DNA from: Herpetosiphon geysericola
GTDB taxonomy: Bacteria > Chloroflexota > Chloroflexia > Chloroflexales > Herpetosiphonaceae
NCBI RefSeq assembly: GCF_001306135.1
Contig: NZ_LGKP01000017.1
Coordinates: 1 to 64,000 of the forward strand
Length of the DNA stretch: 64,000 bases
Direction of reading: 5' to 3'
Shown here: positions 1-64,000 of the stretch, in pieces
Numbering within the stretch: the stretch's first letter is position 1
Layout of the letters: every line of letters starts with the position of its first letter
The notes under the pieces: model-generated
What the model was told of the DNA's origin: nothing
Seen by the model: the letters and a program-made list of their open reading frames with translations, nothing else
The model's database searches: none
Position numbers and translations under genes: made by a program

Positions 1-1
1 G

Positions 2-109
2 GTGGCCACGCGATTTGAGAAACTGGCCCTGAACTATCTCGGATTCGTCCATCTGGCGATGATTCAACGCTTGGTGCGTATCCTTGCACCAGCGACATCG
101 GTATCCTGA
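2..109 (+). pseudogene. IS5-type transposase, C-terminal fragment (cut by window edge)
   Basis: Frame 2 is open from the first base and ends at TGA 107-109, giving 35 residues. They include ATRFEKLALNYLGFVHLAMI and then IQRLVRILAP. This is the typical C-terminal tail of IS5-family DDE transposases (TRFEKxAxNYLAFVHLAxI in the family, from memory). The catalytic residues lie outside the window, so whether the copy is active cannot be judged. The element seems to end near position 125, where the reverse-strand sequence GGCTCTGTCTGATAATTC looks like an IS terminal repeat. The other end is not visible. Confidence 0.75.
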
Positions 110-113
110 ATTA

Positions 114-473
114 TCAGACAGAGCCTATTAGTGCCTCTTTAGACCACATAATTTCATCAGCATGTGCGATGTCTTGCGACCATCCTTGCCGCTGAAGATA
201 GGTGGTATAGGTTTGGAAGAATGCTTTTGTATCTTGATTACTGCCCATCACCGATTCAATCACTCCACGATATGGGCTTTCTTGATGGTTTTCATCATTA
301 CTCGCCTCATAATGCAAGAGAACCGTATCAGCTGGAAGAAAGGCAACTTCCGCACGTTGTTCAATCTCATTCAAGGGATAACATGCAGCCGAGGGTGCGG
401 CATCACCGCAGGCAGCAAGCACGAGCATCAAACCTAATACCATGAATACTGTTGCGATACGTCCATAATTCAT
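114..473 (-). CDS. Putative lipoprotein, 3' end replaced by IS end
   Basis: A 119-residue protein starting MNYGRIATVF, with a hydrophobic segment and a lipobox (VLAAC, Cys about residue 22). It should be lipid-anchored on the outer face of the cytoplasmic membrane. The start at 473 is chosen because AGGGAGAAG lies just upstream; an upstream in-frame start at 506 would put a charged stretch before the signal peptide. The mature part is acidic and has no family I recognise. The last three codons and the stop lie within the apparent IS end (about 114-125), so the native C-terminus is probably lost. Function unknown. Confidence 0.6.
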   Translation of the reverse strand: MNYGRIATVFMVLGLMLVLAACGDAAPSAACYPLNEIEQRAEVAFLPADTVLLHYEASNDENHQESPYRGVIESVMGSNQDTKAFFQTYTTYLQRQGWSQDIAHADEIMWSKEALIGSV

Positions 474-560
474 CAGCTTCTCTCCCTCGCACTGATTAGC
501 AGCCAAATTATATTTAATTTGCTATACTAGCGCAATCAATCTTTGCAAAGGAGAATGCTT

Positions 561-767
561 ATGCGCTATGCAATTGTGATTGAAAAAGCTCCAAATAACT
601 ATTCGGGCTATATTCTCGATGTTTTAGGCTGTGTTGCCACTGGTGAAACGCCAGAAGAAGTTAAACAACTGTTGCAAGAAGCGATTGTTATGCATTTGGA
701 AGGCGAAGAGATTCCGCCAGCGACCACCTTCGTTGATTATATTGAATTTGAGCCAGAAGCTTCATGA
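561..767 (+). CDS. HicB-like antitoxin-family protein (solo)
   Basis: 68 residues starting MRYAIVIEKA. The pattern YSGYILDVLGCVATGETPEE followed by a helix with EAIVMHLEGEEIP matches the HicB/UPF0150 fold: a partial RNase H-like domain that in toxin-antitoxin pairs binds the HicA mRNA interferase. AAAGGAG at 547-553 sits 7 nt before ATG 561, so this start is preferred over ATG 555. There is no C-terminal DNA-binding domain and no HicA-like gene on either side, so it may be an orphan or act in another role. A hairpin follows directly. Confidence 0.7.
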   Translation: MRYAIVIEKAPNNYSGYILDVLGCVATGETPEEVKQLLQEAIVMHLEGEEIPPATTFVDYIEFEPEAS

Positions 768-774
768 TTAAAAT

Positions 775-813
775 AAAGTACTCCCAGTAGGCCTAAGCTA
801 CCAAGAGTGCTTT
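775..813 (+). terminator. Hairpin after hicB-like gene
   Basis: AAAGTACTC (775-783) pairs with GAGTGCTTT (805-813) with one G-T wobble, and an inner TAG/CTA pairing extends the stem. It sits 8 bases past the HicB-like stop. There is no strong T tract, so this is a probable but not classical terminator. Confidence 0.45.
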
Positions 814-859
814 AAACCGACAACCATGTTTACAAGATTTAGTTAATCTTCATGGTTCG

Positions 860-920
860 CCACCCTTCCGTCCCGCCGCCGGAGGGAAACACAGGGGGCT
901 TTAATCCCCCTGTACCCCCT
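860..920 (+). repeat. Two-hairpin REP-like element, copy 1
   Basis: Begins CCACCCTTCCGTCCCGCCG and contains two stems: TCCCGCC/GGAGGGA, then CAGGGGG/CCCCCTG. Four more copies are at 2509, 2717, 30502 (reverse) and 58444 (reverse). In this copy the first stem carries one G-A mismatch, unlike the other copies. It lies in the gap between convergent genes. Confidence 0.8.
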
Positions 921-975
921 AAACTTCAATTTATGGAAACAGAGATGAGCGAACAACCATCATTAAATACAGATT

Positions 976-1485
976 TTAATCTTTGTTGGGCAAAAAGCGG
1001 AACATGCCAGCGCCACAGACTTCGCAGGTTCCGCGCAAGGCACGGCGGCCATTTTCGGTCAACTCTTCATGAGCATCGATCATTGGCTGCTTGGCACGAC
1101 ATGAGACGCAGTAGCTGCGCAACTCATCATCGTCATCATCCTCGGCTGGGGTTTCAGCTTCAGCAACTGGCTCAGTGGTTTCAGCGCTTGCAGCGTCATT
1201 GCCGCCAACTTCGCGTTCCAACAATGGTGCTTCATCAGCAACTGGCTCTGGCTCAATGGCAACCGGATCGGCTTCGACTTCGGGAGCGCTGGTCGCAATT
1301 TCCGTGGTTAAAATATCGGTTGGCAAGACGATCCGCGGCGGATCGGATGGTGGCGGCGGTGGTGGTGGCAAAATTGGAGCCGAATCGATTGGTTGCAGCT
1401 TGCGCCGCACAATCACCACCACAGCGGCCAAGCCCAACAACAACGACACCCACAACCGGCGTTTGCTTTTTGGTTGGTTTCCCAT
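976..1485 (-). CDS. Membrane-anchored DUF5679 zinc-ribbon-like protein
   Basis: 169 residues. A basic N-terminus and one transmembrane helix (about residues 10-26) are followed by a poly-proline run, a long acidic Glu/Ala/Pro linker (about 45-120) and a C-terminal domain with YCVSC (near 125) and GTCEVCGAGMFR (near 153). Those paired CxxC motifs and spacing match DUF5679, a small probable zinc-binding domain of unknown role. Its ATG abuts the stop codon of the upstream endonuclease IV gene, so the two are surely co-transcribed and perhaps translationally coupled. The domain would face the cytoplasm or the outside depending on topology, which the sequence does not settle. Confidence 0.75.
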   Translation of the reverse strand: MGNQPKSKRRLWVSLLLGLAAVVVIVRRKLQPIDSAPILPPPPPPPSDPPRIVLPTDILTTEIATSAPEVEADPVAIEPEPVADEAPLLEREVGGNDAASAETTEPVAEAETPAEDDDDDELRSYCVSCRAKQPMIDAHEELTENGRRALRGTCEVCGAGMFRFLPNKD

Positions 1486-2364
1486 TTATACCTCGCTTTG
1501 TGGTGCTGAGCTAACAACTGAGCGGCGCAAACCACGCAGCGTTGCTAAATTGCGAATATCTGCGCTTTCATCTGGTTCTTTCGGGGTCTCTAAGGCCATC
1601 GGAATCGTTTGAAAGCGAGGATCGTTCATAATTAACTCGAAACCGCTCAAACCCACAAATCCCTCACCAATATGGGTATGACGGTCAACTCGGCTGCCAA
1701 GATCGTTCTTGGAATCGTTGAGATGGAAGGCACGCAAGCGATCGATGCCGATTAAACGATCAAAATGCTCAAACGTGCGTTGGTAGCCTTCGGCAGTGCG
1801 AAAATCGTAGCCAGCAGCCAAACCATGGCAGGTATCAAAGCAAATTCCAAGCCTTGGATGACCATCGCATAGCTCGATCAAGCGGGCTAGGTGCTCAAAG
1901 CTATGGCCTAAAGCAGTGCCTTGGCCAGCGGTAATTTCGAGCAAAATCTGGGTTTCGCCAGCATTTTCGGCCAATAAACGGCGCAATGCCGCGCCAACCC
2001 GTTCCAAACCCGCATCCTCGCCTGAGCCAACATGCGCGCCGGGGTGGGTGACCAACGCGCCAACCCCCAACTGCTGACAACGTTCAAGCTCCACCCGAAA
2101 CGCTGCGATCGATTTTTCCCATAAGCTATCGTCGGGACTGCCCAAATTGATCAAGTATGAATCGTGGGCAATCAAGGGTGGCATGCCAGCATCACGGTGC
2201 GCCGCCTGAAAATTGGCACAATCAGCGGCACTTAATGGCTTGGCATTCCATTGGCGTTGGCTTTTGGTAAAAATTTGAATCACATGACAGGTTGTGGCAT
2301 GCGCGCGCTCAAAGGCTGTGTGCAAACCACCAACGGTTGAAACATGCGCTCCTAAATTGGGCAT
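1486..2364 (-). CDS. nfo: Endonuclease IV (AP endonuclease)
   Basis: 292 residues starting [13 protein letters not shown], the standard beginning of the family. Endonuclease IV cleaves the backbone 5' of abasic sites and removes blocked 3' ends in base excision repair, using three zinc ions in a TIM barrel. Visible ligand motifs include [57 protein letters not shown] and ALETP. The start at 2364 has GGAGCGAGA upstream; a TTG seven codons earlier is less likely. The DUF5679 membrane gene follows with no gap. Confidence 0.95.
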
Positions 2365-2508
2365 GGGGTTTCTCGCTCCAAACAAGTGTCGCCTGCAATT
2401 ATAGCACTTTCAAGCTATGCTTGAGATTAGGACTTGGCAGCAATTATTTATTCTTCAAAGCAGACTATAATTCAAAATAGACATTTATCAAAACAGAATG
2501 AATGATCA

Positions 2509-2924
2509 CCACCCTTCCGTCCCTCCGCCGGAGGGAAACGCAGGGGGTTTTCAGCCCCCTGCCCCCCCAAATATTCACGTGTAGGATTGTTGGTGTATGT
2601 CTATTTCCCCTTCGTGCAATTTGTGCAATTCGTGGCTAAAACATCTTCGTGTCCTTCGCGCTCTTCGCGGTTCCCAATCCCCAGCCCCCAACAACCAATC
2701 CCCAATCAGCGTTTCGCCACCCTTCCGTCCCTCCGCCGGAGGGAAACGCAGGGGGTTTTCAGCCCCCTGCCCCCCCAAATATTCACGTGTAGGATTGTTG
2801 GTGTATGTCTATTTCCCCTTCGTGCAATTTGTGCAATTCGTGGCTAAAACATCTTCGTGTCCTTCGCGCTCTTCGCGGTTCCCCATCCCCAGACCCCAAC
2901 GACCGATCCCCACCTCGCGACCAG
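2509..2924 (+). repeat. 208-bp tandem direct duplication (two units)
   Basis: Unit 1 is 2509-2716 and unit 2 is 2717 to about 2924. The first 170 or so bases are nearly identical (from CCACCCTTCCGTCCCTCCGC through CTTCGCGCTCTTCGCGG), then the units diverge in the CCCAATCCCC-type tail. Each unit starts with a copy of the two-hairpin element (copies 2 and 3). Confidence 0.9.
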
Positions 2925-2933
2925 TGGTATACT
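2925..2933 (+). promoter_or_regulatory. Extended -10 promoter candidate
   Basis: TGGTATACT matches the extended -10 form TGnTATAAT, 33 bases before the GTG start of the membrane protein at 2966. No clear -35 box is seen, as is usual for this type. It lies at the very end of the second repeat unit. Confidence 0.45.
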
Positions 2934-2965
2934 GCCAGACGTTCGAATGAGCCAACGAGGAATGT

Positions 2966-4498
2966 GTGGTGGGATTTTTGCGTCGTTCAAGCAAATGGCT
3001 CTGGCTAAGCTGTGGCCTGTTGCTATTAATTTTTGTTAGCTATGGATTGCGCTCTAGTGGCACCTATAGCGATGATTCAATTCAGCATTTGTTAATTGCG
3101 CGGTGGAGTTTCAAGCACCCTGAGTTATTGCTCGATGTTTGGGGACGGCCTGGCTTTACCATCCCTTATGCGTTGATCAGCCAGTTTGGCTTGACCGCAG
3201 TGCACATGCAAAGCGCCATACTTGCAGCAATTATCTGTGGCTTAGCCGCCTATCTGGCAGCAGAATTTGCGGTTGAGTGGTATTGGTTGGCAGCAATCTT
3301 CACTGGCATTCAGCCAGAATTTGCGCGCCTAAGCTTTGCTGCATTAACTGAATTGCCCTGCGCCGCCTACTTGGCAGCAGCCTTGCTGGCCCAGCGCCGC
3401 CAACACTGGACATTCATGGCCTTGTTCGCAGGCTTTATTCCCTTAGCCCGTTATGAAACATTGCCACTATTAATCTTTTTCGCTTTCAGCCTTGTCAAAG
3501 AGCGACGCTACTGGCAACTTGGCCTGATGGCCTTGCCAATGTTAATTTGGAATGGCTTTTGGGCGCTGCGGCTCAACGATTGGACCAACCTGTTATTTCC
3601 ACTTGATCGGGTGTTGTTTCAAAAAGGCGGCAGCGTGGCATTTTATGGCACTGGCCCGTGGTGGCATTACATTACGCGCTTGCCAGTGGCCTTTGGTAGC
3701 GTGCCGTTTGCGCTGGCGGTCTATGGTTTTTTGCGCATGCGCTGGAACACCCTGCACTCGTGGACGGTTGGCTATATCGCAATTTTGGCAATCAGTTATT
3801 GGAAAATTCCTGCGACCCAAATTGCTGGCTACGATCGCCATTTAGCCATTTTAGCGCCGATTATTGGCACTTTTAGCGCCTATGGACTGCATGCATTACG
3901 TCAACCTATAACCATCAATTGGCAGCGTTGGGCGATGCGCGCAGCCTTGGGGTTGGTGATCATTGGCCTGCTCGGCATGACGTGGATTCGCTGGCGAACC
4001 CGGGGAATTGTGCTCTACGATGCGCTGCTCAGTATTGGTTTGGTGGCGTTGCTGATGCTGCCAACCCTCAAAACGCTGTGGTATCAGCGCTTGGTTGGCG
4101 CAAGCATCGTCATCGGGCTATTGGGGTTATTCATCCGCGTCCAGCCCTTTATCATTCAAGATAGCGACCAGCAAGTGCTCAATAGCACTGCGTGGTTTCA
4201 GCAAAGCGAGTATCGCCAGCAACTAGTTTTGGCGGCGATTCCATGGTTTGCCTATGGCACAGGCATCGATCCCTATGATCCAACCAAGTATCAGCCGATT
4301 ACACCAAGCGCCGTTGCTCAAGCGCCAGTTGGCAGCATTGTGGTTTGGGATTCGCGCTTTGCCTGGACGCTACAATGGCAAACGCCGCGCACTTTGTTGG
4401 AAAACCCCGCCCAGTTTCGTTTGCTCAAGCAGTATCATGGGGTCAATAGCAATGGCAACCCATTCGAGCTAGCAATTTATCAAAAATTACACGATTAG
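2966..4498 (+). CDS. Polytopic membrane protein, GT-C glycosyltransferase-like
   Basis: 510 residues, GTG start with ACGAGGA upstream. About ten hydrophobic helices cover residues 13-400, then a soluble C-terminal portion of about 110 residues follows. An early loop with the acidic pair YSDDSIQHLLIARW after the first helix, and GRPGFTIPYAL, resemble the first extracytoplasmic loop of GT-C (PMT/ArnT-like) enzymes, which move sugars from polyprenyl-phosphate donors. The resemblance is one of layout only; no family signature is certain. The downstream YaeQ gene starts 8 bases after the stop, so the two share a transcript. Confidence 0.6.
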   Translation: MVGFLRRSSKWLWLSCGLLLLIFVSYGLRSSGTYSDDSIQHLLIARWSFKHPELLLDVWGRPGFTIPYALISQFGLTAVHMQSAILAAIICGLAAYLAAEFAVEWYWLAAIFTGIQPEFARLSFAALTELPCAAYLAAALLAQRRQHWTFMALFAGFIPLARYETLPLLIFFAFSLVKERRYWQLGLMALPMLIWNGFWALRLNDWTNLLFPLDRVLFQKGGSVAFYGTGPWWHYITRLPVAFGSVPFALAVYGFLRMRWNTLHSWTVGYIAILAISYWKIPATQIAGYDRHLAILAPIIGTFSAYGLHALRQPITINWQRWAMRAALGLVIIGLLGMTWIRWRTRGIVLYDALLSIGLVALLMLPTLKTLWYQRLVGASIVIGLLGLFIRVQPFIIQDSDQQVLNSTAWFQQSEYRQQLVLAAIPWFAYGTGIDPYDPTKYQPITPSAVAQAPVGSIVVWDSRFAWTLQWQTPRTLLENPAQFRLLKQYHGVNSNGNPFELAIYQKLHD

Positions 4499-4506
4499 GA
4501 GCATTC

Positions 4507-5049
4507 ATGGCACTCAGTGCAACCATTTATACGATTAATGTTGATTTGGCGAATGTTGACCGCAATGTCTACGAGCAATTAGAGCTGCGCGTAGCCCGCC
4601 AGCCATCAGAATCAGCAGAATATATGTTGATGCGGATTTTGGCCTATTGTTTGGAATACACCGACGGCATTGCCTTTACCCAAGGCGTGGCTGCTGGCGA
4701 CGAACCAGCCGTTTGGATTCGCGATTTGACGGGGCAAGTGACTGGCTGGTTTGAAGTTGGCGCACCTGATGCAGAGCGTTTGCATCGCGGCAGCAAACGG
4801 GCTGGGCGCGCGGCGGTCTATACCCATCGCGATGTCACCCAAGTGTTGGGCAATTTCAGCGGCAAAAGCATCTATCAAGCAGAGCAAATTCCAGTCTATG
4901 CCTTTGATCGACGCTTTATTGAAAACGTTGCCAATTTGATCGAACGTCGCTGCGATTTAGGCATTTCGGTGACTGAACAACAAATTTATGTAGAAATTGC
5001 AGGCCAAAGCCTCAACAGCCAAATTGAAGAACATCGGATTAATAACTAG
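4507..5049 (+). CDS. yaeQ: YaeQ family protein
   Basis: 180 residues starting MALSATIYTINVDLANVDRN. The family pattern is clear: VARQPSESAEYMLMRILAY, then TQGVAAGDEPAVWIRDLTG, then WFEVGAPDAERLHRGSKRAG. YaeQ proteins have a PD-(D/E)XK nuclease-like fold; the E. coli member was linked to compensation for RfaH loss, but no activity is established. Here it follows a membrane protein gene by 8 bases and has no RfaH-like neighbour. Identity is firm, function unknown. Confidence 0.9.
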   Translation: MALSATIYTINVDLANVDRNVYEQLELRVARQPSESAEYMLMRILAYCLEYTDGIAFTQGVAAGDEPAVWIRDLTGQVTGWFEVGAPDAERLHRGSKRAGRAAVYTHRDVTQVLGNFSGKSIYQAEQIPVYAFDRRFIENVANLIERRCDLGISVTEQQIYVEIAGQSLNSQIEEHRINN

Positions 5050-5151
5050 CAACGATAATTATAACTGTAGGTCTTGAAGCAGCTAGCAACCTTTGTTATA
5101 CTCGGCAGAAACGTAGCCTGCGCGCAAGTGCTAGCAGCGGCAAAATCAAGC

Positions 5152-5181
5152 TTGCATACGCTTATTCGCCTATGGTATATT
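5152..5181 (+). promoter_or_regulatory. Sigma-70-type promoter candidate for kinase/STAS operon
   Basis: TTGCAT (5152-5157), an 18-base spacer and TATATT (5176-5181), about 42 bases before the start of the first RsbW-like gene at 5223. Confidence 0.45.
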
Positions 5182-5222
5182 GAGGGCTAGCATCGTCATT
5201 GCGAGCGACGTGAGGTTTCCAA

Positions 5223-5687
5223 ATGTCCAATCCACAATACATGGCCCCTAGTGGCGATGAAGAACGGGTGATTGAACTCCACTTGCCAAGCAGGCTGGGG
5301 TACGAGAAAGTCGCCATGGATACCGCCAGTGCAATGGCGAAACGGATGGGCTTCTCTCATGATCGCGTTGATTCGCTACGCACTGCCGTCAGCGAAGCAG
5401 TAACGAATGCAATTGAACATGGCAATCAACACGATTCAGCAATGAAAGTCGTGGTGGTCTTTACTGGCAGCGATGACGGGTTGATTGTTGATGTAGCCGA
5501 TCAAGGGCGTAAAATTCTTGATCAGACCATCACTGAGCGTACACCCGACATTCACCAAGTATTGCATAGCGACGATAAAGGTGGTTGGGGAATCTGGTTA
5601 ATTAAAGAACTGATGGATGAGGTCCAGTTTTCGGTCGCACCATCAGGCGGCAATAAATTACGGATGGTTATCCACCTAGATCGTTGA
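5223..5687 (+). CDS. RsbW-like anti-sigma factor / serine kinase, paralog 1
   Basis: 154 residues with a single GHKL (HATPase_c) domain. The N-box reads SEAVTNAIEHGNQ (about residues 59-71), the G1-box VADQGRKI (about 91), and a glycine-rich lid GGWGIWLIKELMDEV (near 120). RsbW/SpoIIAB proteins bind a sigma factor or another target and phosphorylate a STAS antagonist. The next gene, 10 bases on, is a close paralog (both have LGYEKxA, DxLRTAxSEA and NAIEHGNQ), and a STAS protein ends the operon. No sigma factor gene is nearby, so the target is not evident. Confidence 0.85.
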   Translation: MSNPQYMAPSGDEERVIELHLPSRLGYEKVAMDTASAMAKRMGFSHDRVDSLRTAVSEAVTNAIEHGNQHDSAMKVVVVFTGSDDGLIVDVADQGRKILDQTITERTPDIHQVLHSDDKGGWGIWLIKELMDEVQFSVAPSGGNKLRMVIHLDR

Positions 5688-5697
5688 GTTGAAGAAC

Positions 5698-6162
5698 ATG
5701 GCGCAAACCCAAGCCACCATCGAACTGATATTTCCCAGCCAGCTTGGCTATGAAAAAATCGCCCGTGAAGCAATTGGTACGCTCGCACGGAATATGGGGT
5801 TTGACCCAACGCGCGTTGAGGATTTACGCACGGCGCTGAGCGAGGCCTGTATCAATGCCATCGAACATGGCAATCAGCGCCAAACCCAACGCCGCATCCA
5901 TATCACCTGCACGATTTCACGCAATCGGCTGGTGTTGGTTATTAGCGATGAAGGTCTTCGTTTTCACCCCTCCCAAGAGATCGAAACAGCAACCATCGAG
6001 CAAAAACTTGCTGGGCTGGCATCGGCGCGAGGGATGGGCTTAATGCTCATTGAACAACTTGTTGATGAGTGCGGCTTTCTACCGTCACGGCCCGGACAAG
6101 GCAATCGTTTTCGATTAGCGATGTATAATCCACCACGACGGCATGGATCAGCCACAGCCTAG
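5698..6162 (+). CDS. RsbW-like anti-sigma factor / serine kinase, paralog 2
   Basis: 154 residues starting MAQTQATIELIFPSQLGYEK. It is a GHKL kinase with N-box SEACINAIEHGNQ, G1-box ISDEGLRF and lid ARGMGLMLIEQLVDE. ATG 5698 is preferred over TTG 5689, which has no ribosome site. The pair looks like a local gene duplication: the two proteins are equal in length and share most N-terminal residues, but the lids and tails differ, suggesting different partners. It lies between its paralog and a STAS gene on one operon. Confidence 0.85.
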   Translation: MAQTQATIELIFPSQLGYEKIAREAIGTLARNMGFDPTRVEDLRTALSEACINAIEHGNQRQTQRRIHITCTISRNRLVLVISDEGLRFHPSQEIETATIEQKLAGLASARGMGLMLIEQLVDECGFLPSRPGQGNRFRLAMYNPPRRHGSATA

Positions 6163-6192
6163 CGCGATCCTTGGTCAAGGAGTTTTGGACCT

Positions 6193-6579
6193 ATGATTGA
6201 TGATGAATTGAAAGTTACCACCCGTCAACGTGACGGGATTTGGATTATTGATCTCGAAGGCGATGTCACGACATTTGCCGAAGAGGCCATTACGGGTGCA
6301 TACGAAGGCGTTAGCAAAGATGGCGCTAAGTATATTATTATCAACTCGCGCCAAAGCGATTATATCAACAGCGCGGGGATTGCTATTTTAATTGGGGTGG
6401 TCACCGAGGTCAATCGCCAAGCCCAAAAGCTGGCAATTAGCGGCCTTAGCCCCCACTTCCAAAAGATTTTCCGCATGGTCGGCCTCGCCCAATATGCCGA
6501 TATCTTCGCCACCGAAGAAGAGGCTATCGCCGCGATGCAACGCCATCAAAAAGCCGCTAGCGAACCAACCAAACAATAA
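6193..6579 (+). CDS. STAS-domain anti-anti-sigma factor
   Basis: 128 residues starting MIDDELKVTTRQRDGIWIID. It is an RsbV/SpoIIAA-type STAS domain. The phosphorylation site is in YINSAGIAILIG, with Ser60 aligned to the regulated serine of SpoIIAA. Unphosphorylated STAS proteins bind the kinase and release its target; the kinase inactivates them by phosphorylation. It follows the two RsbW-like genes by 30 bases, with CAAGGAG upstream. No PP2C phosphatase is encoded here; a candidate is the SpoIIE-type protein at 60266. A strong terminator follows. Confidence 0.85.
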   Translation: MIDDELKVTTRQRDGIWIIDLEGDVTTFAEEAITGAYEGVSKDGAKYIIINSRQSDYINSAGIAILIGVVTEVNRQAQKLAISGLSPHFQKIFRMVGLAQYADIFATEEEAIAAMQRHQKAASEPTKQ

Positions 6580-6595
6580 TTCAGCTGCTTAACGA

Positions 6596-6632
6596 AACAG
6601 CGCCGTTGGAGCAATTCCAACGGCGCTGTTTA
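6596..6632. terminator. Strong bidirectional terminator
   Basis: AACAGCGCCGTTGGA and TTCCAACGGCGCTGTT form a perfect stem of about 15 bp around a short loop, followed by TTTAAGTTTAA on the plus side. It sits between the convergent STAS and lon genes. Confidence 0.85.
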
Positions 6633-6635
6633 AGT

Positions 6636-9083
6636 TTAATGAACCAAGACTTCGACATCTGATGGGATTAAATTTTCCATCACTGCTGATTCTGGCACGC
6701 TGACTGGCGCTTCGCTCGGCTCTTTGCGCAAGGCTAGCTCAATCACTTGGCCAACATGCTCAACGCCGTGGAATTCCATTTCGGCCAACACTTCTGCTGG
6801 AATTTCATCCAAATCAGCGACATTCCGCTGTGGCAGAATGATGGTGCGAATGCCTGCGCGATGGGCTGCCAACACTTTTTCGCGCACGCCGCCGATTGGT
6901 AGCACTTTGCCGCGCAAAGTAATTTCGCCAGTCATCGCCACATCGTCGCGCAAGGCGCGGCCTGTGAGCAACGAAACCAAAGCCGTGGCCATGGCAATCC
7001 CCGCCGATGGGCCATCTTTTGGTTGCGCACCTGCTGGTACGTGCACGTGTAAATCGAAATGCTGGGCAAAATGTGGGTCGATGCCGTAGTTTTCGCCTTC
7101 AGCCCGCACCCAACTTAATGCTGCTCGCGCCGATTCCTTCATCACATCGCCCAACTGACCGCTGAGGGCAAAGTTGCCGCGTCCGGTCATTTTGGTGGCT
7201 TCGATAAAGATAATATCGCCACCAACCGGAGTCCAAACCAAACCTGTCACAATCCCAGGCCGATCGGTGCGCTCGTGAATTTCCGAGAAGTAACGTTGCT
7301 TGCCCAAATATTCACGGGTTTTGGCTGGGTCAATCACAATTGGCGTGGCCGAACCAAGCGCAACTTGACGCGCTGCTTTGCGCATCACCGTGCCAATGTG
7401 TTGCTCCAAATTACGCACGCCAGCCTCGCGGGTATATTCTTCAATCGCTACCAACAAGGCAGCTGGCTGAATTTCAACTTCGCTTTGCTCAAGGCTATGT
7501 TGCTCGCGTTGTTCTGGCACCAAATAGCGCTGGGCAATTTCGTACTTTTCGCGAGTAGTATAGCTGCCAAGTTGAATAATTTCCAAGCGATCGCGCAATG
7601 GCCCAGGAATGGTTTGCAAGCTATTGGCGGTTGCAATAAACATTACTGGCGACAAATCCCAAGCCACATCCAAATAGTGGTCGCGGAAATTGGCGTTTTG
7701 GGCTGGATCAAGCACCTCAAGCATGGCCGAGGTTGGGTCGCCACGATGATCTGAGCTGAGCTTATCCATTTCGTCGAGCAGCACAACCGGATTGTTGACT
7801 CCACTGCGGCGAATCGCTTGAATTAAGCTACCGGGCATTGCACCGATATAGGTACGGCGATGGCCGCGAATTTCGGCCTCGTCGTGCACGCCGCCCAACG
7901 ACAAACGCACAAATTCGCGATTCATAGCTTTGGCAATCGAACGGCCAAGGCTGGTTTTGCCAACGCCTGGAGGGCCAACGAAACACAGAATTGCGCCACG
8001 GCCTGGATCACGCTCTGGCGAACGCTTGCGGCGCAATTCGCGCACCGCCAAGTAATCCAAAATCCGCTCTTTGATTTCAGCCAAGCCATAATGGTCGGCA
8101 TCGAGAATTTCGGCAGCTTGGGTCACATCAATCGTGTCGTCGCTACGTTTTTGCCATGGCAAGGCAATCAAGGTTTCCAAATAGCTGCGAATAACGCTAT
8201 ATTCGGCAGCAGCAGCAGGCATTTGGCGCAGCCGATCAAGCTCGCGCATGGCTTGCTCGTGGGCTTCGGCGCTCATGCCAGCAGCTTCGATTTGCTCAGC
8301 CAAACGATCAACTTCAACTTCTTGTTCGTTGGTTTCGCCCAGTTCTTTGCGAATTGCTTTGAGTTGTTCGCGCAACACATATTCGCGCTGCGATTTGCCA
8401 AGCTCGTCTTGCACCTGCGATTGAATTTGCTGACCAATTTGCAACACATTCAGCTCGCGGGTGAGCACTTCGTTCAATTTGAGCAATTTTTGCTTGATGC
8501 TTGGCTCGCTCAAAACCGCTTGGCGATCGGTCACGCTCATACGGGCATACGAAGCTACCAAATAGGCCAAACGGCGTGGATCTTCTTCGCTCAGCACCGA
8601 ATTCAACAACTCGGTGGGAAATTGTGGAATCAAGGGCGCAATTTGGCTGGCAATTGTGCCAATCGAGCGCATCAAAGCGATAACTTCAAGCTCTTCGCTC
8701 TCGATCACTTGGTCGGGCACAACCCGAATTTTGGCGCGGTAATATGGCTCGGTTTGAATAATTTCAACAATCTCGATCCGCTCAAGCACTTGCATCGCCA
8801 CGCGCAAGGTGCCATCGGGCAATTTCATCAATTTATGCACAACCGCAGCGCTGCCAAGTTGATAAAAATCTTCAGGCGTAACTGGATTGGGCCGTTCATC
8901 TTCGTTTTTCAGCGCCACCAAGCCAACAATTCGCTGCCCAGCCATCAAATCGTCGATCAAGCGAATCGACTCTGGCTGGCCAACGGCCAATGGCACGATG
9001 GTTTGAGGATAAGCAACCGTTCCTAATAATGGCAAAATCGCGATTTCATCTGGAATCGTGGTTGTTCGTTCAAAATCTGACAT
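6636..9083 (-). CDS. lon: ATP-dependent protease Lon
   Basis: 815 residues, full length for bacterial Lon (LonA). The N-terminal substrate-binding domain begins near IAILPLLGTVAYPQ. The AAA+ module has Walker A GPPGVGKTS (about 369-377) and Walker B VVLLDEMDK (about 431-439). The C-terminal protease domain has the catalytic Ser in KDGPSAGIAMA (near 692) and the catalytic Lys in REKVLAAHRAG (near 735). It degrades misfolded and short-lived regulatory proteins in the cytoplasm. AAAAAAGGGG precedes the ATG. The hsp20 gene lies 31 bases upstream on the same strand, so the two may be a heat-shock operon. Confidence 0.97.
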   Translation of the reverse strand: MSDFERTTTIPDEIAILPLLGTVAYPQTIVPLAVGQPESIRLIDDLMAGQRIVGLVALKNEDERPNPVTPEDFYQLGSAAVVHKLMKLPDGTLRVAMQVLERIEIVEIIQTEPYYRAKIRVVPDQVIESEELEVIALMRSIGTIASQIAPLIPQFPTELLNSVLSEEDPRRLAYLVASYARMSVTDRQAVLSEPSIKQKLLKLNEVLTRELNVLQIGQQIQSQVQDELGKSQREYVLREQLKAIRKELGETNEQEVEVDRLAEQIEAAGMSAEAHEQAMRELDRLRQMPAAAAEYSVIRSYLETLIALPWQKRSDDTIDVTQAAEILDADHYGLAEIKERILDYLAVRELRRKRSPERDPGRGAILCFVGPPGVGKTSLGRSIAKAMNREFVRLSLGGVHDEAEIRGHRRTYIGAMPGSLIQAIRRSGVNNPVVLLDEMDKLSSDHRGDPTSAMLEVLDPAQNANFRDHYLDVAWDLSPVMFIATANSLQTIPGPLRDRLEIIQLGSYTTREKYEIAQRYLVPEQREQHSLEQSEVEIQPAALLVAIEEYTREAGVRNLEQHIGTVMRKAARQVALGSATPIVIDPAKTREYLGKQRYFSEIHERTDRPGIVTGLVWTPVGGDIIFIEATKMTGRGNFALSGQLGDVMKESARAALSWVRAEGENYGIDPHFAQHFDLHVHVPAGAQPKDGPSAGIAMATALVSLLTGRALRDDVAMTGEITLRGKVLPIGGVREKVLAAHRAGIRTIILPQRNVADLDEIPAEVLAEMEFHGVEHVGQVIELALRKEPSEAPVSVPESAVMENLIPSDVEVLVH

Positions 9084-9114
9084 CTATAAACCCCTTTTTT
9101 AGCACCAATGCGAG

Positions 9115-9567
9115 TTAGACGTTGGTTTGTTCAATCGTGATCCGCCGTGGTTCAGCTTGGGCTGGATTGCGCTTGGGCAACGTGATCAGCAACATGCCAT
9201 CGTCGTAGCGAGCACTAATTGCGGCCTCGTCGATTGGAGCGCGCAGCGCAAACTCTAGCTCAAAATGGCCATAATTAATCCCCAATTCATGGATGTGAAC
9301 ACCGTGGCTTGGGCAATGCTCTTCGCGTTGGCCGCTGACATACAACACGCCATCGTGAAGCGTTACTTCGATTGCAGCGTCGCGCATGCCTGCCAGTTCA
9401 ACCTTAATCACAAATTGCTCGGCGTACTCATGAACATCTGCTTGCGGTCGCCAGATCAACGCGCGGGCGCTGCTGGTTCGCGGCCATGGGGTTTGCCAAT
9501 CGCGTTCAAAGGCGCTCCGTTGGGTGTGGAGGCGCGGCAATTGGCGAACCACAAGAAACTTAGCCAT
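9115..9567 (-). CDS. hsp20: Small heat-shock protein, Hsp20/alpha-crystallin family
   Basis: 150 residues. A basic N-terminal arm of about 40 residues precedes an alpha-crystallin domain: ADVHEYAEQFVIKVELAGM, DGVLYVSGQRE, FELEFALRAPID, and near the end the conserved DGMLLITLPKR. These ATP-independent chaperones form oligomers and hold unfolding proteins. GGAGGTCC precedes the ATG. lon follows after 31 bases, tying holding chaperone and protease together. No CIRCE operator was seen upstream. Confidence 0.93.
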   Translation of the reverse strand: MAKFLVVRQLPRLHTQRSAFERDWQTPWPRTSSARALIWRPQADVHEYAEQFVIKVELAGMRDAAIEVTLHDGVLYVSGQREEHCPSHGVHIHELGINYGHFELEFALRAPIDEAAISARYDDGMLLITLPKRNPAQAEPRRITIEQTNV

Positions 9568-9662
9568 CGATTTGGACCTCCACTACAAAAAAGAACTGCT
9601 AGAAAAAGCATAGCACTGCTCCATTAACACAGTAGTGACGCTGCGTTGGCAAAGTGTTAATC

Positions 9663-9690
9663 TTGTAATCTCATGCTGAAGGTCTATAAT
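9663..9690 (+). promoter_or_regulatory. Sigma-70-type promoter candidate
   Basis: TTGTAA (9663-9668), a 16-base spacer and a consensus TATAAT (9685-9690), 46 bases before the GNAT start at 9737. Confidence 0.5.
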
Positions 9691-9736
9691 TTAAGCAGCG
9701 GCATCCCTTCAGCAAACCCAAAGACAGGACGTTTCC

Positions 9737-10519
9737 ATGACTTGGCAGGTTGATTTCACTCCATCCGACCAAACATTGCACGACTTACTAGGCCAAAATC
9801 GGCTTGAATCAGCCTATGCATTGGGCGATTTGCAACCGCCCTTCCGCGAACGCTCGCAATTTAGCCTTGCCCAGAATGGCGCACAATGGGCAATTTTGCT
9901 CTGGTATCGCACCAGCACATTTACCGCATTAATTCCCTATGGCGCCGCCCAAGGTATTAACGCGATCTTGGTAGCCAAAAACGAATGGCCTAAAGCATGT
10001 ATTGTGGCCAATATGAATGGAAACTATCGCCATATGTTAGGCAAGCGCTACCGCTTCAGCAACGAACAAGCGATTATTCGGATTGCGATTGAGGCTGGTC
10101 AGCTTAGCGATCTGCCGAATGGCACCCAGCTTGAGCAACTAGAAGATCAGCATCTTGGTGAGCTTTCGGCGTTCTACACCATGAACGATGTGCCAACGTT
10201 TAGCCCAGATCAGTTGCATGGCGGGTTATACTATGGCGTGCGCCGCCATGGAGCCTTGGTTGCAGTTGGCGGCACCCACTTGGTCAATAGCCGCGATCAC
10301 TTGGCGACGATTGGCAACGTCTACACCGATCCAGCCTTGCGCGGCAATGGCTATGTACGCACGATCATTGCCCATCTGACCCAAAGTTTGTTTGATCAAG
10401 GTTATACCAATATTATTCACGATGTAAAAAGCAACGATTTTGCAACCCGCCAAATCTATGAGCCGCTTGGCTATCAGCCGGTTGGCAGTTTTTGGGAGGC
10501 AACCGCACGGTTACGATGA
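9737..10519 (+). CDS. GNAT-family N-acetyltransferase with N-terminal extension
   Basis: 260 residues. The C-terminal half is a GNAT fold: GNVYTDPALRGNGYVRTIIA carries the acetyl-CoA-binding R/Q-x-x-G-x-G/A motif in the form RGNGYV, and NDFATRQIYEPLGYQPVGSF is the usual last helix and strand. The first 120 or so residues form a second divergent domain, as in two-domain GNATs. Acceptor unknown. Its TGA overlaps the ATG of the PARG gene in an ATGA motif, so the two are translationally coupled. Confidence 0.8.
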   Translation: MTWQVDFTPSDQTLHDLLGQNRLESAYALGDLQPPFRERSQFSLAQNGAQWAILLWYRTSTFTALIPYGAAQGINAILVAKNEWPKACIVANMNGNYRHMLGKRYRFSNEQAIIRIAIEAGQLSDLPNGTQLEQLEDQHLGELSAFYTMNDVPTFSPDQLHGGLYYGVRRHGALVAVGGTHLVNSRDHLATIGNVYTDPALRGNGYVRTIIAHLTQSLFDQGYTNIIHDVKSNDFATRQIYEPLGYQPVGSFWEATARLR

Positions 10520-11331
10520 AACGAGAAGAACGCAAAAGCATCGCCCAACGCACGCTCGCTTGTTTGAGCGCTGGAGGCTATGTCAATCAGGCCGATCAAT
10601 GGGTCAGCATTGCAACTGCCCAAGCTGCTGCTGAGCATGCAAGCAGCATTATTTGGCCTGATACCGCTTTGGCAGCAAGCCGCAGCGCCAGCCAACAACC
10701 AAGCATCAAGGTTTATGCTGCTACAACCTTGGAGGCTGCCCAACGCGCCGCCCAAGCAGGCCAACGCGTTGGCATTTTAAATTTTGCTTCGGCCAAAAAT
10801 CCAGGTGGTGGTTTTTTAGGTGGCAGCCAAGCCCAAGAGGAAAGTATCGCCCGTTCGTCGGGGTTGTATCCTTGTTTGACCAAGTGCAGTGAATTTTACC
10901 GCTACCATAAACAGCAAAATGATTTGCTCTATTCCGATGCGCTCATTTGGTCGCCGCAGGTGCCAGTAGTCTGTGATGATGCTGGCAATTGGCTTGATCA
11001 GCCTTATTTGGTCGATGTGATTACCATGGCGGCGGTCAATGCTGGGGCAATTCGCCAAAACCACACTGGCCAAAGCAACGCGGTTGAGCCAGCTATGCGT
11101 CAACGGATGCAGCGGCTCCTGGCGTTTTGCGCCACGCAGCCAATCGAATGCTTGATTTTGGGGGCGTGGGGTTGCGGGGTCTTTGGCAACGATCCAGCGC
11201 TAATCGCGCGCTTATTCAAAGAAGGTATTGGCCAACAGCCATGGCCATTTGAGCAAATTGAATTTGCCATCTACGACCCAAGCCCTCGCCAAACCAACGT
11301 CGGCTTATTTGCCGAAATTCTTCAGAATTAA
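10516..11331 (+). CDS. Bacterial poly(ADP-ribose) glycohydrolase (DUF2263/TIGR02452)
   Basis: 271 residues from ATG 10516, which overlaps the previous stop (ATGA). The PARG signature is intact: Gly97-99 in NPGGGFLGG and Gln107-Glu108-Glu109 in AQEESIARSSGLYP, with Glu109 in the place of the catalytic acid. The macrodomain core continues with VITMAAVNAG and LGAWGCGVFGNDP. These enzymes cleave ribose-ribose bonds of poly(ADP-ribose) from the chain end. Bacterial PARGs were characterised structurally from Thermomonospora curvata, and Herpetosiphon was among the species noted then (from memory). No PARP-like gene lies in the window, so the source of the polymer is not seen. Confidence 0.9.
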   Translation: MKREERKSIAQRTLACLSAGGYVNQADQWVSIATAQAAAEHASSIIWPDTALAASRSASQQPSIKVYAATTLEAAQRAAQAGQRVGILNFASAKNPGGGFLGGSQAQEESIARSSGLYPCLTKCSEFYRYHKQQNDLLYSDALIWSPQVPVVCDDAGNWLDQPYLVDVITMAAVNAGAIRQNHTGQSNAVEPAMRQRMQRLLAFCATQPIECLILGAWGCGVFGNDPALIARLFKEGIGQQPWPFEQIEFAIYDPSPRQTNVGLFAEILQN

Positions 11332-11432
11332 ACCAACAGCCCTTGGTTAATGGGTTCGATGAGGAGCGAGCAACATGGTTATGCCTTGGCATAACAGGCA
11401 AGCATCAAACACATATCCAAGGGCTGTTAGTT
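11331..11432. repeat. Long inverted repeat with nested hairpin between convergent genes
   Basis: AACCAACAGCCCTTGG (11331-11346) pairs with CCAAGGGCTGTTAGTT (11417-11432), 16 bp with one G-T pair. The 70-base loop holds an inner stem GTTATGCC/GGCATAAC (11378-11395). The arms touch the stop codons of both flanking genes. It may act as a two-way terminator, or be a small mobile or structured element. Confidence 0.7.
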
Positions 11433-12003
11433 AAACTTCCGTCCAGCGAATTGTAAACACACAAGCAGGAGCGCCATTACGCATGCATGGGTCGTGGATG
11501 ATGCGAACATCGCGGGCGCCCAAACCTTGTAACACCCCTTCCATCGCTGCTTGTTCGAACATACAGTTATAGGGTTGTTTTAATTCGACCCGAGCATGAT
11601 ACGGCGCGACAATTGTAGTACGCCATTCGCCACTCGCGCCCCGAGTTGCTGTATGCCAAACGTCGGGCATTGCCGCCAACATTGCGGTTGGCGTGTTCAG
11701 GCCCATTTCGCGAAACTTCGCCGCCAACGAGTAGTAAATCCCGCGGCCAATTTCCATCAATAAGGCGGGATCACGATCTTCAAAATAATTCATCATGGTT
11801 TCAAACAACTGGCCGTGATACCATTTCTCAGGGCTAAGCTGATCAAGCACATTCAGAATTTCCGGCGGACACTCATCTCCAGCGACCATTCCCAACATTA
11901 AATAGGCACTGCCTAAACTTAATGGTGGGCCTTCGCGCCGATCGATACCTGGGTCTGCAAATTCTTCCACCACCAATGGGGCAGATCGCTCAAAGCGATG
12001 CAC
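11431..12003 (-). CDS. Unrecognised protein, weakly V4R-like C-terminus
   Basis: About 190 residues if read from GTG 12003, which has GAAGGAGGG just upstream (spacing a little short); a TTG at 12036 is an alternative. I do not recognise the family with certainty. The N-terminal half has a helical segment with SAYLMLGMVAGDE and ALLMEIGRGIYYSLA. The C-terminal part, MEGVLQGLGARDVRIIHDPC then GAPACVFTIRW, has two Cys spaced like those of V4R (4-vinyl reductase) small-molecule-binding domains, which often serve as sensors. No signal peptide or membrane segment. It stands alone between a structured gap and the methyltransferase operon. Confidence 0.5.
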   Translation of the reverse strand: MHRFERSAPLVVEEFADPGIDRREGPPLSLGSAYLMLGMVAGDECPPEILNVLDQLSPEKWYHGQLFETMMNYFEDRDPALLMEIGRGIYYSLAAKFREMGLNTPTAMLAAMPDVWHTATRGASGEWRTTIVAPYHARVELKQPYNCMFEQAAMEGVLQGLGARDVRIIHDPCMRNGAPACVFTIRWTEV

Positions 12004-12077
12004 ATGCCCTCCTTCTTTGCAAAATTCAACGGCCAACCAACCTCTATCCCCACAAACAATTATAGACTATTGTCAAG

Positions 12078-12587
12078 CTATTCTTGCCGAGGATCAGGTA
12101 ACAGTTCATCACGAATTTGAACCTGTTCATCAACTACGGTGACTGGTAGTTGGCCCAAACGCAAGCGCCGATTCTCGCTAATCAAGAACCCCTGTTCATC
12201 ATACACCCGATCTGAACATTGATCACGATAAGTTTGGTTGGATTGCTCATAAATCACAATACAACCGCTTAGGCTATCCCAAGCCAAAAATACTCGCCAT
12301 TGGTCGGCGCTGAGCCGTGTCACCAGCAACGGATCATCGCTGACTTCAGGCCGACTAGCAATCGTTTCTGAGGCAACTAATTGTTTAACCGAAACCTGCA
12401 CCGTCTGGCCAAGCGGAAATTGGCTTACCGGCCCAAGCGTATAGGTGCGAGCGGGCGGACTGATAATGTATACAAACAAGGCGCCGCAAAACAGAGTTGC
12501 CAAGCCCATCACCAGCGTCAACAAGCGGGTTGCCCGTTTACGCGAACGTTCGAGCCGTTCAACCTCATAGGGATCAAGCATGCTCAT
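12078..12587 (-). CDS. Single-pass membrane protein, possible cluster-less Rieske-like domain
   Basis: 169 residues. A charged N-terminus (MSMLDPYEVERLERSRKRAT), one transmembrane helix (about 21-43), then an extracytoplasmic domain. That domain begins LGPVSQFPLGQTVQVSVKQL and ends YDEQGFLISENRRLRLGQLP then VTVVDEQVQIRDELL, an order reminiscent of Rieske proteins. The CxH...CxxH iron-sulfur ligands are missing; only two Cys remain (SGC and DQC). The Rieske link is inference from layout. Its ATG overlaps the TGA of the upstream methyltransferase gene. Confidence 0.5.
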   Translation of the reverse strand: MSMLDPYEVERLERSRKRATRLLTLVMGLATLFCGALFVYIISPPARTYTLGPVSQFPLGQTVQVSVKQLVASETIASRPEVSDDPLLVTRLSADQWRVFLAWDSLSGCIVIYEQSNQTYRDQCSDRVYDEQGFLISENRRLRLGQLPVTVVDEQVQIRDELLPDPRQE

Positions 12588-13342
12588 TGGGAAATTCCTC
12601 GTGCCACAATCAACATTCGTTCTGATTCACTTGTATATGGATCAAGCTCATACGAGCCATAGACTGCCTGCAATTCAAAGCCACAACGAGCCAGCAAATG
12701 CTCGGCTTCATAGCGATAGAGCCAACGCATGCCAAAGGGTAAGACACAGCGCCGCACCTGGCCATCAGGCTGAATTTCATCGTAGCAGAATTGAACCTGC
12801 TGGTGCTGAGCTGCTAAATCGACGCTACGATAGACAAATTTCTGCACCAAATTACCATTGCTGGCCCGAAAACTTTTATCAAGCACCATCAGGCCATCAA
12901 CCGCGCTTAGTTGGCTTGGCTCGGGATTAAACAAATCGAGCAATAACAGACCATTGGGTTTTAAATGGCGCTTAATTGAATGCAAGGCTGCGATCTGATC
13001 CTTGGTTGTTTCCAAGTGCATAAACGAATTAATCGCCACAAAAGCCATGCCAAATTGCTGATCAAGCTGAAAATCGGTCACATCGGCCACTGCCAATTTT
13101 AGCTGTGCCGCAACGCCAGCGCTATCAGCAGCAGCCTTGGCCCGTTCAATCATCGCAGGAGCAATATCAATGCCCACCACATTCAGTTTAGCTTGAGCCA
13201 GCGGAATTGCCACCCGACCAGTGCCACACATCAGCTCTAAAACGCTGCCTCCAGCCATGCGCGCATGCTCGCGATAGAACAATATGTCATCCTGAAAATC
13301 GCCATAATCTGCATCGTAATAGGGTACAAACTGATCAAACAT
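12584..13342 (-). CDS. Class I SAM-dependent methyltransferase
   Basis: 252 residues. Motif I is VLELMCGTGRVAIPLA (about residues 35-50), the acidic end of strand 2 is VVGIDIAPAMIERA, and motif IV/post is AFVAINSFMHLET. The family (Methyltransf_25-like) covers small-molecule and tailoring enzymes; the C-terminal lid after residue 160 gives no substrate clue. It overlaps by 4 bases with the downstream membrane protein gene and so is co-translated with it. Cytoplasmic. Confidence 0.85.
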   Translation of the reverse strand: MFDQFVPYYDADYGDFQDDILFYREHARMAGGSVLELMCGTGRVAIPLAQAKLNVVGIDIAPAMIERAKAAADSAGVAAQLKLAVADVTDFQLDQQFGMAFVAINSFMHLETTKDQIAALHSIKRHLKPNGLLLLDLFNPEPSQLSAVDGLMVLDKSFRASNGNLVQKFVYRSVDLAAQHQQVQFCYDEIQPDGQVRRCVLPFGMRWLYRYEAEHLLARCGFELQAVYGSYELDPYTSESERMLIVARGISQ

Positions 13343-13363
13343 CCAAGTTCCTTACATAGCAAC

Positions 13364-13400
13364 GCCATGGCTGCGCTCTTGGTGAGCAAGCAACCATGGC
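13364..13400 (-). terminator. Hairpin downstream of TPR protein gene
   Basis: GCCATGG (13364-13370) and CCATGGC (13394-13400) enclose a second stem, GCGCTC/GAGCAAGC-like. It lies just after the stop of the minus-strand TPR gene, but has no T tract, so its role as terminator is uncertain. Confidence 0.4.
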
Positions 13401-13415
13401 ATGCTTGAAATTGAG

Positions 13416-14582
13416 TTAGCGTAATTTAATCGTTTTGGAAATACCGCCACTGGTTGGGCGCCAAACCAACTGGACCGATTTAATTTCCCCAGTATTGGTT
13501 TGAGCTACCAAGGTTCCAGCAACTGTATTGTTCGCAGGAATTGTCAGCGAACCCAACACTGTTGATTGGGCTGTAATTGGCAACGTACCAAGATTGGTTT
13601 GGATGGTAAAATCGGCAACCCGAAAGCTCACTGGGCGGCTTGTAGGGTTTTGGAGTGTCACATTAATCGTTACCTGTTTAGCATCACCAGCTAGAACTAG
13701 CTCGCCAATGGTTAAAAAATAACTGCGCGATTGGTGAACACTACCGCTCGCCACTGGCTCAACTGGTTGGACAGGATTGGGCTGATCAGGATCAATTACA
13801 ACCTCGATAACCGGCGTTGCTTGACCAGTATTCCAGCCTAGTAACGCTTGACTGGTTGCCCGCTCGCTCGCACTCACATCGTTCGGATCAAGCGAGCCAG
13901 AAAGCTGCCCAGCTAAGGCCGACCGTACCAGATTAAAGCCGCCAACCAGTAAGACAAGAAGAATAGCGGAAATGATCAATTCACTTTTGGTGGGCAACAC
14001 TGAACGTTTTTTGGGGCCTTTGGCAATTGCAGGGCGCAGCGAACCAACCAAATCATTGGCATAATTCACGGCGTTTTCTGGCTCTGGTGTTGGCGTGGCT
14101 TCGTCTATTGCTGGCTCAAGCGCAGCTACTGCTTGGGGCTGTGCCACAGGTGTTGGCATGCTAGGAGCCGCTGCATTCAGGCTGGGATTGGGTGCTGGCG
14201 CTGCTGGGCTTGGCTCGAAATTAGGCCGTGGCTGTAATAAACTGCTGTTGCCTGCGGCGCGGGCTGGCGGTGGCGAAAAACTGGCTTTCGCCGGAGCGGC
14301 AGTGCTGGTCTGGCCCAAATTAGCAAAATCAATCTGGGCTGGTTTAAGTAACTCAAGGCCACGTTTGGCAGCAGCATTGGCTGGATTAAGCGCCAAAACC
14401 TGTTTTAAGGCGGCGATTTTTTCGCTGTTGGTTGCTTCAACAGCGCTTAGCCAAAGCCATGCTTGCTCGTTGCTTGAATCAGCGCTTAGCGCTTGGCGCA
14501 GGATGAGTCGGGCCTCTGCATGGTTGCCACTCCGCGCTGCTTGAATGCCTTGTTGAATTAATTGTTGAACAGGTGCTGACAT
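13416..14582 (-). CDS. TPR-membrane protein with extracytoplasmic beta domain
   Basis: 388 residues starting MSAPVQQLIQQGIQAARSGN, with TAGGAGTTGT upstream. Residues 1-75 form two tetratricopeptide repeats (GNHAEARLILRQALSADSSN then EQAWLWLSAVEATNSEKIAA). A Pro/Ala-rich linker of about 110 residues and a transmembrane helix (SELIISAILLVLLVGGFNLV, near 205) follow. The outer domain, from YFLTIGELVLAGDAKQVTIN to the end, resembles DUF4352/FxLYD-type beta folds. It probably passes an extracellular or stress input to a cytoplasmic partner through the TPRs. It follows the sortase gene by 7 bases, so it may be linked to surface assembly. Confidence 0.65.
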   Translation of the reverse strand: MSAPVQQLIQQGIQAARSGNHAEARLILRQALSADSSNEQAWLWLSAVEATNSEKIAALKQVLALNPANAAAKRGLELLKPAQIDFANLGQTSTAAPAKASFSPPPARAAGNSSLLQPRPNFEPSPAAPAPNPSLNAAAPSMPTPVAQPQAVAALEPAIDEATPTPEPENAVNYANDLVGSLRPAIAKGPKKRSVLPTKSELIISAILLVLLVGGFNLVRSALAGQLSGSLDPNDVSASERATSQALLGWNTGQATPVIEVVIDPDQPNPVQPVEPVASGSVHQSRSYFLTIGELVLAGDAKQVTINVTLQNPTSRPVSFRVADFTIQTNLGTLPITAQSTVLGSLTIPANNTVAGTLVAQTNTGEIKSVQLVWRPTSGGISKTIKLR

Positions 14583-14589
14583 ACAACTC

Positions 14590-15654
14590 CTACGGTTGGG
14601 GCTTCGCACGCACAATCAAGCGATGCGAATAGACACCAATCGGCACACAGGTGATCAAGGTAACCGTTTCTTCAGCGGTTGGGTCCATCACCCATGTTTG
14701 GTCGGGGGTCACGGTACGAATCTCAGTCACTTGGTAGCGACGCTCTGTGCCATCGACAGTTAATAGCAAGCTATCGCCGACAACTGCGTTGGGTAACTGA
14801 CTGAAGATAATACCACGATAGCCGACATGCCCTGCTAGGACTATATTCCCAGCTGTTGTTGGAAAGCCAGCGACTGGCCAATAATGCGCCGCAGCATCAG
14901 TTGGTACATCCCATGTGCCAAGCGAAAAGCCAGCTTCGATAACTGGACTATCAAGGCCAATTCGCGGCATACTGATGCGCGTTGGGCGCAGGGCTTGCCA
15001 AGCAGCCTCTGCATTATTGACCTTGCGTTTAGCCCATTCAGGCGCAGCATTCGTCGCATCCAAATATTGGCGGCCCAAGTGACCCAACGATACTTGATAG
15101 GCTGCTGGCAGCTCTGGGTGGTATTCAAAGCGCGTTCGCTCAAAATATTGCACCGTATAAATCTGGCCATCTTGTTGGTTGCGCTCTAGAAATTCTTCCG
15201 ATAGCGGGTAGCCAAAGGCTTGCAAGCCGCCGTTGCGCTCCCAATAGTGGCGAAATAGCCCGCCCAACGTATGTTTGGATTCGGGGAAGAACATTTGGCC
15301 AGGGTAGGCGGCCTCACTGCGTGGTTTGAAAGCTGGTTGGTCGGCAGAGCTTTCGGCGGCCCAACGCCCAAGATGGCCTGCTAACGTCCAGCCAATTGTT
15401 GCATGCCACTCTAAGCGTGCTCGCTCAAAGTATTGCACCGGACGACCATTTTCAACGAATACCTCTGTGATGGGATAACCAAAGATCGCCAAGCCGCCGT
15501 TACGCTCCCAAAACAGCCGAAAATTGTAGGCTAAGGTATGGCCGGTTTCGGCAAAATAACGTGGCTGGCCCGCAGCAGTTTCTGCGGAGCCAACGCTTAC
15601 GGTCAGCGTCAACAAGCCAACAATTAAGAGATAGCTTCGTAATCGGCGCAACAT
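14590..15654 (-). CDS. Sortase-family transpeptidase with two LGFP-like repeats
   Basis: 354 residues. A signal peptide (about 1-28) is followed by two repeats of about 75 residues with the pattern FWERNGGLAIFGYPITEVF ... VQYFERARLEWH and HYWERNGGLQAFGYPLSEEF ... VQYFERTRFEYH, like cell-wall-associated LGFP-type modules. The sortase domain (about 225-354) has His in LAGHVGYRG (near 273), Cys in TLITCVPIG (near 333) and Arg in SHRLIVRA, the full catalytic triad. Sortases cut and transfer surface proteins at an LPxTG-like motif. No substrate with a sorting signal is in the window. It lies 11 bases downstream of the mevalonate decarboxylase gene. Confidence 0.85.
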   Translation of the reverse strand: MLRRLRSYLLIVGLLTLTVSVGSAETAAGQPRYFAETGHTLAYNFRLFWERNGGLAIFGYPITEVFVENGRPVQYFERARLEWHATIGWTLAGHLGRWAAESSADQPAFKPRSEAAYPGQMFFPESKHTLGGLFRHYWERNGGLQAFGYPLSEEFLERNQQDGQIYTVQYFERTRFEYHPELPAAYQVSLGHLGRQYLDATNAAPEWAKRKVNNAEAAWQALRPTRISMPRIGLDSPVIEAGFSLGTWDVPTDAAAHYWPVAGFPTTAGNIVLAGHVGYRGIIFSQLPNAVVGDSLLLTVDGTERRYQVTEIRTVTPDQTWVMDPTAEETVTLITCVPIGVYSHRLIVRAKPQP

Positions 15655-15665
15655 AGGCTCACCTG

Positions 15666-16670
15666 TTATCCAACTAAACGCGCTTCAGGGCCAGCACCAT
15701 TAACGATCGTCCACTGGACAGCATCCAACTCGCAGAGCCGCGCTTCGACTTCAGGCGCATCTTTGGCTTCGCAAATCACATGCACATTCGGGCCTGCATC
15801 AATCGTCCAATAGCTTTGCAAATTATCTTGCACCCGCCAGCGTTGCACTGCCTGCATCACAGCCAAGGTTCCAGGCAACCAATACATTGTTGCTGGTTGG
15901 GCAGTCATGGCAATCACATGCATCGACATAGCATCTGCTTCCGAGGCTTGGCCCAAACGCTGAATATCACGCTCAAGAATGCCTTGGCGCACATCAGCCA
16001 AACGTTGTTCAATACCTTCTAAACGTACCGGAAAATAGGGGCTAGTGGTGGCAACACTATGGCCGCTGGTTGAAGCAACATGTTTGGCTTCAGTGCTAAT
16101 CACGGCCACAATATCAACTAAATTCCAGTGCTCTGGTGGCGCAATTTGGGCTGCATACGAGCCTGCATGGCTGCCATCATCAAACCATTCGACAAAGCCA
16201 GCAGGAATCGAACGGCAGGCCGAGCCAGAGCCAGAAAGTCGCGTTAGGCGTGATAATTCTGCTTCATCAAGCTCTAAACGAAAGGCCGAGGCCGCAGCCC
16301 GAGTTAATGCAGCAAAGGCCGCAGCCGATGAGGCAATGCCTGCATCAGAAGGGAAATTATTGCGTGAGCGCACTTCGACCCGCTCAGTAACTCCCGCCAA
16401 TTGGCGCAAACGCTCAATCTGTTGGATGACGCGCTCAAACTGGCGACCTTTGGCCTGAATTTCTTCGCCGCCGCTCAAGGCCAGCCAAACGCTATCTTCC
16501 ACGGCTTCGGGCAAACATTGTACGGTTGTCTCGGTTAGACAGCCATCAAGATTCATGGAGATCGAGCCATTGGTTGGAAGAGTCAGATGCGCGTCGCGCT
16601 GGCCCCAATACTTGATAAACGCAATGTTGGCACAAGCCACTGCCGTTGCCGCATGCGAAAGCTGTTTCAT
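15666..16670 (-). CDS. mvaD: Diphosphomevalonate or phosphomevalonate decarboxylase
   Basis: 334 residues starting MKQLSHAATAVACANIAFIK, with GAGGAATGGT upstream; an earlier in-frame start at 16724 is unlikely. GHMP-kinase fold: YWGQRDAHLTLPTNGSISMN, SDAGIASSAAAFAALTRAA (phosphate loop) and RLSGSGSACRSIPAGFVEW. It makes isopentenyl diphosphate, or isopentenyl phosphate, from a mevalonate phosphate. Some Chloroflexota (Roseiflexus) use a phosphomevalonate decarboxylase with isopentenyl phosphate kinase, so the substrate is not settled by family alone. First gene of an apparent operon with the sortase and TPR protein. Confidence 0.85.
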   Translation of the reverse strand: MKQLSHAATAVACANIAFIKYWGQRDAHLTLPTNGSISMNLDGCLTETTVQCLPEAVEDSVWLALSGGEEIQAKGRQFERVIQQIERLRQLAGVTERVEVRSRNNFPSDAGIASSAAAFAALTRAAASAFRLELDEAELSRLTRLSGSGSACRSIPAGFVEWFDDGSHAGSYAAQIAPPEHWNLVDIVAVISTEAKHVASTSGHSVATTSPYFPVRLEGIEQRLADVRQGILERDIQRLGQASEADAMSMHVIAMTAQPATMYWLPGTLAVMQAVQRWRVQDNLQSYWTIDAGPNVHVICEAKDAPEVEARLCELDAVQWTIVNGAGPEARLVG

Positions 16671-16733
16671 ACCATTCCTCACGTACAAATAAACAAATTC
16701 AGTCGTTGTATTGTAGCAGATCATCAGGCAAAT

Positions 16734-17123
16734 TTAGGCTGGCGTACACACCACGCAGCCTTGAGCATGCAGATGTTGGGCTGGCAGCCAGCGCTGGCAT
16801 TGAGTACAACAACCACTTAGTTTAATTGGTTCAGCGCCGCTGGTTGGCAGTTGATTCACCCCGAGTGCTGTGCGTAATTCGTCGTAGTCACGCGCCGCAA
16901 TCAACACCGCCCGATCAACCCGTTCGCCGCTAAATTCGAGGGTCAAGACCATTCCGGCCAATAAATTGTGGCGTTCTGGAATGTTTGCCAAGGCTTTAGC
17001 ATCGATCACCAATGGCCGCCAATCGTTGTGGTCAGCAATCGCCATCACGTCAAGCGTCACCGTATCGCCGCCAAAAAACCCGCCATAATTTTGCACTTCG
17101 CTAACTTCAAACAGCTCAGACAT
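16734..17123 (-). CDS. Small protein with C-terminal Cys pairs
   Basis: 129 residues, family not recognised. The N-terminal 90 residues (SEVQNYGGFFGGDTVTLDVM, RPLVIDAKALANIPERHNLL, then GMVLTLEFSGERVDRAVLIA) look like a beta-rich OB-type fold. The tail has CCTQCQRWLPAQHL then GCVVC, two CxxC pairs that could bind zinc. It lies 17 bases after a GAF-cyclase gene and 63 bases before mvaD, all on the minus strand. Function unknown. Confidence 0.6.
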   Translation of the reverse strand: MSELFEVSEVQNYGGFFGGDTVTLDVMAIADHNDWRPLVIDAKALANIPERHNLLAGMVLTLEFSGERVDRAVLIAARDYDELRTALGVNQLPTSGAEPIKLSGCCTQCQRWLPAQHLHAQGCVVCTPA

Positions 17124-17140
17124 CGTTGTCCTCTACTAAA

Positions 17141-18727
17141 CTAGGCTTTGGTGCTCAGCACCGCTTCAATACTATAGGCCTGCACCAACTGCGAGATATG
17201 GCGCAAACTTAATGGCGCAACTGGCACAGCCTGCACATGCTGCTGCACTGCATCATAGGTTGCTTGACTGACCAAAATTTGGTTGGGCAGGGCAGCGCTA
17301 CACAAACGGGCAGCCAAATTCATATCAGGGCCAATCGCCGTGTAGTTCATCATTTGGGCCGAACCAATATTGCCCACCACCACCTCGCCGCTAGCAATCC
17401 CGATGCCAATCGCTACTGCTGGCAAGCCTTGGCTTTGCCATTCGTCCATCAATTGAGTATGGCGGGTTTGCATCAACAAGGCGGTTTGGACGGCCAACAA
17501 CGGGTGTTGCTCGTAGGGCAAGGGTGCGCCAAAGAAGGCTACAATTTCATCGCCCACAAATTTATCGACCGTGCCGCCAGCATTGCGAATAATCGTGGTC
17601 ATGGCCGAAAGATGTTCGTTGAGCATGCGCGCCACCACATCGGCAGGCAGCTGCTCGGAAACCGTCGTAAAGCCGCGCATATCCGAAAAAAGCATCGATA
17701 ATTGTTGGCGATGGACATTCATGTAGTCGTTGCCAGGCGTGCGCAACATCAAATCAACCACATCTGGGCTAACATAGCGAGCAAAGGTCTCGCGAATATG
17801 GCGTTGTTGACGATCTTCAAACAGCGCCGTATCCATTTGTGAAGCAATGGCGTTCAACATTTTAACTTCGTGAATGCTAAACCCCCGCATGCCTGGTGGA
17901 TTAGCCCCGCCAAACACGCCAATAATTTGATTTTTCAAAATCAAGGGCACGCCAATATATGAGCCAATCGTTTGATCGATTTGTTCGCGACGCACCATTT
18001 TGCCTTGATCAACCGTGTTGCGCGCTAAATCGCGCAGCACCTGCGAGACTTGCGAGTTAGGGTCGGCCAAATCGTCGTGCGAAGCAGCGCGAAACTCTAG
18101 CTCATGCTCCTCGGCGGTATAGAGCATAATAAAGCTCCAAGTTGCGCCAATCGTCTCGGAGAGCAGGCCCAAGGCCGCACCTAAGCCTTGGTCAAAATCA
18201 GGTGTAGCATCAATCAACCGATCTAAACGATAAATTGTTTCTAGCTCGCGGTTGCGCGATTGCACCTGTTGGAACAAACGCAGCCCAGCCATGGCCGAAT
18301 CAATTTGCGAGCACATCGCATCAATCAAGCGTCGATCATCAACCGACCAATGGTGGTCTGCGGAGCCAAGCACCAACACACCCAAGCGTTCGCCTTTGAC
18401 CGAGAGCGAACGCACAATAATTTCCGCATCGCCCTCCTGCAAACTGGTGGTTTCACCGCCAGCCAAGGCATTGGTTAAGGCCAACATCAAGCCAGCAGCA
18501 TCATTTGGCCGCCAGCGTTCGATCGTAATATTTTGGGCGGGGCAATCTTCTAAATCAAGGGTAATTAATTGGAGTAAATCTGGCTGAAGCACGCCCCGAA
18601 TAATCGTCGCGCAGCCATTTAAAAAGGTTTCGGTCGAATCGGTTGTGTCGCGGAGAGCATCGAGATCGTAAATCGCCCGTAGCTCTCGATGGCACAACGA
18701 GAGTTCATGCTTTAATTGTTCGGGCAT
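17141..18727 (-). CDS. GAF-GAF class III adenylate/guanylate cyclase
   Basis: 528 residues starting MPEQLKHELSLCHRELRAIY, with AAGGAGGTG 8 bases upstream; upstream in-frame codons cross a terminator and are rejected. Two GAF domains cover about 20-160 and 175-315. A helical linker (TFARYVSPDVVDLML) leads to a class III cyclase domain (about 340-525). Metal-binding Asp lie in FSDMRGFT and VGDEIVAFFG, the base-reading Lys in VDKFVGD, and the ring pocket in YTAIGPDMNLAARL. Small ligands bound by the GAFs would control cAMP or cGMP output. Cytoplasmic. The response regulator gene upstream is separated by a terminator. Confidence 0.88.
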   Translation of the reverse strand: MPEQLKHELSLCHRELRAIYDLDALRDTTDSTETFLNGCATIIRGVLQPDLLQLITLDLEDCPAQNITIERWRPNDAAGLMLALTNALAGGETTSLQEGDAEIIVRSLSVKGERLGVLVLGSADHHWSVDDRRLIDAMCSQIDSAMAGLRLFQQVQSRNRELETIYRLDRLIDATPDFDQGLGAALGLLSETIGATWSFIMLYTAEEHELEFRAASHDDLADPNSQVSQVLRDLARNTVDQGKMVRREQIDQTIGSYIGVPLILKNQIIGVFGGANPPGMRGFSIHEVKMLNAIASQMDTALFEDRQQRHIRETFARYVSPDVVDLMLRTPGNDYMNVHRQQLSMLFSDMRGFTTVSEQLPADVVARMLNEHLSAMTTIIRNAGGTVDKFVGDEIVAFFGAPLPYEQHPLLAVQTALLMQTRHTQLMDEWQSQGLPAVAIGIGIASGEVVVGNIGSAQMMNYTAIGPDMNLAARLCSAALPNQILVSQATYDAVQQHVQAVPVAPLSLRHISQLVQAYSIEAVLSTKA

Positions 18728-18807
18728 ACGTGCAGCACCTCCTTGAGCAGGCAAAACGCTGATTAACAGCGTCAGTATAGCATGAACTCTGGGTGGTCGA
18801 ATAGCAC

Positions 18808-18842
18808 AAAAAAAGGCCGACAGCGCCACCCTGTCAGCCCTT
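18808..18842 (-). terminator. Rho-independent terminator of response regulator gene
   Basis: On the minus strand GGGCTGACAG pairs with CTGTCGGCC around a short loop, followed by seven T. It lies directly after the response regulator stop and 80 bases before the cyclase start, so most transcription should stop before the cyclase. Confidence 0.8.
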
Positions 18843-18864
18843 AAATAAGAATTTAGATGCAGCT

Positions 18865-19332
18865 TTAGCCAATATCCCACACCAACTCACCGCTCAGCAC
18901 GCGGGCAATTTGGTCGGGAAAGGTTTTGAGCGAAATTGGCTTGGCAATAAAACCATCGAAACCAGAAACCCGCGCTCGTTCTGCTTCGTCACGCGAGCCA
19001 TTGGCGGTCATGGCGACAACTTTGGTACGCTTGAGTTCAGGCAAGGCCCGCAGTTTCTGAAACACAATATGGCCATTTTCGCGTGGAATCCGAATATCAA
19101 GCAAAATTAAATCAAGAAAGCTCAGGATTGGGTTTTGGCGCACCTGCGGCGAATTGAGCCAACTAAAGAAGGCATCGCCAGAAGGTCGCGCATTGCAGTA
19201 AGCAACCCCAATCTGCTCGCGCAGAATCCGTAAGGTTAAATTCATGCTGTCAACGTTATCTTCGATGACCATCACTTTCGCACGGCTGGCAACAACGATG
19301 GGCGAAGTGCTCGGTCGAACAACCGGATACAT
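18865..19332 (-). CDS. Single-domain response regulator (CheY-like)
   Basis: 155 residues, a lone receiver domain after a short N-terminal arm. The acidic pair is Glu24-Asp25 in VMVIEDNVDSM, the phosphoacceptor Asp79 in LILLDIRIPRENG, the switch Thr109 in VVAMTANGSRDEA, and the Lys131 in GFIAKPISL. GGAGCAAGTCC precedes ATG 19332. No output domain, so it probably acts by protein contact or in a phosphorelay. There is no adjacent histidine kinase; the hybrid kinase at 37723 already carries its own receiver. Confidence 0.9.
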   Translation of the reverse strand: MYPVVRPSTSPIVVASRAKVMVIEDNVDSMNLTLRILREQIGVAYCNARPSGDAFFSWLNSPQVRQNPILSFLDLILLDIRIPRENGHIVFQKLRALPELKRTKVVAMTANGSRDEAERARVSGFDGFIAKPISLKTFPDQIARVLSGELVWDIG

Positions 19333-19768
19333 GGACTTGCTCCAAAACGAACACAGTAACCATTGCTCAGCAGCAGCCGTCGATGCCTTGCTGGTTAGTG
19401 CTCATGATAGTGCTCGATACGAGTCATCCTAGAAGGTAGCCCTTTTGGGTCATCGAGCGTATACCCAAGGTACTGGTGTAGTGTACCTGAATTTTGACGC
19501 CCAAATATCAACTTTGGGTTAAGAAATTTGGGCTTAAATTTAGCCAAGCTTCATCTAAAGCTACGATCATTTGTAGTAAGACCAACGGCGCTGGATGCTG
19601 GCGCTTGTTCACTCTGCGGCTGTAAGCTGCTTGAAAGGACTAGCGTGCACGGCCATTGCCTGATTTGGTTGGCTAGTGTACCGTAGGGATAGCAACTGGC
19701 GCATCGCCTATTAACCAGATTTCAGCGCCAAGCAACTTGCTATCGCTCACAAGGAGTCGCTCGCGTTT
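19333..19768. promoter_or_regulatory. Divergent promoter region with inverted repeats
   Basis: About 435 bases between the response regulator and the HTH-NTPase gene with no credible coding. Inverted repeats are visible: GGTAC/GTACC around 19470-19490, and GCCCAAAT pairing with ATTTGGGC between about 19519 and 19554. AAGGAG at about 19750 may serve the gene at 19769, at a rather long spacing. Confidence 0.4.
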
Positions 19769-22180
19769 ATGCCAGAACCACGATCATTTGGCCAGCAATT
19801 ACGCGACTATCGCCACCAACGCCAACTCACCCAAGCTGCTTTGGCCGAGGAAGTTGGCTGCGCGGTCGAGAGTATTCGCAAGATGGAAGCCAATCGCCAG
19901 CGTCCATCACGCAGTTTGGCTGCCCGTTTAGCCACAATTTTGCATTTATCCAGCGAACAAAGCCAGCTCTTTTGTGCTCAAGCGCGTATGGTTGGCACAG
20001 CTGAAGCCAAGCAAACGTCAACGCCAAGCGGCTTGCCACTAACTGCCAGTAAATTAATCAATCGCCAAAGCGAGGTTGCAACCTTACACCAGTATCTCAA
20101 TGCTGAGCATATTCGCATGATCACGTTGACTGGGCCGGGCGGCGTGGGCAAAACCCGCTTGGCCTTGCAAATTGCCCAACAAAGCCCAAAATATTTCCCT
20201 GATGGCGTGTATTTCGTCGATTTGGCCCAAGCTACCAGCGTCGCCGACCTTGGTTTAGCCCTGAGCCAAGCCCTCAATTTGCCAAGTAGCAAATATAGCT
20301 GGCAACGCCAAATGCAGCTGCATTTTCAGCACGCCCGCATCTTATTAATTCTCGATAATCTTGAGCAATTGTTGAGTGCTACCGCAGTCTTGCGCTGGCT
20401 GCTCGATCACACCACTGGCCTCAAATTATTGTTGACCAGTCGGGCTTTGCTGCATTGCGCTGGTGAATATGCGTTGCCGCTTGCGCCGTTGCGGTTGCCA
20501 ACTACCAGCGCTACGCTTAGCGAACTCAAAACCAATCCTGCGGTGCAATTATTTGTGCAACGAGCCCAAACTTTGAACCCACAATTTAGCCTAACCAGCG
20601 CCAACGCCGAGGCCATCAAACACATTTGTTGGCAGGTCGATGGCTTGCCTTTGGCCTTGGAATTGGCGGCAGCACGCACGCGCTTGCTCACACCTGAAGC
20701 CTTGTTGGCCTATTTACAACCACCATTGGCCCTGTTGACAACCAACGATCCAACTGCGCCAGCCCGCCACCAAAGCATGCACAACGCAATCAAATGGGGC
20801 TACCAACAAATTTCGCCTCAACAACAGCAGCTACTCCGCCAATTGGCAATTTTTCAGGCTGGCTGTACGCTTGATGCAATTCAGGCAATCGTACCCAATC
20901 AGTCCCAACTTGAGTTGCTTGATCAATTGGCGAGGTTGATTGATCATAGTTTGTTAACGATGCAGGCCGAACCAGAGCAACCACAGCGCTTTCGCATGCT
21001 CAGCTTGATTCAGGAATTTGCGGCCCAGCAATTGCACGACCATGGCGAATTAAACACGCTTGCCCAACGTCACCTTGAATATTATGTCATGTATTGCGAA
21101 TCGCTGAGCGAGCAAGTGTTGGAGCAGCGTCAAGCCCTTTTAGCCGAGCGCGAGAATATTCGGGCTGCAATTAATTGGGCAATCAGCACGCAGAATTGGT
21201 CAGCAGCCAGCGCATGTATCGTGCCGTTAGCTGAATTTTGGTATCGTTATGGAGCAAGCGAAGAGTTGCAAACATGGCTTGATTGGCTAAGTGCTCAGCA
21301 GCTTACACCAACTATGCACGCCCGTTGCAGCGAAATGCAAGGCTATATTGCGGCTTTTTTGCAAAGCCAATATCGCGCTGGCCAAGCCTGGTATCAACAA
21401 GCGTTGGCCCAACGCCAAGCTTTGCAACAACCAGCAGCAATTGCTGAAAATATGGCAAAATTGGGCGAAATTACGATGGAGCAAGGCTATTATGCCCAAG
21501 CGCTTGAGCATTATCGCAATGCTTGTAATTTGTATGAGCAGCTTGGCGATCAGGAGGCAGTGTTTGCCATGCACGATTGCCAAGCAATGGTTTTGGTTCG
21601 TCAAGGCCAATTGAAGCTTGCCCAACAGCTTTTGCAACAAAGCCTGGCTTATTGGCAGCAGCAGCACATTTTGCCCAGCCTTGCATTTAGCCTGAATTAT
21701 TTAGGCATGATTGCGCTCTATCAAACGAATTTTACAGAAGCTCAAGCGGCGCATGAACAAGCGTTGGCAATTTGGCGCAGCCTTGATGATCAACGAGGCA
21801 TCGCTTCGGCCTTGAATGCGCTCACGCCGGTGTTGGTGCAGCAAGAGCAATTAAGCGCCGCACTGGCAGCAATCAAAGCTAGCCTGCAAATTCGCTGGAA
21901 CTTGCACGATTATGATGGCTTGGCATGGAATTTGGAACGCTTTGCTGAATTATTAAGCAGGCAAGGTCAGGCGGAATTGGCAATTCAAGCGTGGAGCAAA
22001 GCCCAGCAATTGCGCGCTGAATTGGCCGTGCCGTTATTTGAGGCTGAGCAACAACGTTTACAGCCAACCATTGCCAATTGTAAGCAGCAACTAGGCTCGG
22101 CTCAATGGCAGCAAATCTGGTTTGATAGCCAAAGTTTAGGTTTGGCTAACCTGATTGAAACGCTTTTAGCACAGGTATAA
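19769..22180 (+). CDS. XRE-HTH regulator with NTPase and TPR domains
   Basis: 803 residues. The N-terminal XRE helix-turn-helix covers about 8-65 (LRDYRHQRQLTQAALAEEVG, then CAVESIRKMEANRQRPS). A STAND-type NTPase follows with Walker A TGPGGVGKTRLAL (near 121), Walker B ILLILDNLEQLL (near 191), and GLPLALELAAAR (near 293). The rest, from about 430, is a tetratricopeptide array (YAQALEHYRNACNLYEQLGD, FTEAQAAHEQALAIWRSLDD and similar). Such proteins sense a ligand or partner with the TPRs, use NTP to switch state and bind DNA with the HTH. Targets unknown; the secreted GH16 gene just downstream is one candidate. Confidence 0.88.
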   Translation: MPEPRSFGQQLRDYRHQRQLTQAALAEEVGCAVESIRKMEANRQRPSRSLAARLATILHLSSEQSQLFCAQARMVGTAEAKQTSTPSGLPLTASKLINRQSEVATLHQYLNAEHIRMITLTGPGGVGKTRLALQIAQQSPKYFPDGVYFVDLAQATSVADLGLALSQALNLPSSKYSWQRQMQLHFQHARILLILDNLEQLLSATAVLRWLLDHTTGLKLLLTSRALLHCAGEYALPLAPLRLPTTSATLSELKTNPAVQLFVQRAQTLNPQFSLTSANAEAIKHICWQVDGLPLALELAAARTRLLTPEALLAYLQPPLALLTTNDPTAPARHQSMHNAIKWGYQQISPQQQQLLRQLAIFQAGCTLDAIQAIVPNQSQLELLDQLARLIDHSLLTMQAEPEQPQRFRMLSLIQEFAAQQLHDHGELNTLAQRHLEYYVMYCESLSEQVLEQRQALLAERENIRAAINWAISTQNWSAASACIVPLAEFWYRYGASEELQTWLDWLSAQQLTPTMHARCSEMQGYIAAFLQSQYRAGQAWYQQALAQRQALQQPAAIAENMAKLGEITMEQGYYAQALEHYRNACNLYEQLGDQEAVFAMHDCQAMVLVRQGQLKLAQQLLQQSLAYWQQQHILPSLAFSLNYLGMIALYQTNFTEAQAAHEQALAIWRSLDDQRGIASALNALTPVLVQQEQLSAALAAIKASLQIRWNLHDYDGLAWNLERFAELLSRQGQAELAIQAWSKAQQLRAELAVPLFEAEQQRLQPTIANCKQQLGSAQWQQIWFDSQSLGLANLIETLLAQV

Positions 22181-22344
22181 TTCTTAAATTTATTTAAAAA
22201 TACCCCGCTTTTACCCCGGTTTTTATCCTTCTGTTGGCTAGCGGCGTTTGGTCTAATACAGCTGCTAGTCAACGAAGGAGGCCACGCGCCCAGCAAACTG
22301 AGGGAATGCAGCGCAGGAGCGACGCATCATCTAGAACGGGGTAC

Positions 22345-24261
22345 ATGATGAAAGTTTATAAACCAATGCTCAAACTTATTGTCGCGTTTTTGGTCTTTTT
22401 GCCGCTCGTCACCAGTGCGGCCAGCAGTACCGAGCAGTTTAACCAGCCAATCAGCAATTCGAGCATGTTCAGCTGGTACAGCAACTCTAGCATGGCGACT
22501 GGCACAGCCAACATCAGCGATAGCCAAGCCCAAGATGGCAAAATTATGCGGCTTTCGATTGGCGCGAATCAAGCTGCCTACCCAGGCCAAGGCTCGAACT
22601 TAGTTTCACGCCAAATGTATCATTATGGCACTTACGAAGGCCGCATGAAAACCGCCAACTGCGCCAGCGACGAAGGCGTAATCAATGGCTTTTTCACCTA
22701 TTTTAATGATGGCAGCGATAGCAATGGCAATGGCTTGCCTGATAACAGCGAAATTGATATTGAATGGCTGTGTGCCGAGCCACAATCAATTTTAATTACC
22801 ATTTGGACTGATTACAACGACCCAACCGCGATCAGCCGCCGGGTCTACCGCAAGATCAATGTGGCAACTGGCACGGTTGAATATACCCGCTATGCCACAA
22901 CCTTCGGCGGAAGTTACACCGATTTATCGAATAGCCAAGGCGAAAATCAGCCCACCACGGTGCAGGCGATTCCTGGCTACAATTCGGCCACCGCGTTCTA
23001 CGAATATGGCTTCAATTGGACTGCCAGCAACGTGACCTTGTGGGTTGTTAATCCAAGCAATGGCCAAAAAATTGTGCTCTGGGATTATCGCGGGCCAAGC
23101 GCACGCATTCCGCAAAATCCAGCGGCCTTTATGGTCAATTTGTGGCATCATCCCAACTGGACGCCAGAATGCTGTGCCAACGCCACCAACCCACCTCGGG
23201 CAACCCGTTCGCTCGATATCGATTGGTTGCGATTCACGCCTCAAGGCGATATCCCAAGTGATACGGTTGCGCCAAGTGCGCCAAGCAACCTGCAAGCAGC
23301 CAGCAAAACCCATAACAGCGTGAATTTGAGTTGGAATGCTGCAACCGATAATGTTGGCGTGGTTGGCTATGATATTTATCAAAATGGCGGCAGCAATCCA
23401 GTTGCTAGCAGCAGCAGCACCAATATTACAATCAATGGCTTGAATCCGAGCACCGCCTATAGCTTTGCGGTCAAGGCCCGTGATGCAGCGGGCAATCGCT
23501 CGGCCAACAGCAACAGCTTGAGCGTTACTACCAACAACCCACCAACGAGCGGCAACGGCTTACAAGCCACCTTTGTCAAAACCTCAGATTGGGGCAATGG
23601 CTACGTTGGGGTGTATCGCATCACCAACAATGGCAGCAGCGCGGTCGATGGTTGGACGCTCAGCTTTGATTTGCCAAGCAACGCCACAATTGCTAGCTGG
23701 TGGGATGCGACCCAAGCTAAAAATGGCAACCGCTACACCGCTGGCAACCTAGGCTGGAATCAGCGGATCGAGGTTGGTCAAACGCGCGAATTTGGCTTTA
23801 GTGGTAGCTACAGCGGCGCATGGGTCAATCCCAGCAACTGTATTGTCAATGGCCAAAGCTGTAGCGGCGGCACAACCAGCCAAAATCTGGCACTCGGACG
23901 ACCAGTCCAAGTTTCTTCAGCAGAAACCAGCGCGCTAGGCGGAGCGAACGCCACCGACGGCAATAGCAACACCCGCTGGGCCAGCAGCTACAGCGATCCG
24001 CAATGGATTCAAGTTGATTTGGGCAGCAGCAAAAACCTGAGCAAAGTCGTGCTGAATTGGGAAGCAGCCTATGCCCGCGTCTATCAAGTGCAAGTTTCCG
24101 ATGATGCTAGCACATGGCGCACCCTGAGCACAGTCAGCAACGGCGATGGCGGCACGGATACGCTGAATGTCAACGGCAGCGGGCGCTACCTGCGGGTGTA
24201 CGCAACCCAACGCGCCACCGAATGGGGCTACTCGCTGTGGGAGATCGCCGCCTACAACTAA
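22345..24261 (+). CDS. Secreted GH16 glucanase with FN3, CBM2 and F5/8C modules
   Basis: 638 residues from ATG 22345 (MMKVYKPMLKLIVAFLVFLP), chosen because a signal peptide begins there; the ribosome site is weak. The GH16 domain (about 30-300) has the catalytic EIDIEW with Glu136 and Glu140. A fibronectin type III domain (about 306-400, TVAPSAPSNLQA...), a CBM2-type cellulose/chitin-binding domain (about 405-508, ATFVKTSDWGNGYVGVYRIT) and a discoidin/CBM32-type domain (about 512-638) follow. GH16 covers beta-1,3- and beta-1,3-1,4-glucanases, among others; specificity is not decided here. With the GH81 enzyme at 50844 it could attack fungal or algal walls. Confidence 0.9.
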   Translation: MMKVYKPMLKLIVAFLVFLPLVTSAASSTEQFNQPISNSSMFSWYSNSSMATGTANISDSQAQDGKIMRLSIGANQAAYPGQGSNLVSRQMYHYGTYEGRMKTANCASDEGVINGFFTYFNDGSDSNGNGLPDNSEIDIEWLCAEPQSILITIWTDYNDPTAISRRVYRKINVATGTVEYTRYATTFGGSYTDLSNSQGENQPTTVQAIPGYNSATAFYEYGFNWTASNVTLWVVNPSNGQKIVLWDYRGPSARIPQNPAAFMVNLWHHPNWTPECCANATNPPRATRSLDIDWLRFTPQGDIPSDTVAPSAPSNLQAASKTHNSVNLSWNAATDNVGVVGYDIYQNGGSNPVASSSSTNITINGLNPSTAYSFAVKARDAAGNRSANSNSLSVTTNNPPTSGNGLQATFVKTSDWGNGYVGVYRITNNGSSAVDGWTLSFDLPSNATIASWWDATQAKNGNRYTAGNLGWNQRIEVGQTREFGFSGSYSGAWVNPSNCIVNGQSCSGGTTSQNLALGRPVQVSSAETSALGGANATDGNSNTRWASSYSDPQWIQVDLGSSKNLSKVVLNWEAAYARVYQVQVSDDASTWRTLSTVSNGDGGTDTLNVNGSGRYLRVYATQRATEWGYSLWEIAAYN

Positions 24262-24280
24262 GGATCAACACTCCTGCGAC

Positions 24281-24320
24281 TAACCCCCTCGTTCTGATTG
24301 AATGAGGGGGTTCTGCCTTT
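24281..24320 (+). terminator. Terminator after GH16 gene
   Basis: AACCCCCTC and GAGGGGGTT form a strong stem around a short loop, followed by CTGCCTTTT. Confidence 0.8.
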
Positions 24321-24503
24321 TAAAAAGCGCCGTTACCCTTCCTTTTTAAAAGGCAAGCGTGCCATGAATTGGCGGGCGCTTCAGCTTCATATCGAAGCTA
24401 AAGCGGCGCGTTGCAAGGCGTTGCTCGCCAGTTTTTGGGGCTTGCAGCAGGGGCATTGGCGTAGGTAGACTAAGCAATAATTCGTTCAAGGAGATTTTAG
24501 GCT

Positions 24504-24749
24504 ATGAGCAAGCAAAAACGACCACTTTCAACCAGCGAACAGCGTATTATGCAGCTTCTGATTCAAGGTCAGACCAATAAAGCGATTGCTGTAACCTTAA
24601 ATCTAACCACTGGCAGCGTTGAAACCAGCTTACACCGAATTTATGTCAAATTAGGAGTGGAAAATCGGGTGCGGGCTGCTTTGGTCTACCTCCAATTAAC
24701 CAATGCTGGTCAGCCATTGCCGTCGAGCGAAAATAGTTCGCGTATATGA
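24504..24749 (+). CDS. Stand-alone LuxR/GerE-type HTH protein
   Basis: 81 residues. LSTSEQRIMQLLIQGQTNKA then IAVTLNLTTGSVETSLHRIY and VKLGVENRVRAALV is the four-helix LuxR-type DNA-binding domain with no receiver or ligand domain. CAAGGAG precedes the ATG. Small solo GerE-type proteins can act as regulators through dimerisation. Target genes are not evident; the nearest is the flavin-dependent oxidoreductase gene downstream. Confidence 0.8.
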   Translation: MSKQKRPLSTSEQRIMQLLIQGQTNKAIAVTLNLTTGSVETSLHRIYVKLGVENRVRAALVYLQLTNAGQPLPSSENSSRI

Positions 24750-24864
24750 ATCCTGTTAGATTAAGCTAGCAATTACTAGATTAATCACTTAAACTGGGGG
24801 TAAAATAGGGCTAGAATAACGCTGAGCAACAGCATTTCAGCGTTTTTAACATGATGGAGTACTC

Positions 24865-25923
24865 ATGGAAGCCACAGTTGGTCAAACTAGCCCTGCCCAA
24901 GCAAGCCGCGAAATAGCATTTTCGGTGCTCGATTTAGCCACCGTTTTCGAAGGTAGCACGCCTGCTGATGCGTTTAAGAATAGTTTAGCCCTGGCGCAAC
25001 ATGCAGAGCAGCTCAATTTTACACGCTTTTGGCTGGCCGAGCATCATAATATGGCGAATGTTGCCAGCGCTGCCACTGCTGTGGTCATTGGCCATGTTGC
25101 CGCAGGCACCAAGCGGATTCGGGTTGGTTCTGGCGGGGTTATGTTGCCCAATCACTCGCCATTGGTCATTGCTGAACAATTTGGCACACTTGAATCGATC
25201 TATCCAGGCCGAATCGACTTAGGCTTAGGCCGAGCGCCGGGCACCGATGGCCGCACTGCTATGGCGTTGCGCCGCGATATGATGGCCAGCGCCGAGCGCT
25301 TCCCCGATGATGTGCGCGAACTGCAAGCATATTTTGCCGAGCCTAGCCCAGGCCAATATTTGCGGGCAATTCCCGGGGCTGGCTTGCATGTGCCATTGTG
25401 GTTGCTTGGCTCAAGCACGTTTAGCGCGCAGTTGGCGGCCAAATTAGGCTTACCATTTGCCTTCGCTGCCCATTTTGCCCCAACCCATTTGTTTGATGCC
25501 TTGCAATTGTATCATCAGCACTTTCAGCCATCGGCCCAGCTCGCCAAGCCCTATAGCATGGTTGCAATCAACGTGATTGGCGCGGAAACCGATGCAGAAG
25601 CCCAATATTTGTTTACCAGCATTCAACAAGCCTTTATAGATATTCAGCGCGGTACGCCGCGGCCAATTCCGGCTCCAACCAATGATCCAGTCAAACGCCA
25701 AGCGCTAGATTTCGCTTTTGCTCAAAGCCCAATGTTGGCCTACACCGCGATTGGCACGGTTGATACCTTGGAACAACGCCTAAGCCAGATTATCAAAGAA
25801 ACTGCTGCCGACGAAATTATGGTTAGCGCCAATATTTACGATCAAGCAGCGCGCAAACGCTCATTTGAGATTGTGGCCGCCGCCCGCGATCGGATCAACG
25901 CCAAACGCCTAGCCCACTCATAA
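24865..25923 (+). CDS. LLM-class flavin-dependent oxidoreductase
   Basis: 352 residues, a luciferase-like TIM barrel. Typical segments are [66 protein letters not shown] and [20 protein letters not shown]. This is the MsnO8/YwfI-like branch (alkanal monooxygenase alpha-chain-like), which uses reduced FMN and oxygen on unknown small substrates. GATGGAG lies before the ATG. The gene stands alone with a terminator after it. Confidence 0.88.
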
Positions 25924-25965
25924 TTTCCAGCTGTATACGCAAGAGAATTCTAATCCGCTAAACTC

Positions 25966-26004
25966 CAAAGCGGCTGCTTGCTATTGCAAAGCAGCCGCTT
26001 TTCG
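25966..26004 (+). terminator. Terminator after LLM oxidoreductase gene
   Basis: AAAGCGGCTGCTT and AAGCAGCCGCTTT form a 13-bp stem around a short loop, ending in TTTT. Confidence 0.85.
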
Positions 26005-26062
26005 CGTAAGCCAGCCCAAACCTGTATAATAAGCCCAAGCCTAGCTTAGCAGGGAGATCGCG

Positions 26063-26656
26063 ATGATCGCATCGGTACGAGGTGTTGTGCAATTTATTGG
26101 TCTGGATCAGGTAATTATTGACGTGCATGGCGTGGGTTTGGCGATTGCTGTGCCGCGCACGGTTTTGGCAACCATCGGAGCAATTGGCGATAGTGCCCAG
26201 TTGTATACCCACTTGCATGTGCGCGAAGATATGTTGGCCTTATTCGGATTCAACTCGCCAGCTCAACGGGCCTTATTCGAGTTGCTCTTAGGCGTGAGTG
26301 GCATCGGCCCGAAGGTTGCGTTGGCGCTGCTTTCCGCCGCCAGCCCCGAAGAATTGCAACAGGCGATTGCTCGCGAAGATACAACTATGCTCTCAAAGGT
26401 GCCAGGTATAGGCAAAAAAACCGCTGCCCGCTTAGTGCTTGAACTGAAAGGCAAATTTGGCGTAAGCACAATTAGCCATCAACTCAGCAGCAACCCAGGC
26501 TTGCTCGCAATCAACACCGAGCTGATTGATATTTTGACCAGCCTTGGCTATAGCAGCACCGAGGCCCAAGCAGCGCTCAATGCCTTGCCAGCAGATGCTC
26601 CCGCCGACACCGAAGAGCGCCTACGCTTGGCTCTGCAATATTTTGGTGGCGTATAG
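26063..26656 (+). CDS. ruvA: Holliday junction DNA helicase subunit RuvA
   Basis: 197 residues, standard length. N-terminal OB fold (MIASVRGVVQFIGLDQVIID), then VREDMLALFGFNSPAQRALF and two helix-hairpin-helix motifs, LLGVSGIGPKVALALLS and LSKVPGIGKKTAARLVLELK. The C-terminal RuvB-binding domain is DILTSLGYSSTEAQAALNAL. RuvA binds four-way junctions and loads RuvB for branch migration in recombination repair. A consensus TATAAT lies at 26025-26030 and CAGGGAG before the ATG. ruvB and ruvC are not adjacent. Confidence 0.96.
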   Translation: MIASVRGVVQFIGLDQVIIDVHGVGLAIAVPRTVLATIGAIGDSAQLYTHLHVREDMLALFGFNSPAQRALFELLLGVSGIGPKVALALLSAASPEELQQAIAREDTTMLSKVPGIGKKTAARLVLELKGKFGVSTISHQLSSNPGLLAINTELIDILTSLGYSSTEAQAALNALPADAPADTEERLRLALQYFGGV

Positions 26657-26725
26657 CTTGGCCCATAAGTCAGCTGCGATTTAGGCCATGCGGGTAGCTG
26701 CATAATAGGACTACTATGCAGGATT

Positions 26726-26829
26726 CTCGTTAGGATGGCCGTAAGCTAGCACTGGCATACTAGGTTCAAATCCTTCCTCCTCACACACACTCTTCTCTCC
26801 TACAAGCGGCCCAACTGGGCCGTTTGTAG
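26726..26829 (+). repeat. Terminator-bearing dispersed repeat, copy A
   Basis: Starts CTCGTTAGGATGGCCGTAAG and contains AGGTTCAAATCCTTCCTCCT, which looks like the T-arm and 3' end of a tRNA. It ends in a strong hairpin CTACAAGCGGCCC/GGGCCGTTTGTAG. Copy B at 43061-43160 shares the order and most bases. No complete tRNA cloverleaf can be folded here. Confidence 0.7.
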
Positions 26830-26834
26830 TTTTA
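26809..26834 (+). terminator. Hairpin terminator within repeat copy A
   Basis: ACAAGCGGCCC, loop AACT, GGGCCGTTTGT, then AGTTTTA. It could end ruvA transcripts. Confidence 0.65.
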
Positions 26835-26893
26835 GCTCAATACAAAAACGACCAACTGAGCAACCTCAGTTGGCCGATCGCACAAGCAATAAA

Positions 26894-27835
26894 CTATTGG
26901 GCTAAGCGCTGTTGGCGAAACATTTCATACAGCACAATGCTGGTGGCAACGCCCAAATTGAGCGAATCGCAGGTGCCAGCCATCGGAATCCGCACTAAGG
27001 TATCGCAGATGCTTTGCTCAACGACCGAAAGCCCAAGCCGCTCGCTGCCCATCAACAAAATCGCAGGGCTTGGGTAGCTGATCGTGTGATATTCTTGCTC
27101 AACATCGGGTGTGGTGCCAATCACATGATAGCCGTTGGCGTTTTTCCATTGGCCAAATTCTTCGAAGGTTGTGCGCACCATGCGCAAGGCAAACAACGAA
27201 CCCATGCTTGCCCGAATCGCCGCTGGATGATAGGGATCGGTCGTGTCGCCAATCAAAATCAAGCCTTCGCAGCCAACTGCATCACAGGTGCGCATAATTG
27301 CACCCAAATTGCCTGGATTACCAACCCCATTCAAGGCAACCCAAGGCCGATCAGTCAATTGCACATTGCTTAATGGCTCTTGCTCCAGTTTAACCACGGC
27401 TCCAATGCCTTGGAGATTTTCTTTGAATGAGATGCCCGAAAAAGCGCTAATCGAAAGTTCAACCATTTGTTTGGCAGCTTTGCGCAAGGCACTGACGGTC
27501 TCGTTAGAATGCTCGGTGCGCGAAAGCAACTCCAGCGAAATCGCGCCAATTTCAATTGGTAAGCCAGCATTAATCGCTTGGGCAACGATCCGCGCACCTT
27601 CAATATAGTAGGTTCCAGTGCGATCACGGGCATCGCGCGAGCGCAATTGGCGAATTTCTTTAACGATGTCGGGCAAAACAGTTTGCTCAAAAACTGGCGC
27701 AGGCTTTTGGGCTTGAGTTGATGGTTTACGACCATAATTCGAACGTTCATCTCGATCGGTGCGTTTGGCAGGCGGGCGCGCAGGCCGTTGTTGGCTAGCT
27801 GGCTGGCGATTTGGTTTGGTTGGTTTGCGTGGCAT
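26894..27835 (-). CDS. SpoU/TrmH-family RNA 2'-O-ribose methyltransferase
   Basis: 313 residues. A basic Pro/Gln/Arg-rich tail of about 50 residues precedes an RNA-binding substrate domain (YYIEGARIVAQAINAGLP) and the SPOUT knot: motif 1 NPGNLGAIMRTCDAVG, motif 2 AILLMGSERLGLS, motif 3 IPMAGTCDSLNLGVATSIVL. It uses SAM to methylate a ribose in tRNA or 23S rRNA; which base cannot be told from sequence alone. The basic tail is longer than in most family members and may add RNA affinity. Alone on its strand, convergent with ruvA. Confidence 0.9.
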   Translation of the reverse strand: MPRKPTKPNRQPASQQRPARPPAKRTDRDERSNYGRKPSTQAQKPAPVFEQTVLPDIVKEIRQLRSRDARDRTGTYYIEGARIVAQAINAGLPIEIGAISLELLSRTEHSNETVSALRKAAKQMVELSISAFSGISFKENLQGIGAVVKLEQEPLSNVQLTDRPWVALNGVGNPGNLGAIMRTCDAVGCEGLILIGDTTDPYHPAAIRASMGSLFALRMVRTTFEEFGQWKNANGYHVIGTTPDVEQEYHTISYPSPAILLMGSERLGLSVVEQSICDTLVRIPMAGTCDSLNLGVATSIVLYEMFRQQRLAQ

Positions 27836-27937
27836 GATACGCTACTTTCTCCCACAGCAGCAGTATAAGCATCCACTGGGGAAAGTATTTTAACCAAAAA
27901 ACCGTCACCTGCCAAACGCCGAGATCAACCAAACTGC

Positions 27938-29488
27938 TTATTCGGCTACTTCGCGATATTCAAACCAATCAAAATCGGCCACTGATTGGCTTGTTTGGCC
28001 TTGGCTGCTTGCATACAAGCCAATCACTGTGCCCACAAACCCACCAGCAATCGGTGTGCTCAAAAAGCGTCCATCGAGATTTTCCAGCACTGGTTGCCAT
28101 GCATCGGGCTGCTCGGCCACGAAAAAGCTATAGTCTTGACCATAGGCCACAATCCGCAAATACTGGCGCTGGCCGCTGACTGGCACGCTGGCCAAGGTTT
28201 CTTCCTCGCCATTGCGGCTAACAATTAAGCTGGCTTGCTGCTCACCAGTAATCACAAATTGGACTTGATATTTATGGTTTTGAATCAAGACTAAGCCTGC
28301 AACTTCATGCACTTGCTGCGGCTGAAATTCCAGCACAGTTTGGGCCAAAAAGTTCATATGCTGCTGGCGGCGCCCAACAAAACTGGGGTTGGCCATTTGA
28401 TTAATTTGCTCAGGCCGTAATTGCATGCGCAGCCAACCTTGTCGCTCGCTTAAGCTCCACCATTCTGAGCGTGGCGTGCGCAAAAACATCCAATACATGG
28501 CCAACGTATCGCCATCAAAATGGTCGCATGCAGCTTGCACTGGCCAGCGTTGCAGTGGCAAATTGGGCGCAGGATAGCTGGATTCAACTTTACCCGTGCT
28601 AGGGCTGATCAAGGGCCAGCCTTGTTCCCATTCAACCGGAGCTAAGAAGGTTTCACGGCCAAGATTGTAAAAACCGCCACCATAGGGGCGCATCGCGAGC
28701 AGCACCAACCACCATTCACCGTTTTGGGTTTGCACCAGATCAGAATGGCCAGTACCCATCACCGGGTAATCGCGGCCAAGCTGGCGATGGGTCAAAATAG
28801 GATTGGCCGGATAGCCTCCATAGCCTTTGGTTAATTCGCTGCTGCGGGCAATCGTTACCGCATGATTATATTCCGTGCCAGCCTCGGCAATCAGCAAATA
28901 ATACCAACCATCAATTTTGTAAAGATGTGGGCCTTCAGTCCAAACCACACCGTTGAGCGCGCCCCGCCACAACACCGATTGCTCGCCAATCAATTGCATC
29001 GTGCTCAGATCAAGCTCTTGCAGCCAAATTTCGCATTGGCCTTCGTATTCGGGGTTGGCTTTGCCACGATTGCCCACATACCACGCCCGACCATCCTCAA
29101 AAAAGAGCGAGGGATCGATTCCATCAGCATCGAGCCAATAGGGGTCTGACCATGGCCCAGCTGGCGATTCAGCGGTCACAATAAAGTTGCCATGGCGCTC
29201 TTTGCCTGCAATCAAGGTCGTAATCATATAAAACGTGCCATCGTGATAGCTAATCGTTGGGGCAAAAATTCCTGCTGATGGATGAATTTCGTCGAGATTC
29301 AGTTGCGATGGACGATCTAAAATATGGCCAATTTGCTGCCAATGCACCAGATCGCGGCTATGGTGAATTGGCACGCCTGGAAAATATTCAAAGGTCGAAT
29401 GAATTAGATAATAATCTTCACCCACCCGACAAATCGCTGGATCAGGATAAAAGCCCGTCATAATTGGATTGTGAAAGCGGCGTTGCAT
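27938..29488 (-). CDS. GH43 beta-xylosidase / alpha-L-arabinofuranosidase
   Basis: 516 residues starting MQRRFHNPIMTGFYPDPAIC, with GAGGAACACT upstream. The five-bladed propeller has the catalytic base Asp in GFYPDPAI (near 16), DGIDPSLFFEDGRAWY and the catalytic acid Glu in WTEGPHLYKIDGWYYLL. The C-terminal beta-sandwich (from about 310) is typical of the XynB-type subgroup with DUF1349-like fold. No signal peptide, so it should release xylose or arabinose from imported oligosaccharides in the cytoplasm. Divergent from a methyltransferase gene; the GH2 gene lies 1.3 kb away. Confidence 0.92.
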   Translation of the reverse strand: MQRRFHNPIMTGFYPDPAICRVGEDYYLIHSTFEYFPGVPIHHSRDLVHWQQIGHILDRPSQLNLDEIHPSAGIFAPTISYHDGTFYMITTLIAGKERHGNFIVTAESPAGPWSDPYWLDADGIDPSLFFEDGRAWYVGNRGKANPEYEGQCEIWLQELDLSTMQLIGEQSVLWRGALNGVVWTEGPHLYKIDGWYYLLIAEAGTEYNHAVTIARSSELTKGYGGYPANPILTHRQLGRDYPVMGTGHSDLVQTQNGEWWLVLLAMRPYGGGFYNLGRETFLAPVEWEQGWPLISPSTGKVESSYPAPNLPLQRWPVQAACDHFDGDTLAMYWMFLRTPRSEWWSLSERQGWLRMQLRPEQINQMANPSFVGRRQQHMNFLAQTVLEFQPQQVHEVAGLVLIQNHKYQVQFVITGEQQASLIVSRNGEEETLASVPVSGQRQYLRIVAYGQDYSFFVAEQPDAWQPVLENLDGRFLSTPIAGGFVGTVIGLYASSQGQTSQSVADFDWFEYREVAE

Positions 29489-29583
29489 AGTGTTCCTCAC
29501 ACATGGAAGGGTTATATGTTGGTTCTTTTTTAGCAGAAATTTGTTAAGATGCAATTGAAAGTTTCGTGTTTTTGGAGCAAACA

Positions 29584-30231
29584 ATGAGCGATTTGCCAGC
29601 CAGCGCCCAAATCTACAACAACCACATCTTAAAGTTTTACGATTTTTTAGTGCACGGCATCTCTGATAGTTTTATTTGGCGCTGCCCCAAGCCCAATTTA
29701 GTTGCGTGGTATCGGCAGCATTTACGCTCCCAGCATTTGGATATTGGGCCAGGCAGCGGCCTATTGCTGCGCGAAACCCTCGCTCAACACAGTTTAGATA
29801 AACTGCTGCTGCTCGATGTTAATCCTGAGTGCTTAATCCAAGCCAGTGCGAATCTCACGCAATGGCAACCGCAAGCTGTTCGGGCTTCGATTATGCAAGC
29901 CTTGCCACTCAGCGAGCAGTTTGAATCGATTGGCTTGGGCTATATTTTGCATTGTATTGCAGGCACGCCTGAGGTCAAAGGCGCAGTCTTGCAACGCTTG
30001 GACGAGCGGTTAACGCCCAACGGTGTGCTGTTTGGCGCAACAATTTTAAGTGCTAGCGAGCCGTTTCATAGCGCTACTGCCCGGCGCTTGATGGGTATCT
30101 ACAATCAGCGCCAAATTTTCGCCAACCAAACCGACACGCTTGCCAACCTCGAAACCATGCTCCAACAGGCCTTTCAGCGCTACGAAATTAAGCGTATCGG
30201 CAGCGTCGCCCTGTTTGCTGGCTGGCAGTGA
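29584..30231 (+). CDS. Class I SAM-dependent methyltransferase
   Basis: 215 residues starting MSDLPASAQIYNNHILKFYD, with TTGGAGCAAACA upstream. Motif I is LDIGPGSGLLLRETLA, the next acidic strand LLLLDVNPECLIQA, and the post motif IGLGYILHCIAG. The family includes ubiquinone/phospholipid-type and small-molecule methyltransferases; substrate unknown. Cytoplasmic, no membrane segment. Stands alone. Confidence 0.85.
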   Translation: MSDLPASAQIYNNHILKFYDFLVHGISDSFIWRCPKPNLVAWYRQHLRSQHLDIGPGSGLLLRETLAQHSLDKLLLLDVNPECLIQASANLTQWQPQAVRASIMQALPLSEQFESIGLGYILHCIAGTPEVKGAVLQRLDERLTPNGVLFGATILSASEPFHSATARRLMGIYNQRQIFANQTDTLANLETMLQQAFQRYEIKRIGSVALFAGWQ

Positions 30232-30781
30232 GAAATTAGGGATCGGTTGTGGGGATCGGTTGTTCGGCATCAGGCGAGAGATTCAGGAACCGCGAAGAGC
30301 ACGAAGGGCACGAAGGCTACAGGCTTGTGGCTCTCGGAATATCATTGGAGTTGGCGACAGGTAGTTGGCACTGCACAGGATACCGATCCCCGATCCCTAA
30401 CACCCGACCCCTCGCCCCGCAACCGCGAAGCGCACGAAGGGCACCAAGATCGCCAAGTTTTGGGGTATAGCATCAATAATAACAGTCCGCAACACAAATA
30501 TGAGGGATGCAGGGGATGAAAACCCCTGCGTCTCCCGCCTTGAGGCGGGACGGAAGGGTGGTGATCATCAATAATTGTTAAAATCGCTTGTGGTTCATCG
30601 CAACAAGGTTAGCTGCTGCTGAAATCCAAGCAATATTTTAGAAGAATTTTAGTAAAAACACCTGTAGACTAGCTCGTTAACGTGGCGTGCTCGCATGCGT
30701 TTGCCCAAACGCAAGGCGCGACCCTTGAGCAACTAAGCGCTGCTTGGCAAACAACGATGTAGAGCAGCATGGAGATCAGCG
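30232..30781. other. Repeat-filled gap upstream of GH2 gene
   Basis: About 550 bp without a credible gene. It has GGGATCGGTTG-type repeats, two CGCGAAG...GCACGAAGGGCA mosaics (about 30288-30330 and 30419-30460), and REP-like copy 4 (30502-30561). The last 150 bases before the GH2 start are unique and should hold its promoter, but I see no clear boxes. Confidence 0.75.
30502..30561 (-). repeat. Two-hairpin REP-like element, copy 4
   Basis: Reverse orientation. Read on the minus strand: CCACCCTTCCGTCCCGCC, stem TCCCGCCTCAAGGCGGGA, then GCAGGGG/CCCCTGC. Here the first stem has G-C pairs where copies 2 and 3 have T-A, keeping the pairing. The flank TGATCACC is also shared with copy 2. Confidence 0.8.
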
Positions 30782-33556
30782 ATGATTAGCAACCCACCCC
30801 GCGAACGCCTAGTGTTCGATCAAGGCTGGCGTTTTGCCCTCGGCCATGCCTTCGACCCCGCCCAAGATTTTCAGCTTGATAGCAGCCATTTTTCGTTTTT
30901 GGCCAAAGCTGGCTATGGCGATGGTGCAGCCTCGCCCAAATTCGACGATCGGGCTTGGCGTGTGGTCGATTTGCCCCACGATTGGTGCGTCGAACTGCCA
31001 TTCGATCAATATGCCAGCCACAGCCATGGCTACAAAGCAATTGGCCGCAAGTTTCCCGCCAACAGCGTTGGCTGGTATCGCAAAAGCTTTGAAATTGCCG
31101 CCAGCGAGCTTGGGCGACGGATCAGCCTCGAATTCGATGGCGTGCATCGCGATTCCAAGGTTTGGATCAATGGCTTTTATCTTGGCAACGAGCCAAGCGG
31201 CTACACCAGTTTTAGCTACGATATTAGCGATTATCTGAATTATGGCGGCCAGAATGTGGTTGTTGTGCGCGCCGATGCTACCACCGAGGAAGGGTGGTTT
31301 TACGAAGGCGCTGGCATTTATCGCCATGTCTGGCTCTGCAAAACCGCGCCGCTGCATGTCGCCCGCTATGGCACCTTTGTGACGAGCGAAGTCCACGAGA
31401 CAAGCGCAACGATAACGATTCAAACCACAATTGTCAACCAAAGCCAGCAACCAGTGGAATTCAGCTTACGCGAAACCATCAACGCACCTGATGCAACGCC
31501 CGTCGTGCAAGCCCAAAGCCCAATCTATCAACTTGCTGCTGGTCAAAGCGCCGAATTTACCCACCAGCACCAGCTGAACAATCCCCAACTCTGGGATCTT
31601 ACCAGCCCTCATTTGTATCAACTTACTACCACTGTGCAACTTGGCGATGACGTAGTTGATAGCTACGAAACCAGCTTTGGGGTGCGCAGCATTCGCTTTG
31701 ATCCCGATCAGGGCTTTTTCTTGAACGGGCGCTCGGTCAAATTAGTTGGCAGCAATCAGCACCAAGATCATGCTGGAGTTGGCACGGCGCTGCCCGATAG
31801 TTTACAAACATATCGCATTCAACGCTTGCAGGAATTCAATCATAACGCGATTCGCACCTCACACAACCCGCCAACGCCTGAGTTTCTTGATGCCTGTGAT
31901 CGCTTGGGTATGTTGGTCTTGAATGAAAACCGCTTGATGGGCAGCAATCCTGAGCATTTGCGCCATGTCGAGCAACTGATCAAGCGCGATCGCAACCATC
32001 CATCGGTCATTTTATGGTCGTTGGGCAACGAAGAATGGGCGATTGAAGGCACGATTATCGGCGCACGCATCGCCAGCACCATGCAACGTTTCGCCCGCCA
32101 ATTCGATCATACCCGCCTATTCACGATTGCCTGTAGCGGCGGCTGGGATAAAGGCATTGGCACGGTGACTGATGTGGTTGGCTATAACTACATTTGGCAT
32201 GGCGATATTGATGCGCACCACGCCAAATTTCCTTGGCAAGCTGGCGTTGGCACCGAGGAAAGCAACACCTATGGAACCCGCGGCATTTACCAAACTGATG
32301 CTAGCCGCGGCCACTTGGCGGCATCTCCCAGCGGTGATGGCTACGCCGACACCGAATTTAGCTGGCAATTTTATGCTCAACGCCCATTCTTGGCTGGGCT
32401 ATTCTTCTGGACGGGCTTCGATTATCGCGGCGAACCAACGCCGTTTGAATGGCCAGCGGTCGCCAGCCAATTTGGCTTTTTCGATCTCTGCGGTTTCCCC
32501 AAGGATATTGCCTACTACACTAAGGCTTGGTGGGGGCAAAAGCCAGTTTTACACCTTGGCTATCACTGGGATTGGCCGAACGATCTCGGTCAAGTCAAAA
32601 GCTTTCCAATTTATAGCAATTGCCAAGAAGTTGAGCTGTGGCTCAATGGCGTGAGCCTTGGCCGCCGTGCAATGCCCAAAAACGGTCATCAACAATGGGA
32701 AGTCGCCTATCAACCAGGCGAATTGCTGGCTCGCGGCTATAACGATGGCGTTGAAGTGATCAGCGCGAGCCTGCGCACCAGCCAAGCAGCCAGCCAGATT
32801 CAGCTTGTGCTTGATTATGGTCAACTCAAGCAAGTGGGCGATCTTGCGGTCGTTACGCTGCAAGTCTGCGACGAGCAAGGCCAAATTGTGCCAACCGCCA
32901 ACCACCTGCTTGATCTCCAATTAACTGGTTCGGCCAAGATTTTGGGCGTTGGCAATGGCGATCCCTCCAGCCACGAGTCAGATCAATATCACCAACGCTA
33001 CCTCATTAGCCCAATTCAAATTACTGGCGAGCAAACCGCCGCTGATCTGAGCGCTGGCTTAGAGTTGGCACGCGGAGCAGTAGCCCAAAGCTGGCAACCA
33101 GCATTCTGGCACCATAACGACGATCAACAAGCCAATTCACAACCCTATATCGTCTTCAATGGCAGTTTTGAGCTACCAAACTACAGCGAAGCGAGCAGCA
33201 TTCGTTTGTTCAGCAAAAGCATCGCCCACGACTATAGCGTTTATATCAATGGCCAACTGATCGCCAGCGAGATTGCGCTGGCTCAGGGCGACCAAGTATT
33301 TGAATTGAGCCACGATCTGGTGCGGCCTGGCCAAAACAGCTATCTAGTAACTGGGCGCTGGATCAAAAAAGCCAATCCATGGACGTTCCCCAATCGTGAG
33401 CCTGGGGTAGTGCAAGTTATCGAGCCAGCAGCACCATGGCAACGCCGCGCTTTCAACGGTTTAGCCCAAGTAATTGTGCAACACACTGGCGGCACTGAGC
33501 CAATTAGCCTCAGCGCAAACAACCCTGAACTCAGCAGCGCAAGCCTGACATTTTAA
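30782..33556 (+). CDS. GH2 beta-galactosidase/beta-glycosidase
   Basis: 924 residues. The sugar-binding domain (DLPHDWCVELPFDQ, SVGWYRKSFEI, LEFDGVHRDSKVWINGFYLG) covers about 40-200, then an Ig-like domain, then the TIM barrel with FNHNAIRTSHNPPTPEFLDA. Acid/base Glu417 lies in LGNEEW and the probable nucleophile in VGTEES (near 492). The C-terminus adds further beta domains including INGQLIASEIAL. No signal peptide, so it acts in the cytoplasm on beta-linked galactosides or related glycosides. Its stop shares the bases TTAA with the convergent TetR stop. Confidence 0.9.
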   Translation: MISNPPRERLVFDQGWRFALGHAFDPAQDFQLDSSHFSFLAKAGYGDGAASPKFDDRAWRVVDLPHDWCVELPFDQYASHSHGYKAIGRKFPANSVGWYRKSFEIAASELGRRISLEFDGVHRDSKVWINGFYLGNEPSGYTSFSYDISDYLNYGGQNVVVVRADATTEEGWFYEGAGIYRHVWLCKTAPLHVARYGTFVTSEVHETSATITIQTTIVNQSQQPVEFSLRETINAPDATPVVQAQSPIYQLAAGQSAEFTHQHQLNNPQLWDLTSPHLYQLTTTVQLGDDVVDSYETSFGVRSIRFDPDQGFFLNGRSVKLVGSNQHQDHAGVGTALPDSLQTYRIQRLQEFNHNAIRTSHNPPTPEFLDACDRLGMLVLNENRLMGSNPEHLRHVEQLIKRDRNHPSVILWSLGNEEWAIEGTIIGARIASTMQRFARQFDHTRLFTIACSGGWDKGIGTVTDVVGYNYIWHGDIDAHHAKFPWQAGVGTEESNTYGTRGIYQTDASRGHLAASPSGDGYADTEFSWQFYAQRPFLAGLFFWTGFDYRGEPTPFEWPAVASQFGFFDLCGFPKDIAYYTKAWWGQKPVLHLGYHWDWPNDLGQVKSFPIYSNCQEVELWLNGVSLGRRAMPKNGHQQWEVAYQPGELLARGYNDGVEVISASLRTSQAASQIQLVLDYGQLKQVGDLAVVTLQVCDEQGQIVPTANHLLDLQLTGSAKILGVGNGDPSSHESDQYHQRYLISPIQITGEQTAADLSAGLELARGAVAQSWQPAFWHHNDDQQANSQPYIVFNGSFELPNYSEASSIRLFSKSIAHDYSVYINGQLIASEIALAQGDQVFELSHDLVRPGQNSYLVTGRWIKKANPWTFPNREPGVVQVIEPAAPWQRRAFNGLAQVIVQHTGGTEPISLSANNPELSSASLTF

Positions 33557-34155
33557 TCTTCGGCAACTGTGCGAGCCAGCACTGCTTCCAACAAGGCAGT
33601 TGCTGGCTCCTCGATTAATAATAATTGATCGATTTGATCGCTTTCCATGGCTTGCAAAATTAATTCGTTAATCCCGCCCACAATTGCCATCGCCAAAGCT
33701 GGCGTGATTTGGCGTTTCTGCGGCGAATCATAGTGTTGGTCGGCTCCGGTTGCCCGCAACAAATCAGCAAAGCGTTGATTGGCGGCGCGGCGCACCTGCA
33801 AACCCCTGCTGCCTGCGGCCAGAATCTCAATAAATAACGTCCGCATCAGCAACGGATGGGCTTTGATGCGCTGTAAATAGGCCCGATGGGCGCAGCGCAC
33901 CCGCGAATGCATATCGTGCGCGCTCTCGATTGCTTGGCGAATAACCTCGATCAGCTGGTCGGTGGCGGCGGTATAGAGCGCCAACAAACAATCTTCTTTG
34001 CTCGCAAAATGCTCATAAAACGTCCGCTTGGAAACCCGCGCCAAGCGCACAATATCGGCAATTGTCGTTTCTGCATAGCCTTTTTCGGCCACCGCCGCCG
34101 CCATGCCATCCATCAAGCGGCTACGATATTCAGTTTCGCTTACTTGTTCGGTCAT
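33553..34155 (-). CDS. TetR-family repressor, probable regulator of the CYP102-type gene
   Basis: 200 residues from ATG 34155 (MTEQVSETEYRSRLMDGMAA); ATG 34188 is an alternative without a ribosome site. The HTH is GYAETTIADIVRLARVSKRT then FYEHFASKEDCLLALY. The C-terminal helical ligand domain has FIEILAAGSRGLQVRRAANQ. The gene diverges from the P450-reductase fusion. Two identical-arm palindromes lie between the genes, so it likely represses both itself and the P450 and is released by a fatty or aromatic ligand, as BM3R1 does for Bacillus CYP102A1. Confidence 0.88.
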   Translation of the reverse strand: MTEQVSETEYRSRLMDGMAAAVAEKGYAETTIADIVRLARVSKRTFYEHFASKEDCLLALYTAATDQLIEVIRQAIESAHDMHSRVRCAHRAYLQRIKAHPLLMRTLFIEILAAGSRGLQVRRAANQRFADLLRATGADQHYDSPQKRQITPALAMAIVGGINELILQAMESDQIDQLLLIEEPATALLEAVLARTVAED

Positions 34156-34204
34156 ACCACCCTCGTCGTTGAGCCATTCCTCACCCATACTAGCTTAATT
34201 TCTT

Positions 34205-34220
34205 GGTACTTGACAGTACC
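34205..34220. promoter_or_regulatory. TetR operator O1
   Basis: GGTACTTGACAGTACC: arms GGTACT/AGTACC around a 4-base centre. The arms are identical to those of O2. Confidence 0.8.
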
Positions 34221-34248
34221 AGAAGCAAATGATAGCATAAATCGTGTT

Positions 34249-34264
34249 GGTACTCAATAGTACC
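34249..34264. promoter_or_regulatory. TetR operator O2
   Basis: GGTACTCAATAGTACC: same arms and spacing as O1, centre 44 bases away (about four helical turns, same face of the helix). It lies 68 bases before the P450 ATG. Confidence 0.8.
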
Positions 34265-34331
34265 AAATATTCTTTTTGATGATTCGCGGCGACCTGCACA
34301 GGCCAGCATTGCAATAAACGAGGCTCGTTGT

Positions 34332-37300
34332 ATGAGTATTTCCAGCCCAATTCGTGCTATTCCCCAACCACCAACTCGTCCGATTGTTGGCAATGTGCCA
34401 GATATTGGCATGGAAACACCGGTGCAAAATTTGATGAAACTAGCCCAGCATTATGGGCCAATTTTTCGGGTGAGTTTTCCCAATCGCTCGGTATTGGTGG
34501 TTTCTTCAGCAGCGCTAGTGGCCGAAATTAGCGATCAAGAGCGTTTTGATAAATTATTGCATGGCCCGTTGATTCAAATTCGCGATTTTGCTGGCGATGG
34601 TTTGTTTACGGCCTACACCGAAGAAGCCAATTGGAGCAAGGCTCATCGTTTGTTGATGCCAGCCTTTGGGCCAGCAAGCATGCGCAATTATTTTGATGAC
34701 ATGCTCGATATCGCCGACCAATTGTTTACCAAATGGGAGCGCCAAGGGCCAGAAACCGATTTCGATGTTGCCGATAATATGACCCGCCTGACGCTGGACA
34801 CGATTGCCTTGTGTGGCTTTGGCTATCGCTTCAATTCGTTTTATCAACGCGAAATGCACCCATTTGTTGAGGCAATGGTGCGAGCCTTGGCCGAAGCAGG
34901 TGCGCGCGCCCGCCGTTTGTCAATTCAAACCAAACTGATGCGTTCGACCCAGCGTCAATACGAAGCTGATATGCACTATATGCACAGCATTACCGATGAA
35001 TTGATCGCCAAACGCCGCAACCTCCCCAGCAACGAAGTGCCCAATGATTTATTGGGATTAATGCTCAATGCCAAAGATTCAATCACTGGCGAAGGCTTAG
35101 ATGATGCCAATATTCGCAATCAACTGGTGACATTTTTGATTGCAGGCCACGAAACGACCAGCGGATTGCTCTCGTTCGCCACCTATTTCTTATTGCAACA
35201 ACCAGAAATTTTGCAACGCGCCCAAACCATTGTCGATGCTGTGCTGGGCGATCGCTTGCCGCGCTACGAAGATTTAGCCAAACTTGGCTATCTCGACCAA
35301 ATTTTGCGCGAAACCCTGCGGCTTTGGCCAACCGCACCAGTGTTTGGCGTCTATGCCAAGCATGATACGACGATTGCTGGCTTTCCAGTTAAGCAAGGCG
35401 AAAAATTCCTTGCGCTGTTGCCAACTTTGCACCGCGACCCCAAAGTGTGGACTAATCCTGAAGCGTTTGATCCCGATCGTTTTGCGCCCGAAAGCCGCGA
35501 ACAAATTCCTGAACATGCCTGGAAGCCATTTGGCAATGGTCAACGCGCCTGTATTGGCCGCTCATTTGCCATGCAAGAGGCCACGTTGGTGCTGGCAATG
35601 CTGCTGCAACGCTTTGAATTGTCACAACCTCAGCCCTACAAACTGCATGTCAAAGAAACCTTGACCCTCAAACCAGAAGGCTTGACCGTGCGCGCTCGCC
35701 TGCGCAAAACGATTAATCGGGCCAGCCATGCAGGGCAACCAACAACTACCCCTAAACCAGCTAGCAACCAAGCCCAGCACAACACGCCATTGTTGGTGCT
35801 CTATGGCTCAAATTCTGGCTCGTCGGAAGCTTTTGCCCGCCGCATTGCCAGCGATGGCGAAGCCCAAGGCTACCAAGCAACTGTTGCGCCACTCAATGAT
35901 TATGTCAATAAATTACCAACTACAGGTGCAGTGAGCATCGTTGCGGCTTCGTACAATGGTCAGCCCGCCAATAATGCCCAAGCTTTTTGCCAATGGCTGG
36001 CCAACGTGGAGCCAGGCTCGCTCAAGGGCGTGCGCTATAGCGTGTTTGGCTGTGGCAACCGCGATTGGCAAAGCACCTACCAAGCAGTGCCAAGCCAAAT
36101 TGATCAGCAATTGCAGGCAGCAGGAGCCACACGCTTGCTCGAACGTGGCGCAGCTGATGCCCGCAGCGATTTCTTTGGCGATTTTGAGCGCTGGTATGCG
36201 CCATTTTGGCAAACCCATAATCAAGCATTTGCAATCGAAACCACAACAATCAATTCCAAACCACTCTACGAGGTTGAACTACTGCCAACAAGCAGCAACC
36301 AACTAGCCCAACAAAACGGCTTGGTGTTTGCTAATGTGCGCGAAAATCGCGAACTAGTGGATTTAAGTTCGCCTTTAGGTCGCTCAAAACGCCATCTCGA
36401 ATTCAGCTTGCCTGCTGAAATTCAGTATCGTGCTGGCGATTATTTGGCAATTCTGCCAGAAAATCATCCAAACCTGATCGAGCGGGTCTGCAAACATTTT
36501 GGCCTTAAACCAGAACAAAGCGTGGTTTTGCACGCCAATCGGGCCGCCAACTTGCCACTTGAGCAGCCCATGAGCCTTGGGGAGTTGCTCAAAAGCCATG
36601 TTGAATTGGCAACGCCAGCGACTCAGCATCATTTAGCAATTTTGGCAGCAAAGAATGTTTGTCCGCCGCATCAAATCCATTTAGCTAGTTTGGCACAAGA
36701 TACTGAGCGTTACAACAACGAGATTCTGCAAAAACGGGTCAGCGTAGTGGATTTGCTTGAGCAATATCCATCATCAGTGCTGAATTTCGGCGAATTTTTG
36801 GCGCTTTTGCCAGCAATGCGGGTACGCCAATACTCCATTTCATCATCGCCGTTGCTCAACGCCAACCAAGCAAGCTTAACTGTCGCGGTCGTCGATGCGC
36901 CTGCGTGGTCGGGCAAAGGCCAGTTTTATGGCACATGTTCAAGCTATTTGGCCCGCTTGCAGGTTGGCGATCGCATCGCAATCAGCTTGCGCCAGCCACA
37001 TATTCCATTTCAACCGCCAGTTGATAACAACCAACCATTGCTGATGATCTGCGCAGGCACAGGTTTAGCGCCATTTCGTGGCTTTATCCAAGAACGAGTA
37101 GCTCGCCACGAGCAAGGCGAGCTGCTTGGCCCAACTGCCCTGTTTTTCGGTTGCGATCATCCCGAGGTTGATCTGTTGTATCGTGAGCAAATTCAGGCCT
37201 GGCAGCAAGCAGGAGTCTTAGAATTTTATCCAGCATTCTATCGCCAGCCAATCGGCGAGGTTAGCTTTGTGCAACATCGGCTCTGGCAAGAACGCCAACG

Positions 37301-37490
37301 GGTCTGGAGTTTAATCGAACAAGGTGCCGTGATTGCGGTCTGTGGTGATGGGCGTTATATGGCTCCAGCAGTGCGCGAAACCCTTGCCAAAATCTATGCT
37401 GAAGCTACTGGCAGCGAGCAAGCAGCAGCCATGGAATGGATTAGCGAAATGGAGCAAGCAGGCCGCTATGTGGCCGATGTTTTTGGCTAG
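34332..37490 (+). CDS. Self-sufficient cytochrome P450-reductase fusion, CYP102 type
   Basis: 1052 residues, the length of P450 BM3 (1049). The P450 domain has the I-helix AGHETTSG (271-278), ExxR in ETLR (327-330) and heme Cys407 in FGNGQRACIGRS. An FMN flavodoxin domain starts near 485 (LLVLYGSNSGSSEAFA, AASYNGQPANNAQAF). A FAD/NADPH reductase follows: RQYSISSSPL (near 830), ICAGTGLAPFRGF (near 906) and CGDGRYMAPAVRETL (near 1002). It should hydroxylate fatty acids near the chain end, or related lipids, with NADPH and oxygen in one chain. By alignment from memory with BM3, Phe92 matches Phe87 and Arg52 matches Arg47, but Tyr51 is replaced by Val56. Controlled by the divergent TetR gene. Confidence 0.95.
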   Translation: MSISSPIRAIPQPPTRPIVGNVPDIGMETPVQNLMKLAQHYGPIFRVSFPNRSVLVVSSAALVAEISDQERFDKLLHGPLIQIRDFAGDGLFTAYTEEANWSKAHRLLMPAFGPASMRNYFDDMLDIADQLFTKWERQGPETDFDVADNMTRLTLDTIALCGFGYRFNSFYQREMHPFVEAMVRALAEAGARARRLSIQTKLMRSTQRQYEADMHYMHSITDELIAKRRNLPSNEVPNDLLGLMLNAKDSITGEGLDDANIRNQLVTFLIAGHETTSGLLSFATYFLLQQPEILQRAQTIVDAVLGDRLPRYEDLAKLGYLDQILRETLRLWPTAPVFGVYAKHDTTIAGFPVKQGEKFLALLPTLHRDPKVWTNPEAFDPDRFAPESREQIPEHAWKPFGNGQRACIGRSFAMQEATLVLAMLLQRFELSQPQPYKLHVKETLTLKPEGLTVRARLRKTINRASHAGQPTTTPKPASNQAQHNTPLLVLYGSNSGSSEAFARRIASDGEAQGYQATVAPLNDYVNKLPTTGAVSIVAASYNGQPANNAQAFCQWLANVEPGSLKGVRYSVFGCGNRDWQSTYQAVPSQIDQQLQAAGATRLLERGAADARSDFFGDFERWYAPFWQTHNQAFAIETTTINSKPLYEVELLPTSSNQLAQQNGLVFANVRENRELVDLSSPLGRSKRHLEFSLPAEIQYRAGDYLAILPENHPNLIERVCKHFGLKPEQSVVLHANRAANLPLEQPMSLGELLKSHVELATPATQHHLAILAAKNVCPPHQIHLASLAQDTERYNNEILQKRVSVVDLLEQYPSSVLNFGEFLALLPAMRVRQYSISSSPLLNANQASLTVAVVDAPAWSGKGQFYGTCSSYLARLQVGDRIAISLRQPHIPFQPPVDNNQPLLMICAGTGLAPFRGFIQERVARHEQGELLGPTALFFGCDHPEVDLLYREQIQAWQQAGVLEFYPAFYRQPIGEVSFVQHRLWQERQRVWSLIEQGAVIAVCGDGRYMAPAVRETLAKIYAEATGSEQAAAMEWISEMEQAGRYVADVFG

Positions 37491-37516
37491 CTTCGGGATT
37501 AAATTTCAACTATGCA

Positions 37517-37551
37517 CAAATGCCGTTGGAAATCCATCCAACGGCATTTAC
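37517..37551 (+). terminator. Terminator after P450 gene
   Basis: AAATGCCGTTGGA and TCCAACGGCATTT pair perfectly around a short loop. The sequence downstream is AT-rich. Confidence 0.8.
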
Positions 37552-37594
37552 TTAATTAATGATTGTTCTAGCTTGAAAACATGGAAATTGTTTA

Positions 37595-37623
37595 TTGCAT
37601 GAGCTACACACGGCTGTTATACT
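37595..37623 (+). promoter_or_regulatory. Sigma-70-type promoter candidate for hybrid kinase
   Basis: TTGCAT (37595-37600), a 17-base spacer and TATACT (37618-37623), about 100 bases before the start at 37723. Confidence 0.55.
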
Positions 37624-37722
37624 GCGAGAGTATCCTCTACTCTAAAATATATCGCAGACTCCCTAGCGCAACAACCGCCCAATTCTGCAATCAATTGTGC
37701 AAAACCTGATGAGGATGGCGCA

Positions 37723-40700
37723 ATGCCTGATATTGAAGATTCATCACAGCAAACCAATCTTCCTGCATGGATGCGCAATGGCGGGATCGCTGGAGCAAGC
37801 TTACAACAGATCGCTTGGAGCGAGCACGCACTTGGGCCAATTGAGCAATGGCCAAGCGCCTTGCAAACCGCGCTGAGCATGGTTTTATCAGCTGCAATCC
37901 CCATGGCATTAATTTGGTCGGCAACCCAAACAATGTTTTATAATGATCAGTATCTTAATGTGCTTGGTTCTGATAATTCCCAAACCCTCAGCCAAGCGAA
38001 GCTTGAAACCAACTTCTTGAGCCATCCAGCGCTCCAACACGCTATCCAACAGGCCAGCGCAGGCCAAAGCAGCAACCTCAAGGCCGTTACAATCAATCAA
38101 ACATTAACCGTTGATCTGGCGTTTAGCCCAATTTATGCAGAACACAGCAGCATTGTTGGCGTGCTGGTCAGCATTACCCACAGCAGCAACCAACCACAAA
38201 AAAGCGTCGCTAGTCAAACAAGCACAGCTTCATTTTTGCATTTAATCGCTCAATCTACGCCGAGCTTACAGCCAAACAAGCAGTTTCAGTCTGAGCACGA
38301 GCAGCTTGGCGCCCTCATCGGCTACGTTGATCGCCAAGGCTATTATCGTTTCAACAATCAGGCCTATCAACAATGGTTTCAACGACCACTGCAGCACATT
38401 ACTGGCGCGACGCTAAGCGAGGTTTGGGGCGAAGCCGCCTATCAGCAATTTTATGATCATATCCATCAAGCCTTGCTTGGCCAAACTGTACGTTTTGAAA
38501 CCGTGATTGAGCTAGCCCACGATCAGATTTATAGCGTCGCAATTGAATATCAGCCAGATTTGAATGCTGCTGGCGAAGTACAAGGATTTTTCAGTTTTAT
38601 CAACGATCTGAGTAGCAATAAAAAATTAGCGGTTGCAGTGCAAGAATCGCAACAACGCTTTAATGCTATTTTTGAAACGAGTTCTAGCCCTATGATTATT
38701 ACTCGTTTGCAAGATGGCATTATTTTAGATATTAACCAAAGCTTTATTCGTTTGCTTGGTTATCAGTATGAGCAATTAATCAACCAACCCATTCAAGAAC
38801 TTAATATTTTTGTTAATTTGCATGATCGAACTACTATGGTGCGCCTATTAAAAAAGCAAAGCTATGTTAGCGATTACGAATTAGAAATTCGAAGCAAAGC
38901 GAATCAAACAATTTTTGTTATTTGCTCAATGACCTTGCTCGTCTTGGATAATCATTTATGCAGCTTTACGGTTATTCATAATATCAATAATCGCAAAATC
39001 TTTGAACGCAAACTGCAAGAAAGCGAAGAACGCTTAAAAATTGTGATTGAAAATTTAAATGAAGGAATTGTCTTATCAGATCTTGAGGGCAATCTTTTTC
39101 ATTGGAATCGTACAGCTTTAGCGATGCACGGCTTTGCAAGTATGCAAGAATGTCGTGAACGCTTGCCTGATTTTCACGATTTTTATGAAATTAGCACCCT
39201 TGATGATCGCATATTAGCTATTGAAGAATGGCCAATGGCGCGGCTGATTCGGGGCGAACGTTTAGAACTAACTGAATTAAAAATTCGGCGGATTAATACG
39301 CCAATCGTTTGGGAACGCATCTTTTGCTATGGTGGGGCAACCGTTATTGATTCAAATGGCCATACGGTTGCATTTTTGACAATTACTGATATTACCAAAC
39401 GCAAACGGGTTGAACAAAAACTGCAATATCAAGCAAATCTCTTAGCCCATGTTTCTGATGCAATTATTTCAACTGATAGCAATTATACAATTAAAAGCTG
39501 GAACCGTGCCGCCGAAGAAATTTATGGCTGGCCTGCCCAAGAAGCAATTGGCCAGCGCTTAGGCCATTTGATTCCAACTGAATATATTTACAACGATAGT
39601 CATAATCAAGCAAGTGCTCGCTTAATCGAGCAATCATTTTGGCAAGGCGAGGTCTACCAATATACGCGCAATGGCCAAAAACTCCATATACTCAGTAGTG
39701 TTTCACTAATTAAAAATATCCAAGGCCACATTCAAGGAACTGTTGGGATTAATCGTGATATTACTGCTTATAAACAAGCAACCCAAGCACTCCAAGAGAG
39801 TGAGCTGCGCTTTCGAACATTAACCGAATCATTACCACAATTAATCTGGACCTGTACTATAGCCGGAGCATGCGATTATTTAAGCCAACAATGGGTTCAC
39901 TATACGGGAATTCCCGAAGCAGAACAATTAGGTTTAGCCTGGGTCAAACAAATTCATCCTGATGATCAGGCGAGAATCCTGAATGAATGGAACAATGCCC
40001 TTAATCAGCGGCAAAAGTTTCAGAGCGAATATAGGATTCGCCGCTACGATAATACATATCGCTGGTTTGATACCCAAGCTGTACCATTTTTTAATCAGCA
40101 AAACGAAATTATTAAGTGGTTTGGCGCAAGCAACGATATTGATGATCGCAAACGAGCAGAGGATGCTCAATTACGCAGCCAAAAAATGGAAGCCTTAGGC
40201 ACGTTAGCTGGCGGAATTGCCCATGATTTTAATAATATTTTGCTAGCAATTACTGGCAATACCCAATTAGCAATGCTCGATCTCGATCCACAGCATCCGG
40301 TGCAGAATAACTTACGTGAAATTGAACAAGCAGGCGAGCGGGCAACAGATTTAGTGCGCCAAATTTTAACCTTCAGCCGCCAACAAGAAGTTAAACGTGA
40401 GGTTGTTTTATTGCCAGCAATTGTTGAGCAAGCAGTCAAATTATTGCGCGCAACCTTGCCAGCAATGCTTGAAATTCAGGTTAATGTCGTAGGCCAAATT
40501 CCAGCGACCGCTGCTGATCCAACTCAAATTTTCCAGATTATTATGAATTTGGCGACCAATGCAGCCCATGCGATTGGCAATAATCACGGTTTAATTGAAA
40601 TTCGGCTTGATTTAATTCATCTGACTGCTGAATTATTGCGCGCACTCCCCAACTTGCAACCAGGCCATTATGTGCGGCTCTCGGTCAGCGACAATGGTTG

Positions 40701-41298
40701 CGGCATGGAACCAGAAACAATCAAACGCATCTTCGATCCCTTCTTTACAACTAAGCCGCTTGGCGAGGGCACTGGGCTGGGGTTATCGGTAGTTGATGGG
40801 ATTATGAAGAACCATGAGGGCGCCATTACGGTCTATAGTCAAATTAATAAAGGCTCAACCTTTCGGCTCTATTTTCCAACCACCAACGAACTGCCAACGC
40901 CGGAGCCACCAAAACGCCAGTTGCTTAGCGAAAGTGGCTCGGCCCAGATTGTCTATATTGATGATGATCAAGCATTGGTGAGCTTGGCCATTAAGATGCT
41001 GACCACCTTGGGCTATACGGTGCAAGGTTTTACCAATCCCCAACACGCCTTGGAGTATATACAGAACGACCCTAATGCCACCGATATTGTGATTAGCGAT
41101 GTTTCGATGCCCCATATGTCGGGCTTTGATTTGGCCCAACAATTGCAGGCGATTAAGCCCAATTTGCCGATTATTTTAACCTCGGGCTATGTGCGCCCAG
41201 AAGATTATGCACGTGCTCAAGCCTTAGGCATTCATTCGTTAATTTTGAAGCCGCACACCTATGAAGATTTAGGCTATACCTTGGCTCAAATCGTCTAG
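37723..41298 (+). CDS. Multi-PAS hybrid histidine kinase with receiver
   Basis: 1191 residues, no membrane segment. Six PAS-type domains in tandem begin near 25, 190, 310, 435, 580 and 695 (for example MIITRLQDGIILDINQSF, GIVLSDLEGNLFHWNRTALA, DAIISTDSNYTIKSWNRAAE). The dimerisation helix has the phosphoacceptor His near 834 in GGIAHDFNNIL. The ATPase has MNLATNAAHA, DNGCGMEPETI and GEGTGLGLSVV. The C-terminal receiver has Asp1126 in IVISDVSMPHMSGFD. It is a soluble sensor of redox, ligands or light-like cues through the PAS set; the output partner is not adjacent. ATG preceded by TGAGGATGG. Confidence 0.93.
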   Translation: MPDIEDSSQQTNLPAWMRNGGIAGASLQQIAWSEHALGPIEQWPSALQTALSMVLSAAIPMALIWSATQTMFYNDQYLNVLGSDNSQTLSQAKLETNFLSHPALQHAIQQASAGQSSNLKAVTINQTLTVDLAFSPIYAEHSSIVGVLVSITHSSNQPQKSVASQTSTASFLHLIAQSTPSLQPNKQFQSEHEQLGALIGYVDRQGYYRFNNQAYQQWFQRPLQHITGATLSEVWGEAAYQQFYDHIHQALLGQTVRFETVIELAHDQIYSVAIEYQPDLNAAGEVQGFFSFINDLSSNKKLAVAVQESQQRFNAIFETSSSPMIITRLQDGIILDINQSFIRLLGYQYEQLINQPIQELNIFVNLHDRTTMVRLLKKQSYVSDYELEIRSKANQTIFVICSMTLLVLDNHLCSFTVIHNINNRKIFERKLQESEERLKIVIENLNEGIVLSDLEGNLFHWNRTALAMHGFASMQECRERLPDFHDFYEISTLDDRILAIEEWPMARLIRGERLELTELKIRRINTPIVWERIFCYGGATVIDSNGHTVAFLTITDITKRKRVEQKLQYQANLLAHVSDAIISTDSNYTIKSWNRAAEEIYGWPAQEAIGQRLGHLIPTEYIYNDSHNQASARLIEQSFWQGEVYQYTRNGQKLHILSSVSLIKNIQGHIQGTVGINRDITAYKQATQALQESELRFRTLTESLPQLIWTCTIAGACDYLSQQWVHYTGIPEAEQLGLAWVKQIHPDDQARILNEWNNALNQRQKFQSEYRIRRYDNTYRWFDTQAVPFFNQQNEIIKWFGASNDIDDRKRAEDAQLRSQKMEALGTLAGGIAHDFNNILLAITGNTQLAMLDLDPQHPVQNNLREIEQAGERATDLVRQILTFSRQQEVKREVVLLPAIVEQAVKLLRATLPAMLEIQVNVVGQIPATAADPTQIFQIIMNLATNAAHAIGNNHGLIEIRLDLIHLTAELLRALPNLQPGHYVRLSVSDNGCGMEPETIKRIFDPFFTTKPLGEGTGLGLSVVDGIMKNHEGAITVYSQINKGSTFRLYFPTTNELPTPEPPKRQLLSESGSAQIVYIDDDQALVSLAIKMLTTLGYTVQGFTNPQHALEYIQNDPNATDIVISDVSMPHMSGFDLAQQLQAIKPNLPIILTSGYVRPEDYARAQALGIHSLILKPHTYEDLGYTLAQIV

Positions 41299-41526
41299 CC
41301 AAGGCGGCTGAAATTTTTTAACGGTTCTTTACCCTTAACTCATCTGCTACTCATCCAAGTAGCATAATATCATTCTCGGAAACCACGCTCGGTACAAGGA
41401 AACTGCATCAACAATCGTGACGATGACGAGACCTTGGAAGGAGATAACTTCATCACCTTCAACCATCGACCGACAAAACCCCTCCTGTGATGGGGTCACA
41501 CATCGCAGAACGATTCAAAAATCCTC

Positions 41527-41564
41527 ATTCGCCGCTATCCCCCCCTATGGATAGCGGCGAATAT
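41527..41564 (-). terminator. Terminator after aldehyde dehydrogenase gene
   Basis: ATTCGCCGCTATCC pairs with GGATAGCGGCGAAT around a short C-rich loop, and on the minus strand GAGGATTTTTG follows. The rest of 41299-41526 shows nothing I can name. Confidence 0.75.
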
Positions 41565-41567
41565 CGT

Positions 41568-42986
41568 TTAGCGCTTGTTGAGCATGCGCCGCGACCATGC
41601 CACCAAGCGCTTGGCAGCTCCCCGATAGGGCGGTTGAAACAGATTAACCATATTCAGGCCGCCTTGTTGAAAGACCGCTCGTTCATGCGAAAAGGTTTTA
41701 AAGCTATAAAAGCCATAATAGTTACCCAAGCCACTTTGGCCAACGCCGCCAAATGGCAAATACGGATTGGCCAGATTGAGCAAAACGCCATTAATCACGC
41801 TGCTGCCAGCTGGAATTTCGCGCAACAGCCAATTGGTAATTGCTTGATTTTCGCTGAAAATAGCCATTGTTAGCGGCTTGCCACTGGCACGGGTGGCCAT
41901 AATTACTTCATCAATCTGGTCGTAGACCAAAATTGGCAAAATTGGCCCAAAAATTTCTTCTTGCATAATTGCCATGCCAGGCTTAACATTGGTCAAAACG
42001 GTTGGCGCAAAACGCGCTGGATGATCGGTTGATTGACCACCTAAGGCTACTAATGCCCCTTGGGCAACCGAGTTATTGAGCAAGCCGCGCAAGCGAGCTG
42101 TGGCATTGGCATCGATAACATTCGCCAAATCAGGCGATTGCAAACGGGTATAATCGCCTTTGCCATAATTACGCTCAATTTGTTTGATAATTAATTGAGT
42201 TAACGCTTGGGCCTGCTCACGCTGCACCCAAACATGATCAGGTGCAACACAGGTTTGGCCTGCATTGACAAACTTGCCCCAAACAATCAATTGGGCCGCC
42301 CGTTTCAAATCTGCCGAACGATCAACAATTGCTGGCGATTTGCCACCGAGCTCCAAGGTAACCGAGCTAAAATGTTCAGCAGCGCGTTGCATCACGTATT
42401 GGCCAATGCGTGGGCTGCCAGTAAAGAAAATATGCTCAAATGGTAAATCGAGCAAGGCTTCGGCTGTATCAATATCGCCCACAACCGTGGTTACATGCTC
42501 AGCCTTGAAGGCGGCGGCGATAATATTGGCAATCACTTGAGCGGTATGCGGTGTGCGCTCTGATGGCCGCACAATTGCACAATTGCCAGCGGCAACTGCC
42601 CCAACCAAGGGAGCCAAGGCCAGCGAAAGCGGATAATTCCAAGGAGCCAAAATCAGCACCACGCCGCGCGGCTCGTATTGAATCCAGCTTTTGCTACCAG
42701 CAAGCATAGTGGGCGTTTTGACCCGTTTGGGCTGCATCCAGCCTTCGAGGCGTTTGATTGCAAAATTAATTTGCTCGATTACCTGTTGAATTTCGGTGGC
42801 TTCGGTTTCGGCCACAGGTTTCGCAAAATCAGCCTGCAAGGCTGCATAAATATCGGGGCGGGCTTGTTCGATTGCCCGTTTAAATTGCTGTAAATAGCCA
42901 AGCCGCTCGGCTGCTCGGCTGGCAGCGATGCGTCCGCGATTGGCCTGCAAGGCCGCAAATTGGCCATGAATTTGCATGAGGTTCAT
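41568..42986 (-). CDS. Aldehyde dehydrogenase, class 3 / fatty-aldehyde type
   Basis: 472 residues starting MNLMQIHGQFAALQANRGRI, with GGAGGAATCA upstream; an earlier frame start at 43172 runs through a repeat and is rejected. Catalytic Cys near 246 in NAGQTCVAPD, general base Glu near 212 in LELGGKSP, NAD motif FTGSPRIGQYV, and the class 3 pattern LILAPWNYPLSLALAPLVGA. The C-terminus is amphipathic (NLFQPPYRGAAKRLVAW...), as in membrane-touching fatty aldehyde dehydrogenases. It oxidises medium or long aldehydes to acids with NAD(P). Possible functional partner of the P450 fusion 4 kb away, though on the other strand. Confidence 0.9.
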   Translation of the reverse strand: MNLMQIHGQFAALQANRGRIAASRAAERLGYLQQFKRAIEQARPDIYAALQADFAKPVAETEATEIQQVIEQINFAIKRLEGWMQPKRVKTPTMLAGSKSWIQYEPRGVVLILAPWNYPLSLALAPLVGAVAAGNCAIVRPSERTPHTAQVIANIIAAAFKAEHVTTVVGDIDTAEALLDLPFEHIFFTGSPRIGQYVMQRAAEHFSSVTLELGGKSPAIVDRSADLKRAAQLIVWGKFVNAGQTCVAPDHVWVQREQAQALTQLIIKQIERNYGKGDYTRLQSPDLANVIDANATARLRGLLNNSVAQGALVALGGQSTDHPARFAPTVLTNVKPGMAIMQEEIFGPILPILVYDQIDEVIMATRASGKPLTMAIFSENQAITNWLLREIPAGSSVINGVLLNLANPYLPFGGVGQSGLGNYYGFYSFKTFSHERAVFQQGGLNMVNLFQPPYRGAAKRLVAWSRRMLNKR

Positions 42987-43060
42987 TGATTCCTCCAACA
43001 CACCATATCGCAAGCTATTATACGCCAGCTTGGCGGCAACATATAGAAACTTGCTAAAAC

Positions 43061-43160
43061 CACAAACGGCCCAGTCGGGCCGCTTGCAGGAGAGAAGAGT
43101 GTAGAGGAGGAAGAATTTGATCGTAGTATCAGGCTTGAAGCTTACGATCCACCTAACGAG
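43061..43160 (-). repeat. Terminator-bearing dispersed repeat, copy B
   Basis: On the minus strand: CTCGTTAGGTGGATCGTAAG ... GATCAAATTCTTCCTCCTC ... CTTCTCTCCTGCAAGCGG then hairpin GCAAGCGGCCC/GGGCCGTTTGT. Same order as copy A at 26726, which lies on the plus strand, with base changes and small indels. Confidence 0.7.
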
Positions 43161-43339
43161 CCAAACCGCCACAATTCCTATTTCAATCTAGTCCAAAGGA
43201 TGAAGTCCGAAGCCAAAATCAGAAGCCAAACGCGATAAGAGGCCAGGGGCTAGGGATTAGGGTTCGGGGCTCGGTCGTTGGGGGCTGGTGCCGAGCGATC
43301 AGAAAATAATGGATACATGTGTGGAAGCTGTGGCTAAGC

Positions 43340-43735
43340 AACCTTCGCGATCTTCGCGATCTTCGCGGTTTCCATCCTTCGTAGCCCTTCGTGTCCTTCG
43401 TGGAGCAAATTTTTAACGCAGCGGCGCAGAGTTACGAAATTATGAAGGATAAGGGATGAAGGATGAAGGGCTATTGGGGAAATTAATAATCTGAGCCAAT
43501 CTGTGCAATCTGTGGCTAAAAATACGTATTCGGGCAATTCGTGACTAAGAAACTTTTCTTTAACGCAGAGGCGCAGAGAATTAATGGCTATGGGCTATAG
43601 GCTTTGGGCTAGCGGAATCATAATCCTAAAAATCTAGGCCAATCTGTGGTCAAAAAACTTAACCTTCGTGTTTCTTCGCGATCTTCGCGGTTTCCATCCT
43701 TCGTTGCCCTTCGCGTCCTTCGTGGATCAATGAGG
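43340..43735. repeat. TTCGTG/TTCGCG mosaic repeat, island 1
   Basis: Words of 15-20 bases recur in varied order: TTCGCGATCTTCGCGGTTTC, CATCCTTCGT.GCCCTTCG, GTCCTTCGTGGA, AACGCAGAGGCGCAGAG, and CCAATCTGTG.CAATCTGTGG. Adjacent copies differ by single bases. Confidence 0.8.
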
Positions 43736-43745
43736 ACAGATTTTA

Positions 43746-44348
43746 ATGCATTCAATCAATCCTGAGTTTTTAGCAGCATATCGTGAATCAGTTCAGCGCC
43801 AAGTTGAGTTAATCAATCTATTAGCGGCTTCATGGGATATGCAGCCAAATGAGGTGTACTATAACTGGCGCTCACAGCATGCTCAAGCGGGCATGATTGT
43901 AGACACTGCATGGCGCTATTTTTTTCATGGCCTAGAATGCGATATTAGCAATCAAGAAGATGGGCGCTTTGTGCGGATTGAGTTTGGGCCTGGTGGCCGC
44001 GCCGATTGCATTTCGAGCTTTAGCGTGCTGCAATTTATTATGACAAGCAAAGCACCATGGGGCTATTATCCCGAATTACAGGCCCAACTTGCATACAAAC
44101 CAGCGCCATTTGATGAACTCTCTGGCGATTACCACGCGATCCATGCTTTAATCGAACCACTCTATACAGCTAAACTGATTGAATTGGCCGATCCTACTTT
44201 ACAGCCGATTTTAGAACAAGCACTGGTTTTTACGCCCGAAGGCAGCCAGCGCTACGAGCTGCCAGCACCTGATGGCAACCCTAATACCCATGGTTTTTGG
44301 GATATGATGGTTTGCCACCGCATGGTCTTGAAGCAAGATAAGCAATGA
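43746..44348 (+). CDS. Hypothetical protein, possibly DUF6896-like
   Basis: 200 residues starting MHSINPEFLAAYRESVQRQV. A helical start leads to WRYFFHGLECDISNQEDGRF, VRIEFGPGGRADCISSFSVL and QFIMTS. The words HGLxCxI and FGPxGRxDxIS recall the immunity-like DUF6896 family, but I am not sure of the match. No signal peptide or membrane segment. It sits between two repeat islands with no neighbour within 400 bases, a setting seen for solitary immunity genes. Function unknown. Confidence 0.55.
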   Translation: MHSINPEFLAAYRESVQRQVELINLLAASWDMQPNEVYYNWRSQHAQAGMIVDTAWRYFFHGLECDISNQEDGRFVRIEFGPGGRADCISSFSVLQFIMTSKAPWGYYPELQAQLAYKPAPFDELSGDYHAIHALIEPLYTAKLIELADPTLQPILEQALVFTPEGSQRYELPAPDGNPNTHGFWDMMVCHRMVLKQDKQ

Positions 44349-44777
44349 GCACAAAAGGCAAAAGGCAGAAATCAAAAGTCAAAAATCAAAAGCCGCATCC
44401 TAATCAGCTATGGCAAAAAGCTTCGTGGATCAATTCTTTAACGCAGCGGCACAGAGAAATAATGGCTCTTGGCTCTTGGCTCTTGGCTCTTGGCTGGCGA
44501 GAACCTAATCCTCAACATCTGTGCCAATCTGTGGCTAAAAATACTTATTCGTGTCATTCGAGCAATTCGTGGCAAAAAAAGCTCATTGTTAACGCAACGG
44601 CGCAGAGGAATAATGGCTTTGGGCTGGCGAGAACATAATCCTAAAAATCTGTGTCAATCTGTGATCAAAAAAACTTAACCTTCGCGATCTTCGCGGTTTC
44701 CATCCTTCGTGGCCCTTCGTGTCCTTCGTGGATCAAAAAAGGGATCAGTGATTACCACTGATCCCCCTTACCATTGC
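44349..44777. repeat. TTCGTG/TTCGCG mosaic repeat, island 2
   Basis: About 430 bp without a gene. It has the same repeat words as island 1 (GCTTCGTGGATCAATTC, AACGCAGCGGCACAGAG, TGTGCCAATCTGTGGCTAAA, TTCGCGATCTTCGCGGTTTC) and a tandem array of GGCTCTT, four or more units, at about 44464-44494. Two near-copies of a unit of about 130 bp can be traced. Confidence 0.8.
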
Positions 44778-47027
44778 CTAGCCCTGATTGACCTTGGCAA
44801 CAAGTTCATCAACTTGGCTGGCCTCGAAGAAGCCAAAATTAACGAACTTGGCCAAAGGAATTGGCTCGAAGATCGCGCGGGTGCTGGCGCTTTGGCCTTC
44901 GATAAAGGCACCAGCGCTTGCTTGCAACAGCTCAGCCCCAATCGGATCGTCCAAGAATTCCTTGATTGAACTCATGCGGGTCAGCACTTTGCGGGCCGAA
45001 CGAGGATCTTCATTGACGGTCAGATCGGCGACCAACGGCAGATCGTCGCTACAGCCACCAGCTAAAATTGTGTACTCGCCGCCTTCCATGCGCCACGCTG
45101 CTCGTTGCTGGTCGTACACGCTGAAATCGCGCGCAGCAAGGCGTAGTTCGACGGTTTTGGTTTCGCCAGCAGCCAACTCAACTTTGGCAAAGGCTCGCAG
45201 TTCTTTAACTGGGCGCAAATAACTGGATTTGTTTGGCTTGACATAGACCTGCACCACTTCTTTGCCTGCGCGGTCGCCGGTGTTGGTCAGGGTTACGCTC
45301 ACCGTTAAGGGCGTAGTTTCATCAATGCTGCTGGCACTCAGTACAAGCTGATCGTAGCGGAACGTGGTGTAGGATAAGCCATAGCCAAAGGGGAATAGCG
45401 GCTTGACTTTGCGCACATCGTAATAGCGATAGCCAATAAACAGGCCTTCGCCGTAGCGTACAACCCCAGCCTCGCCTGGGTAATTCAGGTAGGCTGGGGT
45501 ATCAACCAGATCGTAGGGGAAGGTTTCGGCCAATTTGCCACTTGGATTGACCGCGCCAGACAACACATCAACTAAGGCGCTGCCTACAGCCTGCCCCGCC
45601 AAGCCAGCTTCAAGCACCGCCCGCACTTGGCCAAGCCATGGAATGCTGACCGCCGAGCCGTTGATCAAAATCGCCACCGTATGTGGCTGAACCGCAGCTA
45701 CCGCTTCGAGCACTTGATTATGGCCAGCTGGCATGTTGATGTGAGTACGATCAGCGCCTTCAGTTTCGTAGGCATCGGGCAAGCCCACCAAAACCAAGCT
45801 CACACTTGCATCTTTGGCAGTAGCCAAGGCTTCATTTAATAATGCTTCGTTGGTATTGCCGTCGTGATCGTAGCCAGCCGCAAAGGTCACTTCAACGGCG
45901 TGTTCGGTCAGCCATGCTTGCAAGGCTTCAAGCGGTGTATCAACCTGAGTTGCATTAATTTCCGAGCTGCCAGCGCCCTGGTAGCGTGGTTTTTGGGCGA
46001 AATTACCAATCACTGCCACGCGGCTGCCAGCAACTGGCAGCAACGGCAAAATCCCATCATTCTTGAGCAGCACCATCGATTCGCTGGCAGCGCGCCGCGC
46101 CAAGGCATGATGCGCTGCCCGATCGTAGCTTGCTGCTGGTTGGCGTTGTTCTAGCCCACGCAAAATAATTTTGAGCATGCGGCGGGCAGCTTTATCGATT
46201 ACCGCCTCTGAAAGCGTTTCCTTGCGCACCAAATCGGCCAACAATTCAACATGATTCAAGGCTGGGCCGGGCATTTCCAAATCAAGGCCAGCGCTTAATG
46301 CAGCAGCTTTATCGTTAACCGCGCCCCAATCGGAAACTACAATTCCTTCAAAACCCCATTCATCGCGCAGAATTTCAGTCAGCAGTTGGCGATGTTCGGT
46401 TGCGTAGGTGCCATTGATTTTATTGTAGGCCGCCATAATTGTCCAAGGCTGGGCACGCTTAACGACTTGCTCGAAAGCCAGCAAATACAACTCGCGCAAC
46501 GTGCGTTGATCAACCTCGGCGCTAATGGTCATGCGCTCGAATTCTTGGTTGTTGCAGGCAAAATGTTTGAGTGATGTGCCAACGCCATGCTCTTGCACTT
46601 CTTGCACAAACGCCACACCCAATTCGCCAGCCAACACCGGATCTTCGGAATAATATTCGAAGTTGCGGCCACCAAGCGGCGTGCGTTTGAGGTTGATGCC
46701 AGGCCCAAGCACAATTTGGACGTTGTTGGCCAAGCATTCTTGGGCAATCGCTGCACCAATCGCGCGCGCCAGCTCAACATCCCAGGTTGAGGCTACAGCG
46801 GCGGCGGTAGGAAAACATGTGGCAGGAATTGCATCGACAATGCCAATTGAGGAATTTTCTGGGGGTTTGCGCAAGCCATGCGGGCCGTCGTTCATGTTAA
46901 TCGAGCCAAGCCCCAAGCGTTCGACGGGGTGCGTGCTCCACATATCTTGGCCAATGGTCAGCGAAATTTTTTCTTCCAACGTCATTTGAGTCAACAAGTC
47001 GTTGATTTGTTGATCGCTCGCGGTCAT
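44778..47027 (-). CDS. GH3 beta-glucosidase
   Basis: 749 residues. The N-terminal TIM barrel has INMNDGPHGLRKP, GPGINLKRTPLGGRNFEYYS, SLKHFACNNQEFERM and the nucleophile Asp near 233 in VVSDWGAVND. The second domain begins near LLKNDGILPLLP and has VGLPDAYETEGADRTHIN. A fibronectin-type III-like C-terminal domain is at about 600-700 (KEVVQVYVKPNKSSYLRPVK). No signal peptide, so it acts inside the cell, cutting glucose from beta-linked oligosaccharides such as those released by the GH16 and GH81 enzymes. Monocistronic; its 3' end lies next to repeat island 2. Confidence 0.93.
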   Translation of the reverse strand: MTASDQQINDLLTQMTLEEKISLTIGQDMWSTHPVERLGLGSINMNDGPHGLRKPPENSSIGIVDAIPATCFPTAAAVASTWDVELARAIGAAIAQECLANNVQIVLGPGINLKRTPLGGRNFEYYSEDPVLAGELGVAFVQEVQEHGVGTSLKHFACNNQEFERMTISAEVDQRTLRELYLLAFEQVVKRAQPWTIMAAYNKINGTYATEHRQLLTEILRDEWGFEGIVVSDWGAVNDKAAALSAGLDLEMPGPALNHVELLADLVRKETLSEAVIDKAARRMLKIILRGLEQRQPAASYDRAAHHALARRAASESMVLLKNDGILPLLPVAGSRVAVIGNFAQKPRYQGAGSSEINATQVDTPLEALQAWLTEHAVEVTFAAGYDHDGNTNEALLNEALATAKDASVSLVLVGLPDAYETEGADRTHINMPAGHNQVLEAVAAVQPHTVAILINGSAVSIPWLGQVRAVLEAGLAGQAVGSALVDVLSGAVNPSGKLAETFPYDLVDTPAYLNYPGEAGVVRYGEGLFIGYRYYDVRKVKPLFPFGYGLSYTTFRYDQLVLSASSIDETTPLTVSVTLTNTGDRAGKEVVQVYVKPNKSSYLRPVKELRAFAKVELAAGETKTVELRLAARDFSVYDQQRAAWRMEGGEYTILAGGCSDDLPLVADLTVNEDPRSARKVLTRMSSIKEFLDDPIGAELLQASAGAFIEGQSASTRAIFEPIPLAKFVNFGFFEASQVDELVAKVNQG

Positions 47028-47208
47028 GAATTCGACCTTTCCTTGCTACAAAATGCAGCATCTACGAGAACCAGTGCAACAGCGCAGCATGGACGGGCAT
47101 TGGATACCCATCCATGAGCCAACGCCCCGTTGCGTCGCATTCCTAATTCACTTGATCAGAAAGGCTATCACACCTGTTCTCAAACTATCGATCGTAAGCC
47201 AATAATTG

Positions 47209-50200
47209 CTAAATAATAAAGCTTGAGCTTGGTTCTTGCAGCGTCGCTTGAACCAATGGAAGCCCCAAAAAGCGCTCGCGCAATTCATCGCGCAGAATGT
47301 TGCCTGAAATATGCTGAATCAAGCGTTGAGCATGTTGGCGTTCGCTTACTGCCAACGTAAATTGGCCTTGTGCTTCGAGCCATTCAGCGCGCCACGCCCG
47401 AAAACGCCACAGATCATGAATATCACCAGCTGGCTGTTCGTTGATCAAGACCTCGCTAAATTCGATCGCTTCAGCCAATTTGCCTTGGGCCGCAGCCAAA
47501 CGGGCGCGATAGTTGGAAACCAACGAGCCACCAAACCACAACGCCGAAAGTTGCTCGACAATTTCGGCAACTAAGCGCTCTGCATGGCCATAGTCGCCAA
47601 GTTTCAGGCACAATTCAATATGAATAACCCGCAACATGACCCCAGCCACAACTTGTTGCTCGCCAAGTTCAAAGCTCAAAATATGCCGAATCGTTTCGCT
47701 CAGCTCTGCTGGATCTTGGCTAGTTTGCTCGATCGTTATCAGCAAGCGCATGGCAATGAACAATTGGCGCAATGCAATTAACGCTTCATCGTTAACTTGT
47801 TCAATGTATGCTTCGCCAGCTTCCAGCACATCCAGCGCCGCTTGATAATCGCCGAGCATGCGATAGAGCCGAATGAGCTCAGTGCGCCCATACATATTCA
47901 GCATAATCGGCCCTGAAAGGCTCGATTGCTCGATTGACGATTGAAACATATGCAAGGCTTGTTGAATATCGCCAGTTTCAAGCGCAATGCCACCGAGCAC
48001 CGAGCGCGAAAAGCCCAAATTCCAGGCGTTGCCAATCATCAAGGCCAACCGCTCAGCCTCGCGGGCATAGCGCACAGCTTGATCCAAATCGCGGCGCGAA
48101 TAGTAGAAATCGGCCATCCCCGAAAGGCTATCAGCCAACATTGGCAGGTTATTCAACGAGCGCCAAAGTTCAATCGCCTCGCGCAACATGCGTTCAGCCA
48201 ATTCTGGCTGGCCATTGTTGATTGCAACGCGGTGGAAATCGTTGAGACAATAGGCTTGCAGCTCGCGCATGCCCAACTCGCGGGCCAAACTCAGGGCTTT
48301 TTCACCCCACGGCTCGGCAGCAGTAAAGCGGCTAAGGTGGCCTTCGATCAAGGCCAAAAGCCAATAACAACGGGCCTCCGATTGGCGATCGCCTTGTTGG
48401 GTGGCCAGTTCTAGGGCGCGCGTGGTTTCGCTGCGGCTACGATCAAGGTCGCGATGGTGGCTTGGCAGCATCAACAAACGTGCATGCTCAATCAAGACAA
48501 TAATCAACGATTCGGTATCATGTTCGCTCTCGCAGCGCTCAAGCACATGCTGGTATAAATCGAGCGCTTGCTTGGTTTCGCCAATTAACTCGGTAGCACG
48601 CGCATAATTCAAATACAAGCCGCGCACCACGCTCAAGGGCAAATCGTAATGATGGCTCAAATCGTGGGCGCGTTCGTAATGGCGAATTGCCTCGCGCAAG
48701 GCATATTGGCGATAGGCCACGTCGCCAGCAAGCAAGGCATATTCAAAGGCCTTGGGATGCTCTGCATGCATAAAGTGGTTGGCCAAGGCCGCTGCCAATT
48801 CCTCGCGCCGTGAGGGATACAACGCTTCTAAGGTTTCGCCAACCACGCCATGCAAACGCCGCCGCTCGGTTTGCAAGGTCGTACTATACACCACTTCATG
48901 GACCAAAGCATGGCGAAAACGCAAATAGCCATTGGGATTCGTGCGATCACGCCGTAATAACTCGCGATCGACCAACAAATCGATTGAATTGGTCATTTTT
49001 TCGGCGGTTGAGCCAAGCACCTCGGCCACCACGCGAATCGCAAAGCGCCGCCCAATCACCGCAGCAATGTGTAATAGCTGGCGCAACTCGCTGGGCAAAC
49101 GATCGATTCGCGCCGCCAACAAGCCATGCACGCTATCAGGCAATTCAATGTGATTAATTGCTTCCAGCGCCACCCAACTATTACCATCGTGCATAATCGC
49201 TTCGCGATCAATTAATGTGCGAATCACTTCCTCAACAAAGAAGGGGTTGCCATCGGCTTTGTTGAGAATCGCCGTGCGCAAATGCTCGGGCAAGCCATCA
49301 AAATGCAGCAAATTGGCGATTAGTTCGCGGCCATTGGCCAACGACAAGGGCGCTAAATTCAATTCGAGGCCACTTAAATCGCGCGCTGATTCGACCAAGC
49401 GCCAGCCCACCACTTCGCGATCAGGCCGTGAGGTGGCCAAAATTACGAGCGGAATGTCGTTGTGCAATTGTAAAAGGTTTTGCAGCACATCAACCGAAGC
49501 CTCGTCAGCCCAGTGAATATCCTCAATCGACCAAATGACGGGCGTATGTTGGCCTTGGGCCAGCACCAAACGCCGCACAGCGCTGATATACAAGGCTTGC
49601 AACGCTTGCGGGCTGAGTTCATCGAAGCGGCGCGAAGCTGGCAGCAACAACAAATGGCTCAGCGCTGGAATCACCTGATCAGCTTGATCTAACAACAGTG
49701 CCGTGGCGATTTGATGCAAGGCCGCTGCCATATCATCTTCACCATCGTTGATTGAAACGCCAATTAATGAGCGGACCAAATCGCGCAGCAAGGCGTAGGC
49801 ACTTTCTTGAGTGTAGGAGAGGCAGCGGGCCTCGTACCAAACAACTTGGGGCAATTGCTCAAAACTTTGATTACGCCATTCGGTCAAGAGCCGACTTTTG
49901 CCAATTCCTGCTTCGCCAACCGCCATCACCACCCGTCCGCGCTGTTTGCTGAGATCAGCGGTGACTGCCAACAAACTTTCGAGTTCGCCATGGCGGCCAA
50001 CCATTGGGCTTTGCAGGCCTTTGATGCCACGGCCAGATGAGGGTCGCGGATTAAGGCCACGCAACTTGAAGACCGCCACATGTTCAGAGCGCCCTTTGAT
50101 AGCTTTTTCGCCGAGGGCTGCATAATCAAAGACATGGGCAGTCATGCGTTGGGTTTCTGGGCCAACCAAAATCTCAGCATTGCTAGCCAAATCTTGCAAG

Positions 50201-50691
50201 CGCGCAGCCAAATTAACTGCATCGCCGATGACCGAATATTGCTGCCGCCCGAGCGAGCCAATGCCGCCAGCAATCACCACCCCAGTGTTGATGCCAATGT
50301 GCAAGCCTAATTCAAGCCCTTCCTGTTGGCTAAGTTCAGCAATTGCAGCGAGCATGGCACTTGCAGCGTGCACGGCGCGAATCGGATCATCTTCGTGGGC
50401 GAGGGGTGCGCCAAAAATCGCCATAATTGCATCGCCAATAAATTTATCGACGACTCCGCCGTAGTGCTCGATAATCGGCACCAAACGGTCAAAACAGGTA
50501 TTAATTAAGCGATGTACCGCCTCAGCGTCGAGCTGTTCAGCAATTGAGGTAAAGCCCACCAAATCGGCGAACATCACCGTAACCCGCCGCCGTTCGCTAC
50601 GGGGCAAGGGCGCATCGGCCAACATACGGCCACATTGCGAGCAAAAACGTGCGCTGGCAGGGTTGAGGTTGAGACATTCTGTACATTGCAT
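47209..50691 (-). CDS. Zinc-ribbon class III cyclase with NTPase and TPR domains
   Basis: 1160 residues. An N-terminal zinc ribbon (MQCTECLNLNPASARFCSQC) precedes a class III cyclase domain (about 35-200) with MFADLVGFTSIAEQL, VVDKFIGDAIMAIFGAP and YSVIGDAVNLAARLQ. A STAND/AAA NTPase follows with Walker A VGEAGIGKSRLL (near 265) and Walker B TPVIWSIEDIHWADE (near 385). TPR-type repeats run from about 620 to 1130. Such proteins join cAMP synthesis to a large sensing platform. GH81 lies upstream and GH3 downstream on the same strand, both too far for an operon. Confidence 0.9.
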   Translation of the reverse strand: MQCTECLNLNPASARFCSQCGRMLADAPLPRSERRRVTVMFADLVGFTSIAEQLDAEAVHRLINTCFDRLVPIIEHYGGVVDKFIGDAIMAIFGAPLAHEDDPIRAVHAASAMLAAIAELSQQEGLELGLHIGINTGVVIAGGIGSLGRQQYSVIGDAVNLAARLQDLASNAEILVGPETQRMTAHVFDYAALGEKAIKGRSEHVAVFKLRGLNPRPSSGRGIKGLQSPMVGRHGELESLLAVTADLSKQRGRVVMAVGEAGIGKSRLLTEWRNQSFEQLPQVVWYEARCLSYTQESAYALLRDLVRSLIGVSINDGEDDMAAALHQIATALLLDQADQVIPALSHLLLLPASRRFDELSPQALQALYISAVRRLVLAQGQHTPVIWSIEDIHWADEASVDVLQNLLQLHNDIPLVILATSRPDREVVGWRLVESARDLSGLELNLAPLSLANGRELIANLLHFDGLPEHLRTAILNKADGNPFFVEEVIRTLIDREAIMHDGNSWVALEAINHIELPDSVHGLLAARIDRLPSELRQLLHIAAVIGRRFAIRVVAEVLGSTAEKMTNSIDLLVDRELLRRDRTNPNGYLRFRHALVHEVVYSTTLQTERRRLHGVVGETLEALYPSRREELAAALANHFMHAEHPKAFEYALLAGDVAYRQYALREAIRHYERAHDLSHHYDLPLSVVRGLYLNYARATELIGETKQALDLYQHVLERCESEHDTESLIIVLIEHARLLMLPSHHRDLDRSRSETTRALELATQQGDRQSEARCYWLLALIEGHLSRFTAAEPWGEKALSLARELGMRELQAYCLNDFHRVAINNGQPELAERMLREAIELWRSLNNLPMLADSLSGMADFYYSRRDLDQAVRYAREAERLALMIGNAWNLGFSRSVLGGIALETGDIQQALHMFQSSIEQSSLSGPIMLNMYGRTELIRLYRMLGDYQAALDVLEAGEAYIEQVNDEALIALRQLFIAMRLLITIEQTSQDPAELSETIRHILSFELGEQQVVAGVMLRVIHIELCLKLGDYGHAERLVAEIVEQLSALWFGGSLVSNYRARLAAAQGKLAEAIEFSEVLINEQPAGDIHDLWRFRAWRAEWLEAQGQFTLAVSERQHAQRLIQHISGNILRDELRERFLGLPLVQATLQEPSSSFII

Positions 50692-50787
50692 AGGCGGTGT
50701 ACTCGGCGCAAAAATATTGCCCCATTATAGCGTTAATTTTACTCTTTTTGAAACAAATGTTTACTAGAAGTTTATCTGAATAGTGCC

Positions 50788-50823
50788 AAAAACCCGTCAC
50801 TCGTATCCACGAGTGACGGGTTT
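50788..50823 (-). terminator. Terminator after GH81 gene
   Basis: AAACCCGTCACTCG and CGAGTGACGGGTTT form a 14-bp stem with a short loop. On the minus strand it is followed by TTTTGG. Confidence 0.88.
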
Positions 50824-50843
50824 GCAACCAAAACTATTGGATT

Positions 50844-53800
50844 CTAGTTGAATGGCAAGGTGATGGTGGATTGTTGGCCTTGGGCGTTGGTGGCGCTGGT
50901 GCGAACACTCGCCGAGCCATTGCCAATTGCGTTCCAAATTTCAATCCGTACCCGACCATTGCTCAAGTTGGCCCAAGCCCCACTGCTGCTCTTGAGACCA
51001 GAACTTTGGCTATATTGCTCGAAGCCAGCCACCGGATCGGTTGGGAAGTAGTTGTAGGTTTCGGTGCGATCATAGCTGCCATCGCCAGTCCAGTCGTAGG
51101 AAATACGAGCTTGAACCCCGTTGCCCACAGCGGTGTTGGAATCGACGAACAACTTGAATTGGGTGGCTTGGCTGTTGTAGCTGCGGGTCAAGCCTGAGAT
51201 GGTGTAAACCAAGGCGTTGGTTGGCGTACCGTCGTAATTGGCTCCGCCAGCTGATGGAATGCTGTCGCTGTTGGCTCCAGCGCCTGCGCTCAAGCTCAAC
51301 GTACCAGCCACATTTTGGGCAGCGCCGTCGATCACGTGCAAGGTGTTACCACCGCCACCAGCATCGATCTTGGTCAATTGCCATTGTTGGTTGGTTGCGC
51401 CGACATATTCCCATTGGTGAACGTTGCCGCCATCGGCGGTTGAAGCATCAGCCACATCAAGCGCCTTGCCACTATGGCGGGCAATAATCGCATAGTAGCC
51501 GTTGCCAACATCACGCAAACACCATTGTTGGTTGCTGGTGTTGCCATATGGCCATTGATGGATGTTGACTCCGTTGCCAGTTGCGGTTACGCCGCCAGCC
51601 ACATCAAGCGCCTTGCCACTATGGCGAGCGGTCACTTTGAAGTAATTGCTGCCAACGCCTTCGAAGCGCCATTGTTGGTTTAAGCCACCGACATAGCTCC
51701 ATTGATGCACATTGGCACCATCAGCGGTTGAAACTGCATCGACATCCAAGGCTTTGCCACTGTGGCGAGCAGTTACGCGATAGTAGGCATTGGCATCCAA
51801 GCTGACTGCTGAACAGCCTGCAACTGGCGTGGCAGTTGGTTGAACAGGAGTCGCTGTTGGGTTGACTGGCGTCGCCGTCGGATTGACTGGCGTTGCCGTT
51901 GGGTTAGGATTGACTGGCGTTGCCGTTGGTGGTGGAGTTGTGCCAGTGCTGCGAGCCATGCTGCGCGCTGGAATGCTATTCAACACCACACCATTTGAGA
52001 AGGTTACGCTCAATGGGCTACCAGTTGGATTCCAAGCAACATAGGTACGAACCCCGTTTTTGTTGAACACAGCATAGGTTGGCGTGTTGGCGGTGATCGA
52101 GGTATCGATCGAACCCAACTGCTTCAAGTTGCGAATCCAGTGGTAGGTGTGGGCTTTGGTTTCGCCTTCTTCTGGCGTAAAGGGGACGGTATCGAACTTG
52201 GTTGCTGCGGTTGCAGCATCACCAAAAGCTTGGAATTGCCAAATAATATCGAGCCAATAGCGTTCTGCGCCACCAATGTTGTTGCGCATTTGGCTGTAGT
52301 TTTTGTTGACGTAGGCTGGATTGCGGCCTAAGTACAACGAACCACCGTGGAATGGCAAGAAGTTGATGCCATGGATCATTTCTGGGTTGGCGCTGAACCA
52401 AGTTGCGTAGCTGCCACCATCGCCCCAAACCATACCCACTGCTGGGTGGTTGTTGTTGGCGGTGAAGCCAGCAGGGAACACAGCGTTATCAACATTGAAC
52501 CAATATTGCTCAATCGCATGGGTTTCATGGGTATACATGAAGATCCCAAGGTCGCGTAATTGGGTGTTGCCAGTGTTTGCGCCCCACAACAACACAGCAG
52601 TGTTGAACATCATCGCTTCTGACGATGATTCGTGGTTGTTCCCAGCGCCAAAGCCAGCGTGGCCCGAAGCCCATGAGTGGCCTTCGTAGATGTCGAAGGT
52701 GCGCAAGCGGGGGAAGCGTGGATCGTTGGCGGTGCTAATGTTAGCAGCGTCGTTGATCAACAACTTGACCATCGAACCCCAGTTGCTATCAAGCGCCCAG
52801 TTTGGATCGTATTGGGCTAAGATTGCCGCAGCGTAGATGTAGTAGCCGTAGTGGAAGTGGTGGTCGTTCAATTCGGTATCCGAGCCGAATGAAGCTGGAT
52901 AGCCGATGACCGTGCCCCAATTGCTGTTGTAGTAGAACTGGCCGTTGGTGTCATTAGCGCTGGCGGTAAACCATTCTTGCAAACGGTTGCGCACGGCGGT
53001 GATCAACGAGTTGCGGGCGTTGGTATTGCCCAATTGTTCAGCAATCGGAATCAAATTGGCCAACCGTAAGAGTGCCTTGCCAGTGTAGTAGGTATCAGCA
53101 CCGCCAAAGTGACTGGCTTCGAAAGCAACATCATTCAAGTGATTGTTGAGCGTGGTGCGGTTGTAATCGCCTGCATCTGGCAAGGCTGGCAGCACACCGT
53201 TGAAGCGCATTGACGTGGTAAACGAATTGCCATCGCGCAAGCGAATTTGGCCGCGCGCCGTGGGGTAGCTGTAGTTAGTCAACGCCGTCGATGAGTTGAT
53301 CGCGTGGTGGCGATACAAGCCCAACACGGTGTTGGTATTTGAGCCTTCTTTGGCAACCGTGGTGGCGCTGAAGGTGGTGTTCAAGCTAGCCGTCGCTTGG
53401 TCGTAGCTCCAGCTGGCGGTGGTGTTGGTTACAAACGCATAGGCGCGGGCTTTGAAGAAATTAAAGGTTGCCACGCTATTATCAGGCAGCACCGCCACCG
53501 AATAATAATCCTTGCCCGCCAAATTTGATTGAAAATTGTTCCCCGATTGGCTCCAAGTAGCGCCAGTTGGGGCAAAAATACCGTAGTGATGGCCGTTGAC
53601 CGTGATGCCAAGGGCATTGGTGCCAGCGCCAGTCCAGACACTTGGCGGAGCAGCCGCGCTAATCAAGGCATCGCCGCCGCTCTTGGTCAAATAGACGAAT
53701 GGCATACCATGGCCAAAGGTTGCGCGCAGTGTACCGCCACCATTCCAATAGGCCGTGACCGTCCAATCCGAGTAGCCGTCAACTTTGGCATCGGGCGAGT

Positions 53801-54254
53801 TCAAGCCTACCAAACCAAGGTTCAGGTCTTCGGAAGCGTTATAATGAAATTCGCCAATGTAGTTGGGCGAGCCAGTTGAAATTGCGGGAATCGTGGGGAA
53901 AGTTACGCCCAAGCCAGCAGATTTGGCTTTGACAATCAACGGCAAGGCCGTCATATTTTCCGAATAGGGATTGCCAGGGAAGCGCTGCCAGCCAAGTGAA
54001 CTCCACCAGTCGTTGGTGGGCATTGCGCCAGTAACGTTGGCAGTGCGTTTGGGCGAAACAGGATTGCCATTAAAATCATCGGGAACTTTCGCGCCCGCTG
54101 GCAAGTTGGTGGTGTAACTGCCAAGCCCAGCTTGATCAGCGTTGGCAACAGGTTGGGTGGGAGAAAAGAACAAACTCGTGGTTAGAAAGGTAAGCAGGGT
54201 TCCTGCGAGCCATGGTAATCGTCTTGAGCGATTAGGTAACTGTTGTGTATTCAT
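50844..54254 (-). CDS. Secreted GH81 endo-beta-1,3-glucanase with ricin-type lectin module
   Basis: 1136 residues starting MNTQQLPNRSRRLPWLAGTL, with ACGAGGATGT upstream and a signal peptide to about 40. The GH81 domain (about 45-760) has the catalytic acid Asp near 463 in ELNDHHFHYGYYIYAA, and Glu in FDIYEGHSWASG (near 522) and NNHESSSEAMM (near 543). A Thr-Pro linker with repeated TATPVNP follows. A ricin/CBM13 domain has three repeats with HSGKALDV and QQW. A last beta-sandwich of about 165 residues (SYDWTGDGSYDRTETYNYF) is probably sugar-binding, family not assigned. It cuts insoluble beta-1,3-glucan outside the cell. Confidence 0.93.
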   Translation of the reverse strand: MNTQQLPNRSRRLPWLAGTLLTFLTTSLFFSPTQPVANADQAGLGSYTTNLPAGAKVPDDFNGNPVSPKRTANVTGAMPTNDWWSSLGWQRFPGNPYSENMTALPLIVKAKSAGLGVTFPTIPAISTGSPNYIGEFHYNASEDLNLGLVGLNSPDAKVDGYSDWTVTAYWNGGGTLRATFGHGMPFVYLTKSGGDALISAAAPPSVWTGAGTNALGITVNGHHYGIFAPTGATWSQSGNNFQSNLAGKDYYSVAVLPDNSVATFNFFKARAYAFVTNTTASWSYDQATASLNTTFSATTVAKEGSNTNTVLGLYRHHAINSSTALTNYSYPTARGQIRLRDGNSFTTSMRFNGVLPALPDAGDYNRTTLNNHLNDVAFEASHFGGADTYYTGKALLRLANLIPIAEQLGNTNARNSLITAVRNRLQEWFTASANDTNGQFYYNSNWGTVIGYPASFGSDTELNDHHFHYGYYIYAAAILAQYDPNWALDSNWGSMVKLLINDAANISTANDPRFPRLRTFDIYEGHSWASGHAGFGAGNNHESSSEAMMFNTAVLLWGANTGNTQLRDLGIFMYTHETHAIEQYWFNVDNAVFPAGFTANNNHPAVGMVWGDGGSYATWFSANPEMIHGINFLPFHGGSLYLGRNPAYVNKNYSQMRNNIGGAERYWLDIIWQFQAFGDAATAATKFDTVPFTPEEGETKAHTYHWIRNLKQLGSIDTSITANTPTYAVFNKNGVRTYVAWNPTGSPLSVTFSNGVVLNSIPARSMARSTGTTPPPTATPVNPNPTATPVNPTATPVNPTATPVQPTATPVAGCSAVSLDANAYYRVTARHSGKALDVDAVSTADGANVHQWSYVGGLNQQWRFEGVGSNYFKVTARHSGKALDVAGGVTATGNGVNIHQWPYGNTSNQQWCLRDVGNGYYAIIARHSGKALDVADASTADGGNVHQWEYVGATNQQWQLTKIDAGGGGNTLHVIDGAAQNVAGTLSLSAGAGANSDSIPSAGGANYDGTPTNALVYTISGLTRSYNSQATQFKLFVDSNTAVGNGVQARISYDWTGDGSYDRTETYNYFPTDPVAGFEQYSQSSGLKSSSGAWANLSNGRVRIEIWNAIGNGSASVRTSATNAQGQQSTITLPFN
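51835..51935 (-). repeat. Coding tandem repeat in GH81 linker
   Basis: Repeats of about 21 bases encode TATPVNP or variants (four or more units) between the catalytic and lectin domains. Such tracts change length easily. Confidence 0.7.
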
Positions 54255-54383
54255 GCACATCCTCGTGTACTAATCAACGTCGATAGCCGAAATGTTATGA
54301 ACTCCTCGTCGCATGAATCAAGCAACCTCCTTCGATCAAAGAATCCATATACTGCCATTTTAATTTTTTTCTAACTATTATTC

Positions 54384-54403
54384 AATGACTAAAATAAGTC
54401 ATT
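54384..54403. promoter_or_regulatory. Palindrome in GH81/S9 divergent region
   Basis: AATGACT, six-base AT centre, AGTCATT. It lies between the divergent GH81 and S9 peptidase genes in an AT-rich stretch, and could be an operator for either. Confidence 0.45.
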
Positions 54404-54494
54404 TAGAATGGCAAATGCTTCCAAAGGCTAGTTAAATAGTTAATCGTTCTATGCTACTATGCGCAGAATTGCATATAGAGAATAGGAACCACGC

Positions 54495-56543
54495 ATGGCA
54501 GAGTTGCAAACCTGGCAGGCCACGAGTCTGTTGGAGTTACGTTTTATCTCCGATGCCCAAATTGCGCCCAATGGCGAGCAGATTGCGTTTGTTGAAACTT
54601 GGATCGAGGAAACCGCGAGCAAGAATGGCCCGCGCAAGCCCGATTATCGCTCGGCAATTATGCTGATTCAGGCCGATGGTGGCACGCCGCAACGCATGAC
54701 CTTCAGCGTTTCTGGCCGCGATAGCTCGCCGCGCTGGTCGCCAGATGGCAGCAAATTGGCCTTTATCTCAACCCGCGATGCAGGCGTAGCCCAATTATTT
54801 GTGCTCGATTTGGCTCGTGGTGGCGAGGCCCAGCAACTCACCAGCCTTGGCTATGGCGTGGCCGAAATCAACTGGCGGCCAGATAGTCAAGCTTTAACTT
54901 TCATTTCACGCGGCGCCAAAGCCAAAGAACAGCCGCACGTCGAAAGCTTGCGCGACGAAAAAATCATCGAGCGCTTGCCGTTTAAATTCGATGGCGTTGG
55001 CTATTTGCAGCCAGAATATGCCCAAATTTGGTTGGTGGAGCTTGGCCAAGCACCGCGCCAAATTACCGACCAAGCTTTTGATCACGCCGATCCAGCATGG
55101 TCGCCTGATGGCAGCGAATTGGCGTTTATTACGGTTTCGCGGGCAGAATTAGAGCACACTCGCCAAGCAGATATGTATCTTTTAAATGTTGATACTGGCA
55201 CATCACGCTGCTTGACCAACGCGCTTGGGCCGGTTTATCACCCAACATGGTCGCCTGATGGCAGCCAAATCGCCTATATCGGCCACGATCAACACACAGG
55301 CAACGCTTCAAACGAGGCTTTGTGGTGTGTCAGTCGAGCTGGCGGCGATGCCCGTTTGCTGAGCGTTGGCTTTGAGCATGGGCTAGAAAATAGCATCATC
55401 AGCGATGCCCGCATCGGGCGGTTTCCCTATCGGCCCTATTGGCGCGATAACGGCATTTATTGTTTGGCAACCCGCGCCGCCCGCACCCGCGCCTATCGCT
55501 ACAGCGACGGCACAATGCATGAACTCACGCCTGAGGATAATCCCAGCATTTCAGGCTACAGCCAATCGTTAAATAAGCGCACCGCCTTTACCGCAGGCAC
55601 CGCCACCCAACTCGAATGCCTGTATATGGGCGATGCGGATGGCAGCATTAATTTGCTCTATGATCCAAACGCTAGCTTGCTGGCAAGCATGCAAACGATC
55701 GAGCCAGAACGCTTTAGCTACAACAGTTTTGATGGTTTGGAGATTGAAGGTTGGGCAATCAAGCCAGTTGGCTTTACTGAAGGCCAGCAATATCCATCAT
55801 TGCTCTACATTCATGGTGGCCCGCACAGCGCCTACGGCCATAATTTTATGCACGAATTTCAAGTGCTGGCCGCTGCTGGCTATGGCGTGATTTACACCAA
55901 CCCGCGCGGTGGCACGGGCTATGGTCAACGCTTCCGCGCCTTGGTACGCCAAGATTTTGGCGGCGATGATTATCGTGATCTCATGGCTGCCGCCGATTTG
56001 GCCGAAAGCTGGGATTGGATCGACAGCAAACGCATGGGTGTGCTCGGTGGCTCGTATGGCGGCTACATGACCAACTGGATCATTAGCCATACCGACCGTT
56101 TTGCTGCCGCCAACACCCAGCGCTGTATCTCCAATCTGATGAGTTTCTTCGGCACATCGGATATTGGGCCGTACTTCGGCGAAGATGAATTTGGCGGCCA
56201 GCCTTGGGCTAATATCGATAAATTTATGGAACGCTCACCGATTCGTTATGTCAATTCAATTAATACGCCATTGTTAATTTTGCATTCAGATGAAGACCAT
56301 CGCTGCCCAGTTGAGCAAGCAGAGCAGCTGTATACCGCGCTCAAAGTGCTCGACAAACCTGTGCGCTTTGTGCGCTTCCCACGTGAAGGCCACGAACTTT
56401 CGCGTAGCGGCGAGCCATTACATCGCATCGCACGTATTGAATACATTCTCGATTGGTTCGGCCACTATTTGCAAGGCCACGACCTCACGCCCGCCGATCA
56501 ATTTCGGCGCAGCGTGGCAGGCGAATGGCAAAGCACCCAATAG
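54495..56543 (+). CDS. S9-family serine peptidase (acylaminoacyl-peptidase type)
   Basis: 682 residues. The N-terminal beta-propeller (about 1-400) is built of PD40-like repeats such as PRWSPDGSKLAFISTRDA and PTWSPDGSQIAYIGHD. The alpha/beta hydrolase domain has the nucleophile Ser520 in GGSYGGYMTNW, Asp near 599 in LHSDEDHRCPVEQ and His near 632 in REGHELSRSG. It cleaves short peptides, often from the N-terminus. No signal peptide. Diverges from GH81. Confidence 0.92.
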   Translation: MAELQTWQATSLLELRFISDAQIAPNGEQIAFVETWIEETASKNGPRKPDYRSAIMLIQADGGTPQRMTFSVSGRDSSPRWSPDGSKLAFISTRDAGVAQLFVLDLARGGEAQQLTSLGYGVAEINWRPDSQALTFISRGAKAKEQPHVESLRDEKIIERLPFKFDGVGYLQPEYAQIWLVELGQAPRQITDQAFDHADPAWSPDGSELAFITVSRAELEHTRQADMYLLNVDTGTSRCLTNALGPVYHPTWSPDGSQIAYIGHDQHTGNASNEALWCVSRAGGDARLLSVGFEHGLENSIISDARIGRFPYRPYWRDNGIYCLATRAARTRAYRYSDGTMHELTPEDNPSISGYSQSLNKRTAFTAGTATQLECLYMGDADGSINLLYDPNASLLASMQTIEPERFSYNSFDGLEIEGWAIKPVGFTEGQQYPSLLYIHGGPHSAYGHNFMHEFQVLAAAGYGVIYTNPRGGTGYGQRFRALVRQDFGGDDYRDLMAAADLAESWDWIDSKRMGVLGGSYGGYMTNWIISHTDRFAAANTQRCISNLMSFFGTSDIGPYFGEDEFGGQPWANIDKFMERSPIRYVNSINTPLLILHSDEDHRCPVEQAEQLYTALKVLDKPVRFVRFPREGHELSRSGEPLHRIARIEYILDWFGHYLQGHDLTPADQFRRSVAGEWQSTQ

Positions 56544-56597
56544 ATCAACAGCTGCGCTAATCTGAATCGATCAGCGCAGCCCAAATAATTTAATCCA

Positions 56598-56632
56598 CAG
56601 CCGTTGCCAGCTTTAGGCAGCGGCTTTTTGTT
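56598..56632 (+). terminator. Terminator overlapping 3' end of SDR gene
   Basis: AGCCGTTGCC and GGCAGCGGCT form a stem with a short loop and are followed by TTTTTG. The descending arm covers the stop and last codons of the convergent SDR gene (56613), so the coding end and the terminator share bases. Confidence 0.75.
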
Positions 56633-57566
56633 TGGTTTGTTGGCCGCGATACCAGGCAATCGTTGCTTGCAACGCTTGCTCCAACGGCGTTGCCTCCAAG
56701 CCAAGCTCACGCTCAATCGCTTGAGCATCGACAATTTGCGGCTCGGTATATTGATAAAACATCTCAACAAACTCGCGCATAAACGAATCCATCAGGCCAA
56801 AGGCCCGAATCGCCATTTTGGGCAGGGCAATGCTGCGCACAGGGTAGCCCAGCAATTGGCCAATTGTTTGCAACATCGCCCGTTGGGTTAATGGCGGCGC
56901 AACTGGCAAATGCCATGCTTGGCCCAAGGCCGCCGGATGCTGACCCAACAATGCCAAGCCGCGCGCAACATCGCCGATATAGCTAAAACTATGCGGCAAA
57001 TCGATGTTGCCCAACAATTGAGCTGGCTTATGTTGCAACAACATTGGAAACACTCGATCGCCCAAGGTTGAATTCAAAACCTGTGGACCAAAGAAATCGG
57101 CTGCCCGCCCAATCGTCACCTCTAGCGTGCCAGCCCGCTGCGCCGCCAAATAGGTTTCGACCAACGCAGCGCGCATGCGGCCTTTGCGCGTATGTGGAGC
57201 AAACGGCGTGGCTTCAGTCAATGGGCGGCCTTGGCTCGAACCATAGACGTAGAGCGTGTCGAGCACGACCAAACGCGCGCCAACAGTGGCTGCTGCCTGC
57301 ATAATCGTTTGCTGAAATTGCGGCATAATTTTGGTCTGTTCAGCATAATGAACGTTCGCGCAGTGATAAATAACATTCGCGCCTTGGCACAATTCGTTGA
57401 TTTGGGCTTGATTCAACAAATCGCCAGCAACCACCTCAACCGCTGCTGGCAGATTGGCCTTGCCACTCCGATTCACACAGCGTACCTGCTGGCCTTGGCG
57501 CAACAATTCCTCGGCGAGGCTACTCCCAGCTGGGCCAGTCCCAAAAATAACATGCAATGAACTCAT
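56613..57566 (-). CDS. SDR-type NAD-dependent epimerase/dehydratase
   Basis: 317 residues, extended SDR. The Rossmann motif is VIFGTGPAGSSLAEELLRQG, a variant of GxxGxxG. DTLYVYGSSQGRPLTEATPF has the YxxS region in unusual form, so the classical YxxxK must be checked. A central PHSFSYIGDVARGLALLG matches sugar-epimerase-like proteins of this group. AAGGAGTG precedes the ATG. A 15-bp palindrome 30 bases upstream is shared with the TetR gene behind it, so it is probably that regulator's target. Confidence 0.8.
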   Translation of the reverse strand: MSSLHVIFGTGPAGSSLAEELLRQGQQVRCVNRSGKANLPAAVEVVAGDLLNQAQINELCQGANVIYHCANVHYAEQTKIMPQFQQTIMQAAATVGARLVVLDTLYVYGSSQGRPLTEATPFAPHTRKGRMRAALVETYLAAQRAGTLEVTIGRAADFFGPQVLNSTLGDRVFPMLLQHKPAQLLGNIDLPHSFSYIGDVARGLALLGQHPAALGQAWHLPVAPPLTQRAMLQTIGQLLGYPVRSIALPKMAIRAFGLMDSFMREFVEMFYQYTEPQIVDAQAIERELGLEATPLEQALQATIAWYRGQQTKQKAAA

Positions 57567-57595
57567 TTCAACACTCCTTGTACATTATTCAATAA

Positions 57596-57610
57596 TCGAA
57601 CATTGTTCGA
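57596..57610. promoter_or_regulatory. Second TetR operator, SDR promoter
   Basis: TCGAACATTGTTCGA, a perfect 15-bp palindrome with a T centre, between the SDR start and the end of the TetR gene. Flanks A/T extend it by one base each side. Confidence 0.8.
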
Positions 57611-57625
57611 TAAGGCTCAAAAAAA

Positions 57626-58261
57626 TTAGGTGGTGGTCATTAATAAGCCCTGTAACAAGGCTTGGGTTGTGCGTTGGATGCGAGCTTCAATCTGTTCAGC
57701 TTGGCTGAGGCGTTGGCTTAGCGCTAAGCTAACGATTCCATGCAAGGTTGCCCAAAGAATTTCGCTATCTTCACGTAAATTTAAACTTGTAACCTGTTCG
57801 TCAATCAACAGGGCTTGTAAATCTTGCTCAACCAGCAAACAGGTTGACCACGCTGCTTGGTTGCGCAAATCAGGGTTGACCGTCACGCCATCCATGCCGT
57901 GCATCACTTGGTAGAGGTCGGGATTGGCTTGGGCAAAGTGCCAATAGGCGAGTGCTATAGCCTGCAAGCGCTGATAGGGATCAACATAGGCGGCGCTTGC
58001 TTGTTGCATGGCACTGGTTAATTGTTGAAAGCCAATTTCCAACAAGGCTTCCAAAATAGCGTCCTTGCTGGCGAAATATTCATAGACCATCGACGGGCTA
58101 TATTCGATCAACTCAGCAACTTTGCGGATGGTCAGGCCCGACCAACCATCTGCTTGGGCAATTTGACGCGCACCACTTAAAATCCCCTCGCGGGTTGCTT
58201 GTTTGATCCGTTCGCGCCGTTCTTTACTGCCCATCATTGCTTCCATTTCAGCTACAATCAT
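57626..58261 (-). CDS. TetR-family repressor with autoregulatory operator
   Basis: About 211 residues from ATG 58261 (MIVAEMEAMMGSKERRERIK); a TTG at 58273 lies inside the operator and is less likely, and starts at 58246 or 58237 are possible. HTH: GWSGLTIRKVAELIEYSPSM then VYEYFASKDAILEAL. The C-terminal domain fits the TetR_C_13/WHG type (LQAIALAYWHFAQANPDLYQ VMHGMDG). The palindrome at 58266 and its twin at 57596 mark autoregulation and control of the SDR gene, whose start is 60 bases downstream of the TetR stop. Confidence 0.85.
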   Translation of the reverse strand: MIVAEMEAMMGSKERRERIKQATREGILSGARQIAQADGWSGLTIRKVAELIEYSPSMVYEYFASKDAILEALLEIGFQQLTSAMQQASAAYVDPYQRLQAIALAYWHFAQANPDLYQVMHGMDGVTVNPDLRNQAAWSTCLLVEQDLQALLIDEQVTSLNLREDSEILWATLHGIVSLALSQRLSQAEQIEARIQRTTQALLQGLLMTTT

Positions 58262-58265
58262 TTCA

Positions 58266-58280
58266 TCGAACAATGTTCGA
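58266..58280. promoter_or_regulatory. Second TetR operator, own promoter
   Basis: TCGAACAATGTTCGA, the same palindrome as at 57596 with A in the centre (the reverse-strand reading of the other site). It lies directly against the likely ATG, so bound repressor would block initiation. Confidence 0.8.
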
Positions 58281-58443
58281 TAATAATATACATGTTCAGA
58301 ATAGACTTGTCAAGAGGCAAAGTTGGGAATTGGTTGTTGGGAATCGGGGATCAGGTTTTAGGGATCAGGGGTCAGCTGTTAGAAATCAGAAAGCACATAG
58401 CGCAGCGTGAGAATCAGAAGCACAATAACATTCCAGCATATAC

Positions 58444-58506
58444 ATATTTGGGGGTGCAGGGGGCTGAAACCCCCCTGCGTTTCCCGCTGGCGGGACGGAA
58501 GGGTGG
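58444..58506 (-). repeat. Two-hairpin REP-like element, copy 5
   Basis: Read on the minus strand: GCCACCCTTCCGTCCCGCCA, stem TCCCGCCAGCGGGA, then CAGGGGGG/CCCCCTG and CACCCCCAAATA, like copies 2 and 3. A GGGATCAGGGGTCAG-type run lies upstream (58318-58385). Confidence 0.8.
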
Positions 58507-58535
58507 CAAAAAATAGAGCTTGCCACCTTTTTGAT

Positions 58536-58991
58536 CTAGGCTTGCTTCACCAATTCAACCACAACCGTGCCACTCGAATCAAGCAAACTTAACTTATCGC
58601 CAGCCAGCTTATAGCTGGTTACTTTTTCGAGGGCTTGGAAGAGCGTAGTTTCTTGTTGTTGCAACTCAGGGTCGGCACACGCCATCTTGGTCGACATCAA
58701 TGGGCCAAGGGTCAATTGATCGCCAGCGATTTTGGCATCGCCACCGTAGCCGTTACAGCCACTATGGCCTGAAGCCCGGCCATCCATTTCAAAACTCAGG
58801 GGCAATGCTTGCTGACCTTTAAGCGCTTGACCGTTGATCTGCAAGACATTCCAGCTTGAGCCAGCCAAGCCTGCGCCTGGTTGCGAAACATCAACCGTGG
58901 GCACGTTGGTTGGCATTGCAGTTGGCGTGGACGCACTCCCACAGCCAGCCAAAGCAGCAAAGAGAGCAAATATCGTTAATGTGCGGCGCAT
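58536..58991 (-). CDS. META-domain (HslJ-like) lipoprotein
   Basis: 151 residues starting MRRTLTIFALFAALAGCGSA, with GGAGGATTCT upstream. Lipobox LAGC, with Cys near 17. After a Thr/Pro linker a META domain follows: LAGSSWNVLQINGQAL, ASGHSGCNGYGGDAKI, LMSTKMACADPELQQQETTL, and the final SYKLAGDKLSLLDSSGTVVV. HslJ-type proteins protect the envelope or cause novobiocin resistance in E. coli; here the role is unknown. Surface-anchored. Confidence 0.88.
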   Translation of the reverse strand: MRRTLTIFALFAALAGCGSASTPTAMPTNVPTVDVSQPGAGLAGSSWNVLQINGQALKGQQALPLSFEMDGRASGHSGCNGYGGDAKIAGDQLTLGPLMSTKMACADPELQQQETTLFQALEKVTSYKLAGDKLSLLDSSGTVVVELVKQA

Positions 58992-59073
58992 AGAATCCTC
59001 CAAAAAGTTATATGTTACCTAGCCAAAACGTTAAAACTCGGCCAAAAGTTCCCTGAGAAAATTAATATCGCTG

Positions 59074-59082
59074 TGCTATAAT
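59074..59082 (+). promoter_or_regulatory. Extended -10 promoter candidate for second partner-switching operon
   Basis: TGCTATAAT, an exact extended -10, 55 bases before the STAS start at 59137. Confidence 0.5.
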
Positions 59083-59136
59083 ATGCCGCAGATTCGCCAA
59101 AATGTAACCCGCTTACAATGGTGGCAGGAGGAATGC

Positions 59137-59487
59137 ATGGATATTAGCCATAAAACCTATAATCGTGTTGATGTTATCACCGTTTCTGGACGGTTGGCCG
59201 CAGAAACCAAAGATGCGCTGAACGATAAGATTAACCAAATTTATGAGGAAAACCGCCATCGGATTGTCCTCGACCTCGAAAACTTAGAGTATATTAGCAG
59301 CCCTGGGTTACGGGTCTTGATTGAAGCGCGTAAAAAAGCCCGCGAATGGAAATTTAGCGAGCTTGAACGGGGTGATGTGCGGATCGCCAATCTGCCCCAA
59401 CGGATTCGAGAAGTATTCGACTTAACTGGCTTCACGCCACTGTTCCAAATTTACGACGACTTGGTGGAAGCTGTTGGCAGCTTCTAG
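59137..59487 (+). CDS. STAS-domain anti-anti-sigma factor
   Basis: 116 residues starting MDISHKTYNRVDVITVSGRL, with CAGGAGGAATGC upstream; an earlier frame start at 59083 has no site. STAS core RIVLDLENLEYISSPGLRVL, with Ser55 in the phosphorylation position (SpoIIAA Ser58), and a tail of FDLTGFTPLFQIYDDLVEAV. First gene of a four-gene set, 20 bases before a kinase-STAS fusion and upstream of a PP2C phosphatase, so phosphorylation and reversal can both be encoded here. Confidence 0.88.
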   Translation: MDISHKTYNRVDVITVSGRLAAETKDALNDKINQIYEENRHRIVLDLENLEYISSPGLRVLIEARKKAREWKFSELERGDVRIANLPQRIREVFDLTGFTPLFQIYDDLVEAVGSF

Positions 59488-59507
59488 ACGAATTTCGGTG
59501 AGACGAT

Positions 59508-60260
59508 ATGGCGCAAACCGCTGAACTTAAACTGCCAGGGGTACTCGATTCGCTCAGTGCCCTGTGTAAGTTTGCCTATCAGGCAGCACTCGAGGCTGGG
59601 CTTAACGAACATACGGCGTGGGAAATTGAATTGGCTGTTGATGAAGCAGCTACCAATATTATCCAACATGCCTACACTGCTGAACATCCTGGTGATGTTC
59701 GCTTGGTCTGCGGACGCGATGGCAGCCGTTTTGTGGTACGGCTGTTCGATCGTGGGGTTCCTTTTGATCCTGAAACTGTTCCTCCTCCCGATCTGACTTC
59801 ATCAATCGACACCCGCGAGGCTGGTGGCCTTGGCATGTATTTGATGGGCAGAATGATGGATGATGTGCAATTCAACTACAATCCTGAAACTGGTGAAAAC
59901 GAGTTACACATGAGTAAAATCGTTGGAACACGCCTACCCGATGATGTGCGGGTTGTGCCAGTTCAAGGCCGGATTGATGCCACGGCCGCACCAGCCTTAG
60001 CCACGATTGTCCATGAAGCCGCCGAAACTGGCGGACGACGCATCTTACTTGATCTGACGGGCGTAACCTTTTTGAGCAGCAGCGGCCTGCGTATTTTGTT
60101 GTTGTTGGCCCGCGAGCTGAAAGGCTCCAACGGCGAACTGCGCTTATGTTCATTGCAACCAGCGGTCGCCGAAGTTTTTGCACTGACAGGCTTCACCCAA
60201 ATTTTTACCATTCACCGCACTCGTGATGAAGCACTTGCAGCGTTAGCCCAGGTTGAGTAA
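59508..60260 (+). CDS. RsbW-like kinase fused to STAS domain
   Basis: 250 residues. The N-terminal GHKL kinase (about 1-140) has the N-box ELAVDEAATNIIQHAY, G1-box LFDRGVPFDP and lid EAGGLGMYLMGRMMDDV. The C-terminal STAS domain (about 148-250) begins VRVVPVQGRIDATAAPALAT and has FLSSSGLRILLLLA, with the regulated Ser near 191, and LTGFTQIFTIHRTRDEAL. Kinase and its usual substrate type are joined in one chain, so self-phosphorylation or internal inhibition is possible. GGTGAGACGAT precedes the ATG. Confidence 0.88.
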   Translation: MAQTAELKLPGVLDSLSALCKFAYQAALEAGLNEHTAWEIELAVDEAATNIIQHAYTAEHPGDVRLVCGRDGSRFVVRLFDRGVPFDPETVPPPDLTSSIDTREAGGLGMYLMGRMMDDVQFNYNPETGENELHMSKIVGTRLPDDVRVVPVQGRIDATAAPALATIVHEAAETGGRRILLDLTGVTFLSSSGLRILLLLARELKGSNGELRLCSLQPAVAEVFALTGFTQIFTIHRTRDEALAALAQVE

Positions 60261-60265
60261 GGTGC

Positions 60266-63253
60266 ATGTTACCCAGTTTTGATCGTGGAATTCGGCTTTC
60301 GAAACCACGCATGGTGGCCCTTGGTTGGGCTGCCATGCTCTTTTTGTTGGGCTGCGCCAATATTGTTTGGTATGGGTTGCCCACCTTCAATTCGGCAACC
60401 TTGCCTGTTGCTGGGGCACTCTTGCTCTTGCTCGATGGCTTAGCTGTCCGCGATCGCTCCAACCAGCCGCTCAGCCTGTCTGGGGTTGTGTTGTTGGCGG
60501 TTGCCTTAATTAGCACTCCTAGCACAACCTTGGTTTTGGCAGCAGCCTCTGGCTTATGTATTCGGCTTGGGCGATTGGCCCGTTCACGCTATGAAGATTG
60601 GGCACGCCGCGCACTCGAAAGTGGCGCACGCAGTTTAGGCCTTGCGCTAGCAATCCCATTTATCAATGATCTAGGCTTGTGGTCAAAGCTCAGCCTGCTC
60701 ATCTTGAGCTATATTGTGGTTGTTCAAGGCGCACGCTTAATCTTTGCCTTGCTCTGGGATGGCAAGCAAATGACGCTTGGCACATGGCAAGTCAGCGCAC
60801 CCAATATTTTTTCAATTGAAATGGTGCCCTTGCCGTTGGCTGCCATCGGCGCCCAAATGGCGCAATCATTTCCCTTTAATTTGGTGGCAATCTCTGCAGC
60901 AGGCTTGGTTGGCAGTGCTTGGATGGTGCAACGCGCTAGCCGATCATTGGGCTTGCAACGCCGCACGGTCGCTGAGCTTGGCCAAATTAATGCAATCAGC
61001 CGCGCAATCATTCGTGCCGAACTCGATGTTGATTCGCTGTGTCAACTGGTGTTTGGCGAGGCCAGCAAGGTTGTTGATACCAGCAATTTCCGCTTGGGCT
61101 TGTTTGAAGGCCGCTTCTTTGAGCTGAAAGTGCGGGTGCAAGATGGTCATCACGAGCCGCCATTGCGGGTCGAAATCCCCAACGATCGCGGGATCGTCAG
61201 TTGGATTCGCCGCACAGGCCGTTCGTTGTTGGTCGAAGATTTTGCCACCGAAATGGATCGCCTGCCTGCTCAGCCAACCTATCAAGCAGAATTTCCGCCT
61301 CGCTCAGGGATTTATATTCCGTTGATGACTGGCGATGAGGTTTTAGGTACGATCTCGATTCAAAGCAGCGAGCCACGCGCTTTTGATACCGATGATTTGC
61401 GCTTGCTTTCACTGATTGCCGACCAAGCAGCAGTCGCGATTGATAAAGCTCGCGCCTATTCGGCAGCTCGCCGTCGCGCCGCCCAATTGGCCACAATTGG
61501 CGAGGTCAGCCGCCAAGTAACCGCGATTCTCGATTTGGATCGTTTGTTGCCCTCGGTTGTCCATCGCATTCGGGTCAGCTTCGGCTATTCGCAAGTGCAT
61601 TTATTTACCTTTGATCAACTGCATCAACAGCTTTTTTTCCGTGCTAGCACCGCCAGCGATAGCCCATTCTGGCAGCGCCAAGGCAAACGCTTGCCGCTTG
61701 GCTTGGGAATTGTCGGCCATGTTGCGGTCAGCGGCGAACCAATGTTGGTCAACGATGTGCGCGAAGAACCACGCTTTTTGCCCGACCAACCAGGCATTGC
61801 CTCAGAATTAGCAGTGCCCATGCGGGTTGGCCAGCAATTGCTCGGCGTTTTGGATGTGCAAAGCGAACGCTATGGAGCCTTCGATGAAAATGATTTCTTC
61901 GTCGTGCAAACCCTGGCCGATCAAATTGCCATCGCCATCGATAGCGCCTCGGTCTTTCAATCGCAACAAGAAGAAGCTTGGGTGCTGAATGCGCTGTTAC
62001 AATCGGCAGAAAATTTTGCCTGGGTCAGCGATATTAGCGAAATGCTCTATCTCAGCGTGCGCCTGCCAGCCTTATTGGTTGGCTGCGAACGCGCGTTATG
62101 TCTGCTTTGGCAGCGTGAAAGCAACCGCTGGATTTTGGCCGAAGGTTGGGGCTTGACCAACGAACAACGCCTAGCGATTGGCGCTAGCGCAACCGATGAA
62201 CAAGTGCCATGGCTGGTGCGAATGCGCTCCGAAGGCGAATCGTTCGCAGCCGAATTAGTTGATCTTGAACAGCTTTCGAGCGCAGGTTTAGTGCCATACA
62301 CCAGTTATGGCGCAGTGCTGGCTCAACCGCTCAACTCGCGCGGCGCAACCCTTGGCGTGCTCCTGCTAGAGCAATGTGGCACCGATGAAACCTGGTTGCC
62401 GCGCCAAGTAACGATTGCCGCAGGGATTGCTGGCCAAGCAGCTGCCGCAATTGAAAGCGCCTTGTTTGCCCAAATTGAAGCCGCCCGCCAACATATCGAA
62501 CAGGAAATTAGCGTCGCTCGCGAAATTCAAATGAGTTTGTTGCCAGCTCGCTTACCGCAACTTGAAGGCTGGGATAGTGGCGCCCATTGGAATTTGGCGC
62601 GCCAAGTTGGCGGCGATTTCTACGATTTTTGGCAGTTTCGCAGCGGGCCGTCTGCTGGGGAAATGGGCTTTGTAATTGCCGATGTCTCGGATAAAGGCGT
62701 GCCAGCTGCATTATTTATGGCACTTTCACGCTCGCTGGTACGTGGCGCTGCGCTTGATGGCTCGCCGCCATCGCAAGCGATTGAGCGGGCCAACCGCTGG
62801 ATTATGCGCGATAGCCAATCGTATATGTTTGTGACCCTGTTTTATGGCATTATCAATCCAGTAACTGGGCGCTTGCGCTATACCTGCGCTGGCCATAACC
62901 CACCATTGCTCTATCGGGCTGCAACTGGCGAGATTGAGCAATTGCGCACGCCGGGCATTGCCTTGGGCGTGATTGATGATGCAGTTTTGGGCGAAGCTGA
63001 AACAACGATTGAATTAGGCGATGTTTTAGTCTGTTATACCGATGGCGTAACCGAGGCAGTTGATAGTACAATGGATGAGTGGGGCGTGCCACGGCTGATG
63101 GAGACGATTCATCAGACCGCCCATTCTGATGCAGCAACCATGTTACACACCATCAGTAGCCGCCTTGCGGCTCATACTGGCGATTTACCAGCCTTCGATG
63201 ACCTAACTTTAGTAGTAATCAAACGGCTGGCCGATGCCAATCAACCTGTTTGA
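60266..63253 (+). CDS. Membrane GAF-SpoIIE serine phosphatase
   Basis: 995 residues. An N-terminal membrane domain (about 15-225) has several helices. GAF domains sit at about 245-400, 415-565 and 585-735. A helical stretch EQEISVAREIQMSLLPARLP, typical of RsbU/RsbP, joins them to the PP2C domain (about 760-990) with metal-binding Asp in GGDFYDFW (near 784) and ADVSDKGVPAALFM (near 804), and AGHNPPLLYR. It should dephosphorylate the STAS proteins in response to a GAF or membrane signal. It follows the fusion gene by 5 bases. Confidence 0.92.
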   Translation: MLPSFDRGIRLSKPRMVALGWAAMLFLLGCANIVWYGLPTFNSATLPVAGALLLLLDGLAVRDRSNQPLSLSGVVLLAVALISTPSTTLVLAAASGLCIRLGRLARSRYEDWARRALESGARSLGLALAIPFINDLGLWSKLSLLILSYIVVVQGARLIFALLWDGKQMTLGTWQVSAPNIFSIEMVPLPLAAIGAQMAQSFPFNLVAISAAGLVGSAWMVQRASRSLGLQRRTVAELGQINAISRAIIRAELDVDSLCQLVFGEASKVVDTSNFRLGLFEGRFFELKVRVQDGHHEPPLRVEIPNDRGIVSWIRRTGRSLLVEDFATEMDRLPAQPTYQAEFPPRSGIYIPLMTGDEVLGTISIQSSEPRAFDTDDLRLLSLIADQAAVAIDKARAYSAARRRAAQLATIGEVSRQVTAILDLDRLLPSVVHRIRVSFGYSQVHLFTFDQLHQQLFFRASTASDSPFWQRQGKRLPLGLGIVGHVAVSGEPMLVNDVREEPRFLPDQPGIASELAVPMRVGQQLLGVLDVQSERYGAFDENDFFVVQTLADQIAIAIDSASVFQSQQEEAWVLNALLQSAENFAWVSDISEMLYLSVRLPALLVGCERALCLLWQRESNRWILAEGWGLTNEQRLAIGASATDEQVPWLVRMRSEGESFAAELVDLEQLSSAGLVPYTSYGAVLAQPLNSRGATLGVLLLEQCGTDETWLPRQVTIAAGIAGQAAAAIESALFAQIEAARQHIEQEISVAREIQMSLLPARLPQLEGWDSGAHWNLARQVGGDFYDFWQFRSGPSAGEMGFVIADVSDKGVPAALFMALSRSLVRGAALDGSPPSQAIERANRWIMRDSQSYMFVTLFYGIINPVTGRLRYTCAGHNPPLLYRAATGEIEQLRTPGIALGVIDDAVLGEAETTIELGDVLVCYTDGVTEAVDSTMDEWGVPRLMETIHQTAHSDAATMLHTISSRLAAHTGDLPAFDDLTLVVIKRLADANQPV

Positions 63254-63264
63254 GGAATTTGATC

Positions 63265-64000
63265 GTGCGTCTCCTAAATAAACATGTGATCATCACTGGT
63301 GGCTCCAGCGGCCTTGGCTTTGCCACCGCCCAACGAATGTTGGCGCGCGGAGCATCGGTTTCGTTGATCGCGCGCAATCGCATTCGCTTGGTCGAGGCCG
63401 CCGAACGCCTCCAGCCCTTGGTCAATCGGGCTGGACAGCGGATCGAAATTGCGACCGCCGATGTGCGAGTGCGCAACGATGTCAGCCAAGCCATCGCCGA
63501 TCTGATTCAACGGGCCGGGCCTTGCGATGTGTTGATCGCAGCCGCTGGAGGGGTTCAAGCAGGAACCTTTCAGCAGCTTGATGAGCAGATCTTTCACGAT
63601 TTAATGGAGCTGAATTATTTTGGCACCTTGCATGCGATTCGCGCCGTCGTGCCGCATATGCAAAGTCGCCGCGTTGGAACGCTGGTCGCGGTCTCATCAA
63701 TGGCTGGTTTTGTTGGCTCGCTTGGTTATAGCGCCTACACACCAACCAAATTTGCCATTCGTGGGCTGATGGAAGTGTTGCGCCAAGAACTCAAAGCCTA
63801 CAACATCACCAGCAGCGTGGTCTATCCAAGCGATCTGCCAATGGCTGTTGAGCAACGAACCACCAATGGCGATGGACAGAGCGGCAATCAAGCGCAGCTC
63901 AACCCAGATCGCCTTGCTCAAGCAATTGTCCGTGGGATTATCAAACACCGTTTTATCATCACTGCCGATGCCCAAAGCTCATGGTTGGTGCGGGTTGGCA
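63265..64000 (+). CDS. Short-chain dehydrogenase, 3-ketodihydrosphingosine reductase-like (partial)
   Basis: Starts at GTG 63265 with GAGGA overlapping the previous stop; open to the window end (245 codons). Rossmann motif TGGSSGLGFATAQ (near 12-24), NYFGTLHAIR, catalytic Ser in AVSSMAG and YxxxK in YTPTKFAIRGLMEVL. The segment LRQELKAYNITSSVVYPSD recalls ketosphinganine reductases. It uses NAD(P)H to reduce a keto group. Same strand and only 11 bases after the phosphatase, so it may ride on that operon. C-terminus not seen. Confidence 0.82.
   Translation, partial: MRLLNKHVIITGGSSGLGFATAQRMLARGASVSLIARNRIRLVEAAERLQPLVNRAGQRIEIATADVRVRNDVSQAIADLIQRAGPCDVLIAAAGGVQAGTFQQLDEQIFHDLMELNYFGTLHAIRAVVPHMQSRRVGTLVAVSSMAGFVGSLGYSAYTPTKFAIRGLMEVLRQELKAYNITSSVVYPSDLPMAVEQRTTNGDGQSGNQAQLNPDRLAQAIVRGIIKHRFIITADAQSSWLVRVG

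What the first reader, a model, noticed from the sequence alone, without database searches (positions are those of the whole stretch)
33553..37490. TetR and self-sufficient P450 with paired operators 44 bp apart
Identical-arm palindromes GGTACT/AGTACC lie between the divergent genes, on the same helix face, one 68 bases before the P450 ATG. This mirrors BM3R1/CYP102A1 of Bacillus in a distant phylum, with different operator sequence. Two sites suggest cooperative or dual-promoter control.
Basis: partly seen in the sequence, partly recalled or inferred. Interest (0 to 1): 0.65.

Follow-up and report, generated by a model that had tools for sequence, protein, structure and literature searches.

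The report
Private repressor switch for fused P450
A soil predator bacterium keeps a fused P450 enzyme, probably a fatty acid hydroxylase, next to a repressor gene, with two like binding sites laid over two interlocked promoters; it is a neat, well conserved example of a kind of switch that is already known.

Summary
Confirmed: two palindromes with identical GGTACT/AGTACC arms lie 44 bp apart between a divergent TetR gene and a CYP102-like fused P450. They are the only exact copies in the 6.14-Mb genome and in each of 6 of 6 Herpetosiphon genomes, always 44 bp apart. New here: each palindrome contains the -35 hexamer of one promoter and lies at the predicted start of the other. This explains the spacing; cooperativity is not needed and the helix-face claim is weak. 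Best reading: an autoregulated TetR repressor that can hamper both genes from either site. Its model is nearest FadR and FasR, so an acyl ligand is likely but unshown. The Bacillus comparison is partly right: fatR-cyp102A3 is an operon with one palindrome; SAV576/CYP102D1 of Streptomyces is closer. Of 31 related P450 loci outside the genus, 20 have a TetR gene near by (8 divergent, 12 tandem), of unlike subfamilies. Verdict: new member of a known kind. Open: an invariant 31-nt leader block, and a one-mismatch site, present in 6 of 6 genomes, before a nuclease gene.

The parts
33553..34188 (-). TetR-family regulator ORF as listed; the true start is most likely 34155 (200 aa)
   Evidence: TetR_N E 3.3e-13; TAG between the two ATGs in one species and GAGG before ATG 34155 in 6 of 6; nearest folds FadR and FasR
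34332..37490 (+). self-sufficient cytochrome P450 / reductase fusion, 1052 aa, CYP102-like
   Evidence: p450, Flavodoxin_1, FAD_binding_1, NAD_binding_1 in order; full-length alignment to a solved bifunctional P450/reductase chain, E 1.6e-296
34203..34222 (.). operator 1: centred on the P450 -35 hexamer and covering about +1 to +20 of the predicted tetR transcript
   Evidence: 19 of 20 positions invariant in 6 species
34247..34266 (.). operator 2: contains the tetR -35 hexamer and covers about +3 to +22 of the predicted P450 transcript
   Evidence: 17 of 20 positions invariant in 6 species, GGTACT and AGTACC arms both invariant
34210..34238 (+). P450 promoter: TTGACA, 17 nt, TAGCAT; start predicted near 34245
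   Evidence: consensus scan, 10 of 12; both hexamers invariant in 6 of 6
34229..34257 (-). tetR promoter: TTGAGT, 17 nt, TATCAT; start predicted near 34222
   Evidence: consensus scan, 9 of 12; TATCAT invariant in 6 of 6, TTGAGT in 5 of 6 (TTAAGT in L008)
34189..34202 (.). invariant AT-rich stretch, possible upstream element of the P450 promoter (inference)
   Evidence: 14 of 14 positions invariant in 6 species
34283..34313 (+). invariant block in the P450 leader, function unknown
   Evidence: 30 of 31 positions invariant against 115 of 396 fourfold sites of the P450 gene; unique in the genome with up to 3 mismatches; no Rfam match up to E 1

Best explanation
This is an autoregulated TetR repressor switch. 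A TetR dimer binds each of two 20-bp operators in the gap between the genes (176 bp from the likely tetR start, 143 bp from the listed one). Operator 1 hides the -35 hexamer of the P450 promoter and sits on the start of the tetR transcript; operator 2 hides the -35 hexamer of the tetR promoter and sits on the start of the P450 transcript. So either bound dimer hampers both genes, and two give tight shut-off. Both promoters lie within the same 48 bp, so two polymerases cannot sit there at once. A hydrophobic ligand, most likely a fatty acid, acyl-CoA or a prey or envelope lipid, releases TetR; the P450 is made, oxidises the inducer, and TetR returns. Shown here: the sites, their uniqueness as exact copies, their conservation, and their position over consensus promoters. 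Inferred: binding, repression of both genes, mutual exclusion, ligand class, P450 substrate.
For: Only two exact sites per genome, both here, in 6 of 6 genus genomes. Both promoters found by a consensus scan, 2 against 0.6 expected, each with its -35 inside an operator. Constant 44-bp spacing; operator 1 19/20 and operator 2 17/20 positions invariant, while the 16 nt after operator 2 keep 4/16 and fourfold sites of the P450 gene keep 115/396. In operator 1 the centre (the -35) is frozen too; in operator 2 the centre varies but the arms do not, as expected of two overlapping constraints. Gene pair conserved in 6 of 6. TetR model (mean pLDDT 81.4): 11 of the 12 best PDB chains are FadR or FasR, the other (1vi0) is named only a transcriptional regulator. 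The P450 keeps landmarks of the BM3-type fatty acid hydroxylase (landmarks recalled).
Against: No binding, start-site or expression data. The promoters rest on an E. coli-type consensus, untested in Herpetosiphon. The TetR is 18-21% identical to those 12 chains, its NCBIfam scores for FasR and FadR are far below cut-off, and its C-terminal domain reaches no Pfam threshold in 4 of 4 orthologues scanned (best TetR_C_32, E 0.11, in 1 of 4), so the ligand is a guess. Of the neighbours, beta-galactosidase and a PAS kinase do not point to lipids; an aldehyde dehydrogenase gene 4 kb away (41568-43172) is the only faint hint. A 1-mismatch operator-like site before a nuclease gene in 6 of 6 genomes may mean that the regulator is not private to the P450.
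Confidence: 0.8

Rival explanations
1. The palindromes act as RNA hairpins: each mRNA would begin with a stem-loop that stabilises it, and the one in the P450 leader, followed by a T-run, acts as an attenuator.
For: The terminator scan flags operator 2 as terminator-like; both transcripts are predicted to start at a palindrome; a stem is predicted there in the single-strand fold.
Against: The T-run after operator 2 is missing in 3 of 6 species (L006-L008). No pair changed on both sides (0 of 26), though the arms hardly vary, so this test has little power. The leader folds no better than shuffles (z -0.34). Two like sites beside a TetR gene need no RNA explanation.
Confidence: 0.06
2. The two sites form a cooperative unit: two TetR dimers contact each other on one face of the DNA.
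For: Constant 44-bp spacing in 6 of 6 genomes.
Against: 44 bp is 4.19 turns, about 70 degrees out of phase; the spacing equals the distance from a -35 to about +12 and follows from the two promoters. For Tn10 tetO1 and tetO2 there is no indication of cooperativity (PMC3037858, passages).
Confidence: 0.12
3. TetR acts as an activator, or responds to a non-lipid compound, for instance an aromatic or an antibiotic from prey; the P450 detoxifies it.
For: The closest NCBIfam model is FasR, named an activator, though far below its cut-off (55.7 against 330 bits). The C-terminal domain is unassigned. P450s of this frame accept many substrates (recalled).
Against: Sites over a -35 and a start site suit repression, not activation. 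Nearest folds are mostly acyl-CoA regulators.
Confidence: 0.25
4. The TetR-P450 pair is one ancient module shared with Bacillus BM3R1/CYP102A1, with operators that drifted.
For: 20 of 31 related P450 loci outside the genus have a TetR gene near by. In the TetR tree 10 P450-linked rows of one Chloroflexota family (f30) do group together with one unlinked TetR (89/90), so pairing is shared within that family.
Against: TetRs near these P450s differ in C-terminal domain (TetR_C_8, TetR_C_1, TetR_C_7, TetR_C_33 or none at threshold); holding all 19 P450-linked TetR rows in one clade is rejected (p-AU 0.002, with long branches in play); the five P450s nearest to Herpetosiphon's, 61-62% identical, have no TetR detected (3 of 5) or another TetR in tandem (2 of 5). 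Bm3R1 itself was not in any tree.
Confidence: 0.08

Closest known systems
SAV576 (TetR) / SAV575 = CYP102D1, Streptomyces avermitilis (PMC3742746 abstract and passages; PMC4051647 passages)
   Same: TetR gene divergent from a fused CYP102 P450; represses its own gene and the P450; palindromic sites found by footprinting in the shared promoter region; one overlaps the potential P450 -10.
   Different: 900-bp gap, three 15-bp sites CCRTACRVYGTATGS, one of them at the TetR start codon far from the others, and a second competing TetR (SAV577). Here 143-176 bp, two 20-bp sites, interlocked promoters, no second TetR gene next to it.
Bm3R1 / CYP102 of B. megaterium and FatR / CYP102A3 of B. subtilis (PMC3814354, passages)
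   Same: TetR-family repressor controls a CYP102 P450; FatR had one bound site in the genome by ChIP-on-chip, here two exact sites at one locus.
   Different: fatR-cyp102A3 is an operon with one 18-bp palindrome between start site and Shine-Dalgarno sequence. Here divergent, two sites.
Tn10 tetR/tetA (PMC3037858, passages; divergence of the two genes recalled)
   Same: Repressor gene and target gene have promoters that overlap with two operators; repressor at tetO1 shuts both genes, at tetO2 it blocks tetA and only lowers tetR. Works in the same way.
   Different: Target is an efflux pump; three promoters. Analogous layout; no kinship beyond the TetR family was tested.
FadR (Bacillus) and FasR (Mycobacterium) acyl-CoA regulators
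   Same: Nearest folds to the TetR model (TM to query 0.70-0.76 for the 12 best chains).
   Different: 18-21% identity; NCBIfam FadR and FasR scores far below cut-off (45 of 200 and 55.7 of 330 bits).

Membership tests
TetR family | TetR_N helix-turn-helix domain and all-alpha fold | tested here: met
   PF00440 E 3.3e-13, 49.6 bits against cut-off 24; all-helix model, mean pLDDT 81.4
CYP102-type self-sufficient P450 | P450, FMN, FAD and NAD(P) domains in one chain, in that order | tested here: met
   four Pfam domains above cut-off in order; end-to-end alignment, E 1.6e-296
CYP102-type self-sufficient P450 | BM3 heme-domain landmarks (R47, F87, acid-alcohol pair, heme cysteine; numbering recalled) | tested here: met
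   FPNR, GDGLF, AGHETTSG and FGNGQRACIG align to the 8dmg chain, which I take for BM3; the place of Y51 is V
CYP102-type self-sufficient P450 | at least 40% identity to a named CYP102 (nomenclature rule, recalled) | not tested
   identity to a named CYP102 was not computed; hence 'CYP102-like'
CYP102-type self-sufficient P450 | NADPH as electron donor (usual, not defining) | not testable with these tools
   residues speak against it: Y, R, V, F, F at S965, R966, K972, Y974, W1046 (numbering recalled)
Bm3R1/FatR fatty-acid-displaced regulator | TetR and P450 genes in one operon (shown in the passages for fatR-cyp102A3) | tested here: not met
   genes are divergent, in 6 of 6 species
Bm3R1/FatR fatty-acid-displaced regulator | one palindrome between start site and Shine-Dalgarno sequence | tested here: not met
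   two palindromes; only the second is in that place
Bm3R1/FatR fatty-acid-displaced regulator | released from DNA by fatty acids | not testable with these tools
   fold neighbours FadR and FasR only make it plausible
Bm3R1/FatR fatty-acid-displaced regulator | orthology to Bm3R1 or FatR | not tested
   neither sequence was compared
Divergent two-operator TetR switch (Tn10-like layout) | two like operators between divergent genes | tested here: met
Divergent two-operator TetR switch (Tn10-like layout) | overlapping divergent promoters | tested here: inconclusive
   consensus promoters on both strands overlap; start sites are not mapped
Divergent two-operator TetR switch (Tn10-like layout) | repressor shuts both genes | not testable with these tools
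   needs gel shift and expression data
SAV576-type TetR | 15-bp operator CCRTACRVYGTATGS | tested here: not met
   sites here are TTGGTACTN4AGTACCA(A/G); arms and spacing differ (one search compared, by eye)

The most novel reading that the evidence does not exclude
The switch has a second input and a second output. The 31-nt leader block (34283-34313), invariant at 30 of 31 positions in six species, is the site of another regulator, or an RNA or leader-peptide element, so that the P450 needs both release of TetR and a second signal; and the TetR also holds a secreted nuclease gene through the one-mismatch site that is present in 6 of 6 genomes, tying lipid oxidation to predation. More widely, fused P450s have captured unlike TetRs as repressors several times.
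Probability: 0.35. Interest if true: 0.45.

Novelty: new member of a known kind. Interest (0 to 1): 0.3.

Why it matters
It offers a compact repressor-operator pair from Chloroflexota (two exact sites per genome) that could serve as a genetic part, and a testable case of how fused P450s acquire repressors: related P450 loci carry TetRs of unlike subfamilies and unlike palindromes. It also points to a possible NADH-using clade of CYP102-like enzymes, useful in biocatalysis if shown.

Tried and rejected
Attenuator or RNA-hairpin reading of the palindromes: rejected, because the T-run is not conserved and there is no sign of covariation. A wider regulon: at 3 mismatches of the 20-bp pattern the genome has no more sites than the reversed control (22 against 31); but one 1-mismatch core, GGTATTCTATAGTACC, is exact in 6 of 6 genomes and stands before a non-specific endonuclease gene; I could neither confirm nor dismiss it. 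Against it, a promoter scan finds no plus-strand promoter over it (L105 none, L104 two minus-strand hits), and the 3' part of that leader is conserved as well, so the site is not alone in being kept. Leader block as an N-terminal extension of the P450: the frame does not fit (by hand). Leader peptide: an open stretch from a TTG is present in 6 of 6 but ends at different places, I see no Shine-Dalgarno sequence, and its third codon positions are as frozen as the rest, so selection looks nucleotide-level (by hand). Leader block in other P450 loci: best match 11-14 mismatches of 31 in 31 of 31 loci outside the genus. Cofold of block and start region: no better than shuffles. Printed work, searches and what was seen: 'Herpetosiphon'+'CYP102', 1 paper, listing; BM3R1/operator/CYP102A1, 23 papers, 20 listed; TetR+divergent+CYP102+self-sufficient, 8 papers, 7 listed; tetO1/tetO2, 3 papers; NADH+W1046, 2 papers; 'Herpetosiphon'+'TetR', 86 papers, 8 listed, of which PMC6210107 was searched by passages with no P450 hit and no hit for a TetR regulator; 'Herpetosiphon'+'cytochrome P450', 23 papers, 15 listed; TetR/P450/two operators, 9 papers. 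No listed title or start of abstract describes this Herpetosiphon switch; no paper was read whole, and PMC9281120 was seen in passages only.
Full report
What was claimed and what is there. All of that is in the sequence. The TetR ORF is 33553-34188 on the minus strand and the P450 ORF 34332-37490 on the plus strand; Pfam gives TetR_N for the first and P450, flavodoxin, FAD-binding and NAD-binding domains in order for the second. Palindrome 1 is 34203-34222 and palindrome 2 is 34247-34266.

More than chance. In the window GGTACTN4AGTACC with up to 2 mismatches matches only these two places, both exactly, against 0.40 expected (3 of 100 shuffles reach 2 matches at that loose setting). In the whole genome (6.14 Mb, 46 contigs) these two are the only exact matches and the reversed pattern has none. 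With 3 mismatches of the 20-bp form there are 22 forward matches against 31 for the control. In 6 of 6 genus genomes, the own one included, the only exact sites are this pair, always 44 bp apart, with 0-2 control matches per genome. In 3 of 3 genomes of other genera of the family there is no site with up to 1 mismatch; two of these are only 75-76% complete.

Conservation. The six intergenic regions align with no gap across the sites. Invariant positions: operator 1 19 of 20, operator 2 17 of 20, the -10 region 13 of 13, the stretch before operator 1 14 of 14, but only 4 of 16 just after operator 2; fourfold-degenerate sites of the P450 gene are invariant at 115 of 396. So the sites are held by selection. 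In operator 1 the centre, which is the -35 hexamer, is frozen too; in operator 2 the centre varies while the GGTACT and AGTACC arms do not.

The promoters. A consensus scan of 301 bases found two sigma-70-like promoters against 0.6 expected: plus strand TTGACA-17-TAGCAT at 34210-34238, minus strand TTGAGT-17-TATCAT at 34257-34229. Each -35 lies inside one palindrome and each predicted start (my estimate, 7 nt past the -10) falls at the edge of the other. The arrangement is nearly mirror-symmetric, off by 2 bp. This explains the 44 bp: it is the distance from a -35 centre to about +12. The helix-face argument is weak: 44 bp is 4.19 turns. The first tetR ATG (34188) is not the start: in L005 a TAG follows it before the second ATG, and a GAGG lies 5 nt before the ATG at 34155 in 6 of 6 species. 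The gap from that start to the P450 is 176 bp (177 in L005).

The proteins. The TetR model (28-row alignment, mean pLDDT 81.4, pTM 0.77) is nearest to Bacillus FadR and mycobacterial FasR: 11 of the 12 best PDB chains bear those names, the other (1vi0) only 'transcriptional regulator'; identity 18-21%. NCBIfam also ranks FasR and FadR first, far below their cut-offs. No Pfam C-terminal domain reaches threshold in 4 of 4 orthologues scanned. A fatty acyl ligand is the best guess, no more. The P450 aligns end to end with a solved bifunctional chain that I take for BM3. In the reductase the BM3 places recalled as S965, K972, Y974 and W1046 are Y, V, F and F, with R966 kept; in the five nearest relatives outside the genus K972, Y974 and W1046 are changed in the same way (V or I, F, F), S965 is Y, F or T, and R966 is kept in 2 of 5. 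NADH use is predicted, not shown.

How unusual is the pairing. Besides the six Herpetosiphon loci I examined 31 related P450 loci: 4 from the same class, 5 named genomes, 14 from the phylum (14 of the 25 places listed outside the genus; the rest were not fetched) and 8 plasmid records (8 of the 15 that cover at least 80% of the query). Several are close kin. A TetR gene was found near the P450 in 20 of 31: 8 divergent (in one, L097, another gene lies between) and 12 tandem. In 11 none was detected within the stretch held (about 1.5-3 kb; L083 has only about 250 bases upstream). None of 9 loci has GGTACN6GTACC, and none of the 31 has GGTACTN4AGTACC with up to 1 mismatch (one, L011, has a 2-mismatch match inside its P450 gene). 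Of the 20 TetR-linked loci, 18 showed at least one palindrome in the promoter stretch printed (at most six listed each), none with these arms: TGAATTATAATTCA over a -10 in 6 of 9 tandem Chloroflexota loci, TAGACA/TGTCTA in 3 of 4 divergent ones, TGGAAACCN4GGTTTCCA in Shinella and Sphingomonas. TetR C-terminal domains differ: TetR_C_8, TetR_C_1, TetR_C_7, TetR_C_33, or none (10 loci scanned). One clade for 19 P450-linked TetR rows (3 Herpetosiphon, 16 others) against 24 other TetRs is rejected (p-AU 0.002; long branches, and the 24 were chosen by likeness to the Herpetosiphon TetR). Against fully independent pairing: 10 of the 16, all from one Chloroflexota family, group with one unlinked TetR (89/90), so there the pair is partly inherited. 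The Herpetosiphon TetR stands on its own long branch, unplaced. In the P450 tree the Herpetosiphon enzymes join Reyranella, Vineibacter, an alphaproteobacterial MAG and Streptosporangium (100/100), not the other Chloroflexota: a sign of gene transfer. The 3 alphaproteobacterial loci have no TetR detected and the 2 Streptosporangium loci have an unlike one in tandem. So the Herpetosiphon pairing was probably made on its own.

Comparison with what is printed. FatR/CYP102A3 is an operon with one palindrome, and Bm3R1 works as a roadblock released by fatty acids (PMC3814354, passages). SAV576/SAV575 is a divergent TetR/CYP102D1 pair with three 15-bp sites (PMC3742746, abstract and passages; PMC4051647, passages). 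The Tn10 tet operon has promoters overlapping two operators, with no indication of cooperativity (PMC3037858, passages). The Herpetosiphon switch works like Tn10 in layout and like SAV576 in content. It is a new member of a known kind.

What is left. First, the block 34283-34313 in the P450 leader is invariant at 30 of 31 positions, unique in the genome with up to 3 mismatches, absent from 31 of 31 other P450 loci, not an Rfam family, and the leader folds no better than shuffles. A site for a second regulator is my first guess. Second, GGTATTCTATAGTACC, one mismatch from the operator core, occurs once in each of 6 of 6 genus genomes within an exactly kept 23-mer (control 0 in 6 of 6), 62 or 66 nt before the start of a non-specific endonuclease gene (6 loci, one read by eye). 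The 3' part of that leader is kept too, and no promoter was found over the site, so it may be chance or another element; if TetR binds it, the regulator also serves a nuclease.

Noticed in passing
34283-34313 (+): 31-nt block in the P450 leader, invariant at 30 of 31 positions in 6 Herpetosiphon species, unique in the genome, no RNA family match and no clear fold. Unexplained.
   Followed up: partly
L105:126-148 (own genome C10), L104:1812-1834, and G044:C5, G045:C46, G046:C112, G047:C2: A 23-mer with an operator-like core (GGTATTCTATAGTACC, one mismatch) is exact in 6 of 6 genomes, 62-66 nt before a gene for a non-specific endonuclease with a lamin-tail domain (domains scanned in 2 of 6): possible second target of the TetR, or another element.
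   Followed up: partly
36822-37490 (+): The reductase end of the P450 lacks most BM3 residues that hold the NADPH phosphate and stack on FAD (numbering recalled), as do its five nearest relatives outside the genus: NADH use predicted.
   Followed up: partly
G000:C45:244319-245494 and 245971-246213: Another TetR-like match lies in tandem before an unfused P450; a like arrangement shows in 5 of 5 other genus genomes. Synteny and operators not tested.
   Followed up: no
34189-34202: AT-rich stretch invariant at 14 of 14 positions, upstream of the P450 -35: possible upstream element.
   Followed up: no
33553-33556: The beta-galactosidase GalA gene (30782-33556, +) and tetR (-) converge and overlap by 4 bases at their stop codons.
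   Followed up: no
L074, L075, L081: The alphaproteobacterial relatives of the P450 (62% identity) have no TetR detected; each has an ORF with MTRLGG near its start upstream on the other strand, which looks like a wax ester synthase (motif recalled, not tested).
   Followed up: no
L087, L090, L091, L093, L094, L095: Six of nine tandem TetR/P450 loci of other Chloroflexota share a palindrome TGAATTATAATTCA that contains a TATAAT before TetR (variants in L086 and L092, none listed in L088): another design of the switch.
   Followed up: partly
L104-L109 upstream of the 23-mer: In two genomes (L105, L106) the sequence upstream changes abruptly right before the 23-mer, as if something had been inserted or rearranged there.
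   Followed up: no
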